The notes below the pieces were generated by a model. That model searched no databases. It had not been told where the DNA came from and worked only from the letters and a program-made list of their open reading frames with translations. DNA of 64,000 nt from Balneolaceae bacterium (GTDB taxonomy: Bacteria; Bacteroidota; Rhodothermia; Balneolales; Balneolaceae): positions 1-64,000 of the forward strand of contig VEMX01000007.1 of the NCBI GenBank assembly GCA_009711805.1, in the 5' to 3' direction. The position numbers and the translations under genes were made by a program. Every line of letters starts with the position of its first letter. Within the stretch, counting starts at the first letter, position 1. Below, piece after piece: positions 1 through 64,000 of this stretch.

Positions 1-106
1 TTAAAATGATCTACGTGTAATTTTTTTTAATTGAAGCCATCCAACAAAATAAGTACCTCAAAAATTTGATTAATCTTTTGAGTCAATTCTCAGTTCATTC
101 GGCCTG

Positions 107-508
107 TTAAGTCCGACAGGCTCCTAGTAGGTAATAGATAAAAATCCCAACTACTGATGTTGAGGAAACTACTTTGAGACTTTTGTTTATTTCATTTCTT
201 GAAATGAGTAAAGCTACTATACCAGTGATTGCCAAAACAATGATGAATGGGAAATAAAGAAAGTTGAACAGATCAAAAACGACAAATGGTATAAATAAAA
301 AAGGCAGATATCTAACAGGTGTTTCCTTATTAATTTTTCCACTTGTAAATAATGCCAGAAAACAAATAAGTATTGGAATCCACTTCAAGAGATTTGCCTG
401 ATGGAGATGAATGGGATTGGCAAAAAGGAAAAAATAAAAACCTGCTGACATGATTCCGACAGAAGAAAGTATACCTAATGTTATTTTAGAGATGATTTTT
501 TTAACCAT
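107..508 (-). CDS. hypothetical polytopic membrane protein
   Basis: Function not recognised. The 133-residue product is mostly hydrophobic, with likely membrane helices at about 8-30, 41-56, 66-80, 81-102 and 112-130, separated by short charged turns (for example the ISRNEINKS stretch near 103-110). There is no signal-peptidase or lipoprotein site and no conserved catalytic motif that I can see. It stands alone, reading away from the M23 peptidase gene, with no operon partner inside the window. The ATG start lacks a strong purine-rich ribosome site. It could be a small inner-membrane protein of an uncharacterised family. I am fairly sure it is coding because of the clean helix/loop pattern, but not of any role. 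Confidence 0.6.
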   Translation of the reverse strand: MVKKIISKITLGILSSVGIMSAGFYFFLFANPIHLHQANLLKWIPILICFLALFTSGKINKETPVRYLPFLFIPFVVFDLFNFLYFPFIIVLAITGIVALLISRNEINKSLKVVSSTSVVGIFIYYLLGACRT

Positions 509-643
509 TTAGAGTAATTCTCATTTTAATGTGTACTATATAGTGGCCTTATAACATAGTATTGAGCGGATTTCCTGATCCGCGATAATACATTACATAA
601 TATTTTAAATCCTTTTAAAAACCAAGTAAGTTCCTATTTTTTC

Positions 644-685
644 AATGTCATACAGATTTCATTAAGACAAAATTTGTATGACATT
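644..685. repeat. 16-bp-arm inverted repeat
   Basis: Arms at 644-659 and 670-685 (AATGTCATACAGATTT and its complement with one mismatch) surround a 10-nt loop. Neither strand shows a T-run after the stem, so a simple intrinsic terminator is unlikely. It could be an operator or a stable RNA hairpin in the leader of one of the flanking genes. Confidence 0.6.
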
Positions 686-916
686 TAAAAATGTAAGCAC
701 CGAAGGTATCCTTTTGGGAGAATGACCATGAAATAGCTCTTACTATCAAAAAAGACAATGGGTAAATCGAAACTTCCTACAGCCCTTAGAACGGAAATTA
801 TAAGATTGGAATGTAGCTATGGGCAGGACTTGTTGGTGTGCTCTGAAAATTCTTCAAAGAAGTTAAACCATGAATATCCCCGGATGCAAGCCGGGGTACG
901 GAAACCCCCAAGAACA

Positions 917-963
917 AACCTTCGCCCGGGAGATGATAAAACCCGTGGTTGTTCCCGAAGGTT
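917..963. repeat. short dispersed repeat, copy upstream of the M23 gene
   Basis: The element is bounded by AACCTTC (917-923) and its complement GAAGGTT (957-963) and contains the 17-nt core at 937-953 (TAAAACCCGTGGTTGTT). The same boundaries and core recur at 2081-2148, in the same orientation, on the other side of the M23 peptidase gene. A GC-rich palindrome lies just upstream (about 879-897). Confidence 0.6.
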
Positions 964-1096
964 GACCAGTATATTGGTTAATGGTAGATGAGGGTCTCCA
1001 TCCGAGCAATAAGCTAAAATCAAACAAAACAGATTATACACCGTAGGCCTCGGGGCAGAATAATTAACTTCTAAATAAGCATCGATATAGACAAAT

Positions 1097-1993
1097 ATGG
1101 AGTTCATAAACCTTATAACTAACCAAATCATCGTTCCCTTTCTTTTTGTCTTTTGGCTGTGGAATAGTTCACATAAAAGTCGCATTAACTGGCTTATACA
1201 ACTTCTGTCTGCGGGTGCTTTAGTTGCTTCTGCACTTATTATTGGTGCTCAATCCTGGACTAGTATTTATACCGGAGGATTTTTACTGGTGTTTTTCATG
1301 GTAGCCACAATTAAGTCTTTCCGATTTCTTCCCAAAAACTGGATTCCTTTCTATTTTGGGGAAAACTGGAGTAAAAAAATACTTACCGGCACACAAATGT
1401 TTATTGGGTTGATCTTCCTGCCACTAAGTATCTATGGCCTTACCGGTTATTCTTTTTCAGGAGATTCGGTTTCTCTTCGTTTTCCAATGCAGGATGGCGT
1501 CTATTATGTAGCACATGGAGGCAGTAACCCACTGATCAACTACCATAATGTTCATCACGAACAAACCTATGCGATGGATATATCGGAGCTAAATGTATTT
1601 GGTGTCAGAGCTGCCGGACTCTACCCGAACCAGCTTGACCGTTATAAAATATTTGGAGAGAAAGTATACAGTCCTTGCACGGGTACGATACAAAAAGCTG
1701 TATCTCACCTTCCGGATAACCCTCCCCCAGAACGGGATTCCGGGAATCCGAAAGGCAATCATGTTCAAATTAAATGTAAAGGAGTTCAACTGTACCTGGC
1801 CCATTTAAAAAAAGGCAGTGTTTCCGCAGACAGCGGAAATGTTGTTCACAAGGGAGCTCTCCTGGGAGAGATTGGAAATTCGGGCAATACCTCGGAACCA
1901 CATCTTCATATACATGCCGTCCGGGATGGAAAAGGTATTCCTATAACTTTTAATGGGCGCTTCCTTGCCCGAAACAGTTTAGTGTGGAGATAG
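1097..1993 (+). CDS. membrane-anchored M23 family metallopeptidase
   Basis: Probable peptidoglycan or peptide endopeptidase of the LytM/M23 type. The first ~120 of 298 residues form about four membrane helices (roughly 8-22, 32-52, 56-73 and 93-113). They are followed by an extracytoplasmic domain in which HHEQTYAMDI supplies the first zinc His/Asp pair and EPHLHIHAV supplies the H-x-H ligand, with the usual G-rich beta strands (HKGALLGEIGNSGNTSEPH) before it. The spacing of first motif, beta barrel and HxH matches M23 enzymes. Having several N-terminal helices instead of a single signal peptide is less common. The gene is monocistronic and flanked on both sides by copies of a short repeat. 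Substrate is unknown; it could act in cell-wall remodelling or on a secreted peptide. Confidence 0.85.
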   Translation: MEFINLITNQIIVPFLFVFWLWNSSHKSRINWLIQLLSAGALVASALIIGAQSWTSIYTGGFLLVFFMVATIKSFRFLPKNWIPFYFGENWSKKILTGTQMFIGLIFLPLSIYGLTGYSFSGDSVSLRFPMQDGVYYVAHGGSNPLINYHNVHHEQTYAMDISELNVFGVRAAGLYPNQLDRYKIFGEKVYSPCTGTIQKAVSHLPDNPPPERDSGNPKGNHVQIKCKGVQLYLAHLKKGSVSADSGNVVHKGALLGEIGNSGNTSEPHLHIHAVRDGKGIPITFNGRFLARNSLVWR

Positions 1994-2080
1994 CCTGACA
2001 TAAAAAAGTACTGCTTTGGGCTGCTACCAGTAAAATTAGTGGAATAAATCTGCAAGAAAAGCCCGGAACCGGAACACATA

Positions 2081-2148
2081 AACCTTCAACCGGATGGAGT
2101 AAAACCCGTGGTTGTTTTCCTCCACAGGAGTGTCTTCGACAGAAGGTT
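2081..2148. repeat. short dispersed repeat, copy downstream of the M23 gene
   Basis: Second copy of the element at 917-963. It has the same AACCTTC/GAAGGTT ends (2081-2087 and 2142-2148) and the same 17-nt core (2100-2116), with a longer right half. The rest of the 1994-2678 gap contains a palindrome and a 228-bp transposon-like element, with no convincing gene. Confidence 0.6.
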
Positions 2149-2278
2149 AAGCTATGCGTATTTTGAGAGACGATATCGACCAACCAAGTAGGAGAAGATC
2201 ATGAGAAGATCCATCTCCCAAAGAGATTCTTCAGGAGAGGCATCCTCAACGTTGATCAAGGACAAAAACGCAGGGTAA

Positions 2279-2506
2279 CCCGGATTATTCACCAAGAAAT
2301 TTAATCGTAGGCAAGGCGAAGTGGAAATGGGAACGGAAGGGTACTGTGGTACCCTGAGTACCCCAATTTTCACTTGAACGCAGCGTACGGGGAAATTTCG
2401 CCGCCTAATCCGCACCTCAAAATTGGGCTATTACATAAAGCAATTCAACGGTAATATATTCAAGTATATAGATCGCCATTTTGCATCCATTCGTGAATAA
2501 TTCGGG
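2279..2506. mobile_element. 228-bp MITE-like element, family 1, copy 1
   Basis: The element is nearly identical (3 differences in 228 by eye) to the complement of 36673-36900. Its ends are imperfect 15-bp inverted repeats (CCCGGATTATTCACC against CCCGAATTATTCACG) and it is flanked by GTAA on both sides (2275-2278 and 2507-2510). An internal inverted repeat pairs CCCCAATTTT (2361-2370) with AAAATTGGG (2419-2427). There is no transposase inside. An ORF crossing it is also open in the other copy, but only because the DNA is the same. I read it as a non-autonomous element mobilised in trans. Confidence 0.75.
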
Positions 2507-2572
2507 GTAATGAGATTTGGCCCCTCACCCGGGTACATACGGTGGCGGCCTTACAGGATTCGAATTCACCCT

Positions 2573-2591
2573 GGGCGCATGCAATGCGCCC
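2573..2591. repeat. REP-like palindrome
   Basis: Perfect 8-bp arms GGGCGCAT and ATGCGCCC with a 3-nt centre, followed by CCTAC. A degenerate version (GGGGCGCATGCAATAAAACC) occurs near 27722. Such palindromes are common intergenic repeats in many bacteria; no function is assigned. Confidence 0.5.
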
Positions 2592-2678
2592 CTACGTTTG
2601 TACTTCATCATTCAATCCAAAATCAACCATTAACCGTTACACTGCCTGCGGCACAATAACCGGAAGTTCCGGGCATAA

Positions 2679-5315
2679 TTAACCTCCGGCCCAGCTTTCA
2701 GCGTCTTCTACCACTTCGGCAAACTGTATTTCATTGCCCTTTCTGTTCAGAGTAGCTTCATACTCTACCGGACTATCCTCCTCCCTGCTGATCAACAATG
2801 AGGCCAGCTTGTTGGTAATATTCTGTTGAATTACTCTTTTCAGCGGGCGTGCGCCGTACACCGGATCGTATCCCCGTACCGCAAGCCAGTCTTTCACATT
2901 CTCGGGTATCTCCAGGCTAACGTTGTTGCGGGCCAACATTTTGTGCATCCTTCGTAATTGAATATCCACAATTTGGCGAATGTGATTTTGGCTGAGCGGA
3001 TGAAATACTACGGTATCGTCTACCCGGTTTAGAAACTCGGGGCGCACCGTTTGTTTAAGCTGTTCCATCAATTCGTTTTGCAGCTCGCCATACTGTTCAT
3101 CGCTAAGCTCCCCTCCTGTTTTCTCAATTTTATTTTGAATGAGGTGCGAACCAATATTACTGGTCATAATTATAATGGTATTTTTGAAATCTACCGTCAC
3201 TCCTTTATTGTCGGTGAGGCGACCTTCATCCAGTACTTGTAACAGGATGTTGAATACATCGGCATGTGCTTTTTCAATTTCATCCAACAAGATTACAGAA
3301 TAGGGATGACGACGTGCAGCTTCCGTTAACTGACCTCCCTCATCATAACCTACATAGCCGGGAGGAGCACCTACCAGCCGGCTCACACTGTGCTTCTCCA
3401 TATATTCACTCATATCAATACGGATCATAGCCTGCTCATCATTAAACAGGAATTCAGCCAGCGACCGGGCCAGCTCCGTTTTACCCACCCCTGTTGAACC
3501 AAGGAAGAAAAACGATCCAATGGGACGCGCTTCATCTTGCAAGCCTGCACGGGAGCGACGTACCGCATTAGAGACAGCCTCAATAGCTTTCTCTTGCCCA
3601 ATCACTCGTTTATGAAGCTCTTCTTCCAGCAGCAGCAGTTTCTTACGTTCACTCTGCATCATTTTCCTAACGGGAATTCCGGTCCAGCGTGCTACAATGT
3701 CTGCGATTTCCTCGGCATCCACCTCCTCTTTAAGCAACGCCTGTTTCTCCTGCATTTCATCCAGCTTGTTCTTGGTTTCTTCGAGGTCTGTTTCAAGCTG
3801 GGCTATGGTTCCGTACCGCAATTCGGCTACTTTCTCATAGTTTCCTTGCCGTTCAGCTTTGTCAGCTTCGTTCCGTGAGGTTTCAATAGCTTTCTTCAAT
3901 TCCCTGGCTTTTTGAATCAAATCCCGCTCTTGTTCCCAATGCACCCTCATGGTATTCCGGCTTTCTTCGAGATCCGCCAGTTCTTTCTCAATTCCTTTAA
4001 TCTTGGCTTCATCCTTTTCGCGCTTTAACGCCTCTCGTTCAATTTCAAGCTGGCGGATTTGCCGTTCTATAGCATCCAGCTCTTCGGGAAGCGAATCAAT
4101 CTGCAAGCGCAGCCTTGAGGCGGCCTCATCAATCAGGTCAATAGCTTTATCGGGCAGAAAACGGTCCGAAATATACCGGTGCGAAAGTTCTGCTGCTGCC
4201 ATAATAGCGGAATCGGTAATACGCACCCCGTGATGTACTTCATAGCGTTCCTGAAGACCCCGGAGTATTGATACCGTATCTTCGACCGATGGCTCACCTA
4301 CCAATACTGTTTGTAAACGACGCTCCAGGGCCTTGTCTTTTTCGATATACTTGCGATATTCATCCAGGGTGGTGGCTCCGATAGCATGCAGTTCCCCACG
4401 GGCCAGTGCCGGCTTCAGAATATTGGCCGCATCCATAGAACCTTCAGTAGCTCCTGCTCCTACCAGCGTATGTATCTCATCAATGAAAAGAATGATTTCT
4501 CCATCAGATTCTGTCACGTCTTTAACTACAGCCTTCAGGCGTTCTTCAAACTCTCCGCGAAATTTAGTACCCGCTACCAACGCTCCCATATCGAGGGCCA
4601 CAATACGTTTGGATTTTAGTCCTTCCGGGACATCCCCCCGAACAATCCGCAGGGCCATACCTTCTGCAATAGCTGTTTTACCTACTCCGGGTTCCCCAAT
4701 CAATACGGGGTTGTTTTTGGTGCGCCGGGTTAAAATCTGCATAACCCTTCGGATTTCCTGGTCTCTGCCAATCACCGGATCCAGTTTATTTTTTTCGGCA
4801 AGCTCGTTTAGATTGCGGGCGTATTTTTTTAATGCTCCATACCGGCTTTCTGCATTGGGATCATCTACCTTTTGGTTACCCCTGACATCCTTCAATACTT
4901 TCAGGATATTATCTTTGGTTACCCCCTGATCTTTCAGCATGGAGGTAATTTCATCCTTTATACTTACCATGCCTATGAGTACATGCTCGGAGCTGATATA
5001 CTCATCTCCCAGTTTTGAAGCTTCTTTCTGTGCCTTATCAAACATTTCTTTTGAAGTGTTCGACAGGTATTGCCCCGAAACAGAAGCCCCCTGTACTTTA
5101 GGAGATCTCTCTAACACTTTATCAACTACCTGTTCCACGGCTGCACTATTTGCCCCCAGTTTACTAAGGAGTGTGTTTACGATGCTATCGCTGTCACTTA
5201 AAAAAGCTTTCAGAATATGTGCAGGCTCCACAGCCTGGTTATTGGAACTCTGAGCTATCTCTATAGCCTTTTGGACAGCTTCCTGGGCTTTAAGTGTAAA
5301 CTTGTTCAAATTCAT
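2679..5315 (-). CDS. clpB: ATP-dependent disaggregase ClpB
   Basis: Hsp100 chaperone that, with DnaK/DnaJ, threads proteins out of aggregates in the cytoplasm. At 878 residues it matches the usual ~860. The Clp-N repeat domain (about 1-150) precedes AAA module 1, with Walker A GEPGVGKT at 207-214 and Walker B as [14 protein letters not shown] long charged middle coiled coil (about 410-530, rich in E/K/R heptads) is the disaggregase M-domain that separates ClpB from ClpA and ClpC. AAA module 2 has Walker [10 protein letters not shown] near 610 and [10 protein letters not shown] as Walker B. The pore-loop motif GYVGYDEGG is intact. The gene is transcribed alone. Heat-shock control is likely from the family, but no regulator site was identified. 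Confidence 0.97.
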
Positions 5316-5461
5316 AAGTCAGTCTCTTCGTTACTTTGGTATCAAAGTGTCCAAAACCGTGCCTTTCTTATGATCGTGTCATTTTTGCAGAAGAGATTTA
5401 TCTGTGCTGACCTTAAAGGTGAACCATTACAAAATAGGCAGACTGGATGGATACCGAACAC

Positions 5462-5489
5462 AAAAAAACCCGGATACAGGATATCCGGG
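5462..5489 (-). terminator. intrinsic terminator downstream of the barrel gene
   Basis: On the minus strand a stem of CCCGGATA/TATCCGGG (5469-5476 with 5482-5489) and a 5-nt loop is followed directly by a run of seven T. It sits about 27 nt after the stop codon of the interrupted outer-membrane-barrel gene, as expected for rho-independent termination. Confidence 0.8.
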
Positions 5490-5515
5490 CTTCGCTACTT
5501 TTACAGCTCTCTGTT

Positions 5516-6925
5516 TTAGAATAAATCGCGGTCAAAGTAATATTTTATACCTGCTTGTATTCCCCAATTCCAGGAACGAAAAGTTGTATCCTCAGGCTCC
5601 GTATTCCTATATCCATATCTTAGATTTAATCCCCCTGAAATAGCCACGCTGTTTTCAATAAAGTAAGTTAGGCTTGATGAAAGTGTTGTGTTAAAATATG
5701 ATCTATGATCCATATTTCCGACTATATTACTATAATAAAACTTCTCAAGACTATTACTTAAACCGGTAGAAATAATGTAACGATCGCCGGCATTCCAAAG
5801 CCATCTAAAGGATAGCTTTGAAGATAACAATCGATCTAATGTATTGTCACCCTCCAAAGGAAAAGTCAGCCTATTGGCGGCACTGACATTTAGCTGATGG
5901 TTAAGAGAAAGGTTTTTATACCAATCAAAAGAAGCATCAACAGTTACACTCCGATCGAGATCTAAAACTCTTTGATCCACAGCGCCATTGGGTTCGAAAC
6001 GATCGAGTTTATTGGAATACCTATATCTACCCGATAATAACACCTCATACCCTTCGTATCGGCTACCAAGATTTTCATCTAATACATCCTGAAGGTAAAA
6101 TAGGTCGTAAGCATTCAGGGCATCAAGTTTATTGGATAGATTGCCGTTCATATCTGACCAAAAGTGCTTACTGTTTCGATCATATTTTTGATTATATCCC
6201 TGGATCCTGGTGAATTGTTCAGCTGCATTCAGCACTTCTCTGTTTGAGAAAGATCCATTGGAAACATAATTATATCGTTCGTTAAGGCGAATAGCCCTTA
6301 TTACAGGGGTTACATTTCTGACTTTCCCAAACCCAATACCAACCTCAGGAGCTAAATATATCCTCCGGATAATTTTCGTTCTGTCTGTTGTTGTAGTATC
6401 AGTTTCTTTATGCTCCTTTACCGATTTAATGTAGTTGAAAGTTCCTTCCAGCTTAGAATGAACAAAAAACTTTGTATCCAAGTATTTATTCAACGTTAAT
6501 CTTATCCGTGTTCCTGATCCTATAGAATTGTTTTTATCATATTCCGAAGATATTCCTGTTCCATTAAGTGCTTCATATCGATCTTTTTTTTCATAACCAT
6601 AAGAAAAGCCGCTCTTTACGTTAATGATTATTTTCTTTTTCTCTGATTCCCGATAGTATAAATATTAAGGAACTATATTCACTTCGGTATTGAAAGCATT
6701 TGAATTGAAGTTCGAAAAATTCATGCCATTATCCTTATCATAATTATGTCCCTGAATATCAAAGGACCCCGTTGATAGCACAAAATTTGAGTAGCCCCAA
6801 TCGGGAAGGCGATAGTTGAGCAAAAGGTCAAAATCATCGGGATTAGAATAGCCCGTACTGTCCTGCGCATAGGATGACACTGATAACAAGAAAATAAGAA
6901 ATGTGCCTATTGTAACTTTAGTCAT
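5516..6925 (-). pseudogene. outer-membrane beta-barrel protein gene interrupted by an in-frame TAA
   Basis: An 86-codon ORF (6925-6665) with a clear signal peptide (MTKVTIGTFLIFLLSVSSYA-QD) ends at TAA (6665-6667). The same reading frame then stays open from 6664 to the stop at 5516, with no shift and no other stop, giving 469 codons including the internal TAA. The downstream part shows alternating polar/aromatic strands such as SFRWLWNAGDRYIISTGLSN and ends in ...YYFDRDLF, an aromatic C-terminus typical of barrels sorted by BAM. I see one gene with a single nonsense codon. Candidate ancestral sense codons are CAA, AAA, GAA, TAC or TAT. A downstream TTG at 6493 is the only start-like codon for the second part and would give a product without a signal peptide, so it is probably not exported. 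Family and ligand are unknown. Confidence 0.75.
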
Positions 6926-7236
6926 ATAGATTTGGATTATATATAATGGTTGAGGATTCTTTAGCTGTTCTCAAATGTTAGATAACCATTTAAGATGCAT
7001 GTGAAAGCTAATTAAATCAGCAACTTTGAATAATGACATCAAGATGCGATAAGCTGGAAATGATCTTGATGTAAAAAAAGCACACCAGTAATGCGTAGAA
7101 CAACACATTCTTTATAGCCCCAAAAATAGAAACCTGCCAATAAACAAAAAACCCAGATCCGTATCAGGGACCCGGGTTTGGGTTTTTCGGGGTACAAAAA
7201 GTTATCTAAGAACTGTGTTTGGGTATAGGTCTTAAG
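6926..7236. other. intergenic region upstream of the barrel gene
   Basis: This 311-bp gap holds the promoter side of the interrupted barrel gene and the terminator of the degP-like gene (7148-7180). I see nothing else coding in it. Confidence 0.5.
7148..7180 (-). terminator. intrinsic terminator downstream of the Do-type protease gene
   Basis: On the minus strand an imperfect stem (AAACCCGGGTCCC pairing with GGATCTGGGTTT) is followed by TTTTTTGTTTA. It lies about 57 nt after the protease stop codon. Confidence 0.65.
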
Positions 7237-8730
7237 TTATAGTTCAAAAGCAATGTATTGTTCCAGATCATCTGCTACTTTCACCGTCAGGAGAATAACC
7301 TCATCTCCGTTATCAATTGCTTCTTTGGTCTTTTCATAAAAATCAGCCGTATCATCGACCTTTTCCTGCTTAACCTTAGTGATGATTGATCCTTTCCTCA
7401 GTCCACGTTCATAGGCATTGCTTGTTTTCCTTATTTTGTCAACAACAACTCCTTCGATGTCGTTCTCTACTTGTAATTGTTTAGCAATATCTGAAGTTAA
7501 TGTAGTTACAGAAAAACCAATTTGCTCTTCTATATCCTTACTGCTGTTGTCTGTTCTATTAGAAACAATTTCCCCTTTTGGGCGTTCCCCGATTGTAACA
7601 TCAAATTTTTCCTCTTCTCCATCACGGATAACACCAAATTCTACCTCACTTCCTGGTTGAAAAGCGGCTATCATAGCGCGGAAACTATTCCAGCTTTTTA
7701 CCTTTTCCCCATTCACTGATACAATGATGTCTTCTTCTTTTAAACCGGCTGCCTTTGCAGGGCCATCATCTTCTACACTCCCTATAATAATACCACGAGT
7801 GTTATCAAGGCCCAGGGCTCGTGCCATGGTTTGGTCTACTTCGCCAGCCATTCTGATCCCCAAATAACCCCGGGATACCATACCGTCGTCAATCAGGTCT
7901 GTCATAATCCTTTTCACCATATTGGAAGGGATAGAAAAACCAATTCCATCATTTCCTCCTGAACGTGAAGCTATAGCTGAGTTAATACCTATCAGGTTCC
8001 CATTCATATCTACCAGCGCGCCACCTGAGTTACCAGGATTAATGGCGGCATCCGTTTGAATGAAATCCTCGTAGCCAAGTCCCCATTCCCGATCCTGTAT
8101 TAAACCGATATTTCGTCCTTTGGCCGACACAATACCAAAGGAGACAGTATGGGCAAGCTGTTCCTGCAATGGGCTTCCTATAGCCAGCACAAACGATCCT
8201 ACCTTTAATTCATCACTGTTACCCAGGCCCATAGCCGGTGCATTTTCCACATCAATTTTAAGGACCGCTATATCGGTTTGTGGATCGGCTCCTATAAGTT
8301 CTGCGTCCATCTCATCCCCTTCATACAGCCTTACCTTTATCTCAGTGGCATTGTCAATCACATGATTATTGGTAATGATATATCCTTCTTCCGAGACAAT
8401 AACCCCGGAGCCAAGTCCTCTGCGAACTCTTTCCTGAGTTCGGCCCCGGTTGTCAGGTAAATCAAAAAATTGAGAGAAGGGGTTTAACACTCTCTGCTCT
8501 TCTATAACTTCTGTTGTTACGGTTACCACCGAGGGGTTTGCCTTCTCTGCTATATCAACAATAGCATTATTCAGGTCGGCCAGGCTGGTCACTTCTTTGT
8601 TTTCCGCATGTTCTGTTTTTGTATCATGGTCCGGAAGAACAAGGGTGTTATTGCCGGTCATAAAATTGAATCCCAATAAGACAATAACAGCCGCGGCTAC
8701 TCCAAATATATTCTTGATTGATCTATTCAT
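7237..8730 (-). CDS. degP: DegP/HtrA-type periplasmic serine protease (Do family)
   Basis: Trypsin-fold protease and chaperone that degrades misfolded envelope proteins in the periplasm. An N-terminal hydrophobic segment (about 9-24) acts as signal or anchor. The triad is His123 (TNNHVID), Asp153 (TDIAVLKI) and Ser235 (NPGNSGGALV). Two PDZ domains follow: the first with RGYLGIRMAG and GIIIGSVEDDGPAKAAGLKEED, the second with IGFSVTTLTSDIAKQL and GVVVDKIRKTSNAYERGLRKG. At 497 residues it fits two-PDZ DegP/DegQ proteins. It lies between the barrel gene and hsp20, all on minus with their own terminators, so a shared stress response instead of one transcript is likely. DegQ cannot be excluded. Confidence 0.92.
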   Translation of the reverse strand: MNRSIKNIFGVAAAVIVLLGFNFMTGNNTLVLPDHDTKTEHAENKEVTSLADLNNAIVDIAEKANPSVVTVTTEVIEEQRVLNPFSQFFDLPDNRGRTQERVRRGLGSGVIVSEEGYIITNNHVIDNATEIKVRLYEGDEMDAELIGADPQTDIAVLKIDVENAPAMGLGNSDELKVGSFVLAIGSPLQEQLAHTVSFGIVSAKGRNIGLIQDREWGLGYEDFIQTDAAINPGNSGGALVDMNGNLIGINSAIASRSGGNDGIGFSIPSNMVKRIMTDLIDDGMVSRGYLGIRMAGEVDQTMARALGLDNTRGIIIGSVEDDGPAKAAGLKEEDIIVSVNGEKVKSWNSFRAMIAAFQPGSEVEFGVIRDGEEEKFDVTIGERPKGEIVSNRTDNSSKDIEEQIGFSVTTLTSDIAKQLQVENDIEGVVVDKIRKTSNAYERGLRKGSIITKVKQEKVDDTADFYEKTKEAIDNGDEVILLTVKVADDLEQYIAFEL

Positions 8731-8853
8731 CGCTTTCTTCAGTTTGATTAGTAAAAAGTTTTTGTGATAGTCAGAAATACAACGTCAGCTCGTACAAAAA
8801 TTGTATAAGCGGAACACACATAACATATATTTTTCTTCTTTTTATATAATGAA

Positions 8854-8880
8854 ACCGAGGCTGCGATCAAGCAACCCCGG
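8854..8880 (-). terminator. probable terminator downstream of hsp20
   Basis: On the minus strand CCGGGGTTGC and GCAGCCTCGG form a 10-bp stem with G-U wobbles around a 6-nt loop, followed by TTTCATT. It lies about 25 nt past the hsp20 stop codon. Confidence 0.55.
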
Positions 8881-8904
8881 CTTCCTTAACCTACAAGATC
8901 GTGC

Positions 8905-9333
8905 TTAGGCGATCTCGATCTGCTTCTTAACTTTTTCACTGTTTTTTCCGATAGTGATATTCAGTACACCATCTTGATATTGAGCTTTAATGTTATCTTC
9001 ATCTATAGTATCTGGCAAATAGAACGACCGGCTGAATTTCCCATAGCGTGATTCAACTCTGTGGTAGTTCTTTTCTTCTTGCTCAGTTTCCATGTTGCGT
9101 TCACCGCTTAAGGTTAAACGCCCATTCTCAAGGTTAACTTCAATGTCTTCTTTCTTCATGCCGGGAAGCTCTGCAGATACCTCAAACTCTGTTTCCGTTT
9201 CGGAAATATCTACAATAGGCATGAAACTGTCGTTGCGAAAATTGGTTGAATTGTTAAAGAACTCATCAACAATGTCATTGAATTTTCTTGAAAACAGATC
9301 GTTGTTTGGTCGATTATATTTTACAAGTGCCAT
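8905..9333 (-). CDS. Hsp20/alpha-crystallin small heat-shock protein
   Basis: ATP-independent holdase that keeps unfolding proteins soluble in the cytoplasm. The 142-residue product has the alpha-crystallin domain at about 40-135: FEVSAELPGMKKEDIEVNLE, then LTLSGER, a loop, YGKFSRSFYLPDTID, and the conserved A-x-x-x-x-G-V-L motif (AQYQDGVLNITI). I prefer the ATG at 9333 (MALVKYNRP) over a GTG 12 nt upstream, because a GAGG ribosome site sits just before it and family members usually begin MALV. Residues 13-30 (FSRKFNDIVDEFFNN) match the usual amphipathic N-terminus. Heat induction is likely from the family; no CIRCE-like element was seen upstream. Confidence 0.93.
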   Translation of the reverse strand: MALVKYNRPNNDLFSRKFNDIVDEFFNNSTNFRNDSFMPIVDISETETEFEVSAELPGMKKEDIEVNLENGRLTLSGERNMETEQEEKNYHRVESRYGKFSRSFYLPDTIDEDNIKAQYQDGVLNITIGKNSEKVKKQIEIA

Positions 9334-9724
9334 AATAAGCCTCACTGTTTTGGTTTCGGTTTCATGAATTCAGTATCAGTTTTGCAAGTCATATGCCAAC
9401 CACTTCCGGGTGGTTATATCTGACATACGTTCAAACCATAGCTGAAAAAATTTCAGCCTCAAACAGAACCGGCAGAAAGCCTGTCATTTCCCGAATTGAC
9501 GATCAGGCAGACTGATGGAAAAACTGACAGTTTAACCTTGAACACTCTAAATTTTCCGCTTTTAATCTCATCATTTTTCTTCAATCACAGCCAATTTTTC
9601 CAAGAGAAGAATAAAAAAACGCTTCCATCAAGCTAAAACCAAATTAATAGCTTAATTGTCTTTTGCTTTTGAATCTATTGCGGTATCCTTAAGTGCTAAT
9701 TATGGAATCTTTAAACCAAAAGTT
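9334..9724. other. divergent promoter region between hsp20 and pyc
   Basis: The gap contains a small hairpin with AACCAC/GTGGTT arms (9398-9403 and 9410-9415), lying upstream of hsp20, and AT-rich sequence before pyc. A leftward hsp20 promoter and a rightward pyc promoter must lie here, but I cannot place them. No gene is seen. Confidence 0.45.
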
Positions 9725-12700
9725 GTGACAACGGAAATAAATAAGCTACTTGTAGCTAATCGCGGCGAAATAGCCATTCGCGTTTTAAGAGCTGGCTCTG
9801 AACTGAATATATCAACCGTATCGATCTACACCCATGCCGACCGGTATTCCCTTCATCGGTACAAAGCCGATCAGTCTTTTCAGCTTGGCGAGGATGACGA
9901 TCCCCTTAAACCATACCTGGATATAGAAGGGATTATTGAACTGGCCAAAGAGTGTGGTGCCGATGCCATACATCCGGGATATGGGTTTCTTTCTGAAAAC
10001 CCGGATTTTGTGCGCCGATGCAGGGAGGAAGGAATTACTTTTGTAGGTCCTACCCCTTCTATGATGGAAAAAGTAGGCGATAAGATAAAAGCTAAAGAGC
10101 TGGCCAAATCGGTTAATGTTCCTTTAATACCGGACAGCCAGGTAAACTCATCCAATTATTCACAGGTAGTAAAAGAAGCTGAACACATCGGCTACCCGGT
10201 CATGATTAAAGCTGCTGCAGGCGGCGGGGGCCGGGGCATGCGTGTGGTCCATTCCGAATCGGAATTGAAAAATGAACTGGAAGAAGCCCGCAGCGAAGCA
10301 GCCAAGGCTTTTGGGAATGACACCATCTTCCTGGAAAAGTTCATCGACAATCCCAAACACATCGAAATTCAACTACTGGGAGATCAACACGGTAACCTGG
10401 TTCACCTGTACGAAAGAGACTGCTCTGTGCAACGGCGTTTCCAAAAAGTAGTAGAAATAGCGCCATCTCAAACACTAAAAGATGAGACCCTTCAAAAGCT
10501 CTATGATTATGCCTTACAGATTGGGCAGGCCGTAGATTATTCTAATGCAGGTACGGTAGAGTTTCTGGTAGACAAAGAGGAAAATATCTACTTCATAGAG
10601 GTAAATCCCCGCATACAGGTAGAACATACAATTACTGAAGAAATTACCGGAATTGATATTGTCCGCTCTCAAATATTGGTAGCTATGGGATATTCGATTC
10701 ATGATAAAATGATTGACATCCCGACCCAGGAGCATATCAGGCGACAGGGATTTGCCATTCAATGCCGGGTTACCACCGAAGATCCCTCCAATGACTTTCA
10801 GCCCGATTATGGAAGCATCATTGCATACCGAAGTCCGGGCGGGTTTGGCATTCGGCTGGATGCTGGAAATGCCTACGAAGGCTCCGAAATTCCTCCTTTC
10901 TTCGACAGCCTGTTGGTAAAAGTAACCTCCAAAGGAATTACACTTGCTGATGCCGCCGACCGTCTGCACCGGGCCCTGCGGGAGTTCCGCGTTCGGGGAG
11001 TTAAAACAAATATTGGATTTTTGTTGAATCTGCTGCGAAATAAGACATTCAGGAATGGAGAAGCAAAAGTAAACTTCATCAAGGATAACCCTCAGCTGCT
11101 GGAACCTCCCAAATGGAAAAACCGGGGCACCAAAGTACTGCATTACCTTGCTGATGTAATTGTAAACGGCAATGAAGATGTAAGCGGGCATCACAAAAAC
11201 CGAACGTTTGTCGACCCTATTGTTCCGGACAGTAACGGAGATGATATGCCGTATGGCACCCGGTCTCTGCTAAAAGAGAAAGGACGAGATGCCTTGATTC
11301 AACATATTAAAGACAAACAACCCATACTATTTACAGATACTACCTTCAGGGATGCACACCAGTCGTTATTGGCTACCCGAATGCGAACCATTGACATGCT
11401 TAAGGTTGCTGATACCTTTGCCCGCCGCCATGGAAAAGATGTTTTTTCTATGGAAGTGTGGGGAGGCGCCACCTTTGATGTTGCCCTTCGTTTCCTCAAG
11501 GAAGACCCATGGCAGCGACTTCAGCAGCTGCGCGAGGCCATGCCTAATGTATTGTTGCAAATGCTGCTTAGGGGATCCAATGCAGTGGGGTATTCAGCCT
11601 ATCCGGATAATCTCATCCGGAAGTTTGTGGTTAAAGCCTGGGAGAACGGTATTGATGTATTTCGGATTTTTGATTCTCTGAACTGGATGGAAGCTATGAA
11701 AGTCAGCATAGATACGGTTATCAATGAAACCGATGCCCTCGCCGAAGTGTGTATGTGCTACACTGGTGATATCATGGATGAAAGCAGGGAAAAGTTCAAC
11801 CTGCAGTATTATCTTGATATGGCTCGTCGTATTGAGGATTCAGGCGCCCACATTCTGGCTATCAAAGATATGGCTGGCTTACTCAAACCCCTGGCTGCAG
11901 AAAAACTCATTACCGAGTTGAAACAGTCTATAGATATCCCTATTCACCTGCATACCCACGATACTTCCTCTATTCAATCCACAACTTATATAAAAGCCAT
12001 AGAGGCTGGTGTGGATATCGTTGATGTGGCCATCAGCTCCATGTCCGGGCTAACTTCGCAGCCAAGCTATAACGCCCTTGCTGCTACTATGGAAGGGCAC
12101 CTCCGCCAAAACAAGATTGACTTGAAATCTCTGAATGAATTTTCCTACTACTGGGAAACCGTTCGCACCTATTATTATCCGTTTGAAACGGAACTTCGGG
12201 CAGGAACCGCAGAAGTTTATCACCACGAAATACCAGGCGGGCAATATTCGAACCTTCGCCCTCAGGCACGTTCGCTGGGACTGGAAGACAAATTTCACCT
12301 CATTAAAAAGAATTACCGTGCGGTTAATGACCTGTTTGGAGACATTATAAAAGTGACCCCATCCTCAAAGGTGGTAGGCGATATGGCCATGTTTATGACC
12401 TCTAATGACCTTACCATCGAGGACATCCTGGAAGCCGGTGCTTCTCTGGCTTTCCCGGAAAGTGCCAAACAGCTTATGCGGGGAGATCTCGGCCAGATTG
12501 AAGGTGGATTCCCCAAAGAAATACAGCAAATCATTCTGCAGAATGAAACACCCTACACCGACCGGCCCAACGAGCACATGGAGCCTGTAGATTTTGATAC
12601 TGAATTTGCTCACTTCAAAAAGGAATTCGGAGAAGATGTAACCGAACTGGATTTCTTATCCTACAAACTGTATGATCGGGTATTTGAGGATTTTCATGCC

Positions 12701-13174
12701 TCTCAGCAAAAGTTTGGAGATGTCTCAAAGATTCCTACTCTTCCTTTCTTTTTCGGGTTAAAACCCAACCAGGAAATCGCGGTTAAAATTGCTGAAGGTA
12801 AAACCATACTGGTGAAATATCTCAACATGACGGAACCTACCGAAGACGGTAAACGCTTCGTGTACTTTAAATTGAATGGCCAAACCCGTGCTGTAGAAGT
12901 TCTTGACAAATCGCTGAATAGAGAAGTAAAGAAAAACAGAAAAGCTGAATCTGATAATGAAATCGGGGCCCCTCTGTTGGGCAACCTTTCTCAAATTCTG
13001 GTAGATGTGGATGAAGCCGTTGAAGAGGGACAGCCCTTATTCATCATTGAAGCCATGAAAATGGAAAGCACCATCTCTTCTCCACAAGCCGGGGTTGTTA
13101 AGAATATTCATCTTGATGAAAAAACATTTGTGGAACAGGGCGACTTGGTTGTTGAACTTTCGTTCGAAGAATAG
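9725..13174 (+). CDS. pyc: pyruvate carboxylase
   Basis: Biotin enzyme that carboxylates pyruvate to oxaloacetate using ATP and bicarbonate (anaplerosis). All three parts sit in one ~1149-residue chain, the standard single-chain length. The biotin carboxylase comes first (LLVANRGEIAIRVLRA, ATP-grasp loop KAAAGGGGRGMRVV, EVNPRIQVEHTITEE). The carboxyltransferase TIM barrel follows (FTDTTFRDAHQSLLATRMRT, and the metal site IHLHTHDT). The tetramerisation region precedes the C-terminal carrier, whose biotinylated Lys is in EAMKMES, 37 residues from the end. The frame is open to a TTG at 9656, but GTG 9725 (VTTEINKLLVANRGE) gives the usual short N-terminus. The biotin ligase that would modify it is probably the truncated birA at the window end. 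Confidence 0.96.
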   Translation: MTTEINKLLVANRGEIAIRVLRAGSELNISTVSIYTHADRYSLHRYKADQSFQLGEDDDPLKPYLDIEGIIELAKECGADAIHPGYGFLSENPDFVRRCREEGITFVGPTPSMMEKVGDKIKAKELAKSVNVPLIPDSQVNSSNYSQVVKEAEHIGYPVMIKAAAGGGGRGMRVVHSESELKNELEEARSEAAKAFGNDTIFLEKFIDNPKHIEIQLLGDQHGNLVHLYERDCSVQRRFQKVVEIAPSQTLKDETLQKLYDYALQIGQAVDYSNAGTVEFLVDKEENIYFIEVNPRIQVEHTITEEITGIDIVRSQILVAMGYSIHDKMIDIPTQEHIRRQGFAIQCRVTTEDPSNDFQPDYGSIIAYRSPGGFGIRLDAGNAYEGSEIPPFFDSLLVKVTSKGITLADAADRLHRALREFRVRGVKTNIGFLLNLLRNKTFRNGEAKVNFIKDNPQLLEPPKWKNRGTKVLHYLADVIVNGNEDVSGHHKNRTFVDPIVPDSNGDDMPYGTRSLLKEKGRDALIQHIKDKQPILFTDTTFRDAHQSLLATRMRTIDMLKVADTFARRHGKDVFSMEVWGGATFDVALRFLKEDPWQRLQQLREAMPNVLLQMLLRGSNAVGYSAYPDNLIRKFVVKAWENGIDVFRIFDSLNWMEAMKVSIDTVINETDALAEVCMCYTGDIMDESREKFNLQYYLDMARRIEDSGAHILAIKDMAGLLKPLAAEKLITELKQSIDIPIHLHTHDTSSIQSTTYIKAIEAGVDIVDVAISSMSGLTSQPSYNALAATMEGHLRQNKIDLKSLNEFSYYWETVRTYYYPFETELRAGTAEVYHHEIPGGQYSNLRPQARSLGLEDKFHLIKKNYRAVNDLFGDIIKVTPSSKVVGDMAMFMTSNDLTIEDILEAGASLAFPESAKQLMRGDLGQIEGGFPKEIQQIILQNETPYTDRPNEHMEPVDFDTEFAHFKKEFGEDVTELDFLSYKLYDRVFEDFHASQQKFGDVSKIPTLPFFFGLKPNQEIAVKIAEGKTILVKYLNMTEPTEDGKRFVYFKLNGQTRAVEVLDKSLNREVKKNRKAESDNEIGAPLLGNLSQILVDVDEAVEEGQPLFIIEAMKMESTISSPQAGVVKNIHLDEKTFVEQGDLVVELSFEE

Positions 13175-13190
13175 ACACATTCTTTAAAAA

Positions 13191-13216
13191 AAGGGCTCCA
13201 CATACAGGAGCCCTTT
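13191..13216 (+). terminator. intrinsic terminator of pyc
   Basis: AAGGGCTCC and GGAGCCCTT form a perfect stem around a short loop, with A-rich sequence before and TTTTAAA after, so it may work on both strands. It starts 17 nt after the pyc stop codon. Confidence 0.8.
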
Positions 13217-13257
13217 TAAACTATTTTGATTTGACAGGATGTTTACTATTTAACTAT

Positions 13258-13428
13258 AACGCGTTTACCGGTTGGAGATTAGCTTAAAACAGTATTGAAA
13301 GGGAGTAACCTCGCAGCGTCCGTAGGTCCTGTGAGCGTTACGGGATTCTCGCTGGAAAGCCGAACGCTACGAGGACCTGCGGACGCTCGTAGGTTCTCTA
13401 AATGGTACTTCTAACCGGTAAACGGGTT
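13258..13428. mobile_element. 171-bp fold-back MITE-like element, family 2, copy 1
   Basis: The complement matches 27763-27933 with about 4 differences in 171. Terminal inverted repeats run ~19 bp (AACGCGTTTACCGGTTGGA against AACCCGTTTACCGGTTAGA) and AACTAT flanks both sides (13252-13257 and 13429-13434). The interior is itself palindromic: the AACCTGCGAGCGTCCGCAG-type arm pairs with its mirror around GCTTTCCAGCGAGAATC, so a transcript would fold into one long hairpin. No ORF is inside. Its right end supplies the two T of the DAHP synthase stop codon on the complementary strand. Confidence 0.8.
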
Positions 13429-14785
13429 AACTATAGCTTTTCTTCCATTCTTTAGCTACCAGGAAGGCCATCTCAAGGCTTTGCTGGTAATTAAGGCGTG
13501 GGTCACAAAAAGTCTCATAATTCTGATCCAGACCTTGTTCGTTCAGGCCATTGGCACCCCCTACGCATTCCGTTACATTATCTCCGGTTAGTTCAAGGTG
13601 AACCCCCCCAAGATAACTTCCTTCTGAGCGGTGAATATCAAATGCCGATTTCACTTCAGAGACGATATCATCGAAATTACGGGTTTTAACGCCACTGCCG
13701 GTACTAAATGTATTTCCATGCATGGGATCCGATGTCCAAACAACCGGGAAACCTTCCCGCCGAACGGCCTTGATAAGCCCTGGCAATTGCTCCTCAATTT
13801 TGTCTTTTCCGAAACGGGTAATCAATACAACCTTACCTGCTTCGTGTGTAGGGTTCAGCTTCTCAATAAGCCTCATGGTCTCATCAATTTCAAAAGGAGG
13901 CCCCACTTTAATTCCAACCGGGTTTTCTAAACCACGGAAGTATTCAACATGTGCTCCGTCAATATCGCGGGTGCGATTACCCAGCCATACCATATGGGCA
14001 CTCAGGTTAAAAAAGCCGGACTTGCGAGGTACCTGCCTTGTTTGGGCAGAATCGTAATACAAATTCAGGGCTTCATGGGAAGTATAAAAATCCACTTTCT
14101 GCAGCCGGGCCGACTTATCCGGAGCAATGGCATCTACAAAGCGAACTGCTTTTGTGATGGATTCCACCATTTTTTCATAGTCTTTGTAGTACTCGTTATT
14201 GAGCATAAAATCCAGCTCCCAGTGTTCGGGATGGTGCAAATCAGCAAAACCTTCATCGGCGAGAGCTCTCAAAAAATTCAGCGTAAGTCCCGCTTTATGA
14301 TAGCCCTCGATGAGACGTTCGGGATCTGGTGTCCGTGAACCTGATTCTGACTCAAAACCATTAATCAAATCCCCTCGGTAATTATGAATTTCTTCGCCGT
14401 CAACTACTTCAAAATCGCTGGAGCGTGGCTTAGCATACTGCCCTGCAATGCGGCCTACCCTCAATACGGGAACCCCCATTTCATGAATCAGAATAAAACT
14501 GGTTTGCAGCAGCACTTTAAGCATATTTACAATTTTAGGCGAAGTTGTTGCCCCAAAACTCTCTGCACAATCTCCACCCTGAAGCATAAAAGCTTCGCCA
14601 CGGGATATGCGTGCCAGCTTATTTTTCATTACCTCAATCTCCCAGGAAGTAACCAGGGGCGGTAATGCCTTCAGATCTTTATAACAGCATTCTAAGGCTT
14701 CCTGATCGGGATACTTCGGTAATTGTTTAATGGGTTTATCTTGCCAGGAGGTCGGTGACCAACTTTTTTCTGCTACTTCATTCAT
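13427..14785 (-). CDS. class II 3-deoxy-7-phosphoheptulonate (DAHP) synthase
   Basis: First enzyme of the shikimate pathway, condensing phosphoenolpyruvate and erythrose 4-phosphate to DAHP. The 452 residues match the plant/mycobacterial type II family: WSPTSWQDKPIKQLPKYPD at the N-terminus, then MLQGGDCAESF, RVGRIAGQYAKPRSS, WLGNRTRDIDGAHVEYFRG, KVGPPF and WTSDPMHGNTF, ending with HLELTGDNVTECVGG. There is no chorismate-mutase fusion. The coding sequence is intact although a family 2 MITE abuts it: the TAA stop combines two element bases with the first base of the target duplication. The gene stands alone, and no aromatic-pathway neighbours are in the window. Confidence 0.95.
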   Translation of the reverse strand: MNEVAEKSWSPTSWQDKPIKQLPKYPDQEALECCYKDLKALPPLVTSWEIEVMKNKLARISRGEAFMLQGGDCAESFGATTSPKIVNMLKVLLQTSFILIHEMGVPVLRVGRIAGQYAKPRSSDFEVVDGEEIHNYRGDLINGFESESGSRTPDPERLIEGYHKAGLTLNFLRALADEGFADLHHPEHWELDFMLNNEYYKDYEKMVESITKAVRFVDAIAPDKSARLQKVDFYTSHEALNLYYDSAQTRQVPRKSGFFNLSAHMVWLGNRTRDIDGAHVEYFRGLENPVGIKVGPPFEIDETMRLIEKLNPTHEAGKVVLITRFGKDKIEEQLPGLIKAVRREGFPVVWTSDPMHGNTFSTGSGVKTRNFDDIVSEVKSAFDIHRSEGSYLGGVHLELTGDNVTECVGGANGLNEQGLDQNYETFCDPRLNYQQSLEMAFLVAKEWKKSYS

Positions 14786-15231
14786 AGGTTTTAATTTAAT
14801 TGAGCCTTAAAACTAACCGTTTTTTTGCCTTAATGCTTTATCAATTAGGAAAAAAATTGTTTTATCCGCTCGTTTACAGCTTTTCATATTACCGGAGGTA
14901 CATTCATCTATATCCAAAACACCCTATTTGCCTGCCTCCATTTCCTGAACCGACATATTCAATCGTGTGAAAGCCTCCCCCGTTACAACCTTCTCCTCAA
15001 GAACAAATTCACTTATGGTAAGTTGCTTAAAACCAACTATAGCGTGTAACCAGCATGTTCTTTCAAACAATATTTCATACTCAATTCCTTATATAGCGCC
15101 ATTAGAGGCCTAATGTGTATCTAAATCCATCAATATAAAAGGCTATGCTCCCCTTAACTACAATCTCAAGCAACAAAGATGTTAAATGCTTTTCTTTGAT
15201 GTGAATCTGAAATTCACCAAATACGGTTTTA
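14786..15231. other. intergenic region, divergent promoters
   Basis: This 446-bp gap separates the divergent DAHP synthase and aminotransferase genes. I see no repeat, RNA or convincing ORF in it; a 64-codon minus-strand ORF overlapping the aminotransferase start looks fortuitous. Confidence 0.4.
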
Positions 15232-16155
15232 ATGGTGCATGGAACACATAATGCGATAGAAGACACGCGCAATAATGATGTACACATATACATCAACGGC
15301 GAGCTTTATCCACGGGAGGAAGCCAAAATATCTGTTTTTGACAGCGGCTACCTGGTTGGAGATGGTGTATGGGAAGCATTACGTCTTCACAAAGGGGTAC
15401 TTGTTTTTGTGGAAGATCACCTGGATCGCTTATACCGCGGCGCCAAGGCTATTGGTATGGATTTGGGAATGTCGCCTAAGGAGATTAAACAAGCAATTTG
15501 GAAAACCCTGGATGCGAACGATATGCAAGATCATGTGCATGTGAGGGTCATGTTTACCCGCGGTATTAAGAAAACCCCTTCGCAGGATCCCCGGTTAACT
15601 ATATCTGGTCCTAACCTGGTAATTATTGCTGAGCACAAAAAGGCAGATCCTAAAAGCCGAAATACAGGGGTCACCTTGTTTACAAGTACCATCCGCAGGG
15701 GATCTCCCGATTATTTAGATCCCCGCCTTAACTGCCACAGTAAACTGCATGAAGTACAAGCCCTGGTACAGGCGCTGGAGGCCGGTGCTGATGAAGCACT
15801 GATGTTGGATATTAACGGTTTTGTTTCTACATGTAACGCTACAAACTTTTTTATGGTTAAAAAAAATGAGGTGTGGACGTCTACCGGAGCTTATTGCATG
15901 AATGGTATTACCCGTGGAAAGGTGATTGAAGTGGCTAAAAAAACAGGTATCCCCTGTTTCGAGAAGAATTTTTCACTGTATGATGTATATGATGCCGATG
16001 AGGCATTTGTGACCGGAAGTTTTGGAGGACTTACCCCTGTAACCGAGGTGGATGGAAGAATGATTACAAAAAAAGTACCCGGAACTGTAACTCAGCAGTT
16101 GCAGAAGTTGTATGCGAATGCCATTCGGGATGAAATTCAGAAAGTGAAGGTATAG
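15232..16155 (+). CDS. class IV (branched-chain/D-amino-acid-type) aminotransferase
   Basis: PLP-dependent transaminase of fold type IV. Recognisable family segments are YINGELYPREEAKISVFDSG near the N-terminus, GVWEALRLHKG, the catalytic Lys region LNCHSKLHEVQAL, EALMLDINGFVSTCNATNFF and CMNGITRGKVIE (PLP phosphate loop), and the later GSFGGLTPVTEVDGR. At 307 residues it fits IlvE/D-alanine transaminase/ADC-lyase proteins. Sequence reading alone cannot decide the substrate. It is followed after 83 bp by a sulfotransferase-like gene on the same strand. Plant proteins annotated as branched-chain aminotransferase-like are, as I recall, fusions of these same two parts, which argues for a joint and possibly non-housekeeping role. 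Confidence 0.88.
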   Translation: MVHGTHNAIEDTRNNDVHIYINGELYPREEAKISVFDSGYLVGDGVWEALRLHKGVLVFVEDHLDRLYRGAKAIGMDLGMSPKEIKQAIWKTLDANDMQDHVHVRVMFTRGIKKTPSQDPRLTISGPNLVIIAEHKKADPKSRNTGVTLFTSTIRRGSPDYLDPRLNCHSKLHEVQALVQALEAGADEALMLDINGFVSTCNATNFFMVKKNEVWTSTGAYCMNGITRGKVIEVAKKTGIPCFEKNFSLYDVYDADEAFVTGSFGGLTPVTEVDGRMITKKVPGTVTQQLQKLYANAIRDEIQKVKV

Positions 16156-16165
16156 TTTATTGCTT

Positions 16166-16191
16166 TTTATAAAAGGATGTGCCTTTATAAA
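16166..16191. repeat. short hairpin between aminotransferase and sulfotransferase-like genes
   Basis: TTTATAAAAGG and CCTTTATAAA form a stem with a 5-nt loop just after the aminotransferase stop. There is no downstream T-run, so it may reduce read-through or stabilise the upstream mRNA instead of terminating. Confidence 0.45.
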
Positions 16192-16238
16192 ACCTGGATT
16201 TGAGTATTGAAATGACGAAATAGTTTGAATAAAAAATA

Positions 16239-16961
16239 ATGCAGATGTTAAAAACAAAGCGAATTTGCTTGTGGAGTGGTCCACGTAATATTTCAACAGC
16301 TTTAATGTACTCTTTTGCTCAACGCGAAGATATTACCATTTTTGATGAACCTCTTTACGCACATTACCTGGATAAAACAGATGCCAGCAAATACCATCCG
16401 GGCGCTGATGAAGTACTGGCGGAACACCAAACTGACGGACAAAAGATTATTGACGAAATTTTCTTAGGTGATTATGATACACCTGTTGTCTTTTTCAAAA
16501 GTATGGCCCATCATCTGGTAGACCTTGACTGGGATTTTATGAAAGAAACCATCAATGTGATATTAACCCGCGCCCCGGAAGAGGTGCTGCCTTCAATAGC
16601 CAGGAGAATTGAGAATCCCAGCATGGATGACTTAGGCTATGCCAAACAATTGGAAATAGTTGAACACCTGAAGGGCATTGGAAAGAAACCTCCGGTAGTT
16701 GATGCAAAAGATATACTGATGTATCCACAATCACGGCTCAGAGAGCTTTGTTCTACCGTAGGTATACCATTCGATAATGGAATGTTAAGTTGGCCGGCAG
16801 GACCCCGTAAAGAGGATGGAGTATGGGCAAAATACTGGTACCACCGCGTGCACCGGTCCACGGGTTTTAAACAGTATAAATCAACAAACGAATCGGTACC
16901 TGAACACCTCGAAGATCTCTATCTAGAGTGTAAAGAAATGTATGATAAGCTGGTTGGCTAA
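16239..16961 (+). CDS. sulfotransferase-like P-loop protein
   Basis: The 240-residue protein begins with a P-loop of sulfotransferase type (ICLWSGPRNISTALMYSFAQR, where RNISTAL would bind the 3'-phosphoadenylylsulfate phosphate), followed by EPLYAHYL and a second motif VILTRAPEEVLPSIARR resembling the 3'-phosphate loop. The C-terminal region GMLSWPAGPRKEDGVWAKYWY is characteristic of the subgroup found with branched-chain-aminotransferase-like proteins. The true acceptor is unknown, and kinase- or sulfatase-like use of the P-loop cannot be excluded. The gene follows the class IV aminotransferase on the same strand and is probably cotranscribed. A start two codons later (MLKTKR) is equally possible. 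Confidence 0.8.
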   Translation: MQMLKTKRICLWSGPRNISTALMYSFAQREDITIFDEPLYAHYLDKTDASKYHPGADEVLAEHQTDGQKIIDEIFLGDYDTPVVFFKSMAHHLVDLDWDFMKETINVILTRAPEEVLPSIARRIENPSMDDLGYAKQLEIVEHLKGIGKKPPVVDAKDILMYPQSRLRELCSTVGIPFDNGMLSWPAGPRKEDGVWAKYWYHRVHRSTGFKQYKSTNESVPEHLEDLYLECKEMYDKLVG

Positions 16962-17285
16962 TGTCCGGCTAACCCCATGAAAGAAATGATAAGACCGGGG
17001 TGGGTTCTGGGCTTGGTTGCATGAACTCTCCATTATTTGTCATCTCAAGCAATATAAGACCTACAGCCTAGAGATCTTCCGCTATCACCCCGCTGTTAAC
17101 ACGTTGCCCGTATCAGGGAGATCGCGGGTCTGGGCCCGTAATGACTTGTTGTTTGCAACAAAAAAGGCAGCCATCCCGCACGCAGCAACTGCGAAATGGA
17201 AAAGGCATGGTAAGTCCATCAAACAGCCAGGAAAATATAGGGCCTATAGAGCTTGATAAGCTAAACTCTTTAGCTGCTGAAGGGC
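16962..17285. repeat. intergenic region with a palindromic dispersed repeat
   Basis: The gap between convergent genes contains a family of GC-rich palindromic sequence, best seen at 17091-17145 (TGTTAAC...TTGCCCGTA...CAGGGAGATCGCGGGTCT). This is closely matched at 36543-36581. An ORF at 17017-17256 lies over it and has no family resemblance. No terminator with a T-run was found. Confidence 0.5.
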
Positions 17286-18560
17286 TTAGAGGACGATCGT
17301 CTCGTTTCGTTTAGGTCCGGTAGAGATAATTTTAAACGTTACCCCCAGGTACTCTTCCACATAACGGATATAAGACTTGGCCGTAGACGGCAATTTATCC
17401 CAATCGGTGATTCCCTCAATAGAGTTCTTCCATCCGGGCAGGGAGGTATACACCGGTTCAACGTTCTCAATTTCATTCAGACAAAGTGGAAAGGTCGTGG
17501 TTTCTTCACCATTAATCTTGTACGATGTACAAACCTTAATCTCCTCAAAACCGTCCATCACATCCATTTTAGTGAGGGTAAGTTCATTAATGCCATTCAA
17601 CTGAACTACATACTTAAGAGCTACAAGATCAAGCCAGCCGCAGCGGCGGGGCCGTCCGGTAGTAGCGCCAAATTCCTGTCCTTTTTTGCGGAGTTCTTCT
17701 CCTGTTTCGTCTAGCAGCTCGGTAGGAAAGGGGCCGTTACCTACTCTTGTACAGTAAGCTTTGGTAATTCCCATCACATTGGTTAACGCCATGGGTGGTA
17801 TTCCCGAACCGGTGCAAGCCCCCCCTGCTGTTGGTGAGGAAGAGGTTACGTAGGGATAGGTTCCGTGATCTACATCAAGGAGACTACCCTGGGCACCTTC
17901 AAGCAAAATATTCTGCTCGTTGTTGATCCCTTCGTGCAGCAAATTGGTTGTGTTGCAGATGTAAGGCTTTAAGATCCCGATCGACTCTTTCAATTCTGCA
18001 ATAAGATCGTCTGTTTTTAAGGCAGGCTCTTTGTACAAGTTCTCAAGGGCAAAATTAATATCTTTTAAATTCTGATCAATTTTACCGCGGAGTACTTCTT
18101 CGTCCAGCAGGTCGACCATGCGGATGCCTACACGAGATACTTTGCTCACATAGGCCGGCCCTATTCCCCTGCCTGTGGTGCCAATGGCATTATCGCCCCT
18201 GCGTTTCTCTTTCACCTGGTCGAGCAGTTTATGATAGGGCAGTATAACATGGGCGGTCTCAGAGATAAAGAAACGTCCTTCAAGGCTGAAATTCATTTCG
18301 TGCACACCTTTGATTTCATCAACCAGGGCAACAGGATCGATAACCACGCCATTGGCGATTACACAATCTGCATCTCCGTTAAATATGCCGGATGGTATAA
18401 GATGAAGTACCACTTTATGGTCTCCAAACTTGAGAGTGTGCCCGGCATTGGCCCCTCCCTGATAGCGTACAACATAGTCTGCTTTATCACTAAGCAGATC
18501 TACAATTTTTCCTTTCCCCTCATCGCCCCACTGGGCTCCAATAACTACTCTAATAGACAT
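17286..18560 (-). CDS. purA: adenylosuccinate synthetase
   Basis: GTP-dependent ligation of IMP and aspartate to adenylosuccinate, the first committed step to AMP. The 424 residues match the family. The N-terminal GAQWGDEGKGKIVDLL is the IMP/GTP site, YQGGANAGHT the second conserved block and GTTGRGIGPAYVSKVSR the third. GAQGSLLDVDHGTYPYVTSS and GRPRRCGWLDLVALKYV follow, with TKMDVMDGF as the guanine site. It is read from just downstream of the STAS gene, but a strong hairpin terminator lies between, so it probably uses its own promoter in the 65-bp gap. Confidence 0.97.
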   Translation of the reverse strand: MSIRVVIGAQWGDEGKGKIVDLLSDKADYVVRYQGGANAGHTLKFGDHKVVLHLIPSGIFNGDADCVIANGVVIDPVALVDEIKGVHEMNFSLEGRFFISETAHVILPYHKLLDQVKEKRRGDNAIGTTGRGIGPAYVSKVSRVGIRMVDLLDEEVLRGKIDQNLKDINFALENLYKEPALKTDDLIAELKESIGILKPYICNTTNLLHEGINNEQNILLEGAQGSLLDVDHGTYPYVTSSSPTAGGACTGSGIPPMALTNVMGITKAYCTRVGNGPFPTELLDETGEELRKKGQEFGATTGRPRRCGWLDLVALKYVVQLNGINELTLTKMDVMDGFEEIKVCTSYKINGEETTTFPLCLNEIENVEPVYTSLPGWKNSIEGITDWDKLPSTAKSYIRYVEEYLGVTFKIISTGPKRNETIVL

Positions 18561-18580
18561 AAATTTATTTCTTCAATAAA

Positions 18581-18604
18581 AAAGGGGTGAAAAACACCCC
18601 TTTG
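18581..18604 (-). terminator. intrinsic terminator between STAS gene and purA
   Basis: On the minus strand AAAGGGGTG and CACCCCTTT form a 9-bp stem with a 5-nt loop, followed by TTTTATTG. It ends the upstream STAS transcript before the purA start. Confidence 0.8.
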
Positions 18605-18625
18605 AATTCAGTTAAAATACAAAGC

Positions 18626-18970
18626 TTAGTTTTCCTGGAATGATTCCGCAGCTTCTTCAACCGACTTAAAGTGTTTGAAGACTGTAATCAACTTGGTTAC
18701 AATAAGCAAGCTTTCAATCTTATCGGTTGCGTTGGCAATGCGGAGGTCGCCGCCGGCTTTGCGCATGGTAGTAAGCGCACCGATCAGCATTCCCAGGCCC
18801 GAAGAGTTCATGAACTTGACCTTACCGAGATCTACCACAATATTGGTTTTCCCGTCGTCGATAAGCTCATGAAGTTTTTCGTTCAGGCTAACCGCATCAG
18901 GGCCACCCATCACGTTACCTTTGAATTCGATAACCACGCTGTTGTAGCGTTCTGATGTATTAAAGCTCAT
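18626..18970 (-). CDS. STAS-domain anti-sigma-factor antagonist
   Basis: The 114-residue protein consists of a single STAS fold (SpoIIAA/RsbV-like). The key segment is VDLGKVKFMNSSGLGMLIGAL, in which the first Ser of NSSG is the position phosphorylated by a partner anti-sigma kinase in this family. In the classical partner-switching system the unphosphorylated form binds the kinase and frees a sigma factor. No RsbW-like kinase or PP2C phosphatase is in the window, so its partners are elsewhere or it serves another partner such as a transporter regulator. It sits between secF and purA on the same strand, 23 bp after secF. Confidence 0.9.
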   Translation of the reverse strand: MSFNTSERYNSVVIEFKGNVMGGPDAVSLNEKLHELIDDGKTNIVVDLGKVKFMNSSGLGMLIGALTTMRKAGGDLRIANATDKIESLLIVTKLITVFKHFKSVEEAAESFQEN

Positions 18971-18993
18971 AAATTTCCTCTATGTTAAAACTG

Positions 18994-19905
18994 TTATGAT
19001 TTTCTGGTACGCTCATCCATTTCAAGAACCAGCGAACTGGCTACAAACAGCGAACTGTATGTACCCAGGATAATACCAATAATAAGGGCGAAAGAGAACC
19101 CTTTCAACACCTCGCCACCGAAAATAAAGAGCACAGTTACCACAAACAAGGTGGTTACTGAGGTAATTACGGTACGGCTTAAAGTATCATTGAGGCTCTT
19201 ATTCACCATTTCGGTATACTCCATGCCCTTGTGGACGTTGGAATTTTCACGAATACGGTCAAATACAACCACGGTATCGTTGAGCGAGTACCCCACAATG
19301 GTCAGGAAGGCCGCGATAATTGCCTGATCCACCTGAAGACTGAAAGGTACAATTCCACTCAACAGCGTGAAACCCCCCAATACAATCACCACATCATGAA
19401 TCAGGGCTGCCACAGCTCCTGCCGAGAATGTCCAGTTCCTGAACCGGATCAGAATATATATAAAGATTATGACCATCGCATATATTACTGCCTGCAGAGC
19501 TCCCGATTTTAAATCTTCGGCAAAACGGGGGCCTACCACATCAGTTTTAATAACGGTTGCAGGATTGTCGGGATATAATTCCTGTACCTTATCTGTAATA
19601 AGGTTTTGGACAACGTTAATTTCTCCTTCGTGGTCGGTACGGATCAGTACATCTGAGTCGGAACCAAAAAGTTTAAGCTCCGGTGTTACCCCCAGAGGCT
19701 CTGTAAGTTCGCTTCTGAGTGTTGTTACTTCTATCGGTTGTTCAAAATCCAGAACGAATTCTTTCCCGCCTTTAAAGTCAATACCGTATTGCAAACCTTT
19801 AGTGAGTATTGCACCTAATGAAAGCAGGAATAATACAGCGGAAATAATATAGGCTGTTCTCCTGGCTCCTGTAAAATTGAAATTTGGTGTTTCAAACCAT
19901 CTCAT
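18994..19905 (-). CDS. secF: protein translocase subunit SecF
   Basis: Membrane partner of SecD in the proton-motive-force-driven completion of Sec export. Of 303 residues, a first helix (about 17-36) precedes a periplasmic P4-type domain with GIDFKGGKEFVLDFEQPIE. A block of five helices follows from about 137, with the conserved VIMFIYILIRFRNWTFSAG-like and SLNDTVVVFDRIREN signatures, the latter being the SecD/SecF gating motif. It follows secD by 46 bp, so the order secD-secF is standard. Start ATG at 19905 (MRWFETPNFNFTGARR). Confidence 0.95.
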   Translation of the reverse strand: MRWFETPNFNFTGARRTAYIISAVLFLLSLGAILTKGLQYGIDFKGGKEFVLDFEQPIEVTTLRSELTEPLGVTPELKLFGSDSDVLIRTDHEGEINVVQNLITDKVQELYPDNPATVIKTDVVGPRFAEDLKSGALQAVIYAMVIIFIYILIRFRNWTFSAGAVAALIHDVVIVLGGFTLLSGIVPFSLQVDQAIIAAFLTIVGYSLNDTVVVFDRIRENSNVHKGMEYTEMVNKSLNDTLSRTVITSVTTLFVVTVLFIFGGEVLKGFSFALIIGIILGTYSSLFVASSLVLEMDERTRKS

Positions 19906-19951
19906 ATTGTTGTTCCTCTAAATTGTTTTGAAATTCTTTTTTGGCAGATGA

Positions 19952-21763
19952 TTAACCGAATGTAACCGAATCTGGTTTGTTGCGGCTTAAGTAATCAACA
20001 ATTACACGTGTAATGACAATTGCACTAAACAAAGATGAAGCGATACCTGCCATCAATGTAACCGCAAATCCTTTTATGGGGCCTACACCAAAACTGAATA
20101 AGATGAGCCCTACAAAGAAAGTGGTTACGTTGGCATCCACAATAGCACTCATGGCATTTGCATAGCCGGCTTCAATAGATGCTTTAAATGTTTTACCTGT
20201 TCGTTGCTCTTCCCTGATCCGGTCAAAAATAAGTACGTTCGCATCAACCGCCATACCAATGGTAAGTACAATACCGGCAATACCGGGCAGAGTTAAAGTG
20301 GCTTTGAATGCAGCCAAGATCCCCAGTATAAATATAATGTTCAGGATCAATGCCAAGTCAGCAATGCTGCCACCTACACGGTAGTAGACCATCATAAAGA
20401 TAGCTACGATAGCTAAACCGACCAGCACTGAGTTGAGCCCTGCATTAATAGATGCCTGCCCCAGGGTAGCACCTACCGTGCGTTCCTCAAGGATATCGAG
20501 GGGAGCAGGAAGGGCACCTGACAATAGAATATTAACCAAATCCTTAGCTTCTTCCAGGTTGTCAAGTCCTGTAATGGATGATTGTCCTCCGGAAATCTTG
20601 CTTTCTACATTTGGATACGAATACACATATCCATCCAATACAATAGCAACAGGTTTGCCAATATTGGCCCCGGTAATTCGCCCCCAGGTTCGGGCTCCTT
20701 CACTATTCATGGACATGGATACCTCCGGTATATTTGAAGTAGGATCAAACTGCACGGTTGCATCTTCAATTACATCTCCTGTAAGCTCAATTTGTGTTCG
20801 TACTCCAATCAGCTGGTATAGTTCATTTCCTTCCTGGCCCGGAAGAGGACTTGCACTCCACATAGCAGTGGTATTTCTTGGCATCATCTGTTGTACATCG
20901 GCACTGTCAATCAAATCCATAACCCTGGCGGTATCATTAGCTGATGCATACCCCAGCACATATGGCCTTTGTGCGGGAGACAGTACTTCCAACAAAGTGT
21001 TGGATGAAGCCGGAACACTTAACGAATCAGAAGAAGTATCCGGGCTCTGGTCATAGAACTCAAAAACTTGCTGAGAAAATGTCTGGAACTGCTGTGCATC
21101 GGCCGCAAGGCGGAACTCAAGACGAGCCGTTCCTTGTAACAGCCCCCGAACACGTTCTTTATCTTCTACGCCGGGAAGCTCAACCACAATACGGTTACTG
21201 CCCTGCTTTACAATAGAAGGTTCGGTAACCCCAAAGCGATCCACCCTGTTTCGAATAATTTCGATTGCTCGATCCAGAGCAGAGGTACGCTGTGTTTTAA
21301 GGAAAGCTGCAATTTCCTCATTCGTAGAACGACGGGTAATATTCATTGCATCGTTTCGATAATACCGACTGAGACGAGCATTGGGATCTCGCTCCTCAAA
21401 CAGGCGAACCATTTCGTCTATAAAGTCAATGTTGTTTTCGCGAGCTGTTTCACGAGCATCTGCAATTACATTTTTAAGAAGGGTATCCGCTTCTTCGCCT
21501 GCCAATTCGCTAATAAGCTTAGGGGTTCCAACTTCCAGTGTTACGTGCATTCCTCCCTGGAGGTCAAGCCCTAAGGACAGGGTGTTTTCGCGAAGTGACT
21601 GAAGCTTCTCCGCGTTTTCTTCCTGATACTGAGCTAATTCTGATTCACTCAGATCTTCCATATAATTTTGTTCCAGCGACCATTGGATCGTCGGAAAAAG
21701 GTAAAAGATAGTAAGGGCTAAAAAAGCCACGATACAACCGATTTTAAATCCGTTTCCTTGCAT
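19952..21763 (-). CDS. secD: protein translocase subunit SecD
   Basis: Larger subunit of the SecDF export motor. The 603 residues include an N-terminal helix (about 7-25), the periplasmic P1 domain (LSLGLDLQGGMHVTLEV, then AIEIIRNRVDRFGVTEPSI and RIVVELPGV), an insert-rich head region, and six C-terminal helices containing GMAVDANVLIFDRIREEQ, the conserved proton-path motif. The usual yajC neighbour is not present upstream. It heads the secD-secF-STAS set, all on minus with short gaps, and its own promoter probably lies in the 130-bp region before 21763. Confidence 0.96.
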   Translation of the reverse strand: MQGNGFKIGCIVAFLALTIFYLFPTIQWSLEQNYMEDLSESELAQYQEENAEKLQSLRENTLSLGLDLQGGMHVTLEVGTPKLISELAGEEADTLLKNVIADARETARENNIDFIDEMVRLFEERDPNARLSRYYRNDAMNITRRSTNEEIAAFLKTQRTSALDRAIEIIRNRVDRFGVTEPSIVKQGSNRIVVELPGVEDKERVRGLLQGTARLEFRLAADAQQFQTFSQQVFEFYDQSPDTSSDSLSVPASSNTLLEVLSPAQRPYVLGYASANDTARVMDLIDSADVQQMMPRNTTAMWSASPLPGQEGNELYQLIGVRTQIELTGDVIEDATVQFDPTSNIPEVSMSMNSEGARTWGRITGANIGKPVAIVLDGYVYSYPNVESKISGGQSSITGLDNLEEAKDLVNILLSGALPAPLDILEERTVGATLGQASINAGLNSVLVGLAIVAIFMMVYYRVGGSIADLALILNIIFILGILAAFKATLTLPGIAGIVLTIGMAVDANVLIFDRIREEQRTGKTFKASIEAGYANAMSAIVDANVTTFFVGLILFSFGVGPIKGFAVTLMAGIASSLFSAIVITRVIVDYLSRNKPDSVTFG

Positions 21764-21895
21764 GTGTATGTAGTTTTATAGTTGATTAAAAATGATAGAT
21801 AACAGCTGAATGGCGAATACAATCTGCAATTGCATTACATTACACATCAACCGTCAAAAAAGATTGTTTAAAAAGAAAAGCCTGTAGAAGAAAGT

Positions 21896-22441
21896 CTAAG
21901 GGGCATTAATAGAAGTACCGCCCGAAAGAGGAGAGGTGTGATAATTGCCGTACCCTGACCCCTCAAAATCAATTGCCAAGGATATCAAGTGTACTGTATG
22001 CCCCTGCCGGCTAAAAGAATTACCCGCGGAGGCAAGTACATTTTTAGGTAAAACTGTTTGCGTCTTGCTTTGCTCAATGATAATGGCCTGGCCCATACCG
22101 CCCGAAGAAGTTTGGAAGCTATTCCATTCGCTTAACAACAAATGGAAGACATCCTCTTCGGCCTGGGGCTTTACCGGAAGCTCAAAATCATCCGAATGGG
22201 ATTTCACCAGTTCAGATGCTTTACGAATCACTGAATTTAATTCTTCATCTTCCGAAGCCAGCTTATTAATCTGATCAATAACCTGGGCATTTTCCTGGCT
22301 TTTGACATATGACTGCAACCAGGAAGCAAATGCTTCGTGACGAACTTCCTCATTCACGGGAAGCATAAAGTGAAACAGGATTCCCGTTAATAGGGCAGCC
22401 GCTCCGGTCAATTGAGTGATATGTGATCTGAAAAATATCAT
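21896..22441 (-). CDS. hypothetical membrane-anchored protein
   Basis: Family not recognised. It has 181 residues from the ATG at 22441 (an in-frame TTG four codons upstream is less likely). Residues 10-28 (LTGAAALLTGILFHFMLP) form one hydrophobic segment, then a charged, helical region (about 30-120, rich in E/K/S) and a C-terminal low-complexity part ending in GNYHTSPLSGGTSINAP. There is no lipobox and no catalytic signature. It lies between secD and a TPR histidine kinase on the same strand, and I infer only that it is probably envelope-associated. Confidence 0.6.
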   Translation of the reverse strand: MIFFRSHITQLTGAAALLTGILFHFMLPVNEEVRHEAFASWLQSYVKSQENAQVIDQINKLASEDEELNSVIRKASELVKSHSDDFELPVKPQAEEDVFHLLLSEWNSFQTSSGGMGQAIIIEQSKTQTVLPKNVLASAGNSFSRQGHTVHLISLAIDFEGSGYGNYHTSPLSGGTSINAP

Positions 22442-22592
22442 TAGCCTGACCAAGATAATGAAGAATGTGATAATAATGAACTCAATTTAAAAATCAGTGA
22501 TTCGATATTTACAAATCCCCGAACCCACCTCAATGTGTCTCTTATATCCCACCAACATCACTCCCATGAAGCTACTGTAATAAATACCTGTG

Positions 22593-24410
22593 TTAGCCTA
22601 AAGGAAATTTGAGGCGTATTGAAACCCCTTCTTGTGCAACACTGTCAATATGCAGGTTTCCATTCAGTTCTTCGGCTCGTTGCTTCATATTTTTAAACCC
22701 ATTGCCCGCCATAAAATCAACCTCTTGTTTAATACCCCGGCCATCGTCTTTCAGCTCCACTTCAATGTGATTGTTTTCCCTTTTGAAGTTAATCCTGAAG
22801 TTTTGAGCCTCCGCATATTTTATGGTATTGGTGAGTGCTTCCTGTACTATACGCAATAATTGATGTGATTGAGCTGGATTCAACAACAGTTCTGCATCTA
22901 CCTCATTCTGCAAATCTATGTTCAAGTCCTGCGTGTAGTTCTTCTGCCGCCTGATATAATCTCTGAGGTGATTGATGAACTCAGCTTGTTTCACCTCCTC
23001 CTTATTCAGCAGCCATATTGTTTCCCTGAGTTCATTCATGGCACCCCGGGCATCTTCATCCAGGTTAGTAAGAAGGTGCAGGGCATTTTTGTTTTGATCG
23101 TTCTTTAGGTGAAGGTTACTGATTTCCAGACCAGTGATAAGATTCGTAATGTACGCTCCTACATTATCATGTAAATCGCGGGATATACGTTCTCTCTCCT
23201 TGTGAATTTTATTCTCCATTTCAGCATTGGCCAGCTGTATCTTGAGTTTATTCTCTCTTTTCAGATTTTCACGTTTAATTTTTTGCTGGCGGAATATCAG
23301 CCCGGATATTAAAAATGCAGTGAGAAGTAATCCCCCCATCACCCCCAAAAACCAATTTCTCTGCCTCACTTTTAGTTGTTCCTGGCTAAGTTCTGCTCTC
23401 TTTAACGCAAGCTCCTTTTCCTTTTGTTGGGTTTCGAACTGAATTTGGAGTTCAGCTACTTTCTCATTGGTGCGTTCATTTATTCTTTTGCTTTTCAATT
23501 CGGTAAACTTTTCCTGATGGTGCAGCGCTGAATCATACCTCCCCATTTCTTCGAAAGCATCGGAAAGAGTTTTATAACTGAATTCAGCCCGTAACGGATA
23601 TTTTACTGCAAAGGCCATTTTGGCGGATGCTCTTAGGTAGGGAATGGCTGCTTCATAGTCTTGTTTCTGGAAATAAGCTTCACCCAGATTCTGATAATCA
23701 ATTGACATGCCGGTACTATCCTGGTACAGGGATTTTAGCTTATAAGCATTTTTCAGGTAATTGATAGCTGTATCATAATTCTTTAAATGGAGATGAATAT
23801 CCCCGAGGTAACCATATGAATAGCCAATGCCCAGAGTATCATGCTGGTTCTTTTTTATAGAAAGGGATCGGTTAACATAATATAAGGCACTGTCATATTG
23901 GTTCATTTCCATCTTAACCAAGCCATAATTATTGAACGCATTAGCTTGGGTAATAGAGTTATGGTAGTCCTCCAAAATTGCCAGGCCCATTCGCATAAAA
24001 CTTTCAGCTTGCTCCAGATCTCTCCGTCTTGTTCTAAAACCAAGTTCGGCATATGCATATCCGGCTTTCTCAAACATTTCCAAGCGCTCATATACTTTGA
24101 TCGCCTCAAGATTGTATTCTATACTTTCATCATAACGCCCTTGGTAATACAGTACCAAAGAGATTCCCGACAAGCTTTCTGCCAGTCCATAATGATAACC
24201 AATGGAGTCGGCCAGGGATTTACTTTTCCATAGCAACGGTTCTGTTTTAACCGGATTGCTGGTGATATGCTGAAAAGAGAGTGCATTTACAGAATCAATA
24301 AAGCTTTTGTGTTTAGCTCCATCAGATTGAGCATAAGCATGGCAGCCTGCAAGCACAGCTGTCATCGCAAACAAACACAAAAACGTAGCTTTCCAATATC
24401 TGCGGTTCAT
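22593..24410 (-). CDS. TPR-domain sensor histidine kinase (HisKA_3/NarL type)
   Basis: Two-component sensor with an exported or membrane-proximal TPR domain. After a signal peptide (about 1-27, ending GCHAYAQS), tetratricopeptide repeats run to about 320, for example YEESIEYNLEAIKVYERL-like and GYLGDIHLHLKNYDTAINYL helices. A coiled segment and one membrane helix (about 353-374) lead to the dimerisation domain, with the phospho-His at 414 (RISRDLHDNVGAY), and an HATPase domain with DDGRGI and NGFKNMKQRAEELNG. Kinases of this type usually signal through LuxR/NarL regulators. None is adjacent, so the partner is elsewhere. The ligand is unknown. The 605-residue length fits the family. Confidence 0.9.
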   Translation of the reverse strand: MNRRYWKATFLCLFAMTAVLAGCHAYAQSDGAKHKSFIDSVNALSFQHITSNPVKTEPLLWKSKSLADSIGYHYGLAESLSGISLVLYYQGRYDESIEYNLEAIKVYERLEMFEKAGYAYAELGFRTRRRDLEQAESFMRMGLAILEDYHNSITQANAFNNYGLVKMEMNQYDSALYYVNRSLSIKKNQHDTLGIGYSYGYLGDIHLHLKNYDTAINYLKNAYKLKSLYQDSTGMSIDYQNLGEAYFQKQDYEAAIPYLRASAKMAFAVKYPLRAEFSYKTLSDAFEEMGRYDSALHHQEKFTELKSKRINERTNEKVAELQIQFETQQKEKELALKRAELSQEQLKVRQRNWFLGVMGGLLLTAFLISGLIFRQQKIKRENLKRENKLKIQLANAEMENKIHKERERISRDLHDNVGAYITNLITGLEISNLHLKNDQNKNALHLLTNLDEDARGAMNELRETIWLLNKEEVKQAEFINHLRDYIRRQKNYTQDLNIDLQNEVDAELLLNPAQSHQLLRIVQEALTNTIKYAEAQNFRINFKRENNHIEVELKDDGRGIKQEVDFMAGNGFKNMKQRAEELNGNLHIDSVAQEGVSIRLKFPLG

Positions 24411-24534
24411 CGTAAGCCCCCTGTATAATCTAAAGCTGAATTAGAATATGCTGAATTAACTGCAAAAATATGGATCGGGATTAGAGCCACACAAGGCAAT
24501 CCTTCTATTATGGATACTCTATGCTATGCTTCGA

Positions 24535-27375
24535 TTATTTGACGACTTCTTTTTGAAGCCGGTCAAATTCTTGTTTCAAAAACTTCCCGGTTTCGGATTC
24601 TTCATCCCCGGCCACCTCTTCAGGGGTACCTGTTGCTATAATTCGTCCGCCTTCAGCTCCCCCTTCGGGACCAAGATCAATAATCCAGTCGGCGGCTTTA
24701 ATAAGATCCAGATTGTGCTCAATAACAATTACAGTGTTTCCTTTTTCAACCAATCGCTGAATCACATCCACCAACATACGCACATCCTGAAAGTGAAGAC
24801 CCGTTGTGGGTTCATCCATGACAAACAAGGTATTCCCGGTGCCTACTTTCGATAGTTCACGGGATAATTTAATCCGCTGTGCTTCTCCCCCCGAAAGCGT
24901 GGTTGACGATTGCCCGAGGGTAAGGTAGCCCAATCCTACATCCACCAGTGTGCCTAAAATGCGGCTAATTGCCGGCTGGGCATCAAAAAACTCGGCAGCT
25001 TCACTAATAGGCATATGCAGCACATCGGCTATATTTTTGCCTTTATAATAGATTTCCAGCGTTTCCCGGTTGTAACGCTTTCCATTGCAGGTTTCGCAGG
25101 TTACATATACATCGGGCAAGAAATTCATTTCAATCTTCCGTACTCCATCGCCATTGCAGGATTCGCAACGCCCTCCTTTCACATTAAAAGAAAAACGTCC
25201 CTGATTATATCCTCTGATTTTGGATTCGGGAAGTTCTGCAAACAGTCGGCGAATGTGGTCGAACACCTTGGTATAGGTTCCGGGATTGGAACGGGGGGTT
25301 CGGCCAATCGGACTCTGATCGATAGAAATAATTTTGTCTACATGATCTATGCCTTCTGCCACATCATAAGGCAGGGGCACCGATTTAGATTTATAAAAAT
25401 GGTTAGAAAGTATGGGAACCAACGTTTGGTTTATAAGTGAACTTTTGCCGCTTCCACTCACTCCTGTCACACAAATAAACTGGCCCAACGGCACTTCCAG
25501 ATCTTGGTTCTTCAGATTATGCCCCCTTGTGTTTGTAAGGGTAATGGATTTACCATTTCCTTTACGCCTTTGGGCGGGTACTTCAATCACTTCCTCATCA
25601 TTCAGGAATTTGGCCGTCATGGTTTCCGGGTCCAAATCCTGAGGCTTAGCCGCGGAAACAATATGTCCGCCGTTGCTCCCGGCACCCGGTCCCATATCCA
25701 CCACAAAGTCGGCATGTTCTATGGTTTCCCGGTCGTGTTCTACCACAATTACGCTGTTTCCAAGATCCCGGAGCGTTTCCAGAGACTGTATAAGCTTGAT
25801 GTTATCTCTTTGGTGGAGGCCGATACTGGGTTCATCCAGAATATACAGTACTCCTACAAGCTGGGTGCCAATCTGTGTAGCCAGGCGAATACGCTGGGCT
25901 TCTCCTCCACTTAATGTTTGAGCTTCACGATTAAGATTCAGGTAATTCAACCCTACATTCAACAAGAAATCGAGCCGATCCCTTATTTCTTTAAGCACCT
26001 GGCTTCCAATAATTTGTTGCCGCTCTGTAAGATGAAGACCATATAGTGTATCCCTTAAATCTTTAATATCTCTTTGAACAAGGTCGTGAATCGTGTATCC
26101 GTCAATTTTATAGGAAAGAGCTTCTTTGTTGAGCCGCCCACCTTCACATTCAGGACAGGTGACCTTATCCATATAGGCCTTTGCTTTGTCCCGCTGTTTC
26201 GAAGACTTACTCTCTTTGTATTGATCCGTAATTGTTTTTCGCAGCCCTTCAAATTTATGCTTGTAGGAAACGGAATTATCCTTAAAGTCGTAGCTTACCG
26301 AATACTTGGTATCTCCTCCTCCGTTCAGTAACGCATCTATTACTTCACCAGGAAAGTCTTTAAGGGGTGTCTCAAAATCGAGCCCAACGGTATCGAGTAC
26401 CGCTCTCAGCTGCTTAAAAGCAAAAATATCACGGGGTTTCCCCAGGTAGCGGATAGCACCTTCTTCGATGGTTTGACTTCTATTGGGAAAAATAAGCTCG
26501 GGACTTACATCATAGGTGTAGCCGAGTCCGTCACACTTCGGGCAGGCTCCATAAGGCGAATTAAATGAAAAAAGATTGGGAGCAGGATCTTCGTACGCCA
26601 AACCGCTTTCGGGATCAAAAAGGTTTTGTGAAAACAGCTTATCCTCTACTTCATCTCCATCTTTAACGGCCAGAATTACATTTCCATCAGCCATCTCAAG
26701 TGCCAACCGGATACTTTCTGCAATACGCTTCTCGCTTTTATCAGATATCACGAAACGATCTACCACAATTTCAATATTGTGGGTTTTGTAGCGATCCAGC
26801 TTCATGTCATCTTCCAGTTCACGAAACTCTCCATCAATGCGGGCACTGATAAATCCCTGTTTGATGGTCTGCTCAAAGAGCTCCCGGTAATGTCCTTTCC
26901 GGCCTCGCACCACCGGAGCCAGACAATAGGCTTTGGTGCCCTTTGGCATATCCATCACAGTAGCAACAACCTGGTCGGCTGTTTGCTTCTCCATTATATT
27001 TCCTGTCTTATAAGAGTAGGGGACTCCAACACGGGCATATAAAAGCCTCAGGAAATCATAAATTTCGGTAACCGTGCCCACCGTAGAGCGCGGATTCCGG
27101 TTCGTTGTTTTTTGATCTATAGAAATAACCGGGGAAAGCCCGTCAATAAAATCTACGGCCGGACGCTCCATCATCCCTAAAAACTGACGGGCATAAGCCG
27201 AAAGCGATTCTAAAAACCGTCGCTGACCTTCCGCATATATGGTGTCGAAGGCAAGCGATGATTTACCGGAACCGGAGAGGCCGGTAATAACCACTAACTG
27301 GTTGCGGGGAATATCTATGTCGAAATTTTTTAGATTGTGTTCGCGGGCGCCGCGAATAACAATGTTGTGCTGCAA
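24535..27375 (-). CDS. uvrA: excinuclease ABC subunit A
   Basis: Damage-recognition ATPase of nucleotide excision repair. The 946 residues show the first Walker A at about 32-40 ([10 protein letters not shown]), the AYARQFLG segment, and zinc-binding CPKCDGLGY and CPECEGGRL. The first ABC signature [14 protein letters not shown] precedes [14 protein letters not shown]. The second half repeats the plan with [24 protein letters not shown]...CETCNGK and [15 protein letters not shown]. All functional motifs are intact. The gene is monocistronic, with no uvrB next to it. Regulation (for example by LexA) cannot be judged, since no clear box was seen upstream. Confidence 0.97.
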
Positions 27376-27762
27376 TGGAATGCCTGTTTTTGAGTTCGAT
27401 TAACTATGAAAAATAATGAACCGCAGGCAGAATTACTTCATTTCAATCTATAAAATTTTAGAAGGCGCTAATGTACTAAGGTATTAATGTACCGGAATTC
27501 GAAATTGCATCCCAGTCCCTGCGGGGTTGCACTTTTCATTATTTCCTACAGGAGTAAATTATGAGAAGATACAGGGCACATATATCAACAACCCTTTATC
27601 TTCCGACCGATCCCAACCCTCTCCTTCTCAAAGAGAGAGCTTTGTGGATATTGTTTCATAACCGGAGTTCTCTATCAATGAGTCCTTTCCCCTATTCTTC
27701 TACAGGCATCCTGTACAGAACGGGGCGCATGCAATAAAACCCCTACTGGTTGATTAGATAAT
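27376..27762. other. intergenic region with REP-like palindrome remnants
   Basis: The 5' side of uvrA and the 3' end of the esterase-like gene leave 621 bp without a gene. This left part contains a degenerate copy of the GGGCGCAT palindrome (about 27722-27745) and pyrimidine-rich sequence without ORFs. The right part is a family 2 MITE (27763-27933). Confidence 0.45.
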
Positions 27763-27933
27763 AACCCGTTTACCGGTTAGAAGTACCATTTAGAGAACCT
27801 GCGAGCGTCCGCAGATCCTCGTAGCGTTCGGCTTTCCAGCGAGAATCCCGTAACGCTCGCAGGACCTGCGGACGCTGCGAGGTTACTCCCTTTCAATACT
27901 GTTTTAAGCTAATCTCCAACCGGTAAACGCGTT
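27763..27933. mobile_element. 171-bp fold-back MITE-like element, family 2, copy 2
   Basis: Inverted copy of 13258-13428. It starts AACCCGTTTACCGGTTAGA, ends with the complement of AACGCGTTTACCGGTTGGA, and is flanked by AGATAAT on both sides (27756-27762 and 27934-27940; longer if the terminal TT is counted). It differs from copy 1 at about four positions, so both are recent. It lies between uvrA and the esterase-like gene without touching either. Confidence 0.8.
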
Positions 27934-27996
27934 AGATAATAGCTGTTTGTCCTGCTCCCATTCCTCCCAAAAAAGAAGCAAGTATCTATAGAGTAA

Positions 27997-29151
27997 CTAA
28001 AATTTGCGCACAGACGTAAAGGTGTAGGTTTGTGCCGGGTCATCCAACACGGGGGCTTGGTCTCCATGATGGTATTTGCGCATGAATTGTGTCATTATCT
28101 CACTGGTAGCGCTAAAAGCAACTTCATCATCAAGTGTACCAAAGGTTTCGAAATCCGGAAAGTCCCAACGCCAAAACAGTACGTAATCGGCAAAGGAGTG
28201 ATGCTCGATAGCGTGATTGAATGATACCTCATACCCATCTTTTGATACTTGTTCGAAAATCTCACGACTATCATCGTCATGGCTCTGGATCATCATAAAA
28301 GGGATTGAAAGATGCTTTCCCTCGGAGTTAAAAATAGTCCCATCGATATCGACAGCAAGACCAATCCTGGTATCTTTGGCTGCTGAATGAAACGCAGCAG
28401 CTCCCCCATAGGAATGTCCTGTGGTAGTTATTTTTGACATGTCGACCCGTGAAAAGAACACACTACTTGAATCGTCATTCAATGCTTCTACCTGGTCTAT
28501 ACTAAAAATTTGATCATTAGCCCAAAGCTCAAGGTCAGCTCCCAAATTATCCTGGGGTAAATCCTGGCTATATATAATTCGTCCGTCGTCATATATTGTC
28601 CGGCTGGCTCCATAAGGATGATTGATTGAAGCAACAATAAAACCTCTGCTCGCCAGATCTGAGGCTATGACGATATGTTCTTCGGGAGAAAACCCATAGC
28701 CATGTGAAAATATAACCAGCGGATAGGCCTCCTGAGCAGGGTTAATTGGTGCCTCGTTATATACAGGCCACATACTTGTCAGGTAATTCGACCGGCGCAA
28801 CTTGCGGTGGGAAAATCTACCGGCAGCGGTCTCCCAAAAAGGCCAGCGACGGAAATCATAGACTGGCATCTGCGTCAGGCCAGCTGTCATTGACGCAGGA
28901 TAGAATATTCGTACCAGTAATTCTCGTTTATCATGCTCATAGGTGGTGTGTGGTTCACCACGGCTTTGGTCAACCCAATGGAATTTTTGCGTACCAACGT
29001 CAAATTCGCCGCCAAGCCCTGGTGGTTCAAATAGCTGGTTTTTTCCATAAATGGTTGTTTCTGTATATTTGGGAGCAGGATCATTTGATTGTTCACAGCT
29101 GCATATTAAAAGGATCAATAAGGGGAAGAGCAGACGAATATCACGATGCAT
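27997..29151 (-). CDS. exported alpha/beta hydrolase lipoprotein (PAF-acetylhydrolase-like)
   Basis: Probable esterase or phospholipase-A2-like enzyme outside the cytoplasmic membrane. The N-terminus MHRDIRLLFPLLILLICSC is a lipoprotein signal with Cys19 as the acylation site. The alpha/beta fold has the oxyanion loop FSHGYGFSPEEH, the nucleophile elbow GHSYGGAAAFHSA (the Ser), an Asp in AVDIDGTIF and a late His in HAIEHHSFADYVLF. This order and spacing match bacterial PAF-AH-like hydrolases. There are no operon partners; the next gene on the same strand is 262 bp away. The substrate cannot be inferred. Confidence 0.82.
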   Translation of the reverse strand: MHRDIRLLFPLLILLICSCEQSNDPAPKYTETTIYGKNQLFEPPGLGGEFDVGTQKFHWVDQSRGEPHTTYEHDKRELLVRIFYPASMTAGLTQMPVYDFRRWPFWETAAGRFSHRKLRRSNYLTSMWPVYNEAPINPAQEAYPLVIFSHGYGFSPEEHIVIASDLASRGFIVASINHPYGASRTIYDDGRIIYSQDLPQDNLGADLELWANDQIFSIDQVEALNDDSSSVFFSRVDMSKITTTGHSYGGAAAFHSAAKDTRIGLAVDIDGTIFNSEGKHLSIPFMMIQSHDDDSREIFEQVSKDGYEVSFNHAIEHHSFADYVLFWRWDFPDFETFGTLDDEVAFSATSEIMTQFMRKYHHGDQAPVLDDPAQTYTFTSVRKF

Positions 29152-29413
29152 TTTTTCTATCCTAATCAGAGTGGTCTTTAATTGAAATGGGGCATTGTTA
29201 TTGGTCTATCGTTAAAATGACTGGCAAAATAAACTTTTGCATTATTGAGTCTGGTGGTGTATCAACATTTTGTGATAGCATCCACAGAAAAAAACAACAA
29301 CCAATCTCAATGATCGCACAAAATAGATAAAACAACTGCCAGTATCCATATGACGACAAAGTAATTACAGAATCGCCTCCCAGCTTGCCAGTTCCTCTGT
29401 GTGGCAGATTGTT

Positions 29414-29884
29414 CTAAAATTCGTCCCTGAGAAAAGCATTTAAACTCTTTCTTGCCTGGCTTTGTACTTTTTGCTGAAGCAGGGGACTCCATCCCAGCAC
29501 ATATCCCGGTACTCCCAGTGCCTGCCGACTCCATCTCCAGAAATTAAAGGTGTCTTTATGGGTGATGATTAAGCCATCCTTAAAGCGGAACTCAGCCTGT
29601 ATGACATTGTCTACTTTTCGGTTTGTTTGTGAGAAAGTGTAACGGGCCTCCCACCGAACTGACCCTACCTCCTCACCGGCCTCTGCCTTACTGAAGCTAA
29701 CTTTCAGGTCTTTCCCCTGTTTGCAGAGCATGGTCCACATGGCAGCTATTTCCTGTTTGTTCTTCAAGTCAAAAACAGGATCACGGAAAACGGCATCGTT
29801 GTGATAACAGTTAATCATCGTCTGATAATCCCGCTTATTGAAGGCGGTATAAAATCGATGGATCAAGTCTTCATTTTCAGGCAT
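29414..29884 (-). CDS. SnoaL/NTF2-like protein
   Basis: The 156-residue product has the cone-like NTF2 fold: an N-terminal helix pair (LIHRFYTAFNKRDYQTMINCYHNDAVFRDPVFD) and a curved sheet that includes VRWEARYTFSQTNRKVDNVIQAEFRFKDGLI, then HKDTFNFWRWSRQALG. This resembles SnoaL-like polyketide cyclases and uncharacterised nuclear-transport-factor-2 proteins, which bind small hydrophobic ligands. No signal peptide is present, so it is cytoplasmic. The ligand is unknown. It stands alone on the minus strand. Confidence 0.8.
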   Translation of the reverse strand: MPENEDLIHRFYTAFNKRDYQTMINCYHNDAVFRDPVFDLKNKQEIAAMWTMLCKQGKDLKVSFSKAEAGEEVGSVRWEARYTFSQTNRKVDNVIQAEFRFKDGLIITHKDTFNFWRWSRQALGVPGYVLGWSPLLQQKVQSQARKSLNAFLRDEF

Positions 29885-30080
29885 ATATGAATAAAGGAAA
29901 TCATTGGGTTAAAATCACCTTTTTGGGGTGATGACTGTACGGGAATCTGGAGCTTTTTCAATGAAGCTCCAAAAGTCTCGGAAGTAAGTAACCGATCTAT
30001 GGATTGGCCAAATACGTCCTCTCCTTCAGGTGAGGTGCAGGATAAAGGCTATTATTCTACTATAACTTAAAGCACCTGTC

Positions 30081-30317
30081 TGGATGACGGGGTTTTCCCG
30101 CACGCATTCCGATGTGATCGGGAGAAGATGCGGGATCTCCTTGATGCAGGCCACCTTCTCATAAATGGCTGTCATCGCCGGGCCCAGAACCGCGATCTCC
30201 TCGATACGAGCAAGATGGTTCCCAACGGAGCAGTGGCGAACGCAGCCCATGTGGCGGGAGATCCCGGTTCTGCACCTACGCTACCGCTTCGGCTAGCCCG
30301 GGATGACGGCCTTTTTT
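30081..30317. repeat. GC-rich palindromic dispersed repeat
   Basis: The 546-bp gap 29885-30430 is mostly this element. It includes GAAGATGCGGGATCTCCTT (30124-30142, repeated at 37024-37042) and a 22-nt block (30246-30267) whose complement is at 36500-36521. The two halves are arranged as inverted arms around GAACCGCGATCTCC. Four loci in the window carry such sequence. ORFs over it read mostly R/G/P and are not genes. Confidence 0.55.
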
Positions 30318-30331
30318 GACGACTAATCCCA

Positions 30332-30389
30332 CAACCAACTCCACAATCTAAGAATCCAGGTAGGTGCGAATAGCATCTGTTGTTCTCAT
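30332..30389 (-). pseudogene. duplicated 3' end of an aminotransferase gene
   Basis: The 46 nt at 30332-30377 match 37235-37280 in 43 positions, namely the last codons, TAG stop and first downstream bases of the aminotransferase gene at 37251-38549. Read on minus it encodes MRTTDAIRTYLDS then stop (stop 30348-30350), where the intact gene ends ...MRDAIRTYLDS. A GGAGG precedes the ATG at 30389, but 13 codons are unlikely to be a gene. I take it as a relic of a paralogous gene or of copied 3' sequence. Confidence 0.6.
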
Positions 30390-30430
30390 GTCCTCCATTT
30401 ATAAAAAGGAGGTGTTGTGTCTAATTCCAA

Positions 30431-31018
30431 TCAACTTCCATTATTTCCATCCGTCAGTTTTGCCCGCAGAACCTCCAGTTCGTGTTTTCTTTTTACATAT
30501 ATCTGATGCTCCCATCGCCCCGCAAACCAGATGAAGCCAATGAACAAAAAGATCAGGACTGAGATCCATATTTGGGTTAGGGTTTGCCATATGTCCAGAA
30601 GGATAAGCAGCCCCACAGGCAGGATATACCAACGCATAATCTGCGAAAGCCTGACCTGGAAAGTGGCATTGGAAATGGCGTGATCGAGATCACCAAGCAT
30701 GGATCTATCAAAAAGGTGTTCCCTCTTTTTACGCTTTAAACGTCCAGTAAATACGAATGCGGCAGTGGCTGCCATAAGCCCGGCCAGCAGGTAACTGTAG
30801 ATGTCACCATTACCATTACTTTTAAGAAAGGTGGCAACCAGGATGGAAGCTGCAGAAACAATATTGACAATAATGATAAAAACCTCACTTAAACCCGAGA
30901 TGTGTTTGGCACGTTGTTTTTTTGTGCGGATGCGATTGTGCAACGCTTCTTCATTAATTGCATACAGCGGCTGTTGATTCTGTTTATCCCATATTTTTTT
31001 CATTTCTTCAAATTTCAT
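30431..31018 (-). CDS. membrane protein coupled to an ECF sigma factor
   Basis: The 195-residue protein overlaps the 3' end of the sigma-factor gene by 11 nt, so the two are translationally coupled. After a cytoplasmic ~50-residue helix (MKFEEMKKIWDKQNQQ...), hydrophobic segments at about 50-72, 77-95, 130-148 and 152-172 give four membrane helices, and the tail RKHELEVLRAKLTDG is charged. There is no zinc-binding HxxxCxxC motif as in ZAS anti-sigma factors. Position argues for a regulator of the sigma factor, but this is inference. I choose the ATG at 31018 (MKFEEM) over the upstream in-frame ORF extension. Confidence 0.75.
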   Translation of the reverse strand: MKFEEMKKIWDKQNQQPLYAINEEALHNRIRTKKQRAKHISGLSEVFIIIVNIVSAASILVATFLKSNGNGDIYSYLLAGLMAATAAFVFTGRLKRKKREHLFDRSMLGDLDHAISNATFQVRLSQIMRWYILPVGLLILLDIWQTLTQIWISVLIFLFIGFIWFAGRWEHQIYVKRKHELEVLRAKLTDGNNGS

Positions 31019-31520
31019 GGCGATCATACTCCTCCGACTTTTCGGTTAAGTGTTTTTTGATACGGTGAATCTTCACTCCCACATTCGATTCGGAGATGCC
31101 TAATATCTTCGACATCTCCCGATAGCTAAATCCGTCCAGCATCAGCAGGCAAAGCGACCGGTCAATCTTATCCAGCTTTCCGAGTTCTTCATAAAGCCAG
31201 TCGAGCCGTTCATCCTTTTGTTGGTTATTCTTCTGGAGCAGATGCCCTGTGTGGTCGAATGGCAGCCGTCCTTTTTGGTGTTTTTGTTCATCCCGGTTCC
31301 ATTTAATGGCCGTATTGAGGGCCACACGATAAACCCAGGTGCTTACAGCCGATTCTTCCCTGAAATTGGGGACCGACCTCCATAGCTGGATACTGATTTC
31401 CTGGAACAGGTCATCCCGGTCAGTTTCACTAAAAGCATAGGCGCAAATAATTTTAAACAGCAGCCCTTTATGCTGATGGAGCCATCTCCTGAAAATTTCA
31501 CCTTGTTGGGCTTCAGTCAT
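31008..31520 (-). CDS. ECF-type RNA polymerase sigma factor
   Basis: The 170-residue protein contains sigma region 2 (about 20-90: DLFQEISIQLWRSVPNFREESAVSTWVYRVALNTAIKW, which binds core polymerase and melts the -10) and region 4 (about 115-165: LDKIDRSLCLLMLDGFSYREMSKILGISESNVGVKIHRIKKHL, a helix-turn-helix for the -35). The linker has no extra domain. A membrane protein gene overlaps it downstream, the common layout for a sigma/anti-sigma pair. Targets cannot be read from the sequence. Confidence 0.92.
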   Translation of the reverse strand: MTEAQQGEIFRRWLHQHKGLLFKIICAYAFSETDRDDLFQEISIQLWRSVPNFREESAVSTWVYRVALNTAIKWNRDEQKHQKGRLPFDHTGHLLQKNNQQKDERLDWLYEELGKLDKIDRSLCLLMLDGFSYREMSKILGISESNVGVKIHRIKKHLTEKSEEYDRHEI

Positions 31521-31585
31521 GCTAAAGCTTATTTATATCTATTGATGCTGAACAAGAATCGTTTTATGCAATAAAGCTAAAATAG

Positions 31586-31945
31586 TTATGACCTCTCGTT
31601 TTCAACAGGGAGATTGGCAGAAAGCCACCCATTAATACCAGCAGACATCACTTTGATATTTTCAAATCCCATCTTTTTTGCCTTTTTAGCTGCATTGGGT
31701 GCCTTTCGGCACATGGGGTTTGAGCAGTAGAATACCAATAGTGAAGATTTATTTGGTGGAAGCTGACCTTCATTAAAGCTGTTTGGATTAAGGCTCTGTG
31801 CTCCGGGTACGTGATGCTCCATCCAGCTTTGTTCGCTATTGACATCAAATACTGTAACCGGATGTTCTTGAATTTTTTGATGTAGTGCTTCGGGGGAAAT
31901 GCTCTCGAGTCCCATGATAGTTGGGAAAAAATTAGTCAACTTCAT
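31586..31945 (-). CDS. rhodanese-like sulfurtransferase domain protein
   Basis: A single 119-residue rhodanese domain. The active-site loop is FYCSNPMCRKAPNAAKKAKKMG, in which the first Cys is the position that carries persulfide. The strand order HPVTVFDVNSEQSWMEHHVPGAQSLN before it and FENIKVMSAGINGWLSANLPV after it match the family. There is no signal peptide, so it is cytoplasmic. The sulfur acceptor is unknown. It is 65 bp downstream of the sigma-factor gene on the opposite side of the coupled pair, with its own probable promoter. Confidence 0.88.
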   Translation of the reverse strand: MKLTNFFPTIMGLESISPEALHQKIQEHPVTVFDVNSEQSWMEHHVPGAQSLNPNSFNEGQLPPNKSSLLVFYCSNPMCRKAPNAAKKAKKMGFENIKVMSAGINGWLSANLPVENERS

Positions 31946-32054
31946 AGCTGATGGTCTCTTTTAGGGTTGTTTACTTCTTAGTACCAAAACCGAAATCATT
32001 TCTTACAGGATTATAAAATTATTTTTTGGAGTGTGATTATGGGTGGGTAAAATC

Positions 32055-33785
32055 TCACTCCACAATAGCCCGCAAGATATAATCTTCGATAATCAATTCA
32101 GGTTGCCAAAACCGACCGTTGTTGAAATTCCCTGAGGTTATCACTACAACGGTATTCAGATCGGGGAGGATGGAAATGTACTGTCCCCCGGCGCCACGGG
32201 CTTCAATGGCTGTAATTTCCCTGCCATTGACTTTATAAGTGTGATGCCACCACAAATACCCGTATTCCGATTGATCGTCTGTATTTTCAAGTGTGGTATG
32301 CTTTTTAAACGATTGTTGAATCCATTCTTTTGAAATAATGCGTTTTCTCTTCCAGATACCATTGTTGAGATATAGCTGTCCGAACTTTAACATATCCCGG
32401 GGTTGCAGGTACATTCCCCCTCCAAAATAAGGAGACTTGGTATCGTCACCCTGCAAAATGTAATTGGAAATGGCAAGGGGCCGTAGCAAATGCTTGTCCA
32501 TAAAGTATTCTACAGGCTCATTAGTAACAGATCTAAGGGCTACCCCCAACAAAAAAGGATTGGCTGAACCATAATAAGTATGAGTGGAAGGCTCATGAAT
32601 CATGGGGGCGTCAATTACAGTTTTAAGCCAGTTGGGAGATTGTTGGTAGTTCCCCTCGGAAGCAACAGAATTCCGGGTGATTCCAAAATCGATGGCATCC
32701 AGGCCAGAGCTCATCGTTAAGAGGCTGTGCAGGTCAATCTTCGATTTTCTTTCATCTGACTGGATGACCTGTGCATATTTATTTGGCAGAAACTCATGGA
32801 GATTTTGGGCGGTGCTTTTGAATAGCCCCTCATCAACCGCTATACCAATTACTGCTGAAGAAATACTTTTTGAAGCCGACCGTTGGTCATGGGGGGTGGA
32901 GACATCAAAGCCCGCAAAATATTTCTCATATACTAACTCGCCATCTTTGGCAATCAACACACTATGGGTGTTAATGAGTGCTTCTGCTTTTATACTGTCG
33001 GTCATTTGCCGGAGTGGAGCTGGTTTAATACCTGCGTTATCAAGACTGTTAACCAGCCAACCATCATTCATTTTTTGTGGAATTTTGTAATGAGAGGAAG
33101 TTTCCTGGTACAAGGGGCTTTGGGGGAATGAACCCTCATAGGGTTCTAATCGGAGATGTGTAAGTGTAGTACCTGCGAATTTGATAGTCAGATCAATTTG
33201 TTCGGTTGACAATGAAGCATCAAAAGAAAGACCTGTTTTAAAATCCTCGAAGAGAAGGTGATTGCCATTATGTTTAAAATTATAAGCCCAGGTTCCCGTA
33301 AAGCGTTGATCATCAAAAATAGGGAAAGCAACAAGCTGACCAGGGCCGCCTTCCTCTACACTAAGGTAGACAACAGGTGGAGATAAAGCTTTAACCATCC
33401 AGATATTCCATGCACCTTCATATACTCCTTTACCTGTTTTTTGAATGGGGATGTGGTATATAAGCAGGCCTGATTTTATGAAAAGTGTATATACGCTCAT
33501 TGATTCATCCAATGTGCCATAAATAGAAACTTGCTTGTCAATGGCTACCCGGAATTGATTGTTGTCAGTGCCGAAATCACTGCTAAATACCTCCTTCATT
33601 TGGTTGGAAATACGTAAAGAGTAACGGTTAGGATCAATTTGATCGATATTGACTGTCAGGTGGAAGGATTCCGGATCTTTCAGTTCGCCCTTCCAGCCGC
33701 CAATGAACTCTGTAAGATCGGATTGTCCTAAACAAATAAACGATTGAAAGAAGAATATGGTGATAAGGCTTAGATATTTTGTCAT
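32055..33785 (-). CDS. exported serine hydrolase, beta-lactamase/PBP superfamily
   Basis: 576 residues from the ATG at 33785 (a TTG 54 nt upstream is unlikely). The N-terminal signal (MTKYLSLITIFFFQSFICLG-QS) is followed by a ~230-residue beta-rich domain (FIGGWKGELKDPESFHLTVNID) and then the serine hydrolase: SASK with the catalytic Ser and Lys, a YYGSANPFLLGVALR segment in the place of the Tyr motif, and a late GAGGQYISILPDLNTVVVITSG strand. This fits class C-like esterases/DD-peptidase relatives. The N-terminal domain resembles domains seen in such Bacteroidota hydrolases, but its ligand is unknown. It is read toward and away from the AraC gene on the same strand, 66 bp downstream of it. 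Confidence 0.85.
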   Translation of the reverse strand: MTKYLSLITIFFFQSFICLGQSDLTEFIGGWKGELKDPESFHLTVNIDQIDPNRYSLRISNQMKEVFSSDFGTDNNQFRVAIDKQVSIYGTLDESMSVYTLFIKSGLLIYHIPIQKTGKGVYEGAWNIWMVKALSPPVVYLSVEEGGPGQLVAFPIFDDQRFTGTWAYNFKHNGNHLLFEDFKTGLSFDASLSTEQIDLTIKFAGTTLTHLRLEPYEGSFPQSPLYQETSSHYKIPQKMNDGWLVNSLDNAGIKPAPLRQMTDSIKAEALINTHSVLIAKDGELVYEKYFAGFDVSTPHDQRSASKSISSAVIGIAVDEGLFKSTAQNLHEFLPNKYAQVIQSDERKSKIDLHSLLTMSSGLDAIDFGITRNSVASEGNYQQSPNWLKTVIDAPMIHEPSTHTYYGSANPFLLGVALRSVTNEPVEYFMDKHLLRPLAISNYILQGDDTKSPYFGGGMYLQPRDMLKFGQLYLNNGIWKRKRIISKEWIQQSFKKHTTLENTDDQSEYGYLWWHHTYKVNGREITAIEARGAGGQYISILPDLNTVVVITSGNFNNGRFWQPELIIEDYILRAIVE

Positions 33786-33851
33786 AATAGTAGGATCAAT
33801 AGGTTGAACGAACCAATATAGGAGGATATCACTACTCAAAATAGAACGAAT

Positions 33852-34679
33852 TTAACATCGAGAATTTATCCCCGGAGCGATAATTTTTTTGTATCGGAGA
33901 GGAGTAGTACTATATATCTTTTTAAAACAACGGTTAAAATGACTTTGATCCGAAAAACCACATTCAAAGGCAATTTCTGTCATAGTTTTGGGAGAGCATT
34001 TAAGCAAGGCTGCTGCTTTGTCTACTCTTAGCTTTCGGATGAATTCACCAAAAGTAACCCCAAAATAATGTGGAAAAGCCCGGGAAATATGAGCGGGATG
34101 AACATCCAGTTGACAGGCAAGCGAGTTCAGCGAATGTCTCTTTTCACATTCATCATGCAGAATGTTGTTCAGACGATTTATCCATGTTGGTTTAGGAAGA
34201 GTATTGACAGTATTGTTTTCATTTATCTTTTCAAAAAGACTGAGCATCAGGCTGGTGATGGATAGCTCAGTAGCGGTATCGCTTATCCTGGATTCGAGGT
34301 ACAGGCGGTCGAAGGTTCCTTTAATCAAAGGATGGATCAGCATGTTACTGCCTTCGCCTATTGTATAATCAAGATCGTATTGATCAAACCATTCTTTTTC
34401 GATTTCAACATGAAAACCCCGCGAGTGATCAGACTTCATTTCGTTGCAATGCGCTTCCTGCCAATTGTGAAATAGAAGTGATCCGGGCTCGAGAATGTAT
34501 GATTCCTTTTTGTTTGTCTCCCCCAAATATCCCTCGAGCAGGTAGGTAAAGTAGGTGTTTTCATGATAATGCCAATCTACCCGACGGTGGGTATAAACAG
34601 TTTCGGTGATGACAATATGATCCAAATGAATAAGCCGGTTATGGGAGCCAAAGAAATCACCTTTTTTAATCTGTTGCAT
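33852..34679 (-). CDS. AraC-family transcription regulator
   Basis: 275 residues. The N-terminal ~150 form a cupin-like effector domain (RRVDWHYHENTYFTYLLEGYLG, then EPGSLLFHNWQEAHCN). The C-terminal ~100 hold two helix-turn-helix units: LNSLACQLDVHPAHISRAFPHYFGVTFGEFIRKLRVDKAAALL, then MTEIAFECGFSDQSHFNRCFKKIYSTTPLRY. The serine hydrolase gene lies 66 bp downstream on the same strand, so it may be coregulated or its target. It is divergent from the SDR gene across a 284-bp region that also contains palindromic TetR-type operators. The effector is unknown. Confidence 0.9.
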   Translation of the reverse strand: MQQIKKGDFFGSHNRLIHLDHIVITETVYTHRRVDWHYHENTYFTYLLEGYLGETNKKESYILEPGSLLFHNWQEAHCNEMKSDHSRGFHVEIEKEWFDQYDLDYTIGEGSNMLIHPLIKGTFDRLYLESRISDTATELSITSLMLSLFEKINENNTVNTLPKPTWINRLNNILHDECEKRHSLNSLACQLDVHPAHISRAFPHYFGVTFGEFIRKLRVDKAAALLKCSPKTMTEIAFECGFSDQSHFNRCFKKIYSTTPLRYKKIIAPGINSRC

Positions 34680-34877
34680 ATCTTATAAATGTTAACTTAA
34701 TGATGGAGGAATACCAGTACTTATGGTTAGAAAAAAGCATGATATCATATTGGTGAACATTTCATTATCTCTAAAAAGAAATATGGATCATGCCGAAATG
34801 CTGCCTTTCTACCAGAAATGCAATTATAAGTTGCACCGTGCTCTATAAAACCAGTTTCTGAAAATCTGTAACATGCT

Positions 34878-34926
34878 TTGGAATGATCGTTCCAATTTGT
34901 ATCTTTTTTTGGAACGACCGTTCTGT
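34878..34926. promoter_or_regulatory. paired palindromic operators upstream of the SDR gene
   Basis: Two 18-bp near-palindromes, TTGGAATGATCGTTCCAA (34878-34895) and TTGGAACGACCGTTCTGT (34909-34926), lie 38-86 bp before the SDR start and share the core GGAAC/T-GA-CGTTCC. The same core occurs twice more in front of the adjacent TetR gene (35735-35790). They probably are binding sites for that TetR-type repressor. Confidence 0.75.
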
Positions 34927-34963
34927 TATAAAAACAAATCATAGATTAAAGACACAATTCAAC

Positions 34964-35719
34964 ATGAGTTCATTAAATGGAAAAGTAGCCGTAGTTACCG
35001 GAGGTAATAGCGGTATTGGATATACAACTGCACAAAAGTTAAAGCACCGGGGTGCAGAAGTAATTATTACCGGCAGGTCGGCTGAGAAAGTTCAGAGTGC
35101 TGCTGAAGAAATAGGAGTCAGAGGTATGGTAGCCGATGTACGCGACTTATCTGCGATTGATCACATGGCAGATCAAATTAAAAATGAGTTTGGAAAAATA
35201 GATATCCTGTTTGTAAATGCAGGGGTTTTTCAACCGGTACCTATTGGGCAAATAAGTGAAGAAGTATTTGACTATCAAATGGAAATTAACTTTAAAGGAG
35301 CCGTATTTACTATTGAAAAGCTGCTGCCTATCCTTAATGATGGGGCATCAATCATTAACCTGTCTTCTGTAAATGCTTATACCGGGATGCCCAACACGGC
35401 AGTTTATGCGGCATCTAAAGCCGCCCTTAATTCCTATACAAGAACAGCTTCAACGGAATTGGCACCCAGAGGTATTAGAATAAATTCAGTGAACCCGGGA
35501 CCTGTGGAAACTCCGATATTTGGCAAAACCGGCATGAAGGAAGAGGATCTGAATGGGTTAGCGGAAGAAATGCAAAACAGAATACCGCTTAAGCGATATG
35601 GTCAGCCTGAGGATATCGCAAGTCTTGTTGCATTCTTAGCTTCGGATGAGGCTTCATTCATAACAGGAAGCGAATATAACATTGATGGTGGCATTAATAT
35701 AAACCCACTGTTGAGCTAA
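34964..35719 (+). CDS. short-chain dehydrogenase/reductase
   Basis: NAD(P)-dependent oxidoreductase of the classical SDR fold, 251 residues from ATG 34964 (MSSLNGKVAVVTG). The nucleotide site is TGGNSGIGY, followed by FVNAGVF for NAG. The catalytic Ser lies in INLSSVNAYTG and the Tyr-Lys pair in VYAASKAALNSY. PGPVETPIFGKTG and GSEYNIDGG are the usual later motifs. The second site, ITGRSAEKVQS, suggests NADP preference because of the Arg, but this is only suggestive. It is the first gene of an SDR-TetR pair whose control regions hold four copies of a shared operator, so it is probably induced by a ligand of that TetR. The actual substrate is unknown. Confidence 0.92.
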   Translation: MSSLNGKVAVVTGGNSGIGYTTAQKLKHRGAEVIITGRSAEKVQSAAEEIGVRGMVADVRDLSAIDHMADQIKNEFGKIDILFVNAGVFQPVPIGQISEEVFDYQMEINFKGAVFTIEKLLPILNDGASIINLSSVNAYTGMPNTAVYAASKAALNSYTRTASTELAPRGIRINSVNPGPVETPIFGKTGMKEEDLNGLAEEMQNRIPLKRYGQPEDIASLVAFLASDEASFITGSEYNIDGGININPLLS

Positions 35720-35734
35720 TTTTTTTATCCTAAT

Positions 35735-35790
35735 TTGGAACGATAGTTCCAGTTCACTAAATTTGCAGGAACAATCATCGTTCCTGCAAA
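35735..35790. promoter_or_regulatory. palindromic operators upstream of the TetR gene
   Basis: TTGGAACGATAGTTCCAG (35735-35752) is followed by a perfect long inverted repeat with 11-bp arms TTTGCAGGAAC (35762-35772) and GTTCCTGCAAA (35780-35790) and a 7-bp spacer. They repeat the GGAAC...GTTCC core of the operators before the SDR gene. The second repeat lies right in front of the TetR start (35799) and would block its own transcription if bound. Confidence 0.75.
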
Positions 35791-35798
35791 TTTTTATT

Positions 35799-36377
35799 AT
35801 GCCAAGAGTTAAACAATTTGATGATCAAGAAGTATTAAATCAGGCAATGAATCTGTTTTGGAAACAGGGATATGCTGCAACCTCGGTACAAGATCTTGTA
35901 AGTCATTTGGGAATTAGCAGAGCCAGCTTATATGATACATTTGGCAATAAGGAACAGCTTTTCAATAAGGCTTTTAAAGCTTATAGAAAAAATAATTTAG
36001 AACAGTTATGCCAGTTTTTTCAGAATCAACCTGATGTAAAAGAAGGAATTAAAAGATTTTTTGAAATGGGCATTGATGAATCTATCTGCACTGACAGAAA
36101 AGGTTGTTTTGTAGTTAACACCACAACAGAATTAATCCCGGGAGATGAAAATATTCTGAAGGTCTTAGAGGAGAATAAAAGAAGTCTTGAAAATCTTTTT
36201 TATGAGTATTTAAAGAAGGGTGAACAAGAAGGCCAATTTAAAGCAAAAGAAAGCTTAAGAACCATAGCCTCCCTTATGTTTATGTTATACAGTGGGCTTA
36301 AAGTAGTCTCAAAAATAAAGCCGGATAAAATGGAATTAATGAGTTCTGTGAATGCTATTTTATTTTTGTTAGACTAA
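35799..36377 (+). CDS. TetR/AcrR-family repressor
   Basis: 193 residues from ATG 35799 (MPRVKQFDDQEVLNQA); the frame is open upstream only through the operator repeat. The N-terminal helix-turn-helix reads ALNLFWKQGY-like, TSVQDLVSHLGISRASLYDTFGNKEQLFNKAF (recognition helix SRASLYDTF), followed by an all-helical ligand domain including YEYLKKGEQEGQFKAKE. It lies 80 bp after the SDR gene on the same strand. Operators before both genes suggest autorepression and control of the SDR. The effector is not predictable. Confidence 0.92.
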   Translation: MPRVKQFDDQEVLNQAMNLFWKQGYAATSVQDLVSHLGISRASLYDTFGNKEQLFNKAFKAYRKNNLEQLCQFFQNQPDVKEGIKRFFEMGIDESICTDRKGCFVVNTTTELIPGDENILKVLEENKRSLENLFYEYLKKGEQEGQFKAKESLRTIASLMFMLYSGLKVVSKIKPDKMELMSSVNAILFLLD

Positions 36378-36672
36378 TTATTGGTACCTGTCATATCTCA
36401 TCTCATTCAGATATGATGTTCAGGGAAATTCAGTCTTTAAAATACTTGAAAAGCTGAGGTAATGAAGCGTTAAGAAATACATCCAATCCTCCCACCGATC
36501 CGGGATCTCCCGCCACATGGGTTACACCTGCCACGGCCTCCTTGTTAACCACCTTGCCCGTACCAGGGAGATCGCGGGTCTTCGTATACACTTCGCCCGC
36601 GATGACTCATTCTTTAATACCCCCGTAGTTTAGACAGGTGAACCCCGCCCGATATCTTGGTTCATTGTTTAA
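36378..36672. repeat. intergenic region with GC-rich palindromic dispersed repeat
   Basis: At 36494-36607 it carries another member of the repeat found at 17091-17145 and 30081-30317: the 36500-36521 block is the complement of 30246-30267, and 36543-36581 matches 17094-17131. The remaining bases show no gene. A family 1 MITE follows directly at 36673. Confidence 0.55.
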
Positions 36673-36900
36673 CCCGAATTATTCACGAATGGATGCAAAA
36701 TGGCGATCTATATACTTGAATATATTACCGTTGAATTGCTTTATGTAATAGCCCAATTTTGAGGTACGGATTAGGCGGCGAAATTTCCCCGTACGCTGCG
36801 TTCAAGTGAAAATTGGGGTACTCAGGGTACCAAAGTACCCTTCCGTTCCCATTTCCACTTCGCCTTGCGTACGATTAAATTTCTTGGTGAATAATCCGGG
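36673..36900. mobile_element. 228-bp MITE-like element, family 1, copy 2
   Basis: Inverted relative to the copy at 2279-2506, with about 3 differences in 228. The ends are CCCGAATTATTCACG and the complement of CCCGGATTATTCACC, and TTTAA flanks both sides (36668-36672 and 36901-36905), a clear 5-bp target duplication. It sits between two GC-rich palindromic repeats in an 870-bp gene-free stretch. The ORF 36806-37294 that crosses it carries the same residues as the ORF over copy 1 and is not taken as a gene. Confidence 0.8.
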
Positions 36901-37250
36901 TTTAAGGGGGCAAATCGCCGGTATTTTCCTCGCCATTTCTCACAGACCCCTGCCAGCGCCGCCAAACCTACACAAGAAGACTTTTTTATGCTACCGGAAG
37001 ACACCCTTTTCTGGGAAGTACCCGAAGATGCGGGATCTCCTTTTCATGGCCACCAAGTTGCTAAAGCATCTGCCTGAATCAACATCCCAAACCGCTTTCG
37101 GGAGATCCCCGGCCTGGACCAGGGGTGACCGGGCTTTTAGAACATTGATTTATTTTAGCGGGGTGGAGGAAACTACAGCATTGTTTTCGCAGTCTGGATT
37201 TTTCCTTCTGCCGCTTCACCTTTCACTCCCCCCCCAACCAACTCCACAAT
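36901..37250. repeat. GC-rich palindromic repeat downstream of the MITE
   Basis: Contains GAAGATGCGGGATCTCCTT (37024-37042, identical to 30124-30142), then its inverted counterpart GGGAGATCCCCGGCC (about 37100-37114). The final bases before 37251 match the sequence downstream of the duplicated aminotransferase end at 30332-30352. No gene is seen. Confidence 0.5.
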
Positions 37251-38549
37251 CTAAGAGTCGAGGTAGGTGCGAATGGCATCCCGCATGGTGGTGAAGGTGT
37301 GTTGGAATAGTTCTTCGTCTTCTTCCAGGAGGGTGATTCTGAAGCCATACAGATCGGAACAGAAAGATGAAATGGGTACCACACAAATACCAGTAGCGGC
37401 AAGCAGGTAGTACACAAACCGGCTGTCCAGCGACACATCCTGTGTCCACTCATCCACCAAAGCCTGCACCTTTGGATTATCAATTTCCAGGTGTTGATCA
37501 GGAGTGAGGGTTCCTTCCTTAAACACAATGGTATTGTAGAAGGCGCCATAGGTTTTGTTGAACGTAAGTTCGGGAACGGCATGCAGGGTATCAGCAATAA
37601 ACTCGCTTCGTTTTCCTATTTCCTGATTCAATTGGTCCCGGTACTCAGCATAGCGCGGGTCTCCCAGGATTTTTGGGATGGCTTTTTGCGGAAGGGTGGT
37701 GGAACACACTTCAATCATCTTGGCGTCGTCCAGGGCTTTGCATAAACGGCTGAATTCCTCGTCGCTATCCCGGTTATAATACTCCATCCAGCCACAACGT
37801 GAACCCGGCCAGGGCAATTCTTTGGAGATCCCTCTCATGGCAATACCGGGTACATCGTCAATCACTTCCGCCAGTGCACAGGCCTCTGCCCCGTTGTACG
37901 TAATCCGATGATAAATCTCATCCGAAATCAGGAATAAGTTAAACTCTTTGGCTATTTCCATAATACGATCCAGTATCTCCCGTGGATAAACCATCCCGGT
38001 AGGGTTATCCGGGTTGATGATAAGGATGCCCACAATATTTGGATTGTATTTCACCTTATTGTAGAGGTCGTCTACATCGGGATACCAGTTGTTTTCGGGA
38101 TCCAGGGTGTAGGTAATGGGATGGTGATTGGCATGAGCCGCTTCCGCCGATGAATGCGTGGAATAAGCCGGTGAAGGACCGATCACCCGGGCGGTTGGTT
38201 CGAGCAGGTGATACACGGTAGAAATGGCATCCCCCAAGCCATTAAAAAAGAGGATATCCTCCGGAGTGATCTGCGCCCCGCCAATTTCATTATTTATTTG
38301 AGCGAGGAACTCTCGTGTTTCAGGAACACCTTTTGAATCACAGTAACCATAAGAATCGTTCTCCCCCACAAGCTCCTGCACAATTTCTTTCATCCATCCG
38401 GGAATCTGGTTATGTTTATTAACCGGGTCTCCAATATTCTCCCAAATAATGGAAACCCCTTCATCCTCAAGAAGACGGGCTTTTTTTACAATCTCCCTGA
38501 TTTCGTAGGTGAGTTCATTTGCTCCTTCACTTAATAACTTTTGTCTCAT
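37251..38549 (-). CDS. class I/II PLP-dependent aminotransferase
   Basis: Fold type I aminotransferase, 432 residues. Substrate-binding and core elements: WENIGDPVNKHNQIPGWMKE, SYGYCDSKGVPETREFLA, GLGDAISTVYHLLEPTARVIGPSPAYSTH, IVGILIINPDNPTGMVYPRE, NLFLISDEIYHRITYNG (Asp that contacts the PLP ring nitrogen) and the Lys region MRGISKELPWPGSRCGWMEYYN. It resembles alanine- and aspartate-type enzymes; the exact substrate is open. A short duplicate of its 3' end is at 30332-30389. It is 189 bp downstream of the DUF2391 gene on the same strand. Confidence 0.9.
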   Translation of the reverse strand: MRQKLLSEGANELTYEIREIVKKARLLEDEGVSIIWENIGDPVNKHNQIPGWMKEIVQELVGENDSYGYCDSKGVPETREFLAQINNEIGGAQITPEDILFFNGLGDAISTVYHLLEPTARVIGPSPAYSTHSSAEAAHANHHPITYTLDPENNWYPDVDDLYNKVKYNPNIVGILIINPDNPTGMVYPREILDRIMEIAKEFNLFLISDEIYHRITYNGAEACALAEVIDDVPGIAMRGISKELPWPGSRCGWMEYYNRDSDEEFSRLCKALDDAKMIEVCSTTLPQKAIPKILGDPRYAEYRDQLNQEIGKRSEFIADTLHAVPELTFNKTYGAFYNTIVFKEGTLTPDQHLEIDNPKVQALVDEWTQDVSLDSRFVYYLLAATGICVVPISSFCSDLYGFRITLLEEDEELFQHTFTTMRDAIRTYLDS

Positions 38550-38738
38550 CGCTGGTGTGCCGGCTGATCTTTTGTTCGCCTGGGTTTAACCGGGCTCGTT
38601 TGTTGGTACGTATGAAGTTAAAGCTCGGTATTATTATTAGGAAATGAAATCTGAAAAGGTGAAAAATAGTCCAGTACTCCCCAGCTTAGATAAATAACTT
38701 GTATAAGAGGGATTTTTATAAGCTGCTCTCTTATGATA

Positions 38739-39245
38739 TCATTTTATCATATCACTTAATGTGCCACTCATTGCAGCAGGAAATGCAACTATAACCGTCC
38801 GTTTTATAGCTAACACATTATCAACTCCCCAGGGACATTTCTGGAAGATTGTCAGAATTAAAGCTACCACTGCCAGCGAAATCAGATACGTTCCCACAAT
38901 TCGCTTAACACAATTAAATGTGTGCCCTTTTAAATTGTGTCGATAGAAATTGAAATAGACAAAGACTGAAATCAACAATATGGAAATGAGGGCTAAATAC
39001 AGCACATTAATGTGCGGGAGTGTTTCTCCGAGTGTCCAGGCCTCTTCCGTCAATGACACGGGAATTGCCAGCAAGGCAGAGCCAACCATAACCTGTATTA
39101 TATCACGAGGCTTAAACTCTACCATTAAAGGTTTGAGAACATAACTAATTACTTCTCCTGATTTATCTGCAATGGGAACTACTCTGTGCAGATATCCTCC
39201 GATCCGTTTTATCGTGGTTTTTTTAACCTCTACATTCTCTTCCAT
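38739..39245 (-). CDS. DUF2391-family integral membrane protein
   Basis: 168 residues with about four membrane helices (roughly 50-70, 75-97, 120-140, 145-165). The signature regions FKPRDIIQVMVGSALLAIPVSLTEEAWTLGETLP and VIVAFPAAMSGTLSDMIK are typical of the DUF2391/TIGR02587-like proteins as I remember them. The function is unknown. It follows the sodium/solute symporter gene by 43 bp and may belong to the same transcript. Confidence 0.75.
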   Translation of the reverse strand: MEENVEVKKTTIKRIGGYLHRVVPIADKSGEVISYVLKPLMVEFKPRDIIQVMVGSALLAIPVSLTEEAWTLGETLPHINVLYLALISILLISVFVYFNFYRHNLKGHTFNCVKRIVGTYLISLAVVALILTIFQKCPWGVDNVLAIKRTVIVAFPAAMSGTLSDMIK

Positions 39246-39288
39246 AATTGTGGTATGTACTCTTATTGATCAAATGGTTTCTGGTTTT

Positions 39289-40812
39289 CTATTTTAACAA
39301 CCTTCTTCCATAATAACTCAGAAATCCTGTTCCTACAACAATTATTGAACCTACCAGGGTATATAGCGGCCAGGCCAACGCCAAGCCCTCTCCCGGTAAA
39401 ATATTTTGCGCTGGTCCCTTCACCATGAATAGCAAGGCTACCAAGCCTGCAAAAAATCCCAGCAGGGCGTCTTTCTTCTCTGGCTTGGAAGACAACATCC
39501 CCAGCAAAAAAGCACCTAATAAACCGCCATAGGTGTAGGATGCGATACCCAGCCCCAGTTCTACCACTGCCGGGCGTTCCCCTTCCCGAAGCTGCAGTAT
39601 GGCAAATAAAATAGCCGAAGTCGTGAGTATAACACCCCAAACCATCGTTATGATTCTCGATACTTTAAGATCCTCTTCTGCTGTATTCTCTTTTCCGAAA
39701 TAGGGTTTGTACAAATCAAAGGTTGTGGCTGATGCCAGGGAATTCAGGGATGAACTGAGGCTACTCATAGCTGCAGCAAATAAAGCAGCAACAATAAGTC
39801 CCGATATACCTGCCGGCAGTTCTTCTACAATGAATTTGGAGAAAATCTCATCCATAGTAGCCAATCCTAACTGCTCCGGAGATACGCCTAGGTAAAATTT
39901 ATAGAGCAACAGGCCAATCACCAGGAAAAGGGCAAACTGGAACATCACTATAAAACCACTTGAGATCATGGCTTTTCGGGCATCTTTGAGATTGCCCGTA
40001 GCCAGCACCCGCTGCACCAGCAATTGATCGGTCCCATGGGAAGCCAGCGAGAATACCGCCCCACCCACCACAGCGGTTATAAGGGTATAGGGTTGAGAAA
40101 TGAATTCCTTAAAACTGAGGTCAAAGCCAAACTCAAAAATCTGGGTTTTTGCGGCCGGCAACATAAAGTCTTCCGGCAAATTCCCCATCAGCACATACAG
40201 GGCGATGAAAGCTCCACCAATATATACCGACATCTGTACTACATCCATCCACACCACGGCTTTGATACCTCCAAAAAAGGTATACAGCATGGTTACAGCT
40301 GTAATCACCGCTATGGATAACACATACAATTCAAGATCTGCCCAACCGGCAAAAGCGCCCCCCAGCCTTAGCAGGATAGCCAGGGGTATGGCCGTAGCAA
40401 ACAGACGAACACCATCAGCCAGCAGGCGGGTAATCATGAATGTTGAACTGGCAGCATTCCGCATGGAACCGCCAAACCGATGTTCCAAGAATGTATAAGC
40501 TGTTTTTAGCTCTCCTTCGTAATACCGGGGCAAAAAGTATATGGCCACTGCAAACCGGCCAATCAGGTAGCCAATGGTGATTTGCAGAAAAGTCAGGTTT
40601 CCGCCATAGGCAACGGCGGGTATACTTATGAACGTGAGGGTACTGGTTTCGGTTGCGACAATGGAGAAGAGTACGGCCCACCAGGGGATCCCATCTCCTC
40701 CCAAAAAATAGTCTCGGGTTGAAGTTTGCTTACCTGACGTTTTCAGCCCGATAGCTGCCACTCCAACCAGGTAGCCAACAACAACGATATAGTCTAAGGT
40801 GCCAAATCCCAA
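39289..40812 (-). CDS. sodium/solute symporter (SSS family)
   Basis: 507-residue polytopic transporter, ~13 helices, in the inner membrane. The family signature region is visible as DYFLGGDGIPWWAVLFSIVATETSTLTFISIPAVAYGGNLTFLQITIGYLIGRFAVA near the N-terminus and SHGTDQLLVQRVLATGNLKDARKAM (SSS signature in the middle), with the GISGLIVAALFAAAMSSLSSSLNSLA helix. SSS proteins couple import of sugars, amino acids or sialic acid to Na+. It follows the glycosylasparaginase gene by 4 bp in a glycan-degrading operon, so import of a product such as mannose, GlcNAc or asparagine is a reasonable inference. Confidence 0.9.
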   Translation of the reverse strand: MGFGTLDYIVVVGYLVGVAAIGLKTSGKQTSTRDYFLGGDGIPWWAVLFSIVATETSTLTFISIPAVAYGGNLTFLQITIGYLIGRFAVAIYFLPRYYEGELKTAYTFLEHRFGGSMRNAASSTFMITRLLADGVRLFATAIPLAILLRLGGAFAGWADLELYVLSIAVITAVTMLYTFFGGIKAVVWMDVVQMSVYIGGAFIALYVLMGNLPEDFMLPAAKTQIFEFGFDLSFKEFISQPYTLITAVVGGAVFSLASHGTDQLLVQRVLATGNLKDARKAMISSGFIVMFQFALFLVIGLLLYKFYLGVSPEQLGLATMDEIFSKFIVEELPAGISGLIVAALFAAAMSSLSSSLNSLASATTFDLYKPYFGKENTAEEDLKVSRIITMVWGVILTTSAILFAILQLREGERPAVVELGLGIASYTYGGLLGAFLLGMLSSKPEKKDALLGFFAGLVALLFMVKGPAQNILPGEGLALAWPLYTLVGSIIVVGTGFLSYYGRRLLK

Positions 40813-40816
40813 AAGA

Positions 40817-41782
40817 CTATTCCATCAGGTGCTTGGCAGGAGCAACATTGTTTCCCTGGCCGTTATTTACCACATAGCTAAATCCTCCTTGAATGCTGTA
40901 GCCTCCATAACCTCCTTCATTGTTCAAAGCGATGTAGCCTACCTGAATACCTTCTTTATTGGAAGGGGTCCGCTCAATAATTCGCTCGGTAGCAATTTTA
41001 CAGGCTTCTTCCGGGCTGTGTCCCTGGCGCATCATTTCCACAACCAGGTGACTTCCTGCGGTTTTAATCACTTCTTCTCCCAAACCGGTGGCACATGCCG
41101 CCCCTACTTTGGGATCAATAAATAATCCTGAACCAATTATAGGAGAATCCCCCACGCGGCCTTCCATCTTCCAGGCAGCCCCGCTGGTGGTGCATGCCCC
41201 GCTTATTCTTCCATCGGCATCCAACGCCAGCATACCAATGGTATCATGTGTTTCTATGTTGATGACGGGCTTGTACTCAGAAGTTTTGAGCCACTCCTTC
41301 CATGCCTTTTCCGCTTCAGGAGTTAACAGGTTTTCGGTTTCAAAACCCTGGCTTACGGCAAATTTCTTTGCACCTTCTCCCACAATCATTGCATGTGGAG
41401 ATTCTTCCATCACCTTTCGGGCTACCGATATGGGGTGCTTAATGTTTTGTAGAAATGCTACCGAACCGCACTCCCCTCTTTCGTCCATGATGCAGGCATC
41501 CAGGGTCACGTTCCCATTGCGGTCGGGGCGGCCGCCATAGCCTACCGTCATATTATTGGGATCGGCTTCCTCAACTTTTACCCCGACTTCTACAGCATCG
41601 AGGGCATAGCCTCCATCTTTGAGTACCTGCCAGGCTGCTTCGGTGGCTTTCTTAACGGTGTGCCAGGTTGCAATCACAACCGGCTTGGGGCCGGTTACTG
41701 TTTTTGGGGATGCAAATGATTTCCAGCCCAGGGGGAGTAAACCAAGAGCACCGGTTCTTAAAAATTGTTTTCTGTTAATCAT
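40817..41782 (-). CDS. glycosylasparaginase (N4-GlcNAc-asparaginase)
   Basis: Ntn-hydrolase that cuts the amide between GlcNAc and asparagine in N-glycopeptides. The 321-residue precursor carries a Tat-like signal (NRKQFLRTGALGLLPLG) and the autocleavage site before Thr181 (ETHD-TIGMLALD), the nucleophile of this family. Later residues SGAAWKMEGRVGDSPIIGSGLFID (substrate pocket) and GAACATGLGEEVIKTAGSH match bacterial and human aspartylglucosaminidase. It lies 9 bp after the GH47 gene and 4 bp before the symporter gene. Together they suggest use of N-glycoprotein chains. The type is fairly secure; export route (Tat) is inferred. Confidence 0.9.
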   Translation of the reverse strand: MINRKQFLRTGALGLLPLGWKSFASPKTVTGPKPVVIATWHTVKKATEAAWQVLKDGGYALDAVEVGVKVEEADPNNMTVGYGGRPDRNGNVTLDACIMDERGECGSVAFLQNIKHPISVARKVMEESPHAMIVGEGAKKFAVSQGFETENLLTPEAEKAWKEWLKTSEYKPVINIETHDTIGMLALDADGRISGACTTSGAAWKMEGRVGDSPIIGSGLFIDPKVGAACATGLGEEVIKTAGSHLVVEMMRQGHSPEEACKIATERIIERTPSNKEGIQVGYIALNNEGGYGGYSIQGGFSYVVNNGQGNNVAPAKHLME

Positions 41783-41791
41783 GATGTCAAT

Positions 41792-43156
41792 CTACCAGGT
41801 TTTTGTGAGAGGGTGAGCTTCGGTATTAAACACATATTCGTCCAGGTCCAGTGTGCTTTCGGGTGCAAATAACAGATACGAATATTTTAGTGTTTCAGCA
41901 AGGAAGAAGCTGTGCATGGCATCGTTCTTCTCTTTGGTTCTCACATCAGCAAGTTCTGCAAAGCCGCTTTCGGTTTTACAATACTCAACCAGGCTTTGGA
42001 ACATGGTTTTGCCCATTTCAAGGTATTTTGCTTCCCCGGTTTCGCGGTACAGGTAAAAAGCTGATTCAATATTTTCAGGTCTCAGTAAATATGCGGGATG
42101 TTCCACTTCCATAGTGGTGTAGTCGATAGCTTCGGGTTCAATATCATGCATTTGCCACATTTTGAAATTTGACTCCTGTACTTCACGGGCCAAATCTACC
42201 TGTCCGCCCATAACCAGCATACCGGGCATAAAAGCATCCAGGGCGCCATAGACGGTTCGGCTGCGCTCGCCGGTGTTCATGTCGGCATAGCCATACCAGG
42301 TTCCGGTATCAGTTCGGTCTACCAGGTATTTGTTTACTGCTTTGATACTTTCGTCATACATCTCTTTAAAGTCCTCATCTTCGAAAAGAACGTAGGCTTT
42401 AAGCAGGTACTCATAATAAGAGTCGATGCGGCCGCTAATGTGGCTGGATGTATCGGTCCATTCACCGCTTTCTACATCAATCAAAGTTCCCACAAGGCCT
42501 ATATCAGAGCGACGGTTGTAGAGTTCAACCATCGCTTTTTTGGCCTTGTCGTAATAGTCGGGGTTCCCTGTAAGCTTACTCAGCGTTCCGAACTCCAGCA
42601 TCAGGGTGCCTATTTCTGCCGGGTTGTTGATTGAGCCGCTGGTCTCCCCGGTTTTAAGGTTTACCATTACATAAGGCATTCCCGTTGGAGAATCGAATGC
42701 AGGCAGCAGACGGTTACCAAGGTCTTCGGCCAGTTCCAGAAAACGCTCGTCACCATCAAACTGGTAAGCTGCGAGCAATCCCCCAAACAGCCGTATGGTG
42801 ATTTCAAAATTCTGCACCGACAGGTCTTTATCGAAGCTGAGCTCTTCAAAAATCAGCTCTTTTGCTTCTTCGGCCTGTTCGTCAAGCCCCATAAGTACCA
42901 TGGTGTCAAAAGCATCTACCGGGGTCATCAACAGAGATTCACCGTACCAGTCGCTATAGGAATTGGATATTGGTTTAAGATCGTCGTGTCCCCAGGCGTA
43001 TTCTTTATAACCGTCCCAGGTATGTACAAAAGCTGCTTTTACCTCATCGGCCAATGCCTGTTTTTCCTGTTCTATCGGAGGTTTTTGTTCTTTTTGTTGT
43101 GATGTACACGAAGCAACAATGAGTAGTGTGAGTAATAGTGAAGTTATTTTTGTCAT
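41792..43156 (-). CDS. GH47-family alpha-1,2-mannosidase lipoprotein
   Basis: Class I alpha-mannosidase trims alpha-1,2-linked mannose from high-mannose glycans with Ca2+. The 454-residue protein begins at ATG 43156, overlapping the GH92 stop by 4 nt, and carries a lipoprotein signal (MTKITSLLLTLLIVASC). The (alpha/alpha)7-barrel motifs are visible: TWDGYKEYAWGHDDLKP, DAFDTMVLMGLDEQ, IRLFGGLLAAYQ, DSYYEYLLKAY and YLLRPENIESAFYLYRETG, which contains the conserved ES pair. The enzyme is common in eukaryotes and rarer in bacteria. It is the second enzyme of the N-glycan operon. Confidence 0.88.
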   Translation of the reverse strand: MTKITSLLLTLLIVASCTSQQKEQKPPIEQEKQALADEVKAAFVHTWDGYKEYAWGHDDLKPISNSYSDWYGESLLMTPVDAFDTMVLMGLDEQAEEAKELIFEELSFDKDLSVQNFEITIRLFGGLLAAYQFDGDERFLELAEDLGNRLLPAFDSPTGMPYVMVNLKTGETSGSINNPAEIGTLMLEFGTLSKLTGNPDYYDKAKKAMVELYNRRSDIGLVGTLIDVESGEWTDTSSHISGRIDSYYEYLLKAYVLFEDEDFKEMYDESIKAVNKYLVDRTDTGTWYGYADMNTGERSRTVYGALDAFMPGMLVMGGQVDLAREVQESNFKMWQMHDIEPEAIDYTTMEVEHPAYLLRPENIESAFYLYRETGEAKYLEMGKTMFQSLVEYCKTESGFAELADVRTKEKNDAMHSFFLAETLKYSYLLFAPESTLDLDEYVFNTEAHPLTKTW

Positions 43157-45423
43157 CTCTGAATGTTTTGTTCCGGGCGTTGTCCTACTTCCATAGCCCA
43201 TGATTTATTTGGATCGGATCCCATCTCAAATACCAGCTTTCCCCCTGCTGTTATTTCCTGATGGGTAATATAGCTTCTTTCAAAAATTTTGCCGTTCAGG
43301 GTAGCAGACTGGATGTAAGGCTTATCATCACTGGCACCCTTTGCAATAACTTTAAATGTCTTGTCCCCGGACAGTTGAATTTCAATTTCCTCGAAAATCG
43401 GACTTCCTATTGCATACACCCCGCTTGCCGGGTTAACCGGATAAAATCCCATAGCACTAAATACGTACCAGGCCGACATCTGCCCGCAATCTTCATTACC
43501 ACTCAGCCCTTCCGGTCCGGAGAAATAAAGGCTGTCCATAATCTGCGATACCCGTTTCTGTGTTTTCCAGGGCTTGCCGGTATAGTTATGCAGATACGCT
43601 ATATGATGGCTGGGCTCATTGCCGTGGGCATACTGTCCAATCATCCCCGAAATATCCGGGGATACATCATCCCCGGTGATAATTGAGCTCATCTCGAACA
43701 TAGAGTCCAGCCGGGCAGAGAAAGCGTCATCCCCTCCCATTTTGTTTATCAGGCGTTCCACATCGTGGGGCACAAACCAACTGTGCTGCCAGGCATTTCC
43801 TTCGGTGTAATCTGTATTTCTGCGGTGTGATGACCGGAGTGGGTCGAATGGTTCTGCCCATACTCCATCTGCCGTTTTACCACGCATAAATTTTGTGGTC
43901 TCATCATAGAGATTTTGCCAGTATCCGGCACGCACAATAAAATGCTCGTACTCATCTTCCTTATCGAGCAGGTAAGCCATTTGTGCAATACACCAGTCAT
44001 CAAAGGCATACTCCAGGGTTTTGGTAACCGACTCTTCGGCCATATCGGTTGGAATGTACTGATATTCCCTGTACAGGTCGGTATTGCGCCGGTTTTGCAT
44101 GGCACTGGCTTTCATGGCTTCGAATGCCAATTCAGCATCAAAACCACGGAAACCTTTGGCGTAGGCATCCAGAATTACCGGGATGGCGTGATAGCCGGTC
44201 ATGGTATTGGTTTCGTTGCCGTGGAGTTCCCATACCGGAAGCAGGCCGGTTTCTTTGTAGAAATCCAGCATGGTGTTAATCATATCGTTTACCCGGTCGG
44301 GGTTGGTGATGGTAAGCAATGGATGCTGTGCACGGAAAGTATCCCACAAAGAAAAAACGGTATACCGATCACGGTTCTGAGCAGTGTACACGCTGTCATC
44401 GGCTCCCCGGTAGGCTCCATCAACATCAGAAAATAGCACCGGTGCCAATTTGGAATGATACAGAGCTGTGTAGAATACTTCCTTGTCTTCCCGGTTACCC
44501 TTCACCTTAATCTTGTTGAGCTCTTTATCCCAGTCCATTTCAGCAAACAGCCGGCTTTCATCAAAATCCCAACCTGAAAGAGATTCCAGGTTTTTCTTCG
44601 CTCCCGCCTCACTCACAGCCGAGATAGCCACTTTTACCAGCACATCCTTGCCTTCCTCATCAAAATCAAAGCGGGTGATAATTTCTTTTCCCTTAAATTC
44701 TTTTGTGGAACTATCTGCAGAAACGGAATCCACCACAACCCTGGATAAACTGGCCGGTTTCGAGAATTTCATGGCGTAGTATACCCGCTGGTTGGCCGCC
44801 CATCCTGTTGACATGCGGTAACCTGTGATGGTGGTATCATTCTCTATCTGCACCCTGGAGCTGTCGGTGCTGTCCCAATTTAAGCTAAAGCCCAGGTCCA
44901 TCACCATAGATTTATACTCATTGTCGGGGTAGGTAAAGCGGTACAGTGCTACCCGGTCGGTTGCCGTCATTTCGGCATTTATCCCTGTATCCTGTAATAA
45001 AACGCTGTAATAACCCGGCCAGGCTTTCTCAAAATTGTGGCTGAATTTAGATGCATAACTTCGCTTGCCCCCATATTTGGATTCACCTACAATGCTGACT
45101 TTCTCATTTACCGGCATAATGAGGATATCATTCAAATCCCCGATACCGGTGCCGCTTAAGTGTGTTTGTGCAAAACCGGTAATTACATCATCAGAATAAT
45201 GATAACCTGAGACCCAGTCCCACCCGGCTGTTCCGTTTACCGGGCTGGGTTGAATCATTCCAAAAGGAACCGTAGCCCCTGGATAGGTGTGTCCGTGCCC
45301 TCCGGTGCCGGTAAATACATCTACATAATTATTGGGAGTTTCCATGGGGCTGCAAGACATCATCCCCAGACAAACAAAAAACGCTAACAGTGATAAATAC
45401 TTAAAGTGAGTTTCAGACTTCAT
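43153..45423 (-). CDS. GH92-family alpha-mannosidase lipoprotein
   Basis: 756-residue Ca2+-dependent exo-alpha-mannosidase that acts on high-mannose N-glycans. The lipoprotein signal ends at Cys24 (FVCLGMMSC). Family motifs: YVDVFTGTGGHGHTYPGATVPFGMIQPSP, WELHGNETNTMTGYHAIPVI, GNAWQHSWFVPHD, GNEPSHHIAYLHNYTGKPWKTQ and GNEDCGQMSAWYVFSAMGFYPVNP, with the acidic residues in GNED and the HGNE loop being the expected catalytic or metal-related ones. It overlaps the rdgB stop by one nt (TAATG) and the GH47 start by four, so the three are translationally linked. Confidence 0.93.
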   Translation of the reverse strand: MKSETHFKYLSLLAFFVCLGMMSCSPMETPNNYVDVFTGTGGHGHTYPGATVPFGMIQPSPVNGTAGWDWVSGYHYSDDVITGFAQTHLSGTGIGDLNDILIMPVNEKVSIVGESKYGGKRSYASKFSHNFEKAWPGYYSVLLQDTGINAEMTATDRVALYRFTYPDNEYKSMVMDLGFSLNWDSTDSSRVQIENDTTITGYRMSTGWAANQRVYYAMKFSKPASLSRVVVDSVSADSSTKEFKGKEIITRFDFDEEGKDVLVKVAISAVSEAGAKKNLESLSGWDFDESRLFAEMDWDKELNKIKVKGNREDKEVFYTALYHSKLAPVLFSDVDGAYRGADDSVYTAQNRDRYTVFSLWDTFRAQHPLLTITNPDRVNDMINTMLDFYKETGLLPVWELHGNETNTMTGYHAIPVILDAYAKGFRGFDAELAFEAMKASAMQNRRNTDLYREYQYIPTDMAEESVTKTLEYAFDDWCIAQMAYLLDKEDEYEHFIVRAGYWQNLYDETTKFMRGKTADGVWAEPFDPLRSSHRRNTDYTEGNAWQHSWFVPHDVERLINKMGGDDAFSARLDSMFEMSSIITGDDVSPDISGMIGQYAHGNEPSHHIAYLHNYTGKPWKTQKRVSQIMDSLYFSGPEGLSGNEDCGQMSAWYVFSAMGFYPVNPASGVYAIGSPIFEEIEIQLSGDKTFKVIAKGASDDKPYIQSATLNGKIFERSYITHQEITAGGKLVFEMGSDPNKSWAMEVGQRPEQNIQR

Positions 45424-46013
45424 TATTGGTTTTGTTGCTTCATAAAATTGATAAATTTCTGCACTGCATGTCCCCGGTGCGATATGTTGTTTTTCACAGA
45501 CTGATCCAGCTCTGCAAAGGTTTGGTCATAGCCTTCCGGCTTAAAAACGGGGTCATATCCAAAGCCTTTGTCCCCTTTTTGCACGGTGATAATTTCCCCC
45601 TTGCACACTCCTTCAAATGTATATTCTCCCTCATTTGTTATAAGGGCAACCACCGTTCTGAATTGTGCTTTTCGATTTTGAATGTCTGCCATTTCTGACA
45701 ACAGCTTCCGTACGTTCTCCTGGTAGGTGACATTCTCCCCGGCATAGCGGGCTGAGTATACCCCGGGAGCTCCATTCAGGGCCTCCACCTCCAGACCAGT
45801 GTCGTCCGAGAGGGCCGGGAGGTTTGTTTCCAAAGCTACATATCGGGCTTTTTTAAGAGCATTCCCTTCAAGGTTGGGTTGATCTTCGACTACATCTTTC
45901 AGTTTGGGAAAATCCTGTGTAGAAAGTACCTGGATACCCAAAGGACGGAGGATCTCCTCCATTTCTATAATCTTATGCTCGTTTTGTGAAGCAAGTACCA
46001 GTTTCTTAATCAT
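45423..46013 (-). CDS. rdgB: XTP/dITP diphosphatase (RdgB/HAM1 type)
   Basis: House-cleaning pyrophosphatase that removes non-canonical purine triphosphates such as ITP and XTP. 196 residues from ATG 46013 (MIKKLVLASQNEHKIIEM), a start that makes the usual N-terminal substrate loop. The conserved SDDTGLEVEALNGAPGVYSARYAGE is the nucleotide/metal site and GFGYDPVFKPEGYDQTFAEL the next block, then ISHRGHAVQKF. The gene overlaps the SemiSWEET gene upstream by 8 nt and touches the GH92 gene downstream. Why a housecleaning enzyme is inside a sugar operon is unclear; it may simply be cotranscribed. Confidence 0.95.
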   Translation of the reverse strand: MIKKLVLASQNEHKIIEMEEILRPLGIQVLSTQDFPKLKDVVEDQPNLEGNALKKARYVALETNLPALSDDTGLEVEALNGAPGVYSARYAGENVTYQENVRKLLSEMADIQNRKAQFRTVVALITNEGEYTFEGVCKGEIITVQKGDKGFGYDPVFKPEGYDQTFAELDQSVKNNISHRGHAVQKFINFMKQQNQ

Positions 46014-46272
46014 TGAGTGTCTTTCTTGGGAAGAATTTGTAATAGAGGTTAATGCCGCTTCCAATAGTAAGCAAACCATTTAAAGCTATAAAAACGGTGT
46101 CTCCGATCAGAAAAGAGTAAATCGTCAGCAGTAAGCTTGATGTCACATATAACATCACGAAAATGAGATTGACAGGTGTGCTTCCCTGTTTAACGGTTTC
46201 CCACGTTTGGGGAATCCATGCACTCACCAGCAGGCCAAATCCAACCCATCCCAATAGTTCAATTCCACTCAT
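46006..46272 (-). CDS. SemiSWEET/PQ-loop-type small transporter
   Basis: An 88-residue protein with three membrane helices (about 5-21, 36-53, 57-77), the minimal half-transporter unit that works as a dimer. The first helix carries the PQ motif: VGFGLLVSAWIPQTWETVKQG, typical of SemiSWEET/MtN3-type sugar transporters. The ATG at 46272 is preferred over the 33-nt longer TTG-initiated form. It lies 36 bp after the adenosine kinase gene and overlaps rdgB by 8 nt. Transport of a small sugar is likely, but the motif also occurs in other PQ-loop proteins, so this is not certain. Confidence 0.78.
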   Translation of the reverse strand: MSGIELLGWVGFGLLVSAWIPQTWETVKQGSTPVNLIFVMLYVTSSLLLTIYSFLIGDTVFIALNGLLTIGSGINLYYKFFPRKTLND

Positions 46273-46308
46273 AAATTTTTGTATTTCTAAATTCGTTGTT
46301 AGCAACTT

Positions 46309-47301
46309 TTATTTGTGATGCAGCAATTCCTGAGCCTGGTGCCATTTAAGCCTTGGCCCATATTGTGAAACTATTTTTGAACCTGCAAGGCTGGCAAGTT
46401 TCCCTGCTCCGGCATACTCCATCCCATGGGTGATACCATATAGAAAAGCCCCTGCAAACATATCCCCGGCTCCATTGGTATCCACTGCTTTTACTTCGTA
46501 GGGTTCAATATCGACAAAAGTATCCCCGTCAAAAATCATGGCTCCGTTTCTTCCCTGGGTTATCACAAACCTTCGTGCATCCTGTTTCAGAGCTTCCCGG
46601 GCTTCCATCAGGTTATCTTTACCGGTAAAGGTTTTAGCTTCTTCCTCGTTGCAGAAAAGCAAGTCAACTGAAGCCCCTATTACATCTTTGAACTGGGATT
46701 TAAAAGCTTCAACTATAGAAGGATCAGAAAGTGTAATAGCTGTTTTAACCCCATTATCCTCCGCAATTTTCTTAGTTAATTTCATAGCTTCCAATGCTGT
46801 TTCCGAAGCTACGAGGTACCCTTCAATGTATACAAATTCAGAATCTTTGATTGCATGCTCATCCACTTCATTTGTTGAGAGGTTGGTGGTAATCCCCAGG
46901 TAGGTATTCATGGTTCGGTCGGCATCATCGGTTATCATCACCAGGCACTTACCGGTAATGCCTTCCTCTCTTTTCATCTGGTCAAAATTGGTATTAATTC
47001 CCGCTTCAGTCATTTCGGTAAGGTAAATATCACCAAAGTCGTCGTTTGCCACTTTACATGAATAAAAACCTTTCCCCCCAAACTGACTTACAGCCATCAC
47101 CGTATTGGCCGCAGACCCTCCCGACTTGGCAACTGTTTCGTCATGGTTGATGTCTCCTATCAGACGGTACTGGGTTTCTTCATCAACCAGTGTCATGAGT
47201 CCTTTTTTCACCTTATGCTCGTCCAGAAAATCTTTGGTTACCTCAAACTCAAGATCTACCAAAGCATTTCCTATACCATACACATTATATTTTTTACTCA
47301 T
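46309..47301 (-). CDS. PfkB-family sugar/adenosine kinase
   Basis: Ribokinase-fold kinase, 330 residues, close to adenosine kinases. The N-terminal GIGNALVDLEFEV, AKSGGSAANTVMAVSQFGGKGFYSCKVANDDFG (substrate site) and the C-terminal AVDTNGAGDMFAGAFLYG (the second PfkB signature, with the catalytic Asp in DTNGAGD) are all intact. It could phosphorylate adenosine (adenosine kinase) or another ribose-containing compound. It probably heads the compact operon that includes SemiSWEET, rdgB and the glycan enzymes. Confidence 0.9.
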   Translation of the reverse strand: MSKKYNVYGIGNALVDLEFEVTKDFLDEHKVKKGLMTLVDEETQYRLIGDINHDETVAKSGGSAANTVMAVSQFGGKGFYSCKVANDDFGDIYLTEMTEAGINTNFDQMKREEGITGKCLVMITDDADRTMNTYLGITTNLSTNEVDEHAIKDSEFVYIEGYLVASETALEAMKLTKKIAEDNGVKTAITLSDPSIVEAFKSQFKDVIGASVDLLFCNEEEAKTFTGKDNLMEAREALKQDARRFVITQGRNGAMIFDGDTFVDIEPYEVKAVDTNGAGDMFAGAFLYGITHGMEYAGAGKLASLAGSKIVSQYGPRLKWHQAQELLHHK

Positions 47302-47418
47302 TAAATATGCTTCTCTTTTGTATTGATCACTTCCTTTTTTATCAAGGCAAAAGTACGGACACTGGAAGAGCTTTGAAAATGGATTGTGATATTGACTTTT
47401 AAAGTACTACCAGCCTAT

Positions 47419-47452
47419 AAAAAAAGCCCCACTCCTTCCGGAGAGAGCTTTT
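47419..47452 (-). terminator. terminator of the subtilase gene
   Basis: On the minus strand AAAAGCTCTCTCC and GGAGTGGGGCTTTT form an imperfect stem, then TTTTTATAGG. It closely resembles the terminator upstream at 48804-48834, consistent with duplicated 3' sequence. Confidence 0.7.
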
Positions 47453-47478
47453 GTAATCACTAGGATTGAATGTTGTGA

Positions 47479-48675
47479 TTAATTCACAATAATAGGATCC
47501 GCATTGCCATCGGGATCTCCTGATACCGTTCCATCGGTAGAAGCATTACCCAGAAGCAATACCCCTGCTGCATGTGGTGCGGCCATTGAGGTTCCACTTA
47601 ATGTAGCATAGCCTCCATTTTTATAAGTAGATAAAACGCCGACACCGGGAGCGCAATAATCAATAGGAGGATTGGCATAATTCGAGAATGACGCCCAAAT
47701 GTCGCTACTATCCATAGCTGAAATAGTAGAGATATTACTTCCATTTACGCGGGCAGGTGAATGGTTATTGGCATCGTCACTTTCGTTCCCTGCTGCCAGG
47801 GAAAACTTGACGCCATTTTGCGAAGCGGCCAGCACTGCATCATCCAGCGCCTGCGACACAGGGCCGCCCAGACTCATGTTGGCTACATCACCAGAAAAGC
47901 CATTGGCACCTACATGATCTACACCGGCAATTACGCCAGAGTACGACCCACTGCCTCTGCTATCGAGTACTTTTACAGGTATTACGGTGGCACCTGCGGC
48001 TACTCCTATCACACCTTCATCATTATCGATAGCAGCAATCGTTCCGGCTACATGAGATCCATGACCGTTTCCATCGTCAAGACTTTTACCATCTCTGCCT
48101 TTTGTAAATGCATTAAACCCTCTTGAGGCATCCACATTTAAATCGGGATGATCCAGATCGATACCAGTATCTATAACCCATGCAACATTGCTGCCTGTGT
48201 AAGTGCCTCCACCATTTACTCGGGTGATACCATAGGGTGTTTCCTGTTGCCCACCTCCGTCGCCATCACAGGGGCCACCATTCGGTGTACCACAAGGCGG
48301 TGCAAACTGGAACACTCTGTCTTTTTCGATATATGCTACGTTTTCATTTTCTCTAAGCAAATCAAGCTGCTTATCATCCAGTTGTGCAGTGAAACCTGCT
48401 ATGGAATGATCATATTGGTGCAGAATATTTTCATCTGCTATTTGAGCTTCAGACATAATGTTGTTACGAACTAATTTTACTTGCTCAACATCGCCTGTCT
48501 TAAACCGAGCGTTTTGTGATTCTTTCATCACTACAATATACTGCCCATCGATAACCTCATTCAGTACTTGTTGTTCCTCTTGCTGATTAACGTCCGTTAC
48601 ACTTTGGCAAGATGCCATTATCAGCACCATAACCAGTGCCCTAATTGAGTTTTTTAAAACATACTTCTTTTCCAT
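47479..48675 (-). CDS. subtilisin-like serine protease lipoprotein with I9 propeptide
   Basis: Exported S8-family protease, 398 residues. The signal peptide ends at a lipobox (VLIMASC). A short I9-type propeptide (about 40-120: GQYIVVMKESQNARFKTG, AQLDDKQLDLLRENENVAYIEKD) precedes the catalytic domain: Asp in AWVIDTGIDLDHPDL, His in DGNGHGSHVAGTIAA, the oxyanion Asn in SLAAGNESD, and Ser in GTSMAAPHAAG. It ends unusually in SGDPDGNADPIIVN. The C-terminal DGNADPIIVN is nearly repeated by a small ORF upstream (48849-49031). A terminator follows the gene. It is transcribed away from the window start, with SD AAGGA before the ATG. Confidence 0.92.
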   Translation of the reverse strand: MEKKYVLKNSIRALVMVLIMASCQSVTDVNQQEEQQVLNEVIDGQYIVVMKESQNARFKTGDVEQVKLVRNNIMSEAQIADENILHQYDHSIAGFTAQLDDKQLDLLRENENVAYIEKDRVFQFAPPCGTPNGGPCDGDGGGQQETPYGITRVNGGGTYTGSNVAWVIDTGIDLDHPDLNVDASRGFNAFTKGRDGKSLDDGNGHGSHVAGTIAAIDNDEGVIGVAAGATVIPVKVLDSRGSGSYSGVIAGVDHVGANGFSGDVANMSLGGPVSQALDDAVLAASQNGVKFSLAAGNESDDANNHSPARVNGSNISTISAMDSSDIWASFSNYANPPIDYCAPGVGVLSTYKNGGYATLSGTSMAAPHAAGVLLLGNASTDGTVSGDPDGNADPIIVN

Positions 48676-48803
48676 AATTATTCCTTATTTGATTGTTATT
48701 TTTGGTTTCCCCTTGATGAATAAAGTCTATTCTTTAGATGCCCATTACTTTAGACGCTCATTGATATCCCGTTAACTTATTCTCATATGTTTCCCACAAC
48801 ATT

Positions 48804-48834
48804 AAAAGCTCCCTCCGCTAAAGAAAGAGCTTTT
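48804..48834 (-). terminator. terminator downstream of the small ORF
   Basis: AAAAGCTC (48804-48811) and GAGCTTTT (48827-48834) form a perfect 8-bp stem; on minus the T-run TTTT then AATG follows. It ends 14 nt after the stop of the 60-residue ORF and precedes the subtilase promoter. Confidence 0.75.
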
Positions 48835-48848
48835 ATACTCATGCCATT

Positions 48849-49031
48849 CTATTTAATCCATTCATTGACTATAACTGGATCTGCTATTCCATCCGGAATT
48901 TCAGTTGCTGTTTGGTTTATTTTTCTTAATTGCAGGTAGGCTTTACGTATTAGAATTCCTGTAAATAGAAATAGTGTAATATTCAATTTCCCTGTCATCT
49001 CAATTGACAGGGCTCTTCTTTTTATTCGCAT
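48849..49031 (-). CDS. small protein sharing a C-terminal motif with the adjacent subtilase
   Basis: Not recognised. The 60-residue ORF starts at ATG 49031 with an excellent GAGGAAA ribosome site, has a central hydrophobic segment (KLNITLFLFTGILI) and ends in IPDGIADPVIVNEWIK. The tail matches the end of the neighbouring subtilase (DGNADPIIVN), and the terminators of the two genes also look alike, so the two 3' ends share an origin. A hairpin with CCCTGTCA/TGACAGGG arms (48990-49012) lies within its first codons. It could be a duplicated fragment of a subtilase or a true small peptide gene; the strong ribosome site favours translation. Confidence 0.55.
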   Translation of the reverse strand: MRIKRRALSIEMTGKLNITLFLFTGILIRKAYLQLRKINQTATEIPDGIADPVIVNEWIK

Positions 49032-49306
49032 GAATTTCCTCTTTATAACTATTGATGCTTGATTATTACATCTGCAACCGGTGAATAGCTAACTATTATC
49101 CTCTTACGATCAATATCCGATTGCCTCCTACATAGTAAAGAGTAATAAATTGTAAAATGTTACAAATTTACCTAATTCAATTTCTTTTAGGACAAAATCC
49201 TCAGTACTTGCTTGTTTCCTCATCTAAATTCTCTGGTAAACTTAATTGAATAGGACTATGTTAGGCATGGTGCTATTTGTGAAAAGCCATACTGAACTTA
49301 TTATAA
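49032..49306. other. intergenic region
   Basis: This region between the divergent small ORF and the Nudix gene is AT-rich, without ORFs or repeats that I can see. It should contain both promoters. Confidence 0.35.
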
Positions 49307-49954
49307 ATGAACACTTTTAAATCGTATCTAAAAAAACGTCTGCAACAATCACTTCCCGGTCGGCCTGCTCAACGAAGAATGGCACCGAATCCCAAAAACA
49401 GAAAAAACGCGCCCAGAAACTACGAACCCCAACATGATGACTTCAGAAACAGCAGCGTTTTGGTTCCCCTGAGAGACTGGAATGGCGAGTTGGAAATAGT
49501 TCTCACCTTACGCACTGCTTCTATTAATCACGGAGGACAAATCAGTTTTCCCGGAGGGGGTAGAGAAGGAGATGAAACAATTGAAGAAACGGCTCTGCGT
49601 GAAGCTCAGGAAGAAATTGGATTATATCCGGAGTCGGTTGAGGTTGCCGGAACACTGACGTCTCTTTATGTAGGACATTCAGATAATATGGTGACACCGG
49701 TAGTAGGTTTTTTGAATAAACCCCAGAAATTTACTCCGAATCCCAATGAGGTTGACGAAGTTTTTTCTGTATCACTTTTGGAGCTTGCGGGTGATAATAA
49801 CCGGAATCTTGAAGAATGGGATCTCAGGGGAGTGCCCTATAACGTACCCTACTGGAGTATTCACCGGGTTCCTCTGTGGGGAGCTACGGCAATGATCTTA
49901 AATGAACTAATTGAGCTGTACAGGGAGTTTATAGCCGCCAGAGAAAAATCATAA
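49307..49954 (+). CDS. Nudix hydrolase, CoA pyrophosphatase-like
   Basis: 215-residue Nudix protein. The Nudix box reads GGGREGDETIEETALREAQEEIGLYPE, which fits GX5EX7REUXEEXGU. The upstream strand HGGQISFPGG and the N-terminal extension are typical of the CoA/dNTP-type hydrolases (YeaB/NudL). It hydrolyses pyrophosphate bonds of CoA or nucleotide derivatives in the cytoplasm. Its last codons overlap the 3' end of the oxidoreductase gene on the other strand by 6 nt, a convergent overlap. Confidence 0.88.
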   Translation: MNTFKSYLKKRLQQSLPGRPAQRRMAPNPKNRKNAPRNYEPQHDDFRNSSVLVPLRDWNGELEIVLTLRTASINHGGQISFPGGGREGDETIEETALREAQEEIGLYPESVEVAGTLTSLYVGHSDNMVTPVVGFLNKPQKFTPNPNEVDEVFSVSLLELAGDNNRNLEEWDLRGVPYNVPYWSIHRVPLWGATAMILNELIELYREFIAAREKS

Positions 49955-51064
49955 CCAGTTGCTAATTATCCCAGCCCCTTCTTTACCCAATTGCATTCCC
50001 AGGGCTACTCCCATACCGCTCAGTCCGGCTACAATCAGACTCGAAGAACCTATTTTTTTTAATACCGGGCTTTTCGTTTCAGTGAACCCCATAATACCTG
50101 ACCACTCCTGTTCAATCTCCCAACTTTCAGGCAAACTCAGGATATCATTAGCAAACTCCATTAAATGTTCTTTGACCTTTTGGTTCACTCCAAAGTCACG
50201 GGTAGTCTCTTTTTCTATATCAATACTTCGGGCACCTCCAAGTAAAAGGCGGTCTTCGCCAATATTCCGGAAGTAGTAATACCCTCTGTCGTAGTGAAAA
50301 GTCCCCTTCCACCTAAGGTTGGTAACAGGCTTGGTCACAAATACATATCCACGGCCGGCTTCAATATTCACATCTTGCATCAGTTCTGGAGTAAATGAAT
50401 TTGTAGCAACTGCTATATGTTTTGATTCCAGCGTTATTCCTCCCTCTAACCGAACAATAGCTTCTTCGGTATCAATACTTTTTACTTTATTTTGCCAACG
50501 GAATTTTACTCCTTCTTTTAAATTTTTGATATACAAGGTATTCACCATTTTTCCAGGATGAAGAGCCCCTTCCATTTCAATTTTTATAGCCGGATAACCC
50601 TCATATTTCGTTGCATGATATACATTCCTGACTCCAGTAGCTTTTTCCAGCCAGCTATTGCACAAATCTATATTAGCCACTGCCTGTTGATATGATGCTT
50701 CATCCGTAAAAATCTCATACCCGCCCGGCTCCTCATATTGTATATTGGCATCTCCAAGGGTTTCACGCAACAGGTTCAATCCTTCATGCCTGCGGCGTAT
50801 TCGATCGATGATCTTTGCTTCATCCTCAATCTGCATATCTGAAACATGCTCCGTAACAGACCCAAAGCAGGCAAAACCAGCATTACGTGTGCTTGCCCCA
50901 AGTGGATAAAATCCACGATCAACAACCAATACATTCGCCTCAGGATGTTTCCTTTTGAAAAATAACGCCAATGACTGCCCGGTAAGTCCGGCACCTACCA
51001 CTACCAAATCATAGACCTGGTTATATAACTCCCTTTCCCAATATGATCTTCCGGGCTTTTTCAT
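49949..51064 (-). CDS. FAD-dependent oxidoreductase (DAO family)
   Basis: 371-residue flavoprotein. The N-terminal Rossmann site is DLVVVGAGLTGQSLALFFKRKHPEANVLVVDRG (GxGxxG and the acidic residue binding ribose), followed by STRNAGFACFGS, a long substrate cap and the C-terminal SLIVAGLSGMGVALGMQLGKEGA, which closes the FAD site. It resembles glycine or sarcosine oxidases and D-amino-acid dehydrogenases. The substrate is unknown. Its start overlaps the M20 peptidase stop by 4 nt (ATGA), so the two form a coupled pair that might process amino-acid derivatives. Confidence 0.85.
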   Translation of the reverse strand: MKKPGRSYWERELYNQVYDLVVVGAGLTGQSLALFFKRKHPEANVLVVDRGFYPLGASTRNAGFACFGSVTEHVSDMQIEDEAKIIDRIRRRHEGLNLLRETLGDANIQYEEPGGYEIFTDEASYQQAVANIDLCNSWLEKATGVRNVYHATKYEGYPAIKIEMEGALHPGKMVNTLYIKNLKEGVKFRWQNKVKSIDTEEAIVRLEGGITLESKHIAVATNSFTPELMQDVNIEAGRGYVFVTKPVTNLRWKGTFHYDRGYYYFRNIGEDRLLLGGARSIDIEKETTRDFGVNQKVKEHLMEFANDILSLPESWEIEQEWSGIMGFTETKSPVLKKIGSSSLIVAGLSGMGVALGMQLGKEGAGIISNWL

Positions 51065-52245
51065 TTGTGATCGAAGGCTAAGGCTGCCAAAAGAGGAGTA
51101 GCCACTTTAAAAAAGCCGTCATCCACATTGTAGCGAGGGTGGTGCCATGGATACTGAGAATCAGAATCAGGGCTTCCGCTTCCTACAAAAAAGAATGCTC
51201 CGGGAAAATGCTGTTGGTAGAATGCAAAATCTTCACCCGCCATAACCGGCCGTTTGCGCTTCACGGCTTTGTCTTCCCCAAACAAACGGCTCATACTAGC
51301 TAAAACAGTTTGCGCTTCTTTTTCAGTGTTTATAACGGGAGGGTAACCTTTGTTAAACTTCAGTGTATAGCCTCCACCGGCCGATTCCGTAATTCCTTTA
51401 GCTATCGCATTCAACCTATCTTTAACCAGTTCCGCTGTTTCCTCCGAAAGGGTTCGTACGGTTCCCAGCAAATTTACTTTTTCGGGGATAACGTTATAGG
51501 TCGTACCCCCTTCGATTTTACCCACCGTTACAACCACGGGTTCGGTTGGGTCTACACTTCGGCTGGCAATGGTTTGTATAGCATTAATAAATCTTGCTGC
51601 GAGTACAATCGGATCTACGGCTTTGTGCGCGCTGGCTGCATGTCCGCCCACTCCCTTAATCTCAACTTCAAATTCATCGGGAGCTGCCATTAATGCCCCC
51701 TTACGCGTGGCCATGACTCCTGGCTTGTACGAAGGCGATGTATGCAGACCATAGATGGCTTCGACACCCTGATCTTCCAGGAAACCAGTTTCACTCAACA
51801 GTCGCCCGCCTCCCGGTAATTTTTCTTCTCCGGGCTGAAACACAAGCAGCACTTTCCCTTCAATTTCGGCTTGCAGTTCTTTTAAAATATGAGCTACGCC
51901 CAACAGGTTAGCCGTGTGAGCATCATGCCCACAGCAGTGCGCAACCCCCGTATTCTGTGATAAAAACGCCTTTTTGGCTTCACCTTCTTCTTGTATGGGG
52001 AGGGCATCAATATCAGCCCGCAAGGCAATTACCCGTTTAGATTTTTTACCTCCTTCAATAATTCCAACGCATCCTGTCTCAAGGGGGCTTTTGTGAGGTA
52101 TACCAAGTTTATCAAGCTCAGATTTTATAAAATTTGTGGTCTCAAATTCTTTGTAGCTGATTTCGGGATGCCGGTGCAGATGTCTTCGAAGTTCAACGAC
52201 TTCAGTAAAATGAGCTTCTGCAAGCTCTTTTATTTTAGAATGCAT
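51061..52245 (-). CDS. M20-family amidohydrolase/peptidase
   Basis: 394 residues, M20D-type amidohydrolase (IAA-amino-acid/hippurate hydrolase group). The first metal site is TGVAHCCGHDAHTANLL; the HPEISYKEFETT start and the FQPGEEKLPGGGRLLSETG segment (acidic base residue and next ligand) are typical. GLHTSPSYKPGVMATRKGALMAAPDEFEVEIKGVGGHAASAHKAVDPIVLA is the dimerisation-domain start. The last ligand region is VMAGEDFAFYQQHFPGAFFFVG. It cleaves an N-acyl or amide bond in the cytoplasm. It is translationally coupled to an FAD oxidoreductase. Confidence 0.92.
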   Translation of the reverse strand: MHSKIKELAEAHFTEVVELRRHLHRHPEISYKEFETTNFIKSELDKLGIPHKSPLETGCVGIIEGGKKSKRVIALRADIDALPIQEEGEAKKAFLSQNTGVAHCCGHDAHTANLLGVAHILKELQAEIEGKVLLVFQPGEEKLPGGGRLLSETGFLEDQGVEAIYGLHTSPSYKPGVMATRKGALMAAPDEFEVEIKGVGGHAASAHKAVDPIVLAARFINAIQTIASRSVDPTEPVVVTVGKIEGGTTYNVIPEKVNLLGTVRTLSEETAELVKDRLNAIAKGITESAGGGYTLKFNKGYPPVINTEKEAQTVLASMSRLFGEDKAVKRKRPVMAGEDFAFYQQHFPGAFFFVGSGSPDSDSQYPWHHPRYNVDDGFFKVATPLLAALAFDHK

Positions 52246-52362
52246 TTATTGATTATCTTAGTTCGAGTGCTTTAGTCGAAAATAAGGATAATATTTCCTT
52301 TCCGTAACAATTAAGAAAAGTGTGCGTACGGAAATCCGTTAGCAAAAACACACCTTAATATT

Positions 52363-53625
52363 ATGAAAAAGACATCCTGGGAAATTGTATTGGCAGGCTT
52401 ATTCTGTTTGGTCATTGCAATTGCTGTTGTATCCAATGATTCAGATCAAGAACCAGAAACAGCCTATCGTGTATCTGTAATACCCGAGCATGAAATAGAA
52501 GAAGGAGAGACAAAAGCAGAAGAGCTGAAATCAAAACTTGAAACTTTAAAAGGACTGGAACAGCTTAAACAGCTCGAAAAACTGGACAAACTTGAAAACC
52601 TGGAGAGCCTCAAAAGTGTGGCAAATTTCTTACCTAAAGAGTTTAAAGAAGATTTTGTTAAAGAAATCGAAGCCGAGATCAAAAGAAGAGAATCAACAAA
52701 CGACAATGCGGAAACAAATACTAAAGAAGGAGCTATTTCCAGTAGTTACGCAACATCCTCATCCTCCGACAATATATGGAATGCCGTTTCTCCCGGCATT
52801 TTTGCCTATACAAAAGAGTTTAATGTGTCTAATCTTGAAGAAGCTACTATTAACCTGCCCAGCGGTTCCATTACGGTAATGGGGAATAATACATCAAGAG
52901 GCAAGATATACTTAGAAGCTTCAGGACAGATCTCAACGCGAAATGATCTGCTTTCTGATTTAGATATTAAAAGTGACATTCAAGATGATGAAGTTGTATT
53001 TCAGGTTACAGAATCATCGGGCCGCAATACGAATATCAACCTACAGGCAACGCTCTATATTCCTGTAAACACAGCCATCGAGCTTAGCACTAAAGAAGGC
53101 CATATTACTGCAAAAAATTTCACCGGAGAGCAAGATTATAATACCGGAGGCGGGCATATCAATTTACGTAATACATCCGGCGATATTTATGCCTTTACAT
53201 CAGGTGGTCACATTGAGGTAAAAGAAGCCTCAGGAAGCCTGGATTTGGAATCAAAAGGCGGACATGTTCATCTCGTTAATTCCTCAGGGGAAATAACAAT
53301 GACCTCTTCGGGGGGTAATTTATCCGGAGATAACATATCAGGTAATATTGTAGCCAACACCCATCAGGGTAATATTGAATTTCGTTTATCTCAGCTTACC
53401 GATGACCTGGATGCCTCTACAGGTGCTGGATCTGTGATTATAACGCTTCCTGCAAATTCTAATGCTGATATTGAATTTGCAGGAACCTCTTTAGATATTG
53501 ACTCAGCTTTCAACTTTACCGGCAAACGCACCACCAAAACTGCAAGCGGAGAAATTGGGAAAGGCGGAGCTTCGATCAAAGCAAATACAAAGTATGGCAA
53601 AGTGTTTTTGAAAAAAGATGGCTGA
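52363..53625 (+). CDS. membrane-anchored DUF4097-like beta-repeat protein
   Basis: 420 residues. An N-terminal hydrophobic segment (about 6-24) is followed by a short E/K-rich stretch with a striking leucine heptad pattern (about 60-105: SKLETLKGLEQLKQLEKLDK and on), then a spacer of S/N/T and the DUF4097-type domain (from about 165). This is built of short beta turns such as NLPSGSITVMGNNTS, GHITAKNFTG, GGHINLRNTSGDIYAFTSGGHIEV and GGHVHLVNSSGEITMTSSGGNLSG. A right-handed beta-helix-like fold is likely. The role is unknown; some proteins of this type bind the envelope. It overlaps mnmD by 8 nt, which suggests coupled translation without implying related function. Confidence 0.75.
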   Translation: MKKTSWEIVLAGLFCLVIAIAVVSNDSDQEPETAYRVSVIPEHEIEEGETKAEELKSKLETLKGLEQLKQLEKLDKLENLESLKSVANFLPKEFKEDFVKEIEAEIKRRESTNDNAETNTKEGAISSSYATSSSSDNIWNAVSPGIFAYTKEFNVSNLEEATINLPSGSITVMGNNTSRGKIYLEASGQISTRNDLLSDLDIKSDIQDDEVVFQVTESSGRNTNINLQATLYIPVNTAIELSTKEGHITAKNFTGEQDYNTGGGHINLRNTSGDIYAFTSGGHIEVKEASGSLDLESKGGHVHLVNSSGEITMTSSGGNLSGDNISGNIVANTHQGNIEFRLSQLTDDLDASTGAGSVIITLPANSNADIEFAGTSLDIDSAFNFTGKRTTKTASGEIGKGGASIKANTKYGKVFLKKDG

Positions 53626-54400
53626 AACCCCTGATATTCATCAAAGCAAAGACGGTTCTTCTACTCTATATTCTAATCAATTCAATCAATTTTATCATAA
53701 TCCCAACGGAGCAGTATCGGAAAGCCTGCATGTGTTTTTCGAAACTTCCGGGCTTAACCGGGCTTTAACAACAACTGAATCAATTACCATAGTTGAAGTA
53801 GGCTTTGGCACCGGACTTAACCTTCTCCTGCTGATGGATGCATATAAAACAGCTGCCTGTACAATCCCTGTACAGTACTATTCCATCGAAGCCTTTCCAA
53901 TTGACAGTACCCAGGCCCGCCGACTTCAGTTTAGCGACCATTTGAACCATCCGAGCCTCAGTTCTGCTCTGCCCCCTATATTTGAGCAATTATCTCCGGG
54001 ACTCAATTCAATAAAAGCCGTTGAGGATTTGAATATAGATCTACACCTGTTCTATGGTGCCTTAAAGGACTTTGATGAAGAATCCCTTAACGCCGACTTT
54101 ATTTTCCAAGATGCCTTTTCACCTGATGTAAATGCTGAACTGTGGACAGTAGAAACTTTTGAAAAGCTTTTTAGATTAGCCAAACCATCCGCCATCCTAA
54201 CAACTTATTGTGCTGCCTCGGGGGCAAGAGCAGCTATGGCTACGGCCGGATGGCACGTTGCGAGAGCTCCGGGTGCTTTAGGAAAAAGAGAAATGAGTAT
54301 TGCCTCTCCTCTGCCCGGCAAACTTTCCAATTATAAAAGAGTAAATGGGGAGCGGCTCATTCAACGCCTTAAAAACGGTGATTTTAATTCAGACACATGA
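53618..54400 (+). CDS. mnmD: tRNA 5-methylaminomethyl-2-thiouridine methyltransferase (MnmD-like)
   Basis: 260-residue SAM-dependent methyltransferase, stand-alone MnmD domain. It carries the SAM motif VEVGFGTGLNLLLLMD, then YSIEAFPIDSTQARRL and the acidic FIFQDAFSPDVNAELWTVETFEKLFRLAKPSAILTTYCAASGARAAMATAGW, a typical MnmC N-terminal (DUF752) sequence. In E. coli this activity is fused with an FAD oxidoreductase (MnmC). Here it is single, as in many other bacteria. It converts the final precursor in mnm5s2U34 formation in tRNA. The FAD oxidoreductase 2.5 kb away is on the other strand and is not the fused partner. Confidence 0.9.
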   Translation: MAETPDIHQSKDGSSTLYSNQFNQFYHNPNGAVSESLHVFFETSGLNRALTTTESITIVEVGFGTGLNLLLLMDAYKTAACTIPVQYYSIEAFPIDSTQARRLQFSDHLNHPSLSSALPPIFEQLSPGLNSIKAVEDLNIDLHLFYGALKDFDEESLNADFIFQDAFSPDVNAELWTVETFEKLFRLAKPSAILTTYCAASGARAAMATAGWHVARAPGALGKREMSIASPLPGKLSNYKRVNGERLIQRLKNGDFNSDT

Positions 54401-54526
54401 GCTTCAATTATCTTGCCGTCTTTTTCAGGTATTGTCCAGGAATGTTACTTCAGATCAGATAAAAGCACTACTTAACACATCCCCAAGGGACTGTAAATGT
54501 CACGCACTCCGATGACAACATTAGAG

Positions 54527-54645
54527 CCAAAACCATCTGCGCAACTCAGCGGTTCATCAGCGAGCCTCTGCGAGAAAAAAAGAGATTAAGAAAAGGCTCG
54601 GGAGGTTGGTTTGGATAGTGTGGTTTCACGCGGAGTTGCACGGAG
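54527..54645. repeat. direct repeat, copy A
   Basis: This 119-bp block (from CCAAAACCATCTGCGCAACT to CACGGAG) recurs at 54748-54876, mostly matching, with an extra CGGTTCATCAG in copy B. It contains the CGCGGAGTTG and CTCAGCGGTTC words also seen in intergenic repeats of many unrelated bacteria. The ORFs that run across it are composed of repeat-derived words and are not called as genes. Confidence 0.65.
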
Positions 54646-54747
54646 TTAGACGCAGAGTAGCGCGGAGGGAGCCGGGATCACTTGCAGGCCTGATGATAAA
54701 TATTGAAGTCCCTAAGTTTATATCGCTCATCCACAGAATCCGTTGTT

Positions 54748-54876
54748 CCAAAACCATCTGCGCAACTCAGCGGTTCATCAGCGGTTCATCAGCGGGTCTC
54801 TGCGAGAGAAAAGAGATTGAAAAAAAGCTGGGGAGGTTGCTTTGGATAGGGCAGTTTCACGCGGAGTTGCGTGGAG
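54748..54876. repeat. direct repeat, copy B
   Basis: Second copy of the 54527-54645 block, 221 nt further on, with an 11-bp internal duplication of CGGTTCATCAG. It runs straight into the tandem tRNA-derived repeats. Confidence 0.65.
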
Positions 54877-55082
54877 GGATTCTCCTATTGGAATGCCTTC
54901 GGCAGAACCCTCGGTATCGAGGGGAGGCGTATGGAAATAAGATAAAGTGCCAGCTGTTAGGTAAAGAAATGCGGAGAGGGAGGGATTCTCCCATTGGGAT
55001 GCCTTCGGCAGAACCCTCGGTATCGAGGGGGCGTATGGAAATAAGATAAAGTGCCAGCTGTTAGGTAAAGAAATGCGGAGAG
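54873..55082. repeat. two tandem units derived from the tRNA-Ser 3' end
   Basis: Units 54873-54978 (106 bp) and 54979-55082 (104 bp) are nearly identical (2-nt indel and few changes). Each begins with GGAGGGATTC, the same sequence as the tRNA T-arm/acceptor (55083-55092), carries a 22-nt insert before GAACCCTCG, and ends with the flank and GCGGAGAGG that lead into the next copy. The third copy is the real tRNA. This is typical of duplication by repeated integration or replication slippage at a tRNA 3' end. Confidence 0.7.
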
Positions 55083-55164
55083 GGAGGGATTCGAACCCTC
55101 GATACCGTGTTGACGGTATACTCCCTTAGCAGGGGAGCGCTTTAAGCCACTCAGCCACCTCTCC
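55076..55164 (-). tRNA. tRNA-Ser(GCU)
   Basis: Read on minus from 55164: GGAGAGGTGGCTGAGTGGCT begins the acceptor and D arm, the anticodon stem-loop is CTCCC-CTGCTAA-GGGAG with anticodon GCT (reads AGC/AGU), a long class II variable arm (TATACCGTCAACACGGTAT) follows, then the T arm GAGGG-TTCGAAT-CCCTC and the acceptor CCTCTCC with G as discriminator. The CCA is not encoded. The gene lies at the end of the tandem repeats that duplicate its 3' part. Confidence 0.93.
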
Positions 55165-55253
55165 TTTTTCAAGAGCCACAAATATATGGAGCTTTTACGC
55201 CTAATAGCAACCCCAACTCCCGATTCTTTTATTTTCTTGTCAACCAGAACCAA

Positions 55254-58200
55254 TCAACAAACACTATCGGCTAATTCTACTATAAATACCGTTCCTTTCC
55301 CCTCTTCCGATTCTACATGAATCCAACCTTCATGCATGTGTACCATATCTTTGCAAAGCATAAGCCCCAGGCCACTCCCTTTCTCATCTGCGGTTCCTGT
55401 CCGGGAGGTATCTGCCCCCACTTTCATCAATTTATTGCGAATCTCCTCCGGCATCCCAATTCCGGTATCTGACACCTGCAGATAACATGTATTGCCCCGC
55501 GCATATATCTCTACCTCAACCTTATCTCCTTTATTGGTAAACTTGAGTGCATTTGACAGCAAATTACGCATGACCGTATCTATCATATCCTTGTCAGCTT
55601 CAATAGTTATTTCTTCTTCCGAAGTAATCGACAAGGTAACATTCTTATGCTGCGCAATAGGACTTACGAGCTTTACATTTTTGTTTATCAATTTATTGAG
55701 CTGAAATTGTTGAAGATTCAGTTTAAGATTTCCTGTTTGAAGAGAAGCCCACTGCAACAGGTTCTCTACCAACTGATGAAGCCTATTTGACGAATCGTTA
55801 ATCTCTTTAAGGCTTTCTCTGAGTTCCTGCCGATCTATTTCATCAAAATCTTCGATCAACATCTCTGAATAAGCCATCATAGCTTGAAAAGGGTTTCGAA
55901 GGTCATGAGCAATAATGGAGAAAAACTGATCTTTTGCGTCATTGATTTCTTTGAGGCTTTTAGCCTGTTTTTCGATAATCTGGTTTTGGCTTTCTATTTC
56001 GCTTTTTTCTTTTCGGATTTGATGGGTTTGTTCCCTGATTACACTTTTCAGTTTCTTCTGCTTTCGCATCAAATACTGATATCTTACTTTAGAAAAGCCG
56101 ATAGTGGTAATCCCCACCACAGTAATTATCAAAAAATAGAACCAGGTTTGTTCGTAAAAAATTGAACGAACCTCTATACTTGCCGTGGTTACTTGCCTGC
56201 CCCAAACTCCATCATTACTGGCTGCCAAAACTTTAAATGTATATGTCCCTGCCGGAACGTCGGTGTATGTGGCCCAATACTCATTGCTTACCTCTTTCCA
56301 TCCTTTATCATAGCCTTCCAGCATATATCTGAACCTGACTTTTTCGGGAGCTGAATAGGATAATCCATGAAAATTAATTCTGAAATTTTTCACTCCAGAT
56401 TCCAGTGTAATTTCTTTTCCGTCGTACATATTTTCTTCCGCAAAAACATTCCGTATAACAGCTATTGGAGGTACTGCATTATCTGTATTGGGTTCTATTT
56501 CTATAATTGCAATTCCATTTTGGGTAGCAAACCAATAGTCATTACCCGATGTTTTTAATCCGCCTTGCTGAAAACCTCCATTGCACTCGGGATTTCTCAT
56601 TCCCTCTTCCCGGTCATACTGTATGATATTGTAAAAGGTATTATTTCCCTCTATATACGCATTCAACTCAGACTTCTTTACTTTAAAAACGCCTTTATTG
56701 GAAGACATCCATAACCAACCATTCTCATCTTCAGATATATGATGTATAATATGATCGGGCAGGTCATCCTTTAAGCCTATATGATCTATGCGGCCTTCCT
56801 TTAACCTGTTTAATCCCCTGTTCTCTGTTCCAACCCAAATAATATCCGAATCATCTTTATCTACATATATAGAACGTATGTTATCCGATGCCAGGCCTTC
56901 CTCTTCATTTATGGTGTTAAATTCTCCATCGTAAAAATAGCTAAGCCCTCCATCTGCCGTTCCCAACCAAAGACCTCCTTTTGGATCTTCTTCTATATAG
57001 CGAACCAGGTTCCCAGCCAGCCCATCTTCTTTAGTATATTTAATATGTTCTTCGTTCTCCGGATCAAACTTAACCAGCCCTCCATGGGTTCCTATCCACA
57101 TGGTAGAATCGCTGGCAATAAAAATTGACCGTACATCATTTATGCCTTTTTCAAATCCCAGTTTATATTTTTTTACGCCTTCATCATTATATCTTTCTAT
57201 TCCATCTTCATAATATCCAACCCATATATTGCCTTCATGATCTTCATTAAAAGCATGAGCTATACCTCTGCTCATAATCCCCCCCTCGCGGTACCTGCTT
57301 ATAAAATGGCCTTCCAGTACATTAACTCCATGATCCCTCGTTCCAATCCAAAACCGCCCCTTACTGTCTTCAAAAATCCCTAAAATATTGTTTCCGGAAA
57401 GCCCTTCCTCTTTCCCTATAACATCTATCTTGGGGCTTTTCAATCGTATTATTCCATTTCGGGTTGTTGCCAACCAGATATTTCGCTCTCTATCTTCAAA
57501 AATATCTGAATAGTATAAGTCTGGAATCACTCCTTCCTTCGAGAGTTTTCTTAGCTTTCCCTCTGTAAATTGACTAATCTCCCCATACGTACCCAGTAAC
57601 CATCTTATTCCTTTAGAGTCTTTTAAAATTTGTTTATAATAAATGCTTTTTCCAGGCTGTTCTTCCAGAAGAGTTATTATGTTGTTTTCGTATTTGTATA
57701 ATCCCCTGCTTGTACTTACCAGGTTTACTTCATCATCAGTATATATGTACAAAACTTCTTCGCCTTTAAGCATCTCAAATTTAGCCGGCTCAAAGAGTTG
57801 TCCGTTTTTCATTACCCCCAATCCATTTGTAGATCCAACAACAAGCTCTCCATTGTTTAAGTAAAGAACATCATTAAACCGGTTTTCAGAAGCGGTATCT
57901 GAAATATTATATATATCTACTTGGTTGTCGTAAAGATGTAGGAGACCATCGTAGGTAGACATCCATATAGAGTGATCCGGAGCTTCATAGATATAGGAAA
58001 TGCGGTTTTGACTGGCCGTTTCTCTTGTAATTATTCTATTAAATGTGCCGTTTTCATACTTAAATAATCCATCATAAGTACCAAACCACATATGATTCAT
58101 TGAATCTTCCATCATATAGGTAACGGTGGTGCTGATAAAACCTTTTTTCTCATCAAAATGTTTAAACTTCCCCTCCGGAGTTATCAGCATAACTCCATCG

Positions 58201-58511
58201 TTCTCCAGTGTTACCCAAACCCCAACCCCTTCTTGCCTATATACTTTATCAGCCCTGTTTTGGGCCATTTCAGCAGTATTTGCATGATTATAGATTTCAA
58301 ACTCCAATCCATCAAAACGAGCCATTCCATCATAGGTAGCCACCCAGAGGTAACCTTGCTCATCTTGAAAAATAGAATTTACCGTATTGACCGGAAGTCC
58401 ATCTTCTACATTCCATGCCCTTGAGATATATGGATCTTTCTCATATACCAGCTGAGTCTCCTTGACGTACTGCTCCTGAAATGTTATTAAAAACAATAGT
58501 AGTGCAATCAT
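55254..58511 (-). CDS. propeller-domain sensor histidine kinase
   Basis: 1085-residue membrane kinase with a large periplasmic sensor. The first ~690 residues form two seven-bladed propellers of Reg_prop repeats, with repeated words such as GYLWVATYDGMARFDGLEFE and NIWVGYYEDGIERYNDEG. A Y_Y_Y domain (about 705-775, PEKVRFRYMLEGYDKGW), one membrane helix (about 789-806), a coiled linker, HisKA with His869 (FSIIAHDLRNPF) and HATPase (N box DTVMRNLLSNALKFTNKG, GIGMPEE, GSGLGLMLCKDMV) follow. It ends in the HATPase, unlike hybrid HTCS proteins with receiver and AraC domains. Such sensors usually detect polysaccharide fragments. No response regulator is next to it. Confidence 0.92.
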   Translation of the reverse strand: MIALLLFLITFQEQYVKETQLVYEKDPYISRAWNVEDGLPVNTVNSIFQDEQGYLWVATYDGMARFDGLEFEIYNHANTAEMAQNRADKVYRQEGVGVWVTLENDGVMLITPEGKFKHFDEKKGFISTTVTYMMEDSMNHMWFGTYDGLFKYENGTFNRIITRETASQNRISYIYEAPDHSIWMSTYDGLLHLYDNQVDIYNISDTASENRFNDVLYLNNGELVVGSTNGLGVMKNGQLFEPAKFEMLKGEEVLYIYTDDEVNLVSTSRGLYKYENNIITLLEEQPGKSIYYKQILKDSKGIRWLLGTYGEISQFTEGKLRKLSKEGVIPDLYYSDIFEDRERNIWLATTRNGIIRLKSPKIDVIGKEEGLSGNNILGIFEDSKGRFWIGTRDHGVNVLEGHFISRYREGGIMSRGIAHAFNEDHEGNIWVGYYEDGIERYNDEGVKKYKLGFEKGINDVRSIFIASDSTMWIGTHGGLVKFDPENEEHIKYTKEDGLAGNLVRYIEEDPKGGLWLGTADGGLSYFYDGEFNTINEEEGLASDNIRSIYVDKDDSDIIWVGTENRGLNRLKEGRIDHIGLKDDLPDHIIHHISEDENGWLWMSSNKGVFKVKKSELNAYIEGNNTFYNIIQYDREEGMRNPECNGGFQQGGLKTSGNDYWFATQNGIAIIEIEPNTDNAVPPIAVIRNVFAEENMYDGKEITLESGVKNFRINFHGLSYSAPEKVRFRYMLEGYDKGWKEVSNEYWATYTDVPAGTYTFKVLAASNDGVWGRQVTTASIEVRSIFYEQTWFYFLIITVVGITTIGFSKVRYQYLMRKQKKLKSVIREQTHQIRKEKSEIESQNQIIEKQAKSLKEINDAKDQFFSIIAHDLRNPFQAMMAYSEMLIEDFDEIDRQELRESLKEINDSSNRLHQLVENLLQWASLQTGNLKLNLQQFQLNKLINKNVKLVSPIAQHKNVTLSITSEEEITIEADKDMIDTVMRNLLSNALKFTNKGDKVEVEIYARGNTCYLQVSDTGIGMPEEIRNKLMKVGADTSRTGTADEKGSGLGLMLCKDMVHMHEGWIHVESEEGKGTVFIVELADSVC

Positions 58512-58756
58512 TGCCCACCGCGTAAAAATCTATAATACTGAAACCTAAAGTAAACTATATTTTATCTAAATAAGGAACCAAATCAAAACTTTTTATAAAA
58601 AAGCTACATATGATTTTTCCCATCAGTGCAAAAGCAATAAAAAAGGAGCCTTCTTAATTCATCCTCTTATTTCTGGCTTCTCCCAGAAAAACAGTTTATG
58701 CATTTCTCTCTTAACTTTATCTACCAGACCTGCCTTGGCCGCTTTAATTGCTCTTA
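58512..58756. other. intergenic region
   Basis: AT-rich region between the kinase and hpt genes, which lie on the same strand. I see no ORF or clear terminator. Confidence 0.35.
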
Positions 58757-59320
58757 CTATGCATCATCCAGCACATAGATTTGGGCAAGATTTCTTCCCT
58801 CCTGAGCGTAATCCAATCCATATCCCAAGACAAAAGCATCGGGTATTTCAAACCCTACATAATCAAGCTGCACATCATATTTAGTAGCTTCCTTTTTGTG
58901 GAGTAAGGTGAGTACGGATACCGATTCAGGATTATATTTCTTTACATTCTCAACCAGGTAATTCATAGAAAGCCCTGTGTCTACAATATCTTCGACCAGT
59001 ATAATATGTCTGCCTTCAATTTTGGCATCTATATGCTTCAGTTCCGTAACTTTACCAGACGACACTTTCTCATCTCCATAGCTACTTAGTTTCATAAAAT
59101 CTACTTCACAGGAAATAGATACATGTCGCATAATATCAGCCAAAAAAATGAAAGCCCCATTCAGCACACCAATAAAAATCGGTTTCTTGCCTTCAAACTC
59201 TTTATTCAACTGATTACCAAGTTGAGATAGGCGTTCTTCCAACTGTTCTTTGGTTATGAAAACTTTAAAACTCTCATCATTACATGTTACTTCTTCGGGC
59301 AAATAAAAAGATGAACTCAT
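58757..59320 (-). CDS. hpt: hypoxanthine phosphoribosyltransferase
   Basis: Purine salvage: hypoxanthine or guanine + PRPP to IMP/GMP. 187 residues. The PRPP motif is IILVEDIVDTGLSMNYLVENVKKY, preceded by FIGVLNGAFIFLADIMRHVSISCEVDFMKLSSYGD (flexible loop) and followed by LDYVGFEIPDAFVLGYGLDYAQEGRNLAQIYVL. It follows tilS without a gap: its ATG at 59320 directly follows the tilS stop (59321). hpt after tilS is the common arrangement in many bacteria. Confidence 0.96.
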   Translation of the reverse strand: MSSSFYLPEEVTCNDESFKVFITKEQLEERLSQLGNQLNKEFEGKKPIFIGVLNGAFIFLADIMRHVSISCEVDFMKLSSYGDEKVSSGKVTELKHIDAKIEGRHIILVEDIVDTGLSMNYLVENVKKYNPESVSVLTLLHKKEATKYDVQLDYVGFEIPDAFVLGYGLDYAQEGRNLAQIYVLDDA

Positions 59321-60664
59321 CTATTTAGTAGGTTTAATCGTCAAATATGTTGTTGTGTTTTCATCGCATTTTGCCAGTTCAGAAATTGCACCCTTTGCTG
59401 ATTCAGAAACTGGACCTGGATATATAATGGCGTAAATAGTACTATCTGATCCACACAAAACCAAAGTTTTTTCTTTTAAATTTGACGCTATTTTTCGATT
59501 TGTTAAATGATCTGAAATTTTCTGACTTCCCTTCATACCAAACGGAATAAACCGGTCGCCATGCTTCCAGTGCCTTATCTGCAATGGCCAATCTAAAGCT
59601 TCCGCATCAATATATAATCCCGTTCTGGATTTTATGCCTTTAGTAAGACGAATATTCACGCCCCCTACGGTATACTTATCCTCCAGGTGTTGCCTGGTAA
59701 TTGGCTGCTTCCACGCTTTGTCCTCTTTTTTTTTCTGAAGAATCACCCGGTCTCTGTCTCGAATAAACTCTGCATTTCCAACAACCAGTGACTTTCCCGT
59801 TTGTAGATCTTCAATCTTACTTAATTCCTGCAACTGAGCTTTAGAGCAAGAGGTATCTCCGTTGAAGTCATCCAGCAAATGCTTAAGTATGGCCGGCTTA
59901 AGTTGCTGCGGGAGCTCAGAGAATGCGTGCACATCAAGAACAAAATCTTCTGATATCTGTGCTGTAATCCACTCGATACTTTGCTGAAACCACCCTCCCT
60001 GTTGTTGTAGTTCCAATATATTCTGTTGCCAACCCGGGAAAAACCGATCCATTTGTTCAGAGAACTCTTTTCTCAAGAAATTGCGTGCAAAACTGGATTG
60101 CAGGTTACTCTCATCAATACGATAGGGAATAGCGTTTACCTCACAAAAGTGCAGGATTTCCTCTTTACTGAAATTAAGTAATGGGCGAAATATATTCCCA
60201 TCCCAACTGCTCATACCTTGCCATGCAGTGGGAGAACTTCCCCTTAACACTTTCTGAAGGATAGTCTCAATTTGATCATCCTGATGATGAGCTGTTACAA
60301 TAGCTGCGGCTTTGTGGGCATCCCTTAATCCTTTAAAAAAATGATACCGTTCTTCACGCGCCCAGTTTTGAAAGTTCCCAATGTCGGCTGTAGAAGAATC
60401 TAACTGTATAGAACAACACTCAAACCCCCACTGAAAGGCCATTTGCTCAACCAGGTCCTGGTCTTTATCTGATGCTTCTCCCCGCTTGTTATAATTTATA
60501 TGCACCACAAGTACATTCAAATCAAGTATATGAAACAGGTAAAGTAAAGCCATAGAATCGGGACCGCCACTCACCCCAAGTACAAAGAGAGCCTCTTCCT
60601 CAAAGTATGCACCCACACTTCGGCGAAAGGAGTCAATTATATCATCTACGGCCGTTTTTTCCAT
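59321..60664 (-). CDS. tilS: tRNA(Ile)-lysidine synthase
   Basis: ATP-pyrophosphatase that modifies C34 of tRNA-Ile(CAU) to lysidine, so that it reads AUA. The 447 residues carry the PP-loop SGGPDS (32-37) with VLVVHINYNKRGEASDKD next, a TilS second motif (TAHHQDDQIETILQKVLRGSS) and a C-terminal TilS domain (RHWKHGDRFIPFGMKGSQKISDHLTNRKI). It is upstream of hpt with no gap, so they form an operon. The length fits the family. Confidence 0.95.
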   Translation of the reverse strand: MEKTAVDDIIDSFRRSVGAYFEEEALFVLGVSGGPDSMALLYLFHILDLNVLVVHINYNKRGEASDKDQDLVEQMAFQWGFECCSIQLDSSTADIGNFQNWAREERYHFFKGLRDAHKAAAIVTAHHQDDQIETILQKVLRGSSPTAWQGMSSWDGNIFRPLLNFSKEEILHFCEVNAIPYRIDESNLQSSFARNFLRKEFSEQMDRFFPGWQQNILELQQQGGWFQQSIEWITAQISEDFVLDVHAFSELPQQLKPAILKHLLDDFNGDTSCSKAQLQELSKIEDLQTGKSLVVGNAEFIRDRDRVILQKKKEDKAWKQPITRQHLEDKYTVGGVNIRLTKGIKSRTGLYIDAEALDWPLQIRHWKHGDRFIPFGMKGSQKISDHLTNRKIASNLKEKTLVLCGSDSTIYAIIYPGPVSESAKGAISELAKCDENTTTYLTIKPTK

Positions 60665-60786
60665 GTGAAAAGTTAGGGGCTTTAACGACGGTATTCAATG
60701 GATAAATGAAATAGCTGTGTGTATGGTTTCAGAGTTTATTAATTCTACTATTTGATTACTTACCGAGCACAGATTATGCAACAAAA

Positions 60787-61032
60787 TCAATTAGAACTGT
60801 ATGGTTCTATATTTACAAAATCACATCCCTCAGCACAAGCATCTTGACTCTTCTCAAATTCTGGAGTTGCCCACCTTCCAAGATGGGCAATCACTCCTCC
60901 TTCATTAAAATTTAGACAATAGTCAGCATAACAGTCTTGATTTTCACATAACGTGGGTTCTTGAGCTTTCTCTATTCCGAAAAAACTTACTGGCATTAAT
61001 ACTAATAAAAGAAAGATCATATGAATATTCAT
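60787..61032 (-). CDS. small exported Cys-rich protein
   Basis: 81 residues. A signal peptide-like N-terminus (MNIHMIFLLLVLMPVSFFGI) precedes a short acidic mature part with five Cys (positions 29, 34, 39, 66, 70: CENQDCYADYC and CAEGC). Its start overlaps the stop of the upstream propeller gene by 4 nt (ATGA). I know no family for it by sequence. The Cys pattern suggests disulfide bonds after export, or a lipid- or peptide-type processing substrate. It is the last gene of a set of two propeller proteins and two small Cys-containing proteins. Confidence 0.7.
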   Translation of the reverse strand: MNIHMIFLLLVLMPVSFFGIEKAQEPTLCENQDCYADYCLNFNEGGVIAHLGRWATPEFEKSQDACAEGCDFVNIEPYSSN

Positions 61033-62057
61033 GGCATCTTGTGTAAGCTATATTTTTTAAGGTTTACCTTTTTTTTGTCTTTTGAAGCATATTGTATTGC
61101 GTAAAGGCTCCCATTCTTATCTCCATATATGGGAAATCGATTTTGGATGTGGATTACTTTTTCGATTTGGCGTTCCCCGCCCAAATTATACACATCCATA
61201 TACTTTTTACCCGTTTTAGTATCAACAAAAATTATTACTATACGATCCTGAAATACATAAAAACCATGTGCTAAGTACTTAGCATACATAGTCGGAAGAT
61301 GCCGGAAAACGTCAAACTTTTCGGGAAACTTTGGGACACTATATATCTCATTGTTGATTCTAAACTCATTAACCAGAACCCCTTCATCATTAAAAACCTG
61401 GATAGCAGGGTCAAAAGGGTGTTTCAAGATTATAATTTTGTTCTCTGATTTTTGAATAACTGCGAAGCTAATATTTGAAAACCCGAAGGGGACATTTTCT
61501 ATTACTTTTGATTTTTTAAACAAAGTATGAGCTGGTTTTCCTGTATTCACATCATAGCATTGAACCGAATTCCCATCTTTGGCAATGGCTCCTCCTGTAT
61601 GTGTACAAAGCATTTCATTTACTATAATTAAATCTACCGCCTGGTTGAGAATAGCAACAGATCGTTTAAAAACCCCGTTTTTTGAAAATATACTTACTCT
61701 CTCTAAATATGGGTCAGAAATATAAACCTGGTCATTATCATCTATATGGATATCTGAAGCTTTCTCAAATTTCCCAGGTTCATTTCCTTTGCCTCCAAAA
61801 GTAAACTTCAGCTGCATATCTTGATCATAAACAGTTATCAACCCTTGTTTAGCATCTAATACATAAAGGTCACCATCAGAATTAAAATCTATTTCTACCT
61901 CTCCCTCCAAGACAAGTCCGTTAAGTTGTTTTTCACTTTCGACCTTATAAACATCCTCAAATTCCTTTCCATACCATTGAGAGTAAATATTTTGGCTTGT
62001 CATCAATAACGAGCAAATCAGAACTAATCGTAACACCCTTTTATCAAGAAATTTCAC
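61029..62057 (-). CDS. exported six-bladed beta-propeller protein (second paralog)
   Basis: 342 residues with a signal peptide (VLRLVLICSLLMTSQNIYSQ) and repeating NHL-like blades such as VEIDFNSDGDLYVLDAKQGLITVYDQ, KFTFGGKGNEPGKFEKASDIHIDDNDQVYISDPYLERVSIFSKNG and later strands (PIYGDKNGSLYAIQY). It is closely related to the upstream gene (62054-63076), probably by tandem duplication. The start is GTG, overlapping the stop of that gene by 4 nt. Bacteroidota carry exported six-bladed propeller proteins of unknown role next to small secreted Cys-containing proteins, and this operon has that layout. The biochemical function is unknown. Confidence 0.8.
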   Translation of the reverse strand: MKFLDKRVLRLVLICSLLMTSQNIYSQWYGKEFEDVYKVESEKQLNGLVLEGEVEIDFNSDGDLYVLDAKQGLITVYDQDMQLKFTFGGKGNEPGKFEKASDIHIDDNDQVYISDPYLERVSIFSKNGVFKRSVAILNQAVDLIIVNEMLCTHTGGAIAKDGNSVQCYDVNTGKPAHTLFKKSKVIENVPFGFSNISFAVIQKSENKIIILKHPFDPAIQVFNDEGVLVNEFRINNEIYSVPKFPEKFDVFRHLPTMYAKYLAHGFYVFQDRIVIIFVDTKTGKKYMDVYNLGGERQIEKVIHIQNRFPIYGDKNGSLYAIQYASKDKKKVNLKKYSLHKMP

Positions 62058-63076
62058 TTACCTATTCTTCCTTTGTATCTATATTTTTTCAGTTTTAGCC
62101 CTTCCTTGTCTTCAGTATAACTAAACGAATACAACGCACCATTTTCATCTGCATAAACCGGATATCTTTTTTCAAAGCGGATGGGTTTCTCAAGCTTTCT
62201 ATTTCCTTCTAAATCAAATAAATCTACATATTTTATTCCTGTTCCAAGCTCAACATAAACCGCTATCAACATTCCCTTAGCTACATATATCCCATGTATC
62301 ATTGAAGTGGCATAATCTTTAATGTTGTGGCTTTGAATATTATATGAGTCAGGAATCTCAGGTTGTTTAAAAATTGCATTATCTATTTTAAATATCTGCT
62401 GCACTTTTCCTTCCGAATTAACTATACGAACCTTGCCATCTAAAGGGTGACTAAGAGCCACCAACAATTGGCCGGTAGTTTGTATTGTACTAAAACTTGC
62501 GTTAGAATAGCTTAGCATTTTTCCTGCAATAGCAAGTGTAGGAGGTAAAAAGTCCACCTCAGCCTTTCCATTTAATTTATTGAAGCACTGTACGGTGTTA
62601 TCATCTGCAAGTGGAACAATGGCCCCTGTATGTGCGCATAGATAGTCGTCGATTTCCACTAAATCCATATAAGGTTTCTCTACAATATATGAATTCAAGA
62701 AATCACCTGATGCAGAAAAAATGCTAATCCGCCTCAATCCAACATCCAGCACATATACTATGTCATCTTCCCCAATATATAAATCAATGGGTCGTCTAAA
62801 TTCTCCCGGCCCACTTCCTTTTTGCCCAAATCTATTCCTTTCTACCAACTCCTGATCGTAAACAATAATGGCCAACTGTTGCCTGTCGAGTATATAGAGT
62901 TCTCCCTTTGAGTTAAAATCGATTTCCATTGCTCCACTTAACAGGTCTCCCTTCAATACCTGTTCACTACTTAATTCAAAATAATCAGAGAACCCGGCTG
63001 TTGACTGTGCGTTTGAAACCCACTTAAAACCTACATTAATACAAAAAAAACAGACAATAACTCTATACAAATTCAT
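62054..63076 (-). CDS. exported six-bladed beta-propeller protein (first paralog)
   Basis: 340 residues. A hydrophobic N-terminus (about 4-18) precedes NHL-like blades: MEIDFNSKGELYILDRQQLAIIVYDQ, RNRFGQKGSGPGEFRRPIDLYIGEDDIVYVLDVGLRRISIFSASGDF and KYVDLFDLEGNRKLEKPIRFEKRYPVYADENGALYSF at the end. It matches the downstream paralog along its whole length. It lies 112 bp after the small protein gene (63189-63404), with a hairpin between. The likely place is the periplasm or cell surface. It could bind a small peptide, a polysaccharide or a partner protein; none of these is shown by the sequence. Confidence 0.8.
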   Translation of the reverse strand: MNLYRVIVCFFCINVGFKWVSNAQSTAGFSDYFELSSEQVLKGDLLSGAMEIDFNSKGELYILDRQQLAIIVYDQELVERNRFGQKGSGPGEFRRPIDLYIGEDDIVYVLDVGLRRISIFSASGDFLNSYIVEKPYMDLVEIDDYLCAHTGAIVPLADDNTVQCFNKLNGKAEVDFLPPTLAIAGKMLSYSNASFSTIQTTGQLLVALSHPLDGKVRIVNSEGKVQQIFKIDNAIFKQPEIPDSYNIQSHNIKDYATSMIHGIYVAKGMLIAVYVELGTGIKYVDLFDLEGNRKLEKPIRFEKRYPVYADENGALYSFSYTEDKEGLKLKKYRYKGRIGK

Positions 63077-63097
63077 AGAAATAATTAAGTAATAAAT

Positions 63098-63123
63098 TTC
63101 CCCGGGGTAATACCACCGGGGAA
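63098..63123. promoter_or_regulatory. hairpin between the small Cys protein gene and the propeller genes
   Basis: TTCCCCGG and CCGGGGAA form a perfect 8-bp stem around GGTAATACCA, which can pair with itself (GGT/ACC), so an extended hairpin is possible. On minus it is followed by ATTTATTAC, not a strong T-run. It may act as a partial terminator or stabilise the short upstream mRNA, letting the small protein be made in excess over the propeller proteins. Confidence 0.5.
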
Positions 63124-63188
63124 TTCTTTTAGTTTAAAATTATAAATCCCAAAACGGAATCGATAACAATTTCCAAAAAACACTTACC

Positions 63189-63404
63189 CTACTCTACAAT
63201 AATATCAGCACAGGGATAACTTTCTGGACTACATGGAACAATTGTTGCCTGCCAATCTACACAAGCTATTTTACTTTCACCCGTCACACCATCCAAGCAA
63301 GAAATCATGTACAAATCCTCAATTTCGGCGGTTGTTTTATTCAATGATGCGGAGACAAAAACACTTGTTACTATAAATAAACATATAAATGTTATTCTTT
63401 TCAT
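63189..63404 (-). CDS. small exported Cys-containing protein, first gene of the propeller operon
   Basis: 71 residues: a signal peptide (MKRITFICLFIVTSVFVSAS) then a mature part with four Cys (about 36, 48, 58, 64) including MISCLDGVTGESKIACVDW and CSPESYPCADIIVE. No strong family match by eye. The size, signal peptide and Cys spread, and the place in front of two propeller genes, resemble Bacteroides operons in which NVEALA-type small secreted proteins accompany six-bladed propellers. The literal NVEALA word is absent, so the link is by layout and not by sequence. It could be a structural peptide, a signal or a processing substrate. Confidence 0.7.
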   Translation of the reverse strand: MKRITFICLFIVTSVFVSASLNKTTAEIEDLYMISCLDGVTGESKIACVDWQATIVPCSPESYPCADIIVE

Positions 63405-63527
63405 AATCTAATACTTAGGATTAAAACTGAACAACCATTGTAAAAAAAAAACATTTCATCTCCAAATGAAAATAAACGTTCTCTTTTATTAACGAACTTC
63501 CATTACACTCTCAATAACTCCCTTCCT

Positions 63528-64000
63528 TCACAAATTAACCCTCACCTGCTCGTAGGCAAACTTTTGTACATCCATATGTTCATCCAGGGCAACTAAGACG
63601 CCGGCAGCATTTATTCCCAAAAACTTAAATCTTCCTGTTAATTCTTTGCCCCCAACAGTTAGCTTCACCCATTCGCCGTAATTAAGCATTCGGCAATTCA
63701 CAGCTTTTGGGAGTCCTTCATCCTGTTTTACCCACAGACGGTAGTAGTACTCTATGCGTTGCAATAATTCGGCCAGTATCTCTTCCCTGCTTTGTTCTTT
63801 TTGGGTAAGCTGAAACAATGAAGTTGCCTTATTGGAGAGAGCATCCCAAAAATCCCGTTGATTCACATTCAGCCCGATCCCAACAATCACTTTGTTTAGT
63901 TTATCACCACTGAATTGGGTTTCTGTTAAAATACCGGCCATCTTTTTGTTGTCAACCAGTACATCGTTTGGCCATTTGATGCTTGCCCAACTGTCATCAC
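63528..64000 (-). CDS. birA: biotin-[acetyl-CoA carboxylase] ligase, C-terminal part (runs off window)
   Basis: Partial BirA-type biotin protein ligase. The frame is open past 63941 to the window end; the last visible codons read WASIKWPNDVLVDNKKMAGIL, the conserved catalytic KWPNDV-x-x-x-x-KKxAGIL segment, followed by IVGIGLNVNQRDF and the C-terminal SH3-like domain (GEWVKLTVGGKELTGRFKFLGINAAGVLVALDE). The N-terminal part lies beyond 64000. It would attach biotin to carrier proteins, including the C-terminal domain of pyruvate carboxylase elsewhere in this window. Confidence 0.93.
   Translation of the reverse strand, partial: DDSWASIKWPNDVLVDNKKMAGILTETQFSGDKLNKVIVGIGLNVNQRDFWDALSNKATSLFQLTQKEQSREEILAELLQRIEYYYRLWVKQDEGLPKAVNCRMLNYGEWVKLTVGGKELTGRFKFLGINAAGVLVALDEHMDVQKFAYEQVRVNL

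Follow-up and report, generated by a model that had tools for sequence, protein, structure and literature searches.

Attachment sites of integrases are typically located at the 3' ends of tRNA genes and retain a tRNA 3' half. Tandem repeats downstream of a tRNA gene are also known from the rtT repeats of Escherichia coli tyrT, which carry the 3' end of tRNA-Tyr; we know of no nuclease gene and no T-loop hairpin insert associated with them. Short inserts made of paired hairpins, the double-hairpin elements of fungal mitochondria, are regarded as mobile. Among the GIY-YIG nucleases, I-TevI and the Seg proteins possess a separate DNA-binding domain, Slx1 cuts branched DNA, and for the UPF0213/Slx1-like proteins no tRNA-anchored arrangement is known to us.

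SegB is a GIY-YIG homing endonuclease of phage T6 that cuts inside tRNA genes (PMC13096335). According to the accessible part of that report, the SegB motif RAWTSGAAC (23 of 83 sites) is helpful, and not strictly required, in vitro, and the nuclease activity of SegB is needed for tandem amplification of the segment containing the tRNA and segB by recombination (PMC13096335). Here we describe tRNA remnants in a 64,000-nt stretch of DNA from a Balneolaceae bacterium (the window, i.e., the whole stretch that was analysed), and compare the locus with its counterparts in other genomes of the family and the phylum.

Results

The tRNA-Ser(GCT) locus of the window

A preliminary description of the window had reported tandem remnants of the tRNA-Ser 3' end beside an intact tRNA gene, and this is borne out by direct sequence reading and by a repeat search. 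The intact tRNA is real; its placement had to be revised because it is encoded on the minus strand, so that the units are located downstream of its 3' end. From the tRNA outward, the features are as follows.

55075..55164, minus strand: intact tRNA-Ser(GCT), the anchor and presumed target gene (ARAGORN; single genome match at E ≤ 1e-15)
between 55092 and 55093, minus strand: T-loop site TTC^GAA of the intact tRNA-Ser(GCT)
55029..55074, minus strand: 3' flank of the tRNA, which recurs between the two units (direct repeat D1; 98% identity)
54970..55028, minus strand: tRNA-proximal split tRNA end (sequence reading, repeats; R1 match 54980-55018, 65.7 bits), consisting of the variable-arm/T-stem 5' side plus TTC (55011-55028), the insert (54989-55010), and the T-stem 3' side plus acceptor (54970-54988)
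54989..55010, minus strand: 22-nt double hairpin TGCC-GAA-GGCA / TCCC-AAT-GGGA inside the T-loop (covariation over 53 sequences)
54925..54969, minus strand: second copy of the tRNA 3' flank (direct repeat D1)
54873..54924, minus strand: distal split tRNA end, with its insert at 54883-54904 (R1 match 54874-54912, 59.1 bits)

Read on the minus strand, the proximal unit is CCTCGATACCGAGGGTTC [TGCCGAAGGCATCCCAATGGGA] GAATCCCTCCCTCTCCGCA, the middle part being the insert, and the insert of the distal unit is TGCCGAAGGCATTCCAATAGGA. Each unit measures about 104-106 bp and is composed of the variable-arm/T-stem side of tRNA-Ser(GCT), TTC, the 22-nt insert, and the T-stem side starting with GAATCCC. 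The insert can be folded as two 4-bp hairpins with 3-nt loops, with one mismatch in the second hairpin of the distal copy. Thus, the 22-nt insert of the preliminary description stands, with its position now assigned to the T-loop at TTC^GAA, whereas the distal unit retains of its 3' half no more than GAATCCCTCC, after which other sequence follows. The unit spacing is reflected in 66-nt copies that are 104 nt apart and 98% identical, and a second repeat pair consists of 52-nt copies that are 106 nt apart and 96% identical (repeat search). No nuclease remnant was seen in either of the two window units. The segment 54527-54876, which adjoins the distal unit where its acceptor end is gone, contains a repeat rich in CTCTGCG/CGCGGAG in two copies 221-232 bp apart (repeat search).

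Recurrence of the split copies

The covariance model of the split T-arm (R1) was built from 11 sequences, both window rows among them. It yielded 13 matches of at least 48.9 bits in the window genome, ten of which are model-building sequences or identical copies, the three independent ones (C21, C9:32449, C5) scoring 48.9-52.5 bits. Two matches are those of the window, five stand in tandem at tRNA-Pro(GGG), three are found in a tRNA cluster (Glu, Glu, Pro-TGG), and the rest are single copies at tRNA-Ser(TGA), at tRNA-Asn, and at one place without a tRNA. With the window genome included, R1 matches were detected in 31 of 92 genomes of the family (E ≤ 0.01) and in 48 of 392 genomes of the phylum (E ≤ 1e-5), weak matches often covering the two hairpins alone. 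Exact searches found the 22-nt insert pattern in one Ignavibacteriae MAG as well, and none in viral contigs. The insert, for which a search of genomic islands had been suggested in the preliminary description, is therefore not private to the window locus and recurs at many tRNA genes.

Genomic context was analysed for 62 R1 matches, with opposite-strand duplicates, overlapping loci, two identical tRNA-Pro copies, and weaker matches omitted. Among the 38 of these that score at least 40 bits, 28 have a same-strand tRNA upstream and two more stand behind a tmRNA gene; eight have neither tRNA nor tmRNA in reach. At L087, L088, L059, and L090, a split copy is located 60-63 bp behind a tmRNA gene; it includes the 3' end of the tmRNA, the T-loop of which is interrupted by the insert. 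The longest array comprises 11 copies, at a tRNA-Thr gene (L164). Double hairpins of a similar kind are also present away from tRNAs. For example, positions 2117-2144 of the window and locus L219 of the same genome (G000, contig C34) contain a double hairpin of like build, TGTCGAAGACA / CTCC..GGAG, at TTC^GAA; the sequence around it, common to both places, is not a tRNA, and the 22-nt type of insert may have other hosts besides tRNAs.

Using similarity to the 3' end of the neighbouring tRNA, we found 70 copies that show the T-stem plus TTC followed by an insert. The insert is 22 nt long in 55 of them, 23 nt in three, 18 nt in two, and of other lengths in ten, where the place L129 is counted at least twice and the longest and shortest inserts may be due to chance. 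Not counted in this set are 51 matches in which no 5' side could be recognised (chance matches, other tRNAs, or different split types) and a further 18 in which the T-loop is uninterrupted, either because they are other tRNA genes or because a different arm of the copy is broken. Because similarity to the own tRNA recovers insert-bearing copies, each copy matches its neighbour tRNA while the insert is common to them.

Across 53 distinct sequences, 94.3% of the cells are paired, and the covariation value is 0.411 versus a shuffled mean of 0.140, a level that none of 500 shuffles reached; each of the measures likewise exceeded all 500. Pairing in the two insert hairpins amounts to 95.3 and 98.1%, and their arms change in a compensatory manner; e.g., the pair 10-18 is GC in 26 sequences, CG in 15, and UA in 10. 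The covariation of the T-stem helix is inherited from tRNAs, that of the two insert hairpins is not. It should be noted that the loci of the insert count come largely from a model that rewards hairpins, so that the 410 of 424 paired cells are partly selected; the own-tRNA copies were recognised by tRNA similarity. A chance origin of the window structure is ruled out by the recurrence of R1 matches, the own-tRNA copies with inserts, and the covariation. An artefact of fragmented assemblies is unlikely, arrays being present also in one-contig genomes (G309, G359). Nor is a known RNA family involved as far as six loci scanned with Rfam are concerned: no family except tRNA reached its gathering score, no covariance match to rtT RNA was found up to E 1, and none of ten rows below the gathering score, several of them on the tRNA genes themselves, was taken up.

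Split types with hairpins in other arms

Not all copies are split at the T-loop. In units at tRNA-Gly, Met, Pro, and Leu, a hairpin takes the place of one T-arm side or of a portion of the anticodon arm; in these and in some tRNA-Ser units, hairpins are located in other arms, with the T-arm intact in some, and certain units bear just one hairpin, in a different arm. Units upstream of tRNA-Ser contain the 5' part, without a T-loop, and their double hairpin is in the D-loop or the anticodon loop. One 5' tRNA copy lies upstream of tRNA-Ser(TGA) in the window genome (L010, positions 1338-1359, minus strand; G000, contig C40), with a 22-nt insert in the D-loop at GGTC^GAATG; the downstream copy at the same tRNA has its insert in the T-loop instead. 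In L346 (G064, contig C14), a single hairpin TCCCGCCCGGCGGGA replaces the T-loop region in three tandem, near-complete tRNA-Pro copies, and the corresponding tRNA carries the 22-nt type in G010. Breakage of one arm of each copy by hairpins may be the general rule, and the choice of broken arm may indicate where each type of nuclease cuts, a pattern that a reason at the RNA level fits as well. Because not all copies are split at the T-loop, a single cut site cannot explain all of them.

A GIY-YIG gene adjoining tRNA genes

A short GIY-YIG open reading frame (ORF) is located between the intact tRNA and the split copy at tRNA-Ser(GCT) of G007 (L013) and at tRNA-Ser(TGA) of the window genome (L010), and the same order of tRNA, nuclease, and split copy was observed at tRNA-Ser(GGA), Asn, Met, and others. 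The nuclease fold is of the homing-endonuclease type: two proteins of 83 and 74 residues match PF01541 (Pfam; E 3.9e-13 and 3.1e-12) at residues 6-69 and 3-60, respectively, which is the sole Pfam match, i.e., no separate DNA-binding domain was detected. In 17 aligned rows nine columns are invariant, including Y, Y, G, R, H, and E, which we take to be the catalytic positions. As a profile, the proteins match UPF0213 (E 5.7e-17) and Slx1 (E 5.8e-08) far better than I-TevI (E 0.0071); the UPF0213/Slx1-like proteins are represented by PDB entries 1zg2, 1ywl, and 7cq2. A tblastn search with one GIY-YIG protein returned nine phage records, all unannotated and less than 60% identical, and lends no support to a phage origin.

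The nuclease profile matches in 170 of 392 phylum genomes (E ≤ 1e-16); seven GIY-YIG genes were matched in the window genome, one of them at tRNA-Ser(TGA). We took 104 nuclease loci, of which 17 repeat one already counted, leaving 87 distinct loci. A same-strand tRNA is present within 400 bp in 73 of the 87 (upstream in 56, downstream only in 17), and within 100 bp in 62. With an assumed number of about 45 tRNA genes per genome, such proximity is expected, by our estimate, for well under 2% of random genes. The loci were picked by score before their context was known, some of them for clustered matches, so that the figure of 25 arrays among 87 loci overstates the frequency of arrays. The other 14 loci, which have no same-strand tRNA within 400 bp, include one at a tmRNA gene (L258), one at an RNase P RNA gene, three at contig edges, and two with tRNA-Ser otherwise placed; the remaining seven (L079, L151, L153, L154, L261, L263, L275) contain no tRNA or tmRNA in the stretch examined, and an Rfam scan of four of these seven gave no match. 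The RNase P RNA gene was matched by Rfam at loci L156 and L157. In both (L156 in G040, L157 in G038; about 1475-1720, minus strand), the GIY-YIG ORF is apparently inside this gene, near its 5' end, and in the sequence of L156 it is flanked by the inverted repeat CCCCGCACATAACATTT / AAATGTTATGTGCGGGG; as read from the sequence, the RNase P RNA gene may contain the ORF in a stem-loop.

At L182, tRNA-Ser(TGA) is followed by three units with a spacing of 306 bp; in each of them an ATG lies a few bases past the tRNA end, and the split copy at the end of the unit contains an 18-nt double hairpin. At five loci (L073, L136, L230, L242, L276), the nuclease domain match starts 1-7 nt past the tRNA end; therefore, a transcript shared by the tRNA and the nuclease is likely. 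Neighbouring nuclease copies in arrays have pN of 0.0081 and pS of 0.0695 (pN/pS 0.12, pooled pairs more than 75% identical), which is indicative of purifying selection on the array copies.

In a nuclease tree of 71 sequences (the 73 tRNA-linked rows without L230 and L238, which are shorter than 55 residues), the amino acid of the adjacent tRNA requires 17 changes, compared to a shuffled mean of 46.2, and none of 200 shuffles was as low, a result to which near-copies contribute; support is weak, with six of 68 inner branches starred. The clades of the same tRNA identity mix host families. Host family requires 33 changes and upstream/downstream position ten; the host-family count uses other classes and has no shuffle control, so 33 and 17 are not strictly comparable.

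Presence and absence of units at homologous sites

All eight species of the genus that includes G041 show synteny at the tRNA-Ser(TGA) locus. A 300-bp unit is present at this tRNA in G041 and absent from the homologous site in the seven congeners, where the hairpin AATAGCCC...GGGCTATT is found within about 16 nt of the tRNA. In G041, the homologous flank lies 300 bp farther, past the nuclease gene and the split copy, with the 18-nt tRNA 3' half on both sides. Because the unit is found in one of eight species and is absent in seven, gain in G041 is favoured.

The preliminary description had also pointed to a comparison with relatives, in which the tandem structure proved not to be universal. 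Among 30 tRNA-Ser(GCT) loci, the nuclease gene is present at three (G007, G010, G048) and split copies were found at those of the window, G007, and G095, the last with a different hairpin; one locus is at a contig edge, and 24 have neither nuclease nor split copy, where an empty locus is one without a 15-nt tRNA-end repeat and without a GIY-YIG match within 1.4 kb, a definition that may miss other copy types. At L310, a short acceptor-end repeat is located behind the nuclease. The gene hpt is present upstream within 1.5 kb at 26 of the 30 loci; the hpt-linked locus of G007 bears the GIY-YIG unit, and in the window a sensor kinase gene lies between hpt and the tRNA.

G104 has an ORF-less unit at tRNA-Asn that is absent in G101, the tRNA region of which is 99% identical; the two genomes are not alike in their downstream flanks, and the listed contamination of G104 is 7%. 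Two congeners have different kinds of units at the same tRNA-Pro. In the tRNA-Pro array of the window genome, one and the same flank stands behind the tRNA and behind each of the first two units; the flanks of the following two units differ, and that of the last unit is unrelated and includes a hairpin and a T run of its own. Judged from these flanks, the polarity of the array fits growth at the tRNA end.

Discussion

In our view, the window probably contains two ORF-less units of tiny, site-specific, homing-type mobile elements that are anchored at tRNA genes, or in some cases at those for tmRNA or RNase P RNA, in the phylum of the window, probably Bacteroidota. A full unit would typically be about 300-450 bp long and would combine a single-domain GIY-YIG gene, which at some loci starts no more than a few bases past the 3' end of the tRNA, with a partial copy of the adjacent tRNA, one arm of which is broken by hairpins; in the type found in the window, the break is the 22-nt double hairpin in the T-loop. 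According to our comparison, RAWTSGAAC corresponds to the complement of GTTCGAATC in the T-loop; the TTCAAATC-type T-loops of Pro and Glu have one mismatch to the SegB motif. The 22-nt insert splits exactly this SegB-like motif, and for this reason we propose a cut at the T-loop and protection by the hairpin.

We infer the following steps: (i) the nuclease would cut the tRNA gene near the T-loop; (ii) repair from a unit-bearing copy would add one unit, with the tRNA half of the split copy serving as a homology arm, and the tRNA gene would stay intact; (iii) the hairpin would keep the split copy from being cut, i.e., the copy would no longer be a target; (iv) repeated rounds would produce tandem arrays with the newest units adjoining the tRNA; (v) the ORF-less units, those of the window included, would behave as satellites that depend in trans on a GIY-YIG gene of the same genome, e.g., the one at tRNA-Ser(TGA). 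The parallel with SegB likewise suggests how arrays may grow. Since the intact tRNA keeps the presumed cut site, self-cutting must be tolerated.

The linkage of a nuclease to a foldable insert can be read in other ways. An Slx1-like nuclease might instead cut a three-way junction extruded by the split T-arm, in which case the hairpins are the substrate and not a block. The UPF0213 and Slx1 profile matches, which outrank I-TevI, and the outer stem that together with the two hairpins makes a covarying branched fold are consistent with such structure-selective cutting, which we nevertheless regard as unlikely, because an intact tRNA gene adjoins every unit, split copies pile up in arrays and are not lost, and in some units there is just one hairpin, in a different arm. 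We consider still less probable a role at the RNA level, where the hairpin-broken tRNA part would be co-transcribed as a decoy, antidote, or regulator of the nuclease, which in that case would act on tRNA, or the hairpins would block stray tRNA processing or charging. The likely shared transcript at five loci, the placement of hairpins in whichever arm a copy keeps, even in copies without a T-loop, and the compensatory changes all fit a folded RNA; however, the hairpins might just as well function at the DNA level, no nuclease is present at the examined loci of ORF-less arrays, and the unit must be dispensable, since many orthologous tRNA loci of relatives are without it.

Two explanations dispense with the nuclease and are much weaker candidates than these. 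Passive tandem duplication by slippage or unequal exchange, possibly with copies kept for a function like that of rtT repeats, would account for tandem units with a copied 3' flank and for copy numbers that vary between loci, yet it cannot yield the same covarying 22-nt insert at different tRNAs in different families, nor the nuclease linkage and the tRNA-identity clades, and the G041 unit with its nuclease gene disfavours it further; we consider it very improbable. Least probable of all are scars of an integrase-type island, i.e., attachment-site copies left by repeated integration and excision at the tRNA 3' end, as proposed in the preliminary description. The location of the window units at the tRNA 3' end and the retained tRNA 3' half agree with that proposal, and repeated events of a site-specific element at this end survive in our interpretation; we see no indication of an integrase or of an excised island. 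The 22-nt insert interrupts the region in which identity is needed for strand exchange, so that the two ends lack an identical core; arrays consist of up to 11 similar short units; and the genes identified between copies are GIY-YIG nucleases, the elements at tRNA-Ser(GCT) of G007 and at many other tRNAs encoding this small protein. None of the seven proteins around the site (49952-60664) has an integrase or recombinase Pfam match.

Beyond the homing-type reading of the window, we lean slightly towards a more general one: a new class of minimal selfish elements on structured-RNA genes (tRNA, tmRNA, RNase P RNA), consisting of a tiny GIY-YIG nuclease and a hairpin-split copy of its target, with harmless insertion, self-protection by a split cut site, tandem growth, gene-less satellites served in trans, and phylum-wide distribution. 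If this is right, the tRNA gene ends of a large bacterial phylum bear overlooked mobile elements far smaller than islands or insertion sequences, and one mechanism would account for the tandem remnants of tRNAs, the many small GIY-YIG genes, and the conservation of a double hairpin. It would also offer a testable cut site, self-protection trick, and change in copy number, and would tie bacterial chromosomes to the recent finding of GIY-YIG amplification of tRNA loci in phage.

Comparison with known systems

In titles and abstract openings, with few subscription papers among them, we found no description of GIY-YIG genes with split tRNA copies in bacterial chromosomes, and the accessible part of a 2006 survey of GIY-YIG proteins describes no such chromosomal arrangement (PMC1564403). 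The tRNA-anchored GIY-YIG element family is apparently widespread and unreported. The rtT repeats resemble the present units in being tandem repeats behind a tRNA gene that bear the tRNA 3' end. Fungal double-hairpin elements are similar in build, being short inserts of two adjacent hairpins; the present insert differs from them in its placement within a copied part of the adjacent tRNA and in its association with a nuclease gene. The UPF0213 and Slx1-like GIY-YIG proteins are the top profile matches to the present nucleases. Free-standing homing endonuclease genes share with them the nuclease fold, the precise presence and absence seen in G041, and a nuclease lineage that tracks its tRNA target, whereas no separate DNA-binding domain was detected in the two present proteins compared with Pfam. 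SegB, free-standing in T-even phages, is alike in being a GIY-YIG nuclease adjoining tRNA genes (PMC13096335, PMC2988022). It differs in acting in a phage and not in a chromosome and in amplifying tRNA-Tyr; the accessible parts of these reports describe no split tRNA half or double hairpin, and the present proteins are short and closer to UPF0213/Slx1. Taken with these likenesses and differences, the elements are apparently kin to homing-type GIY-YIG elements, of which they represent a previously undescribed form.
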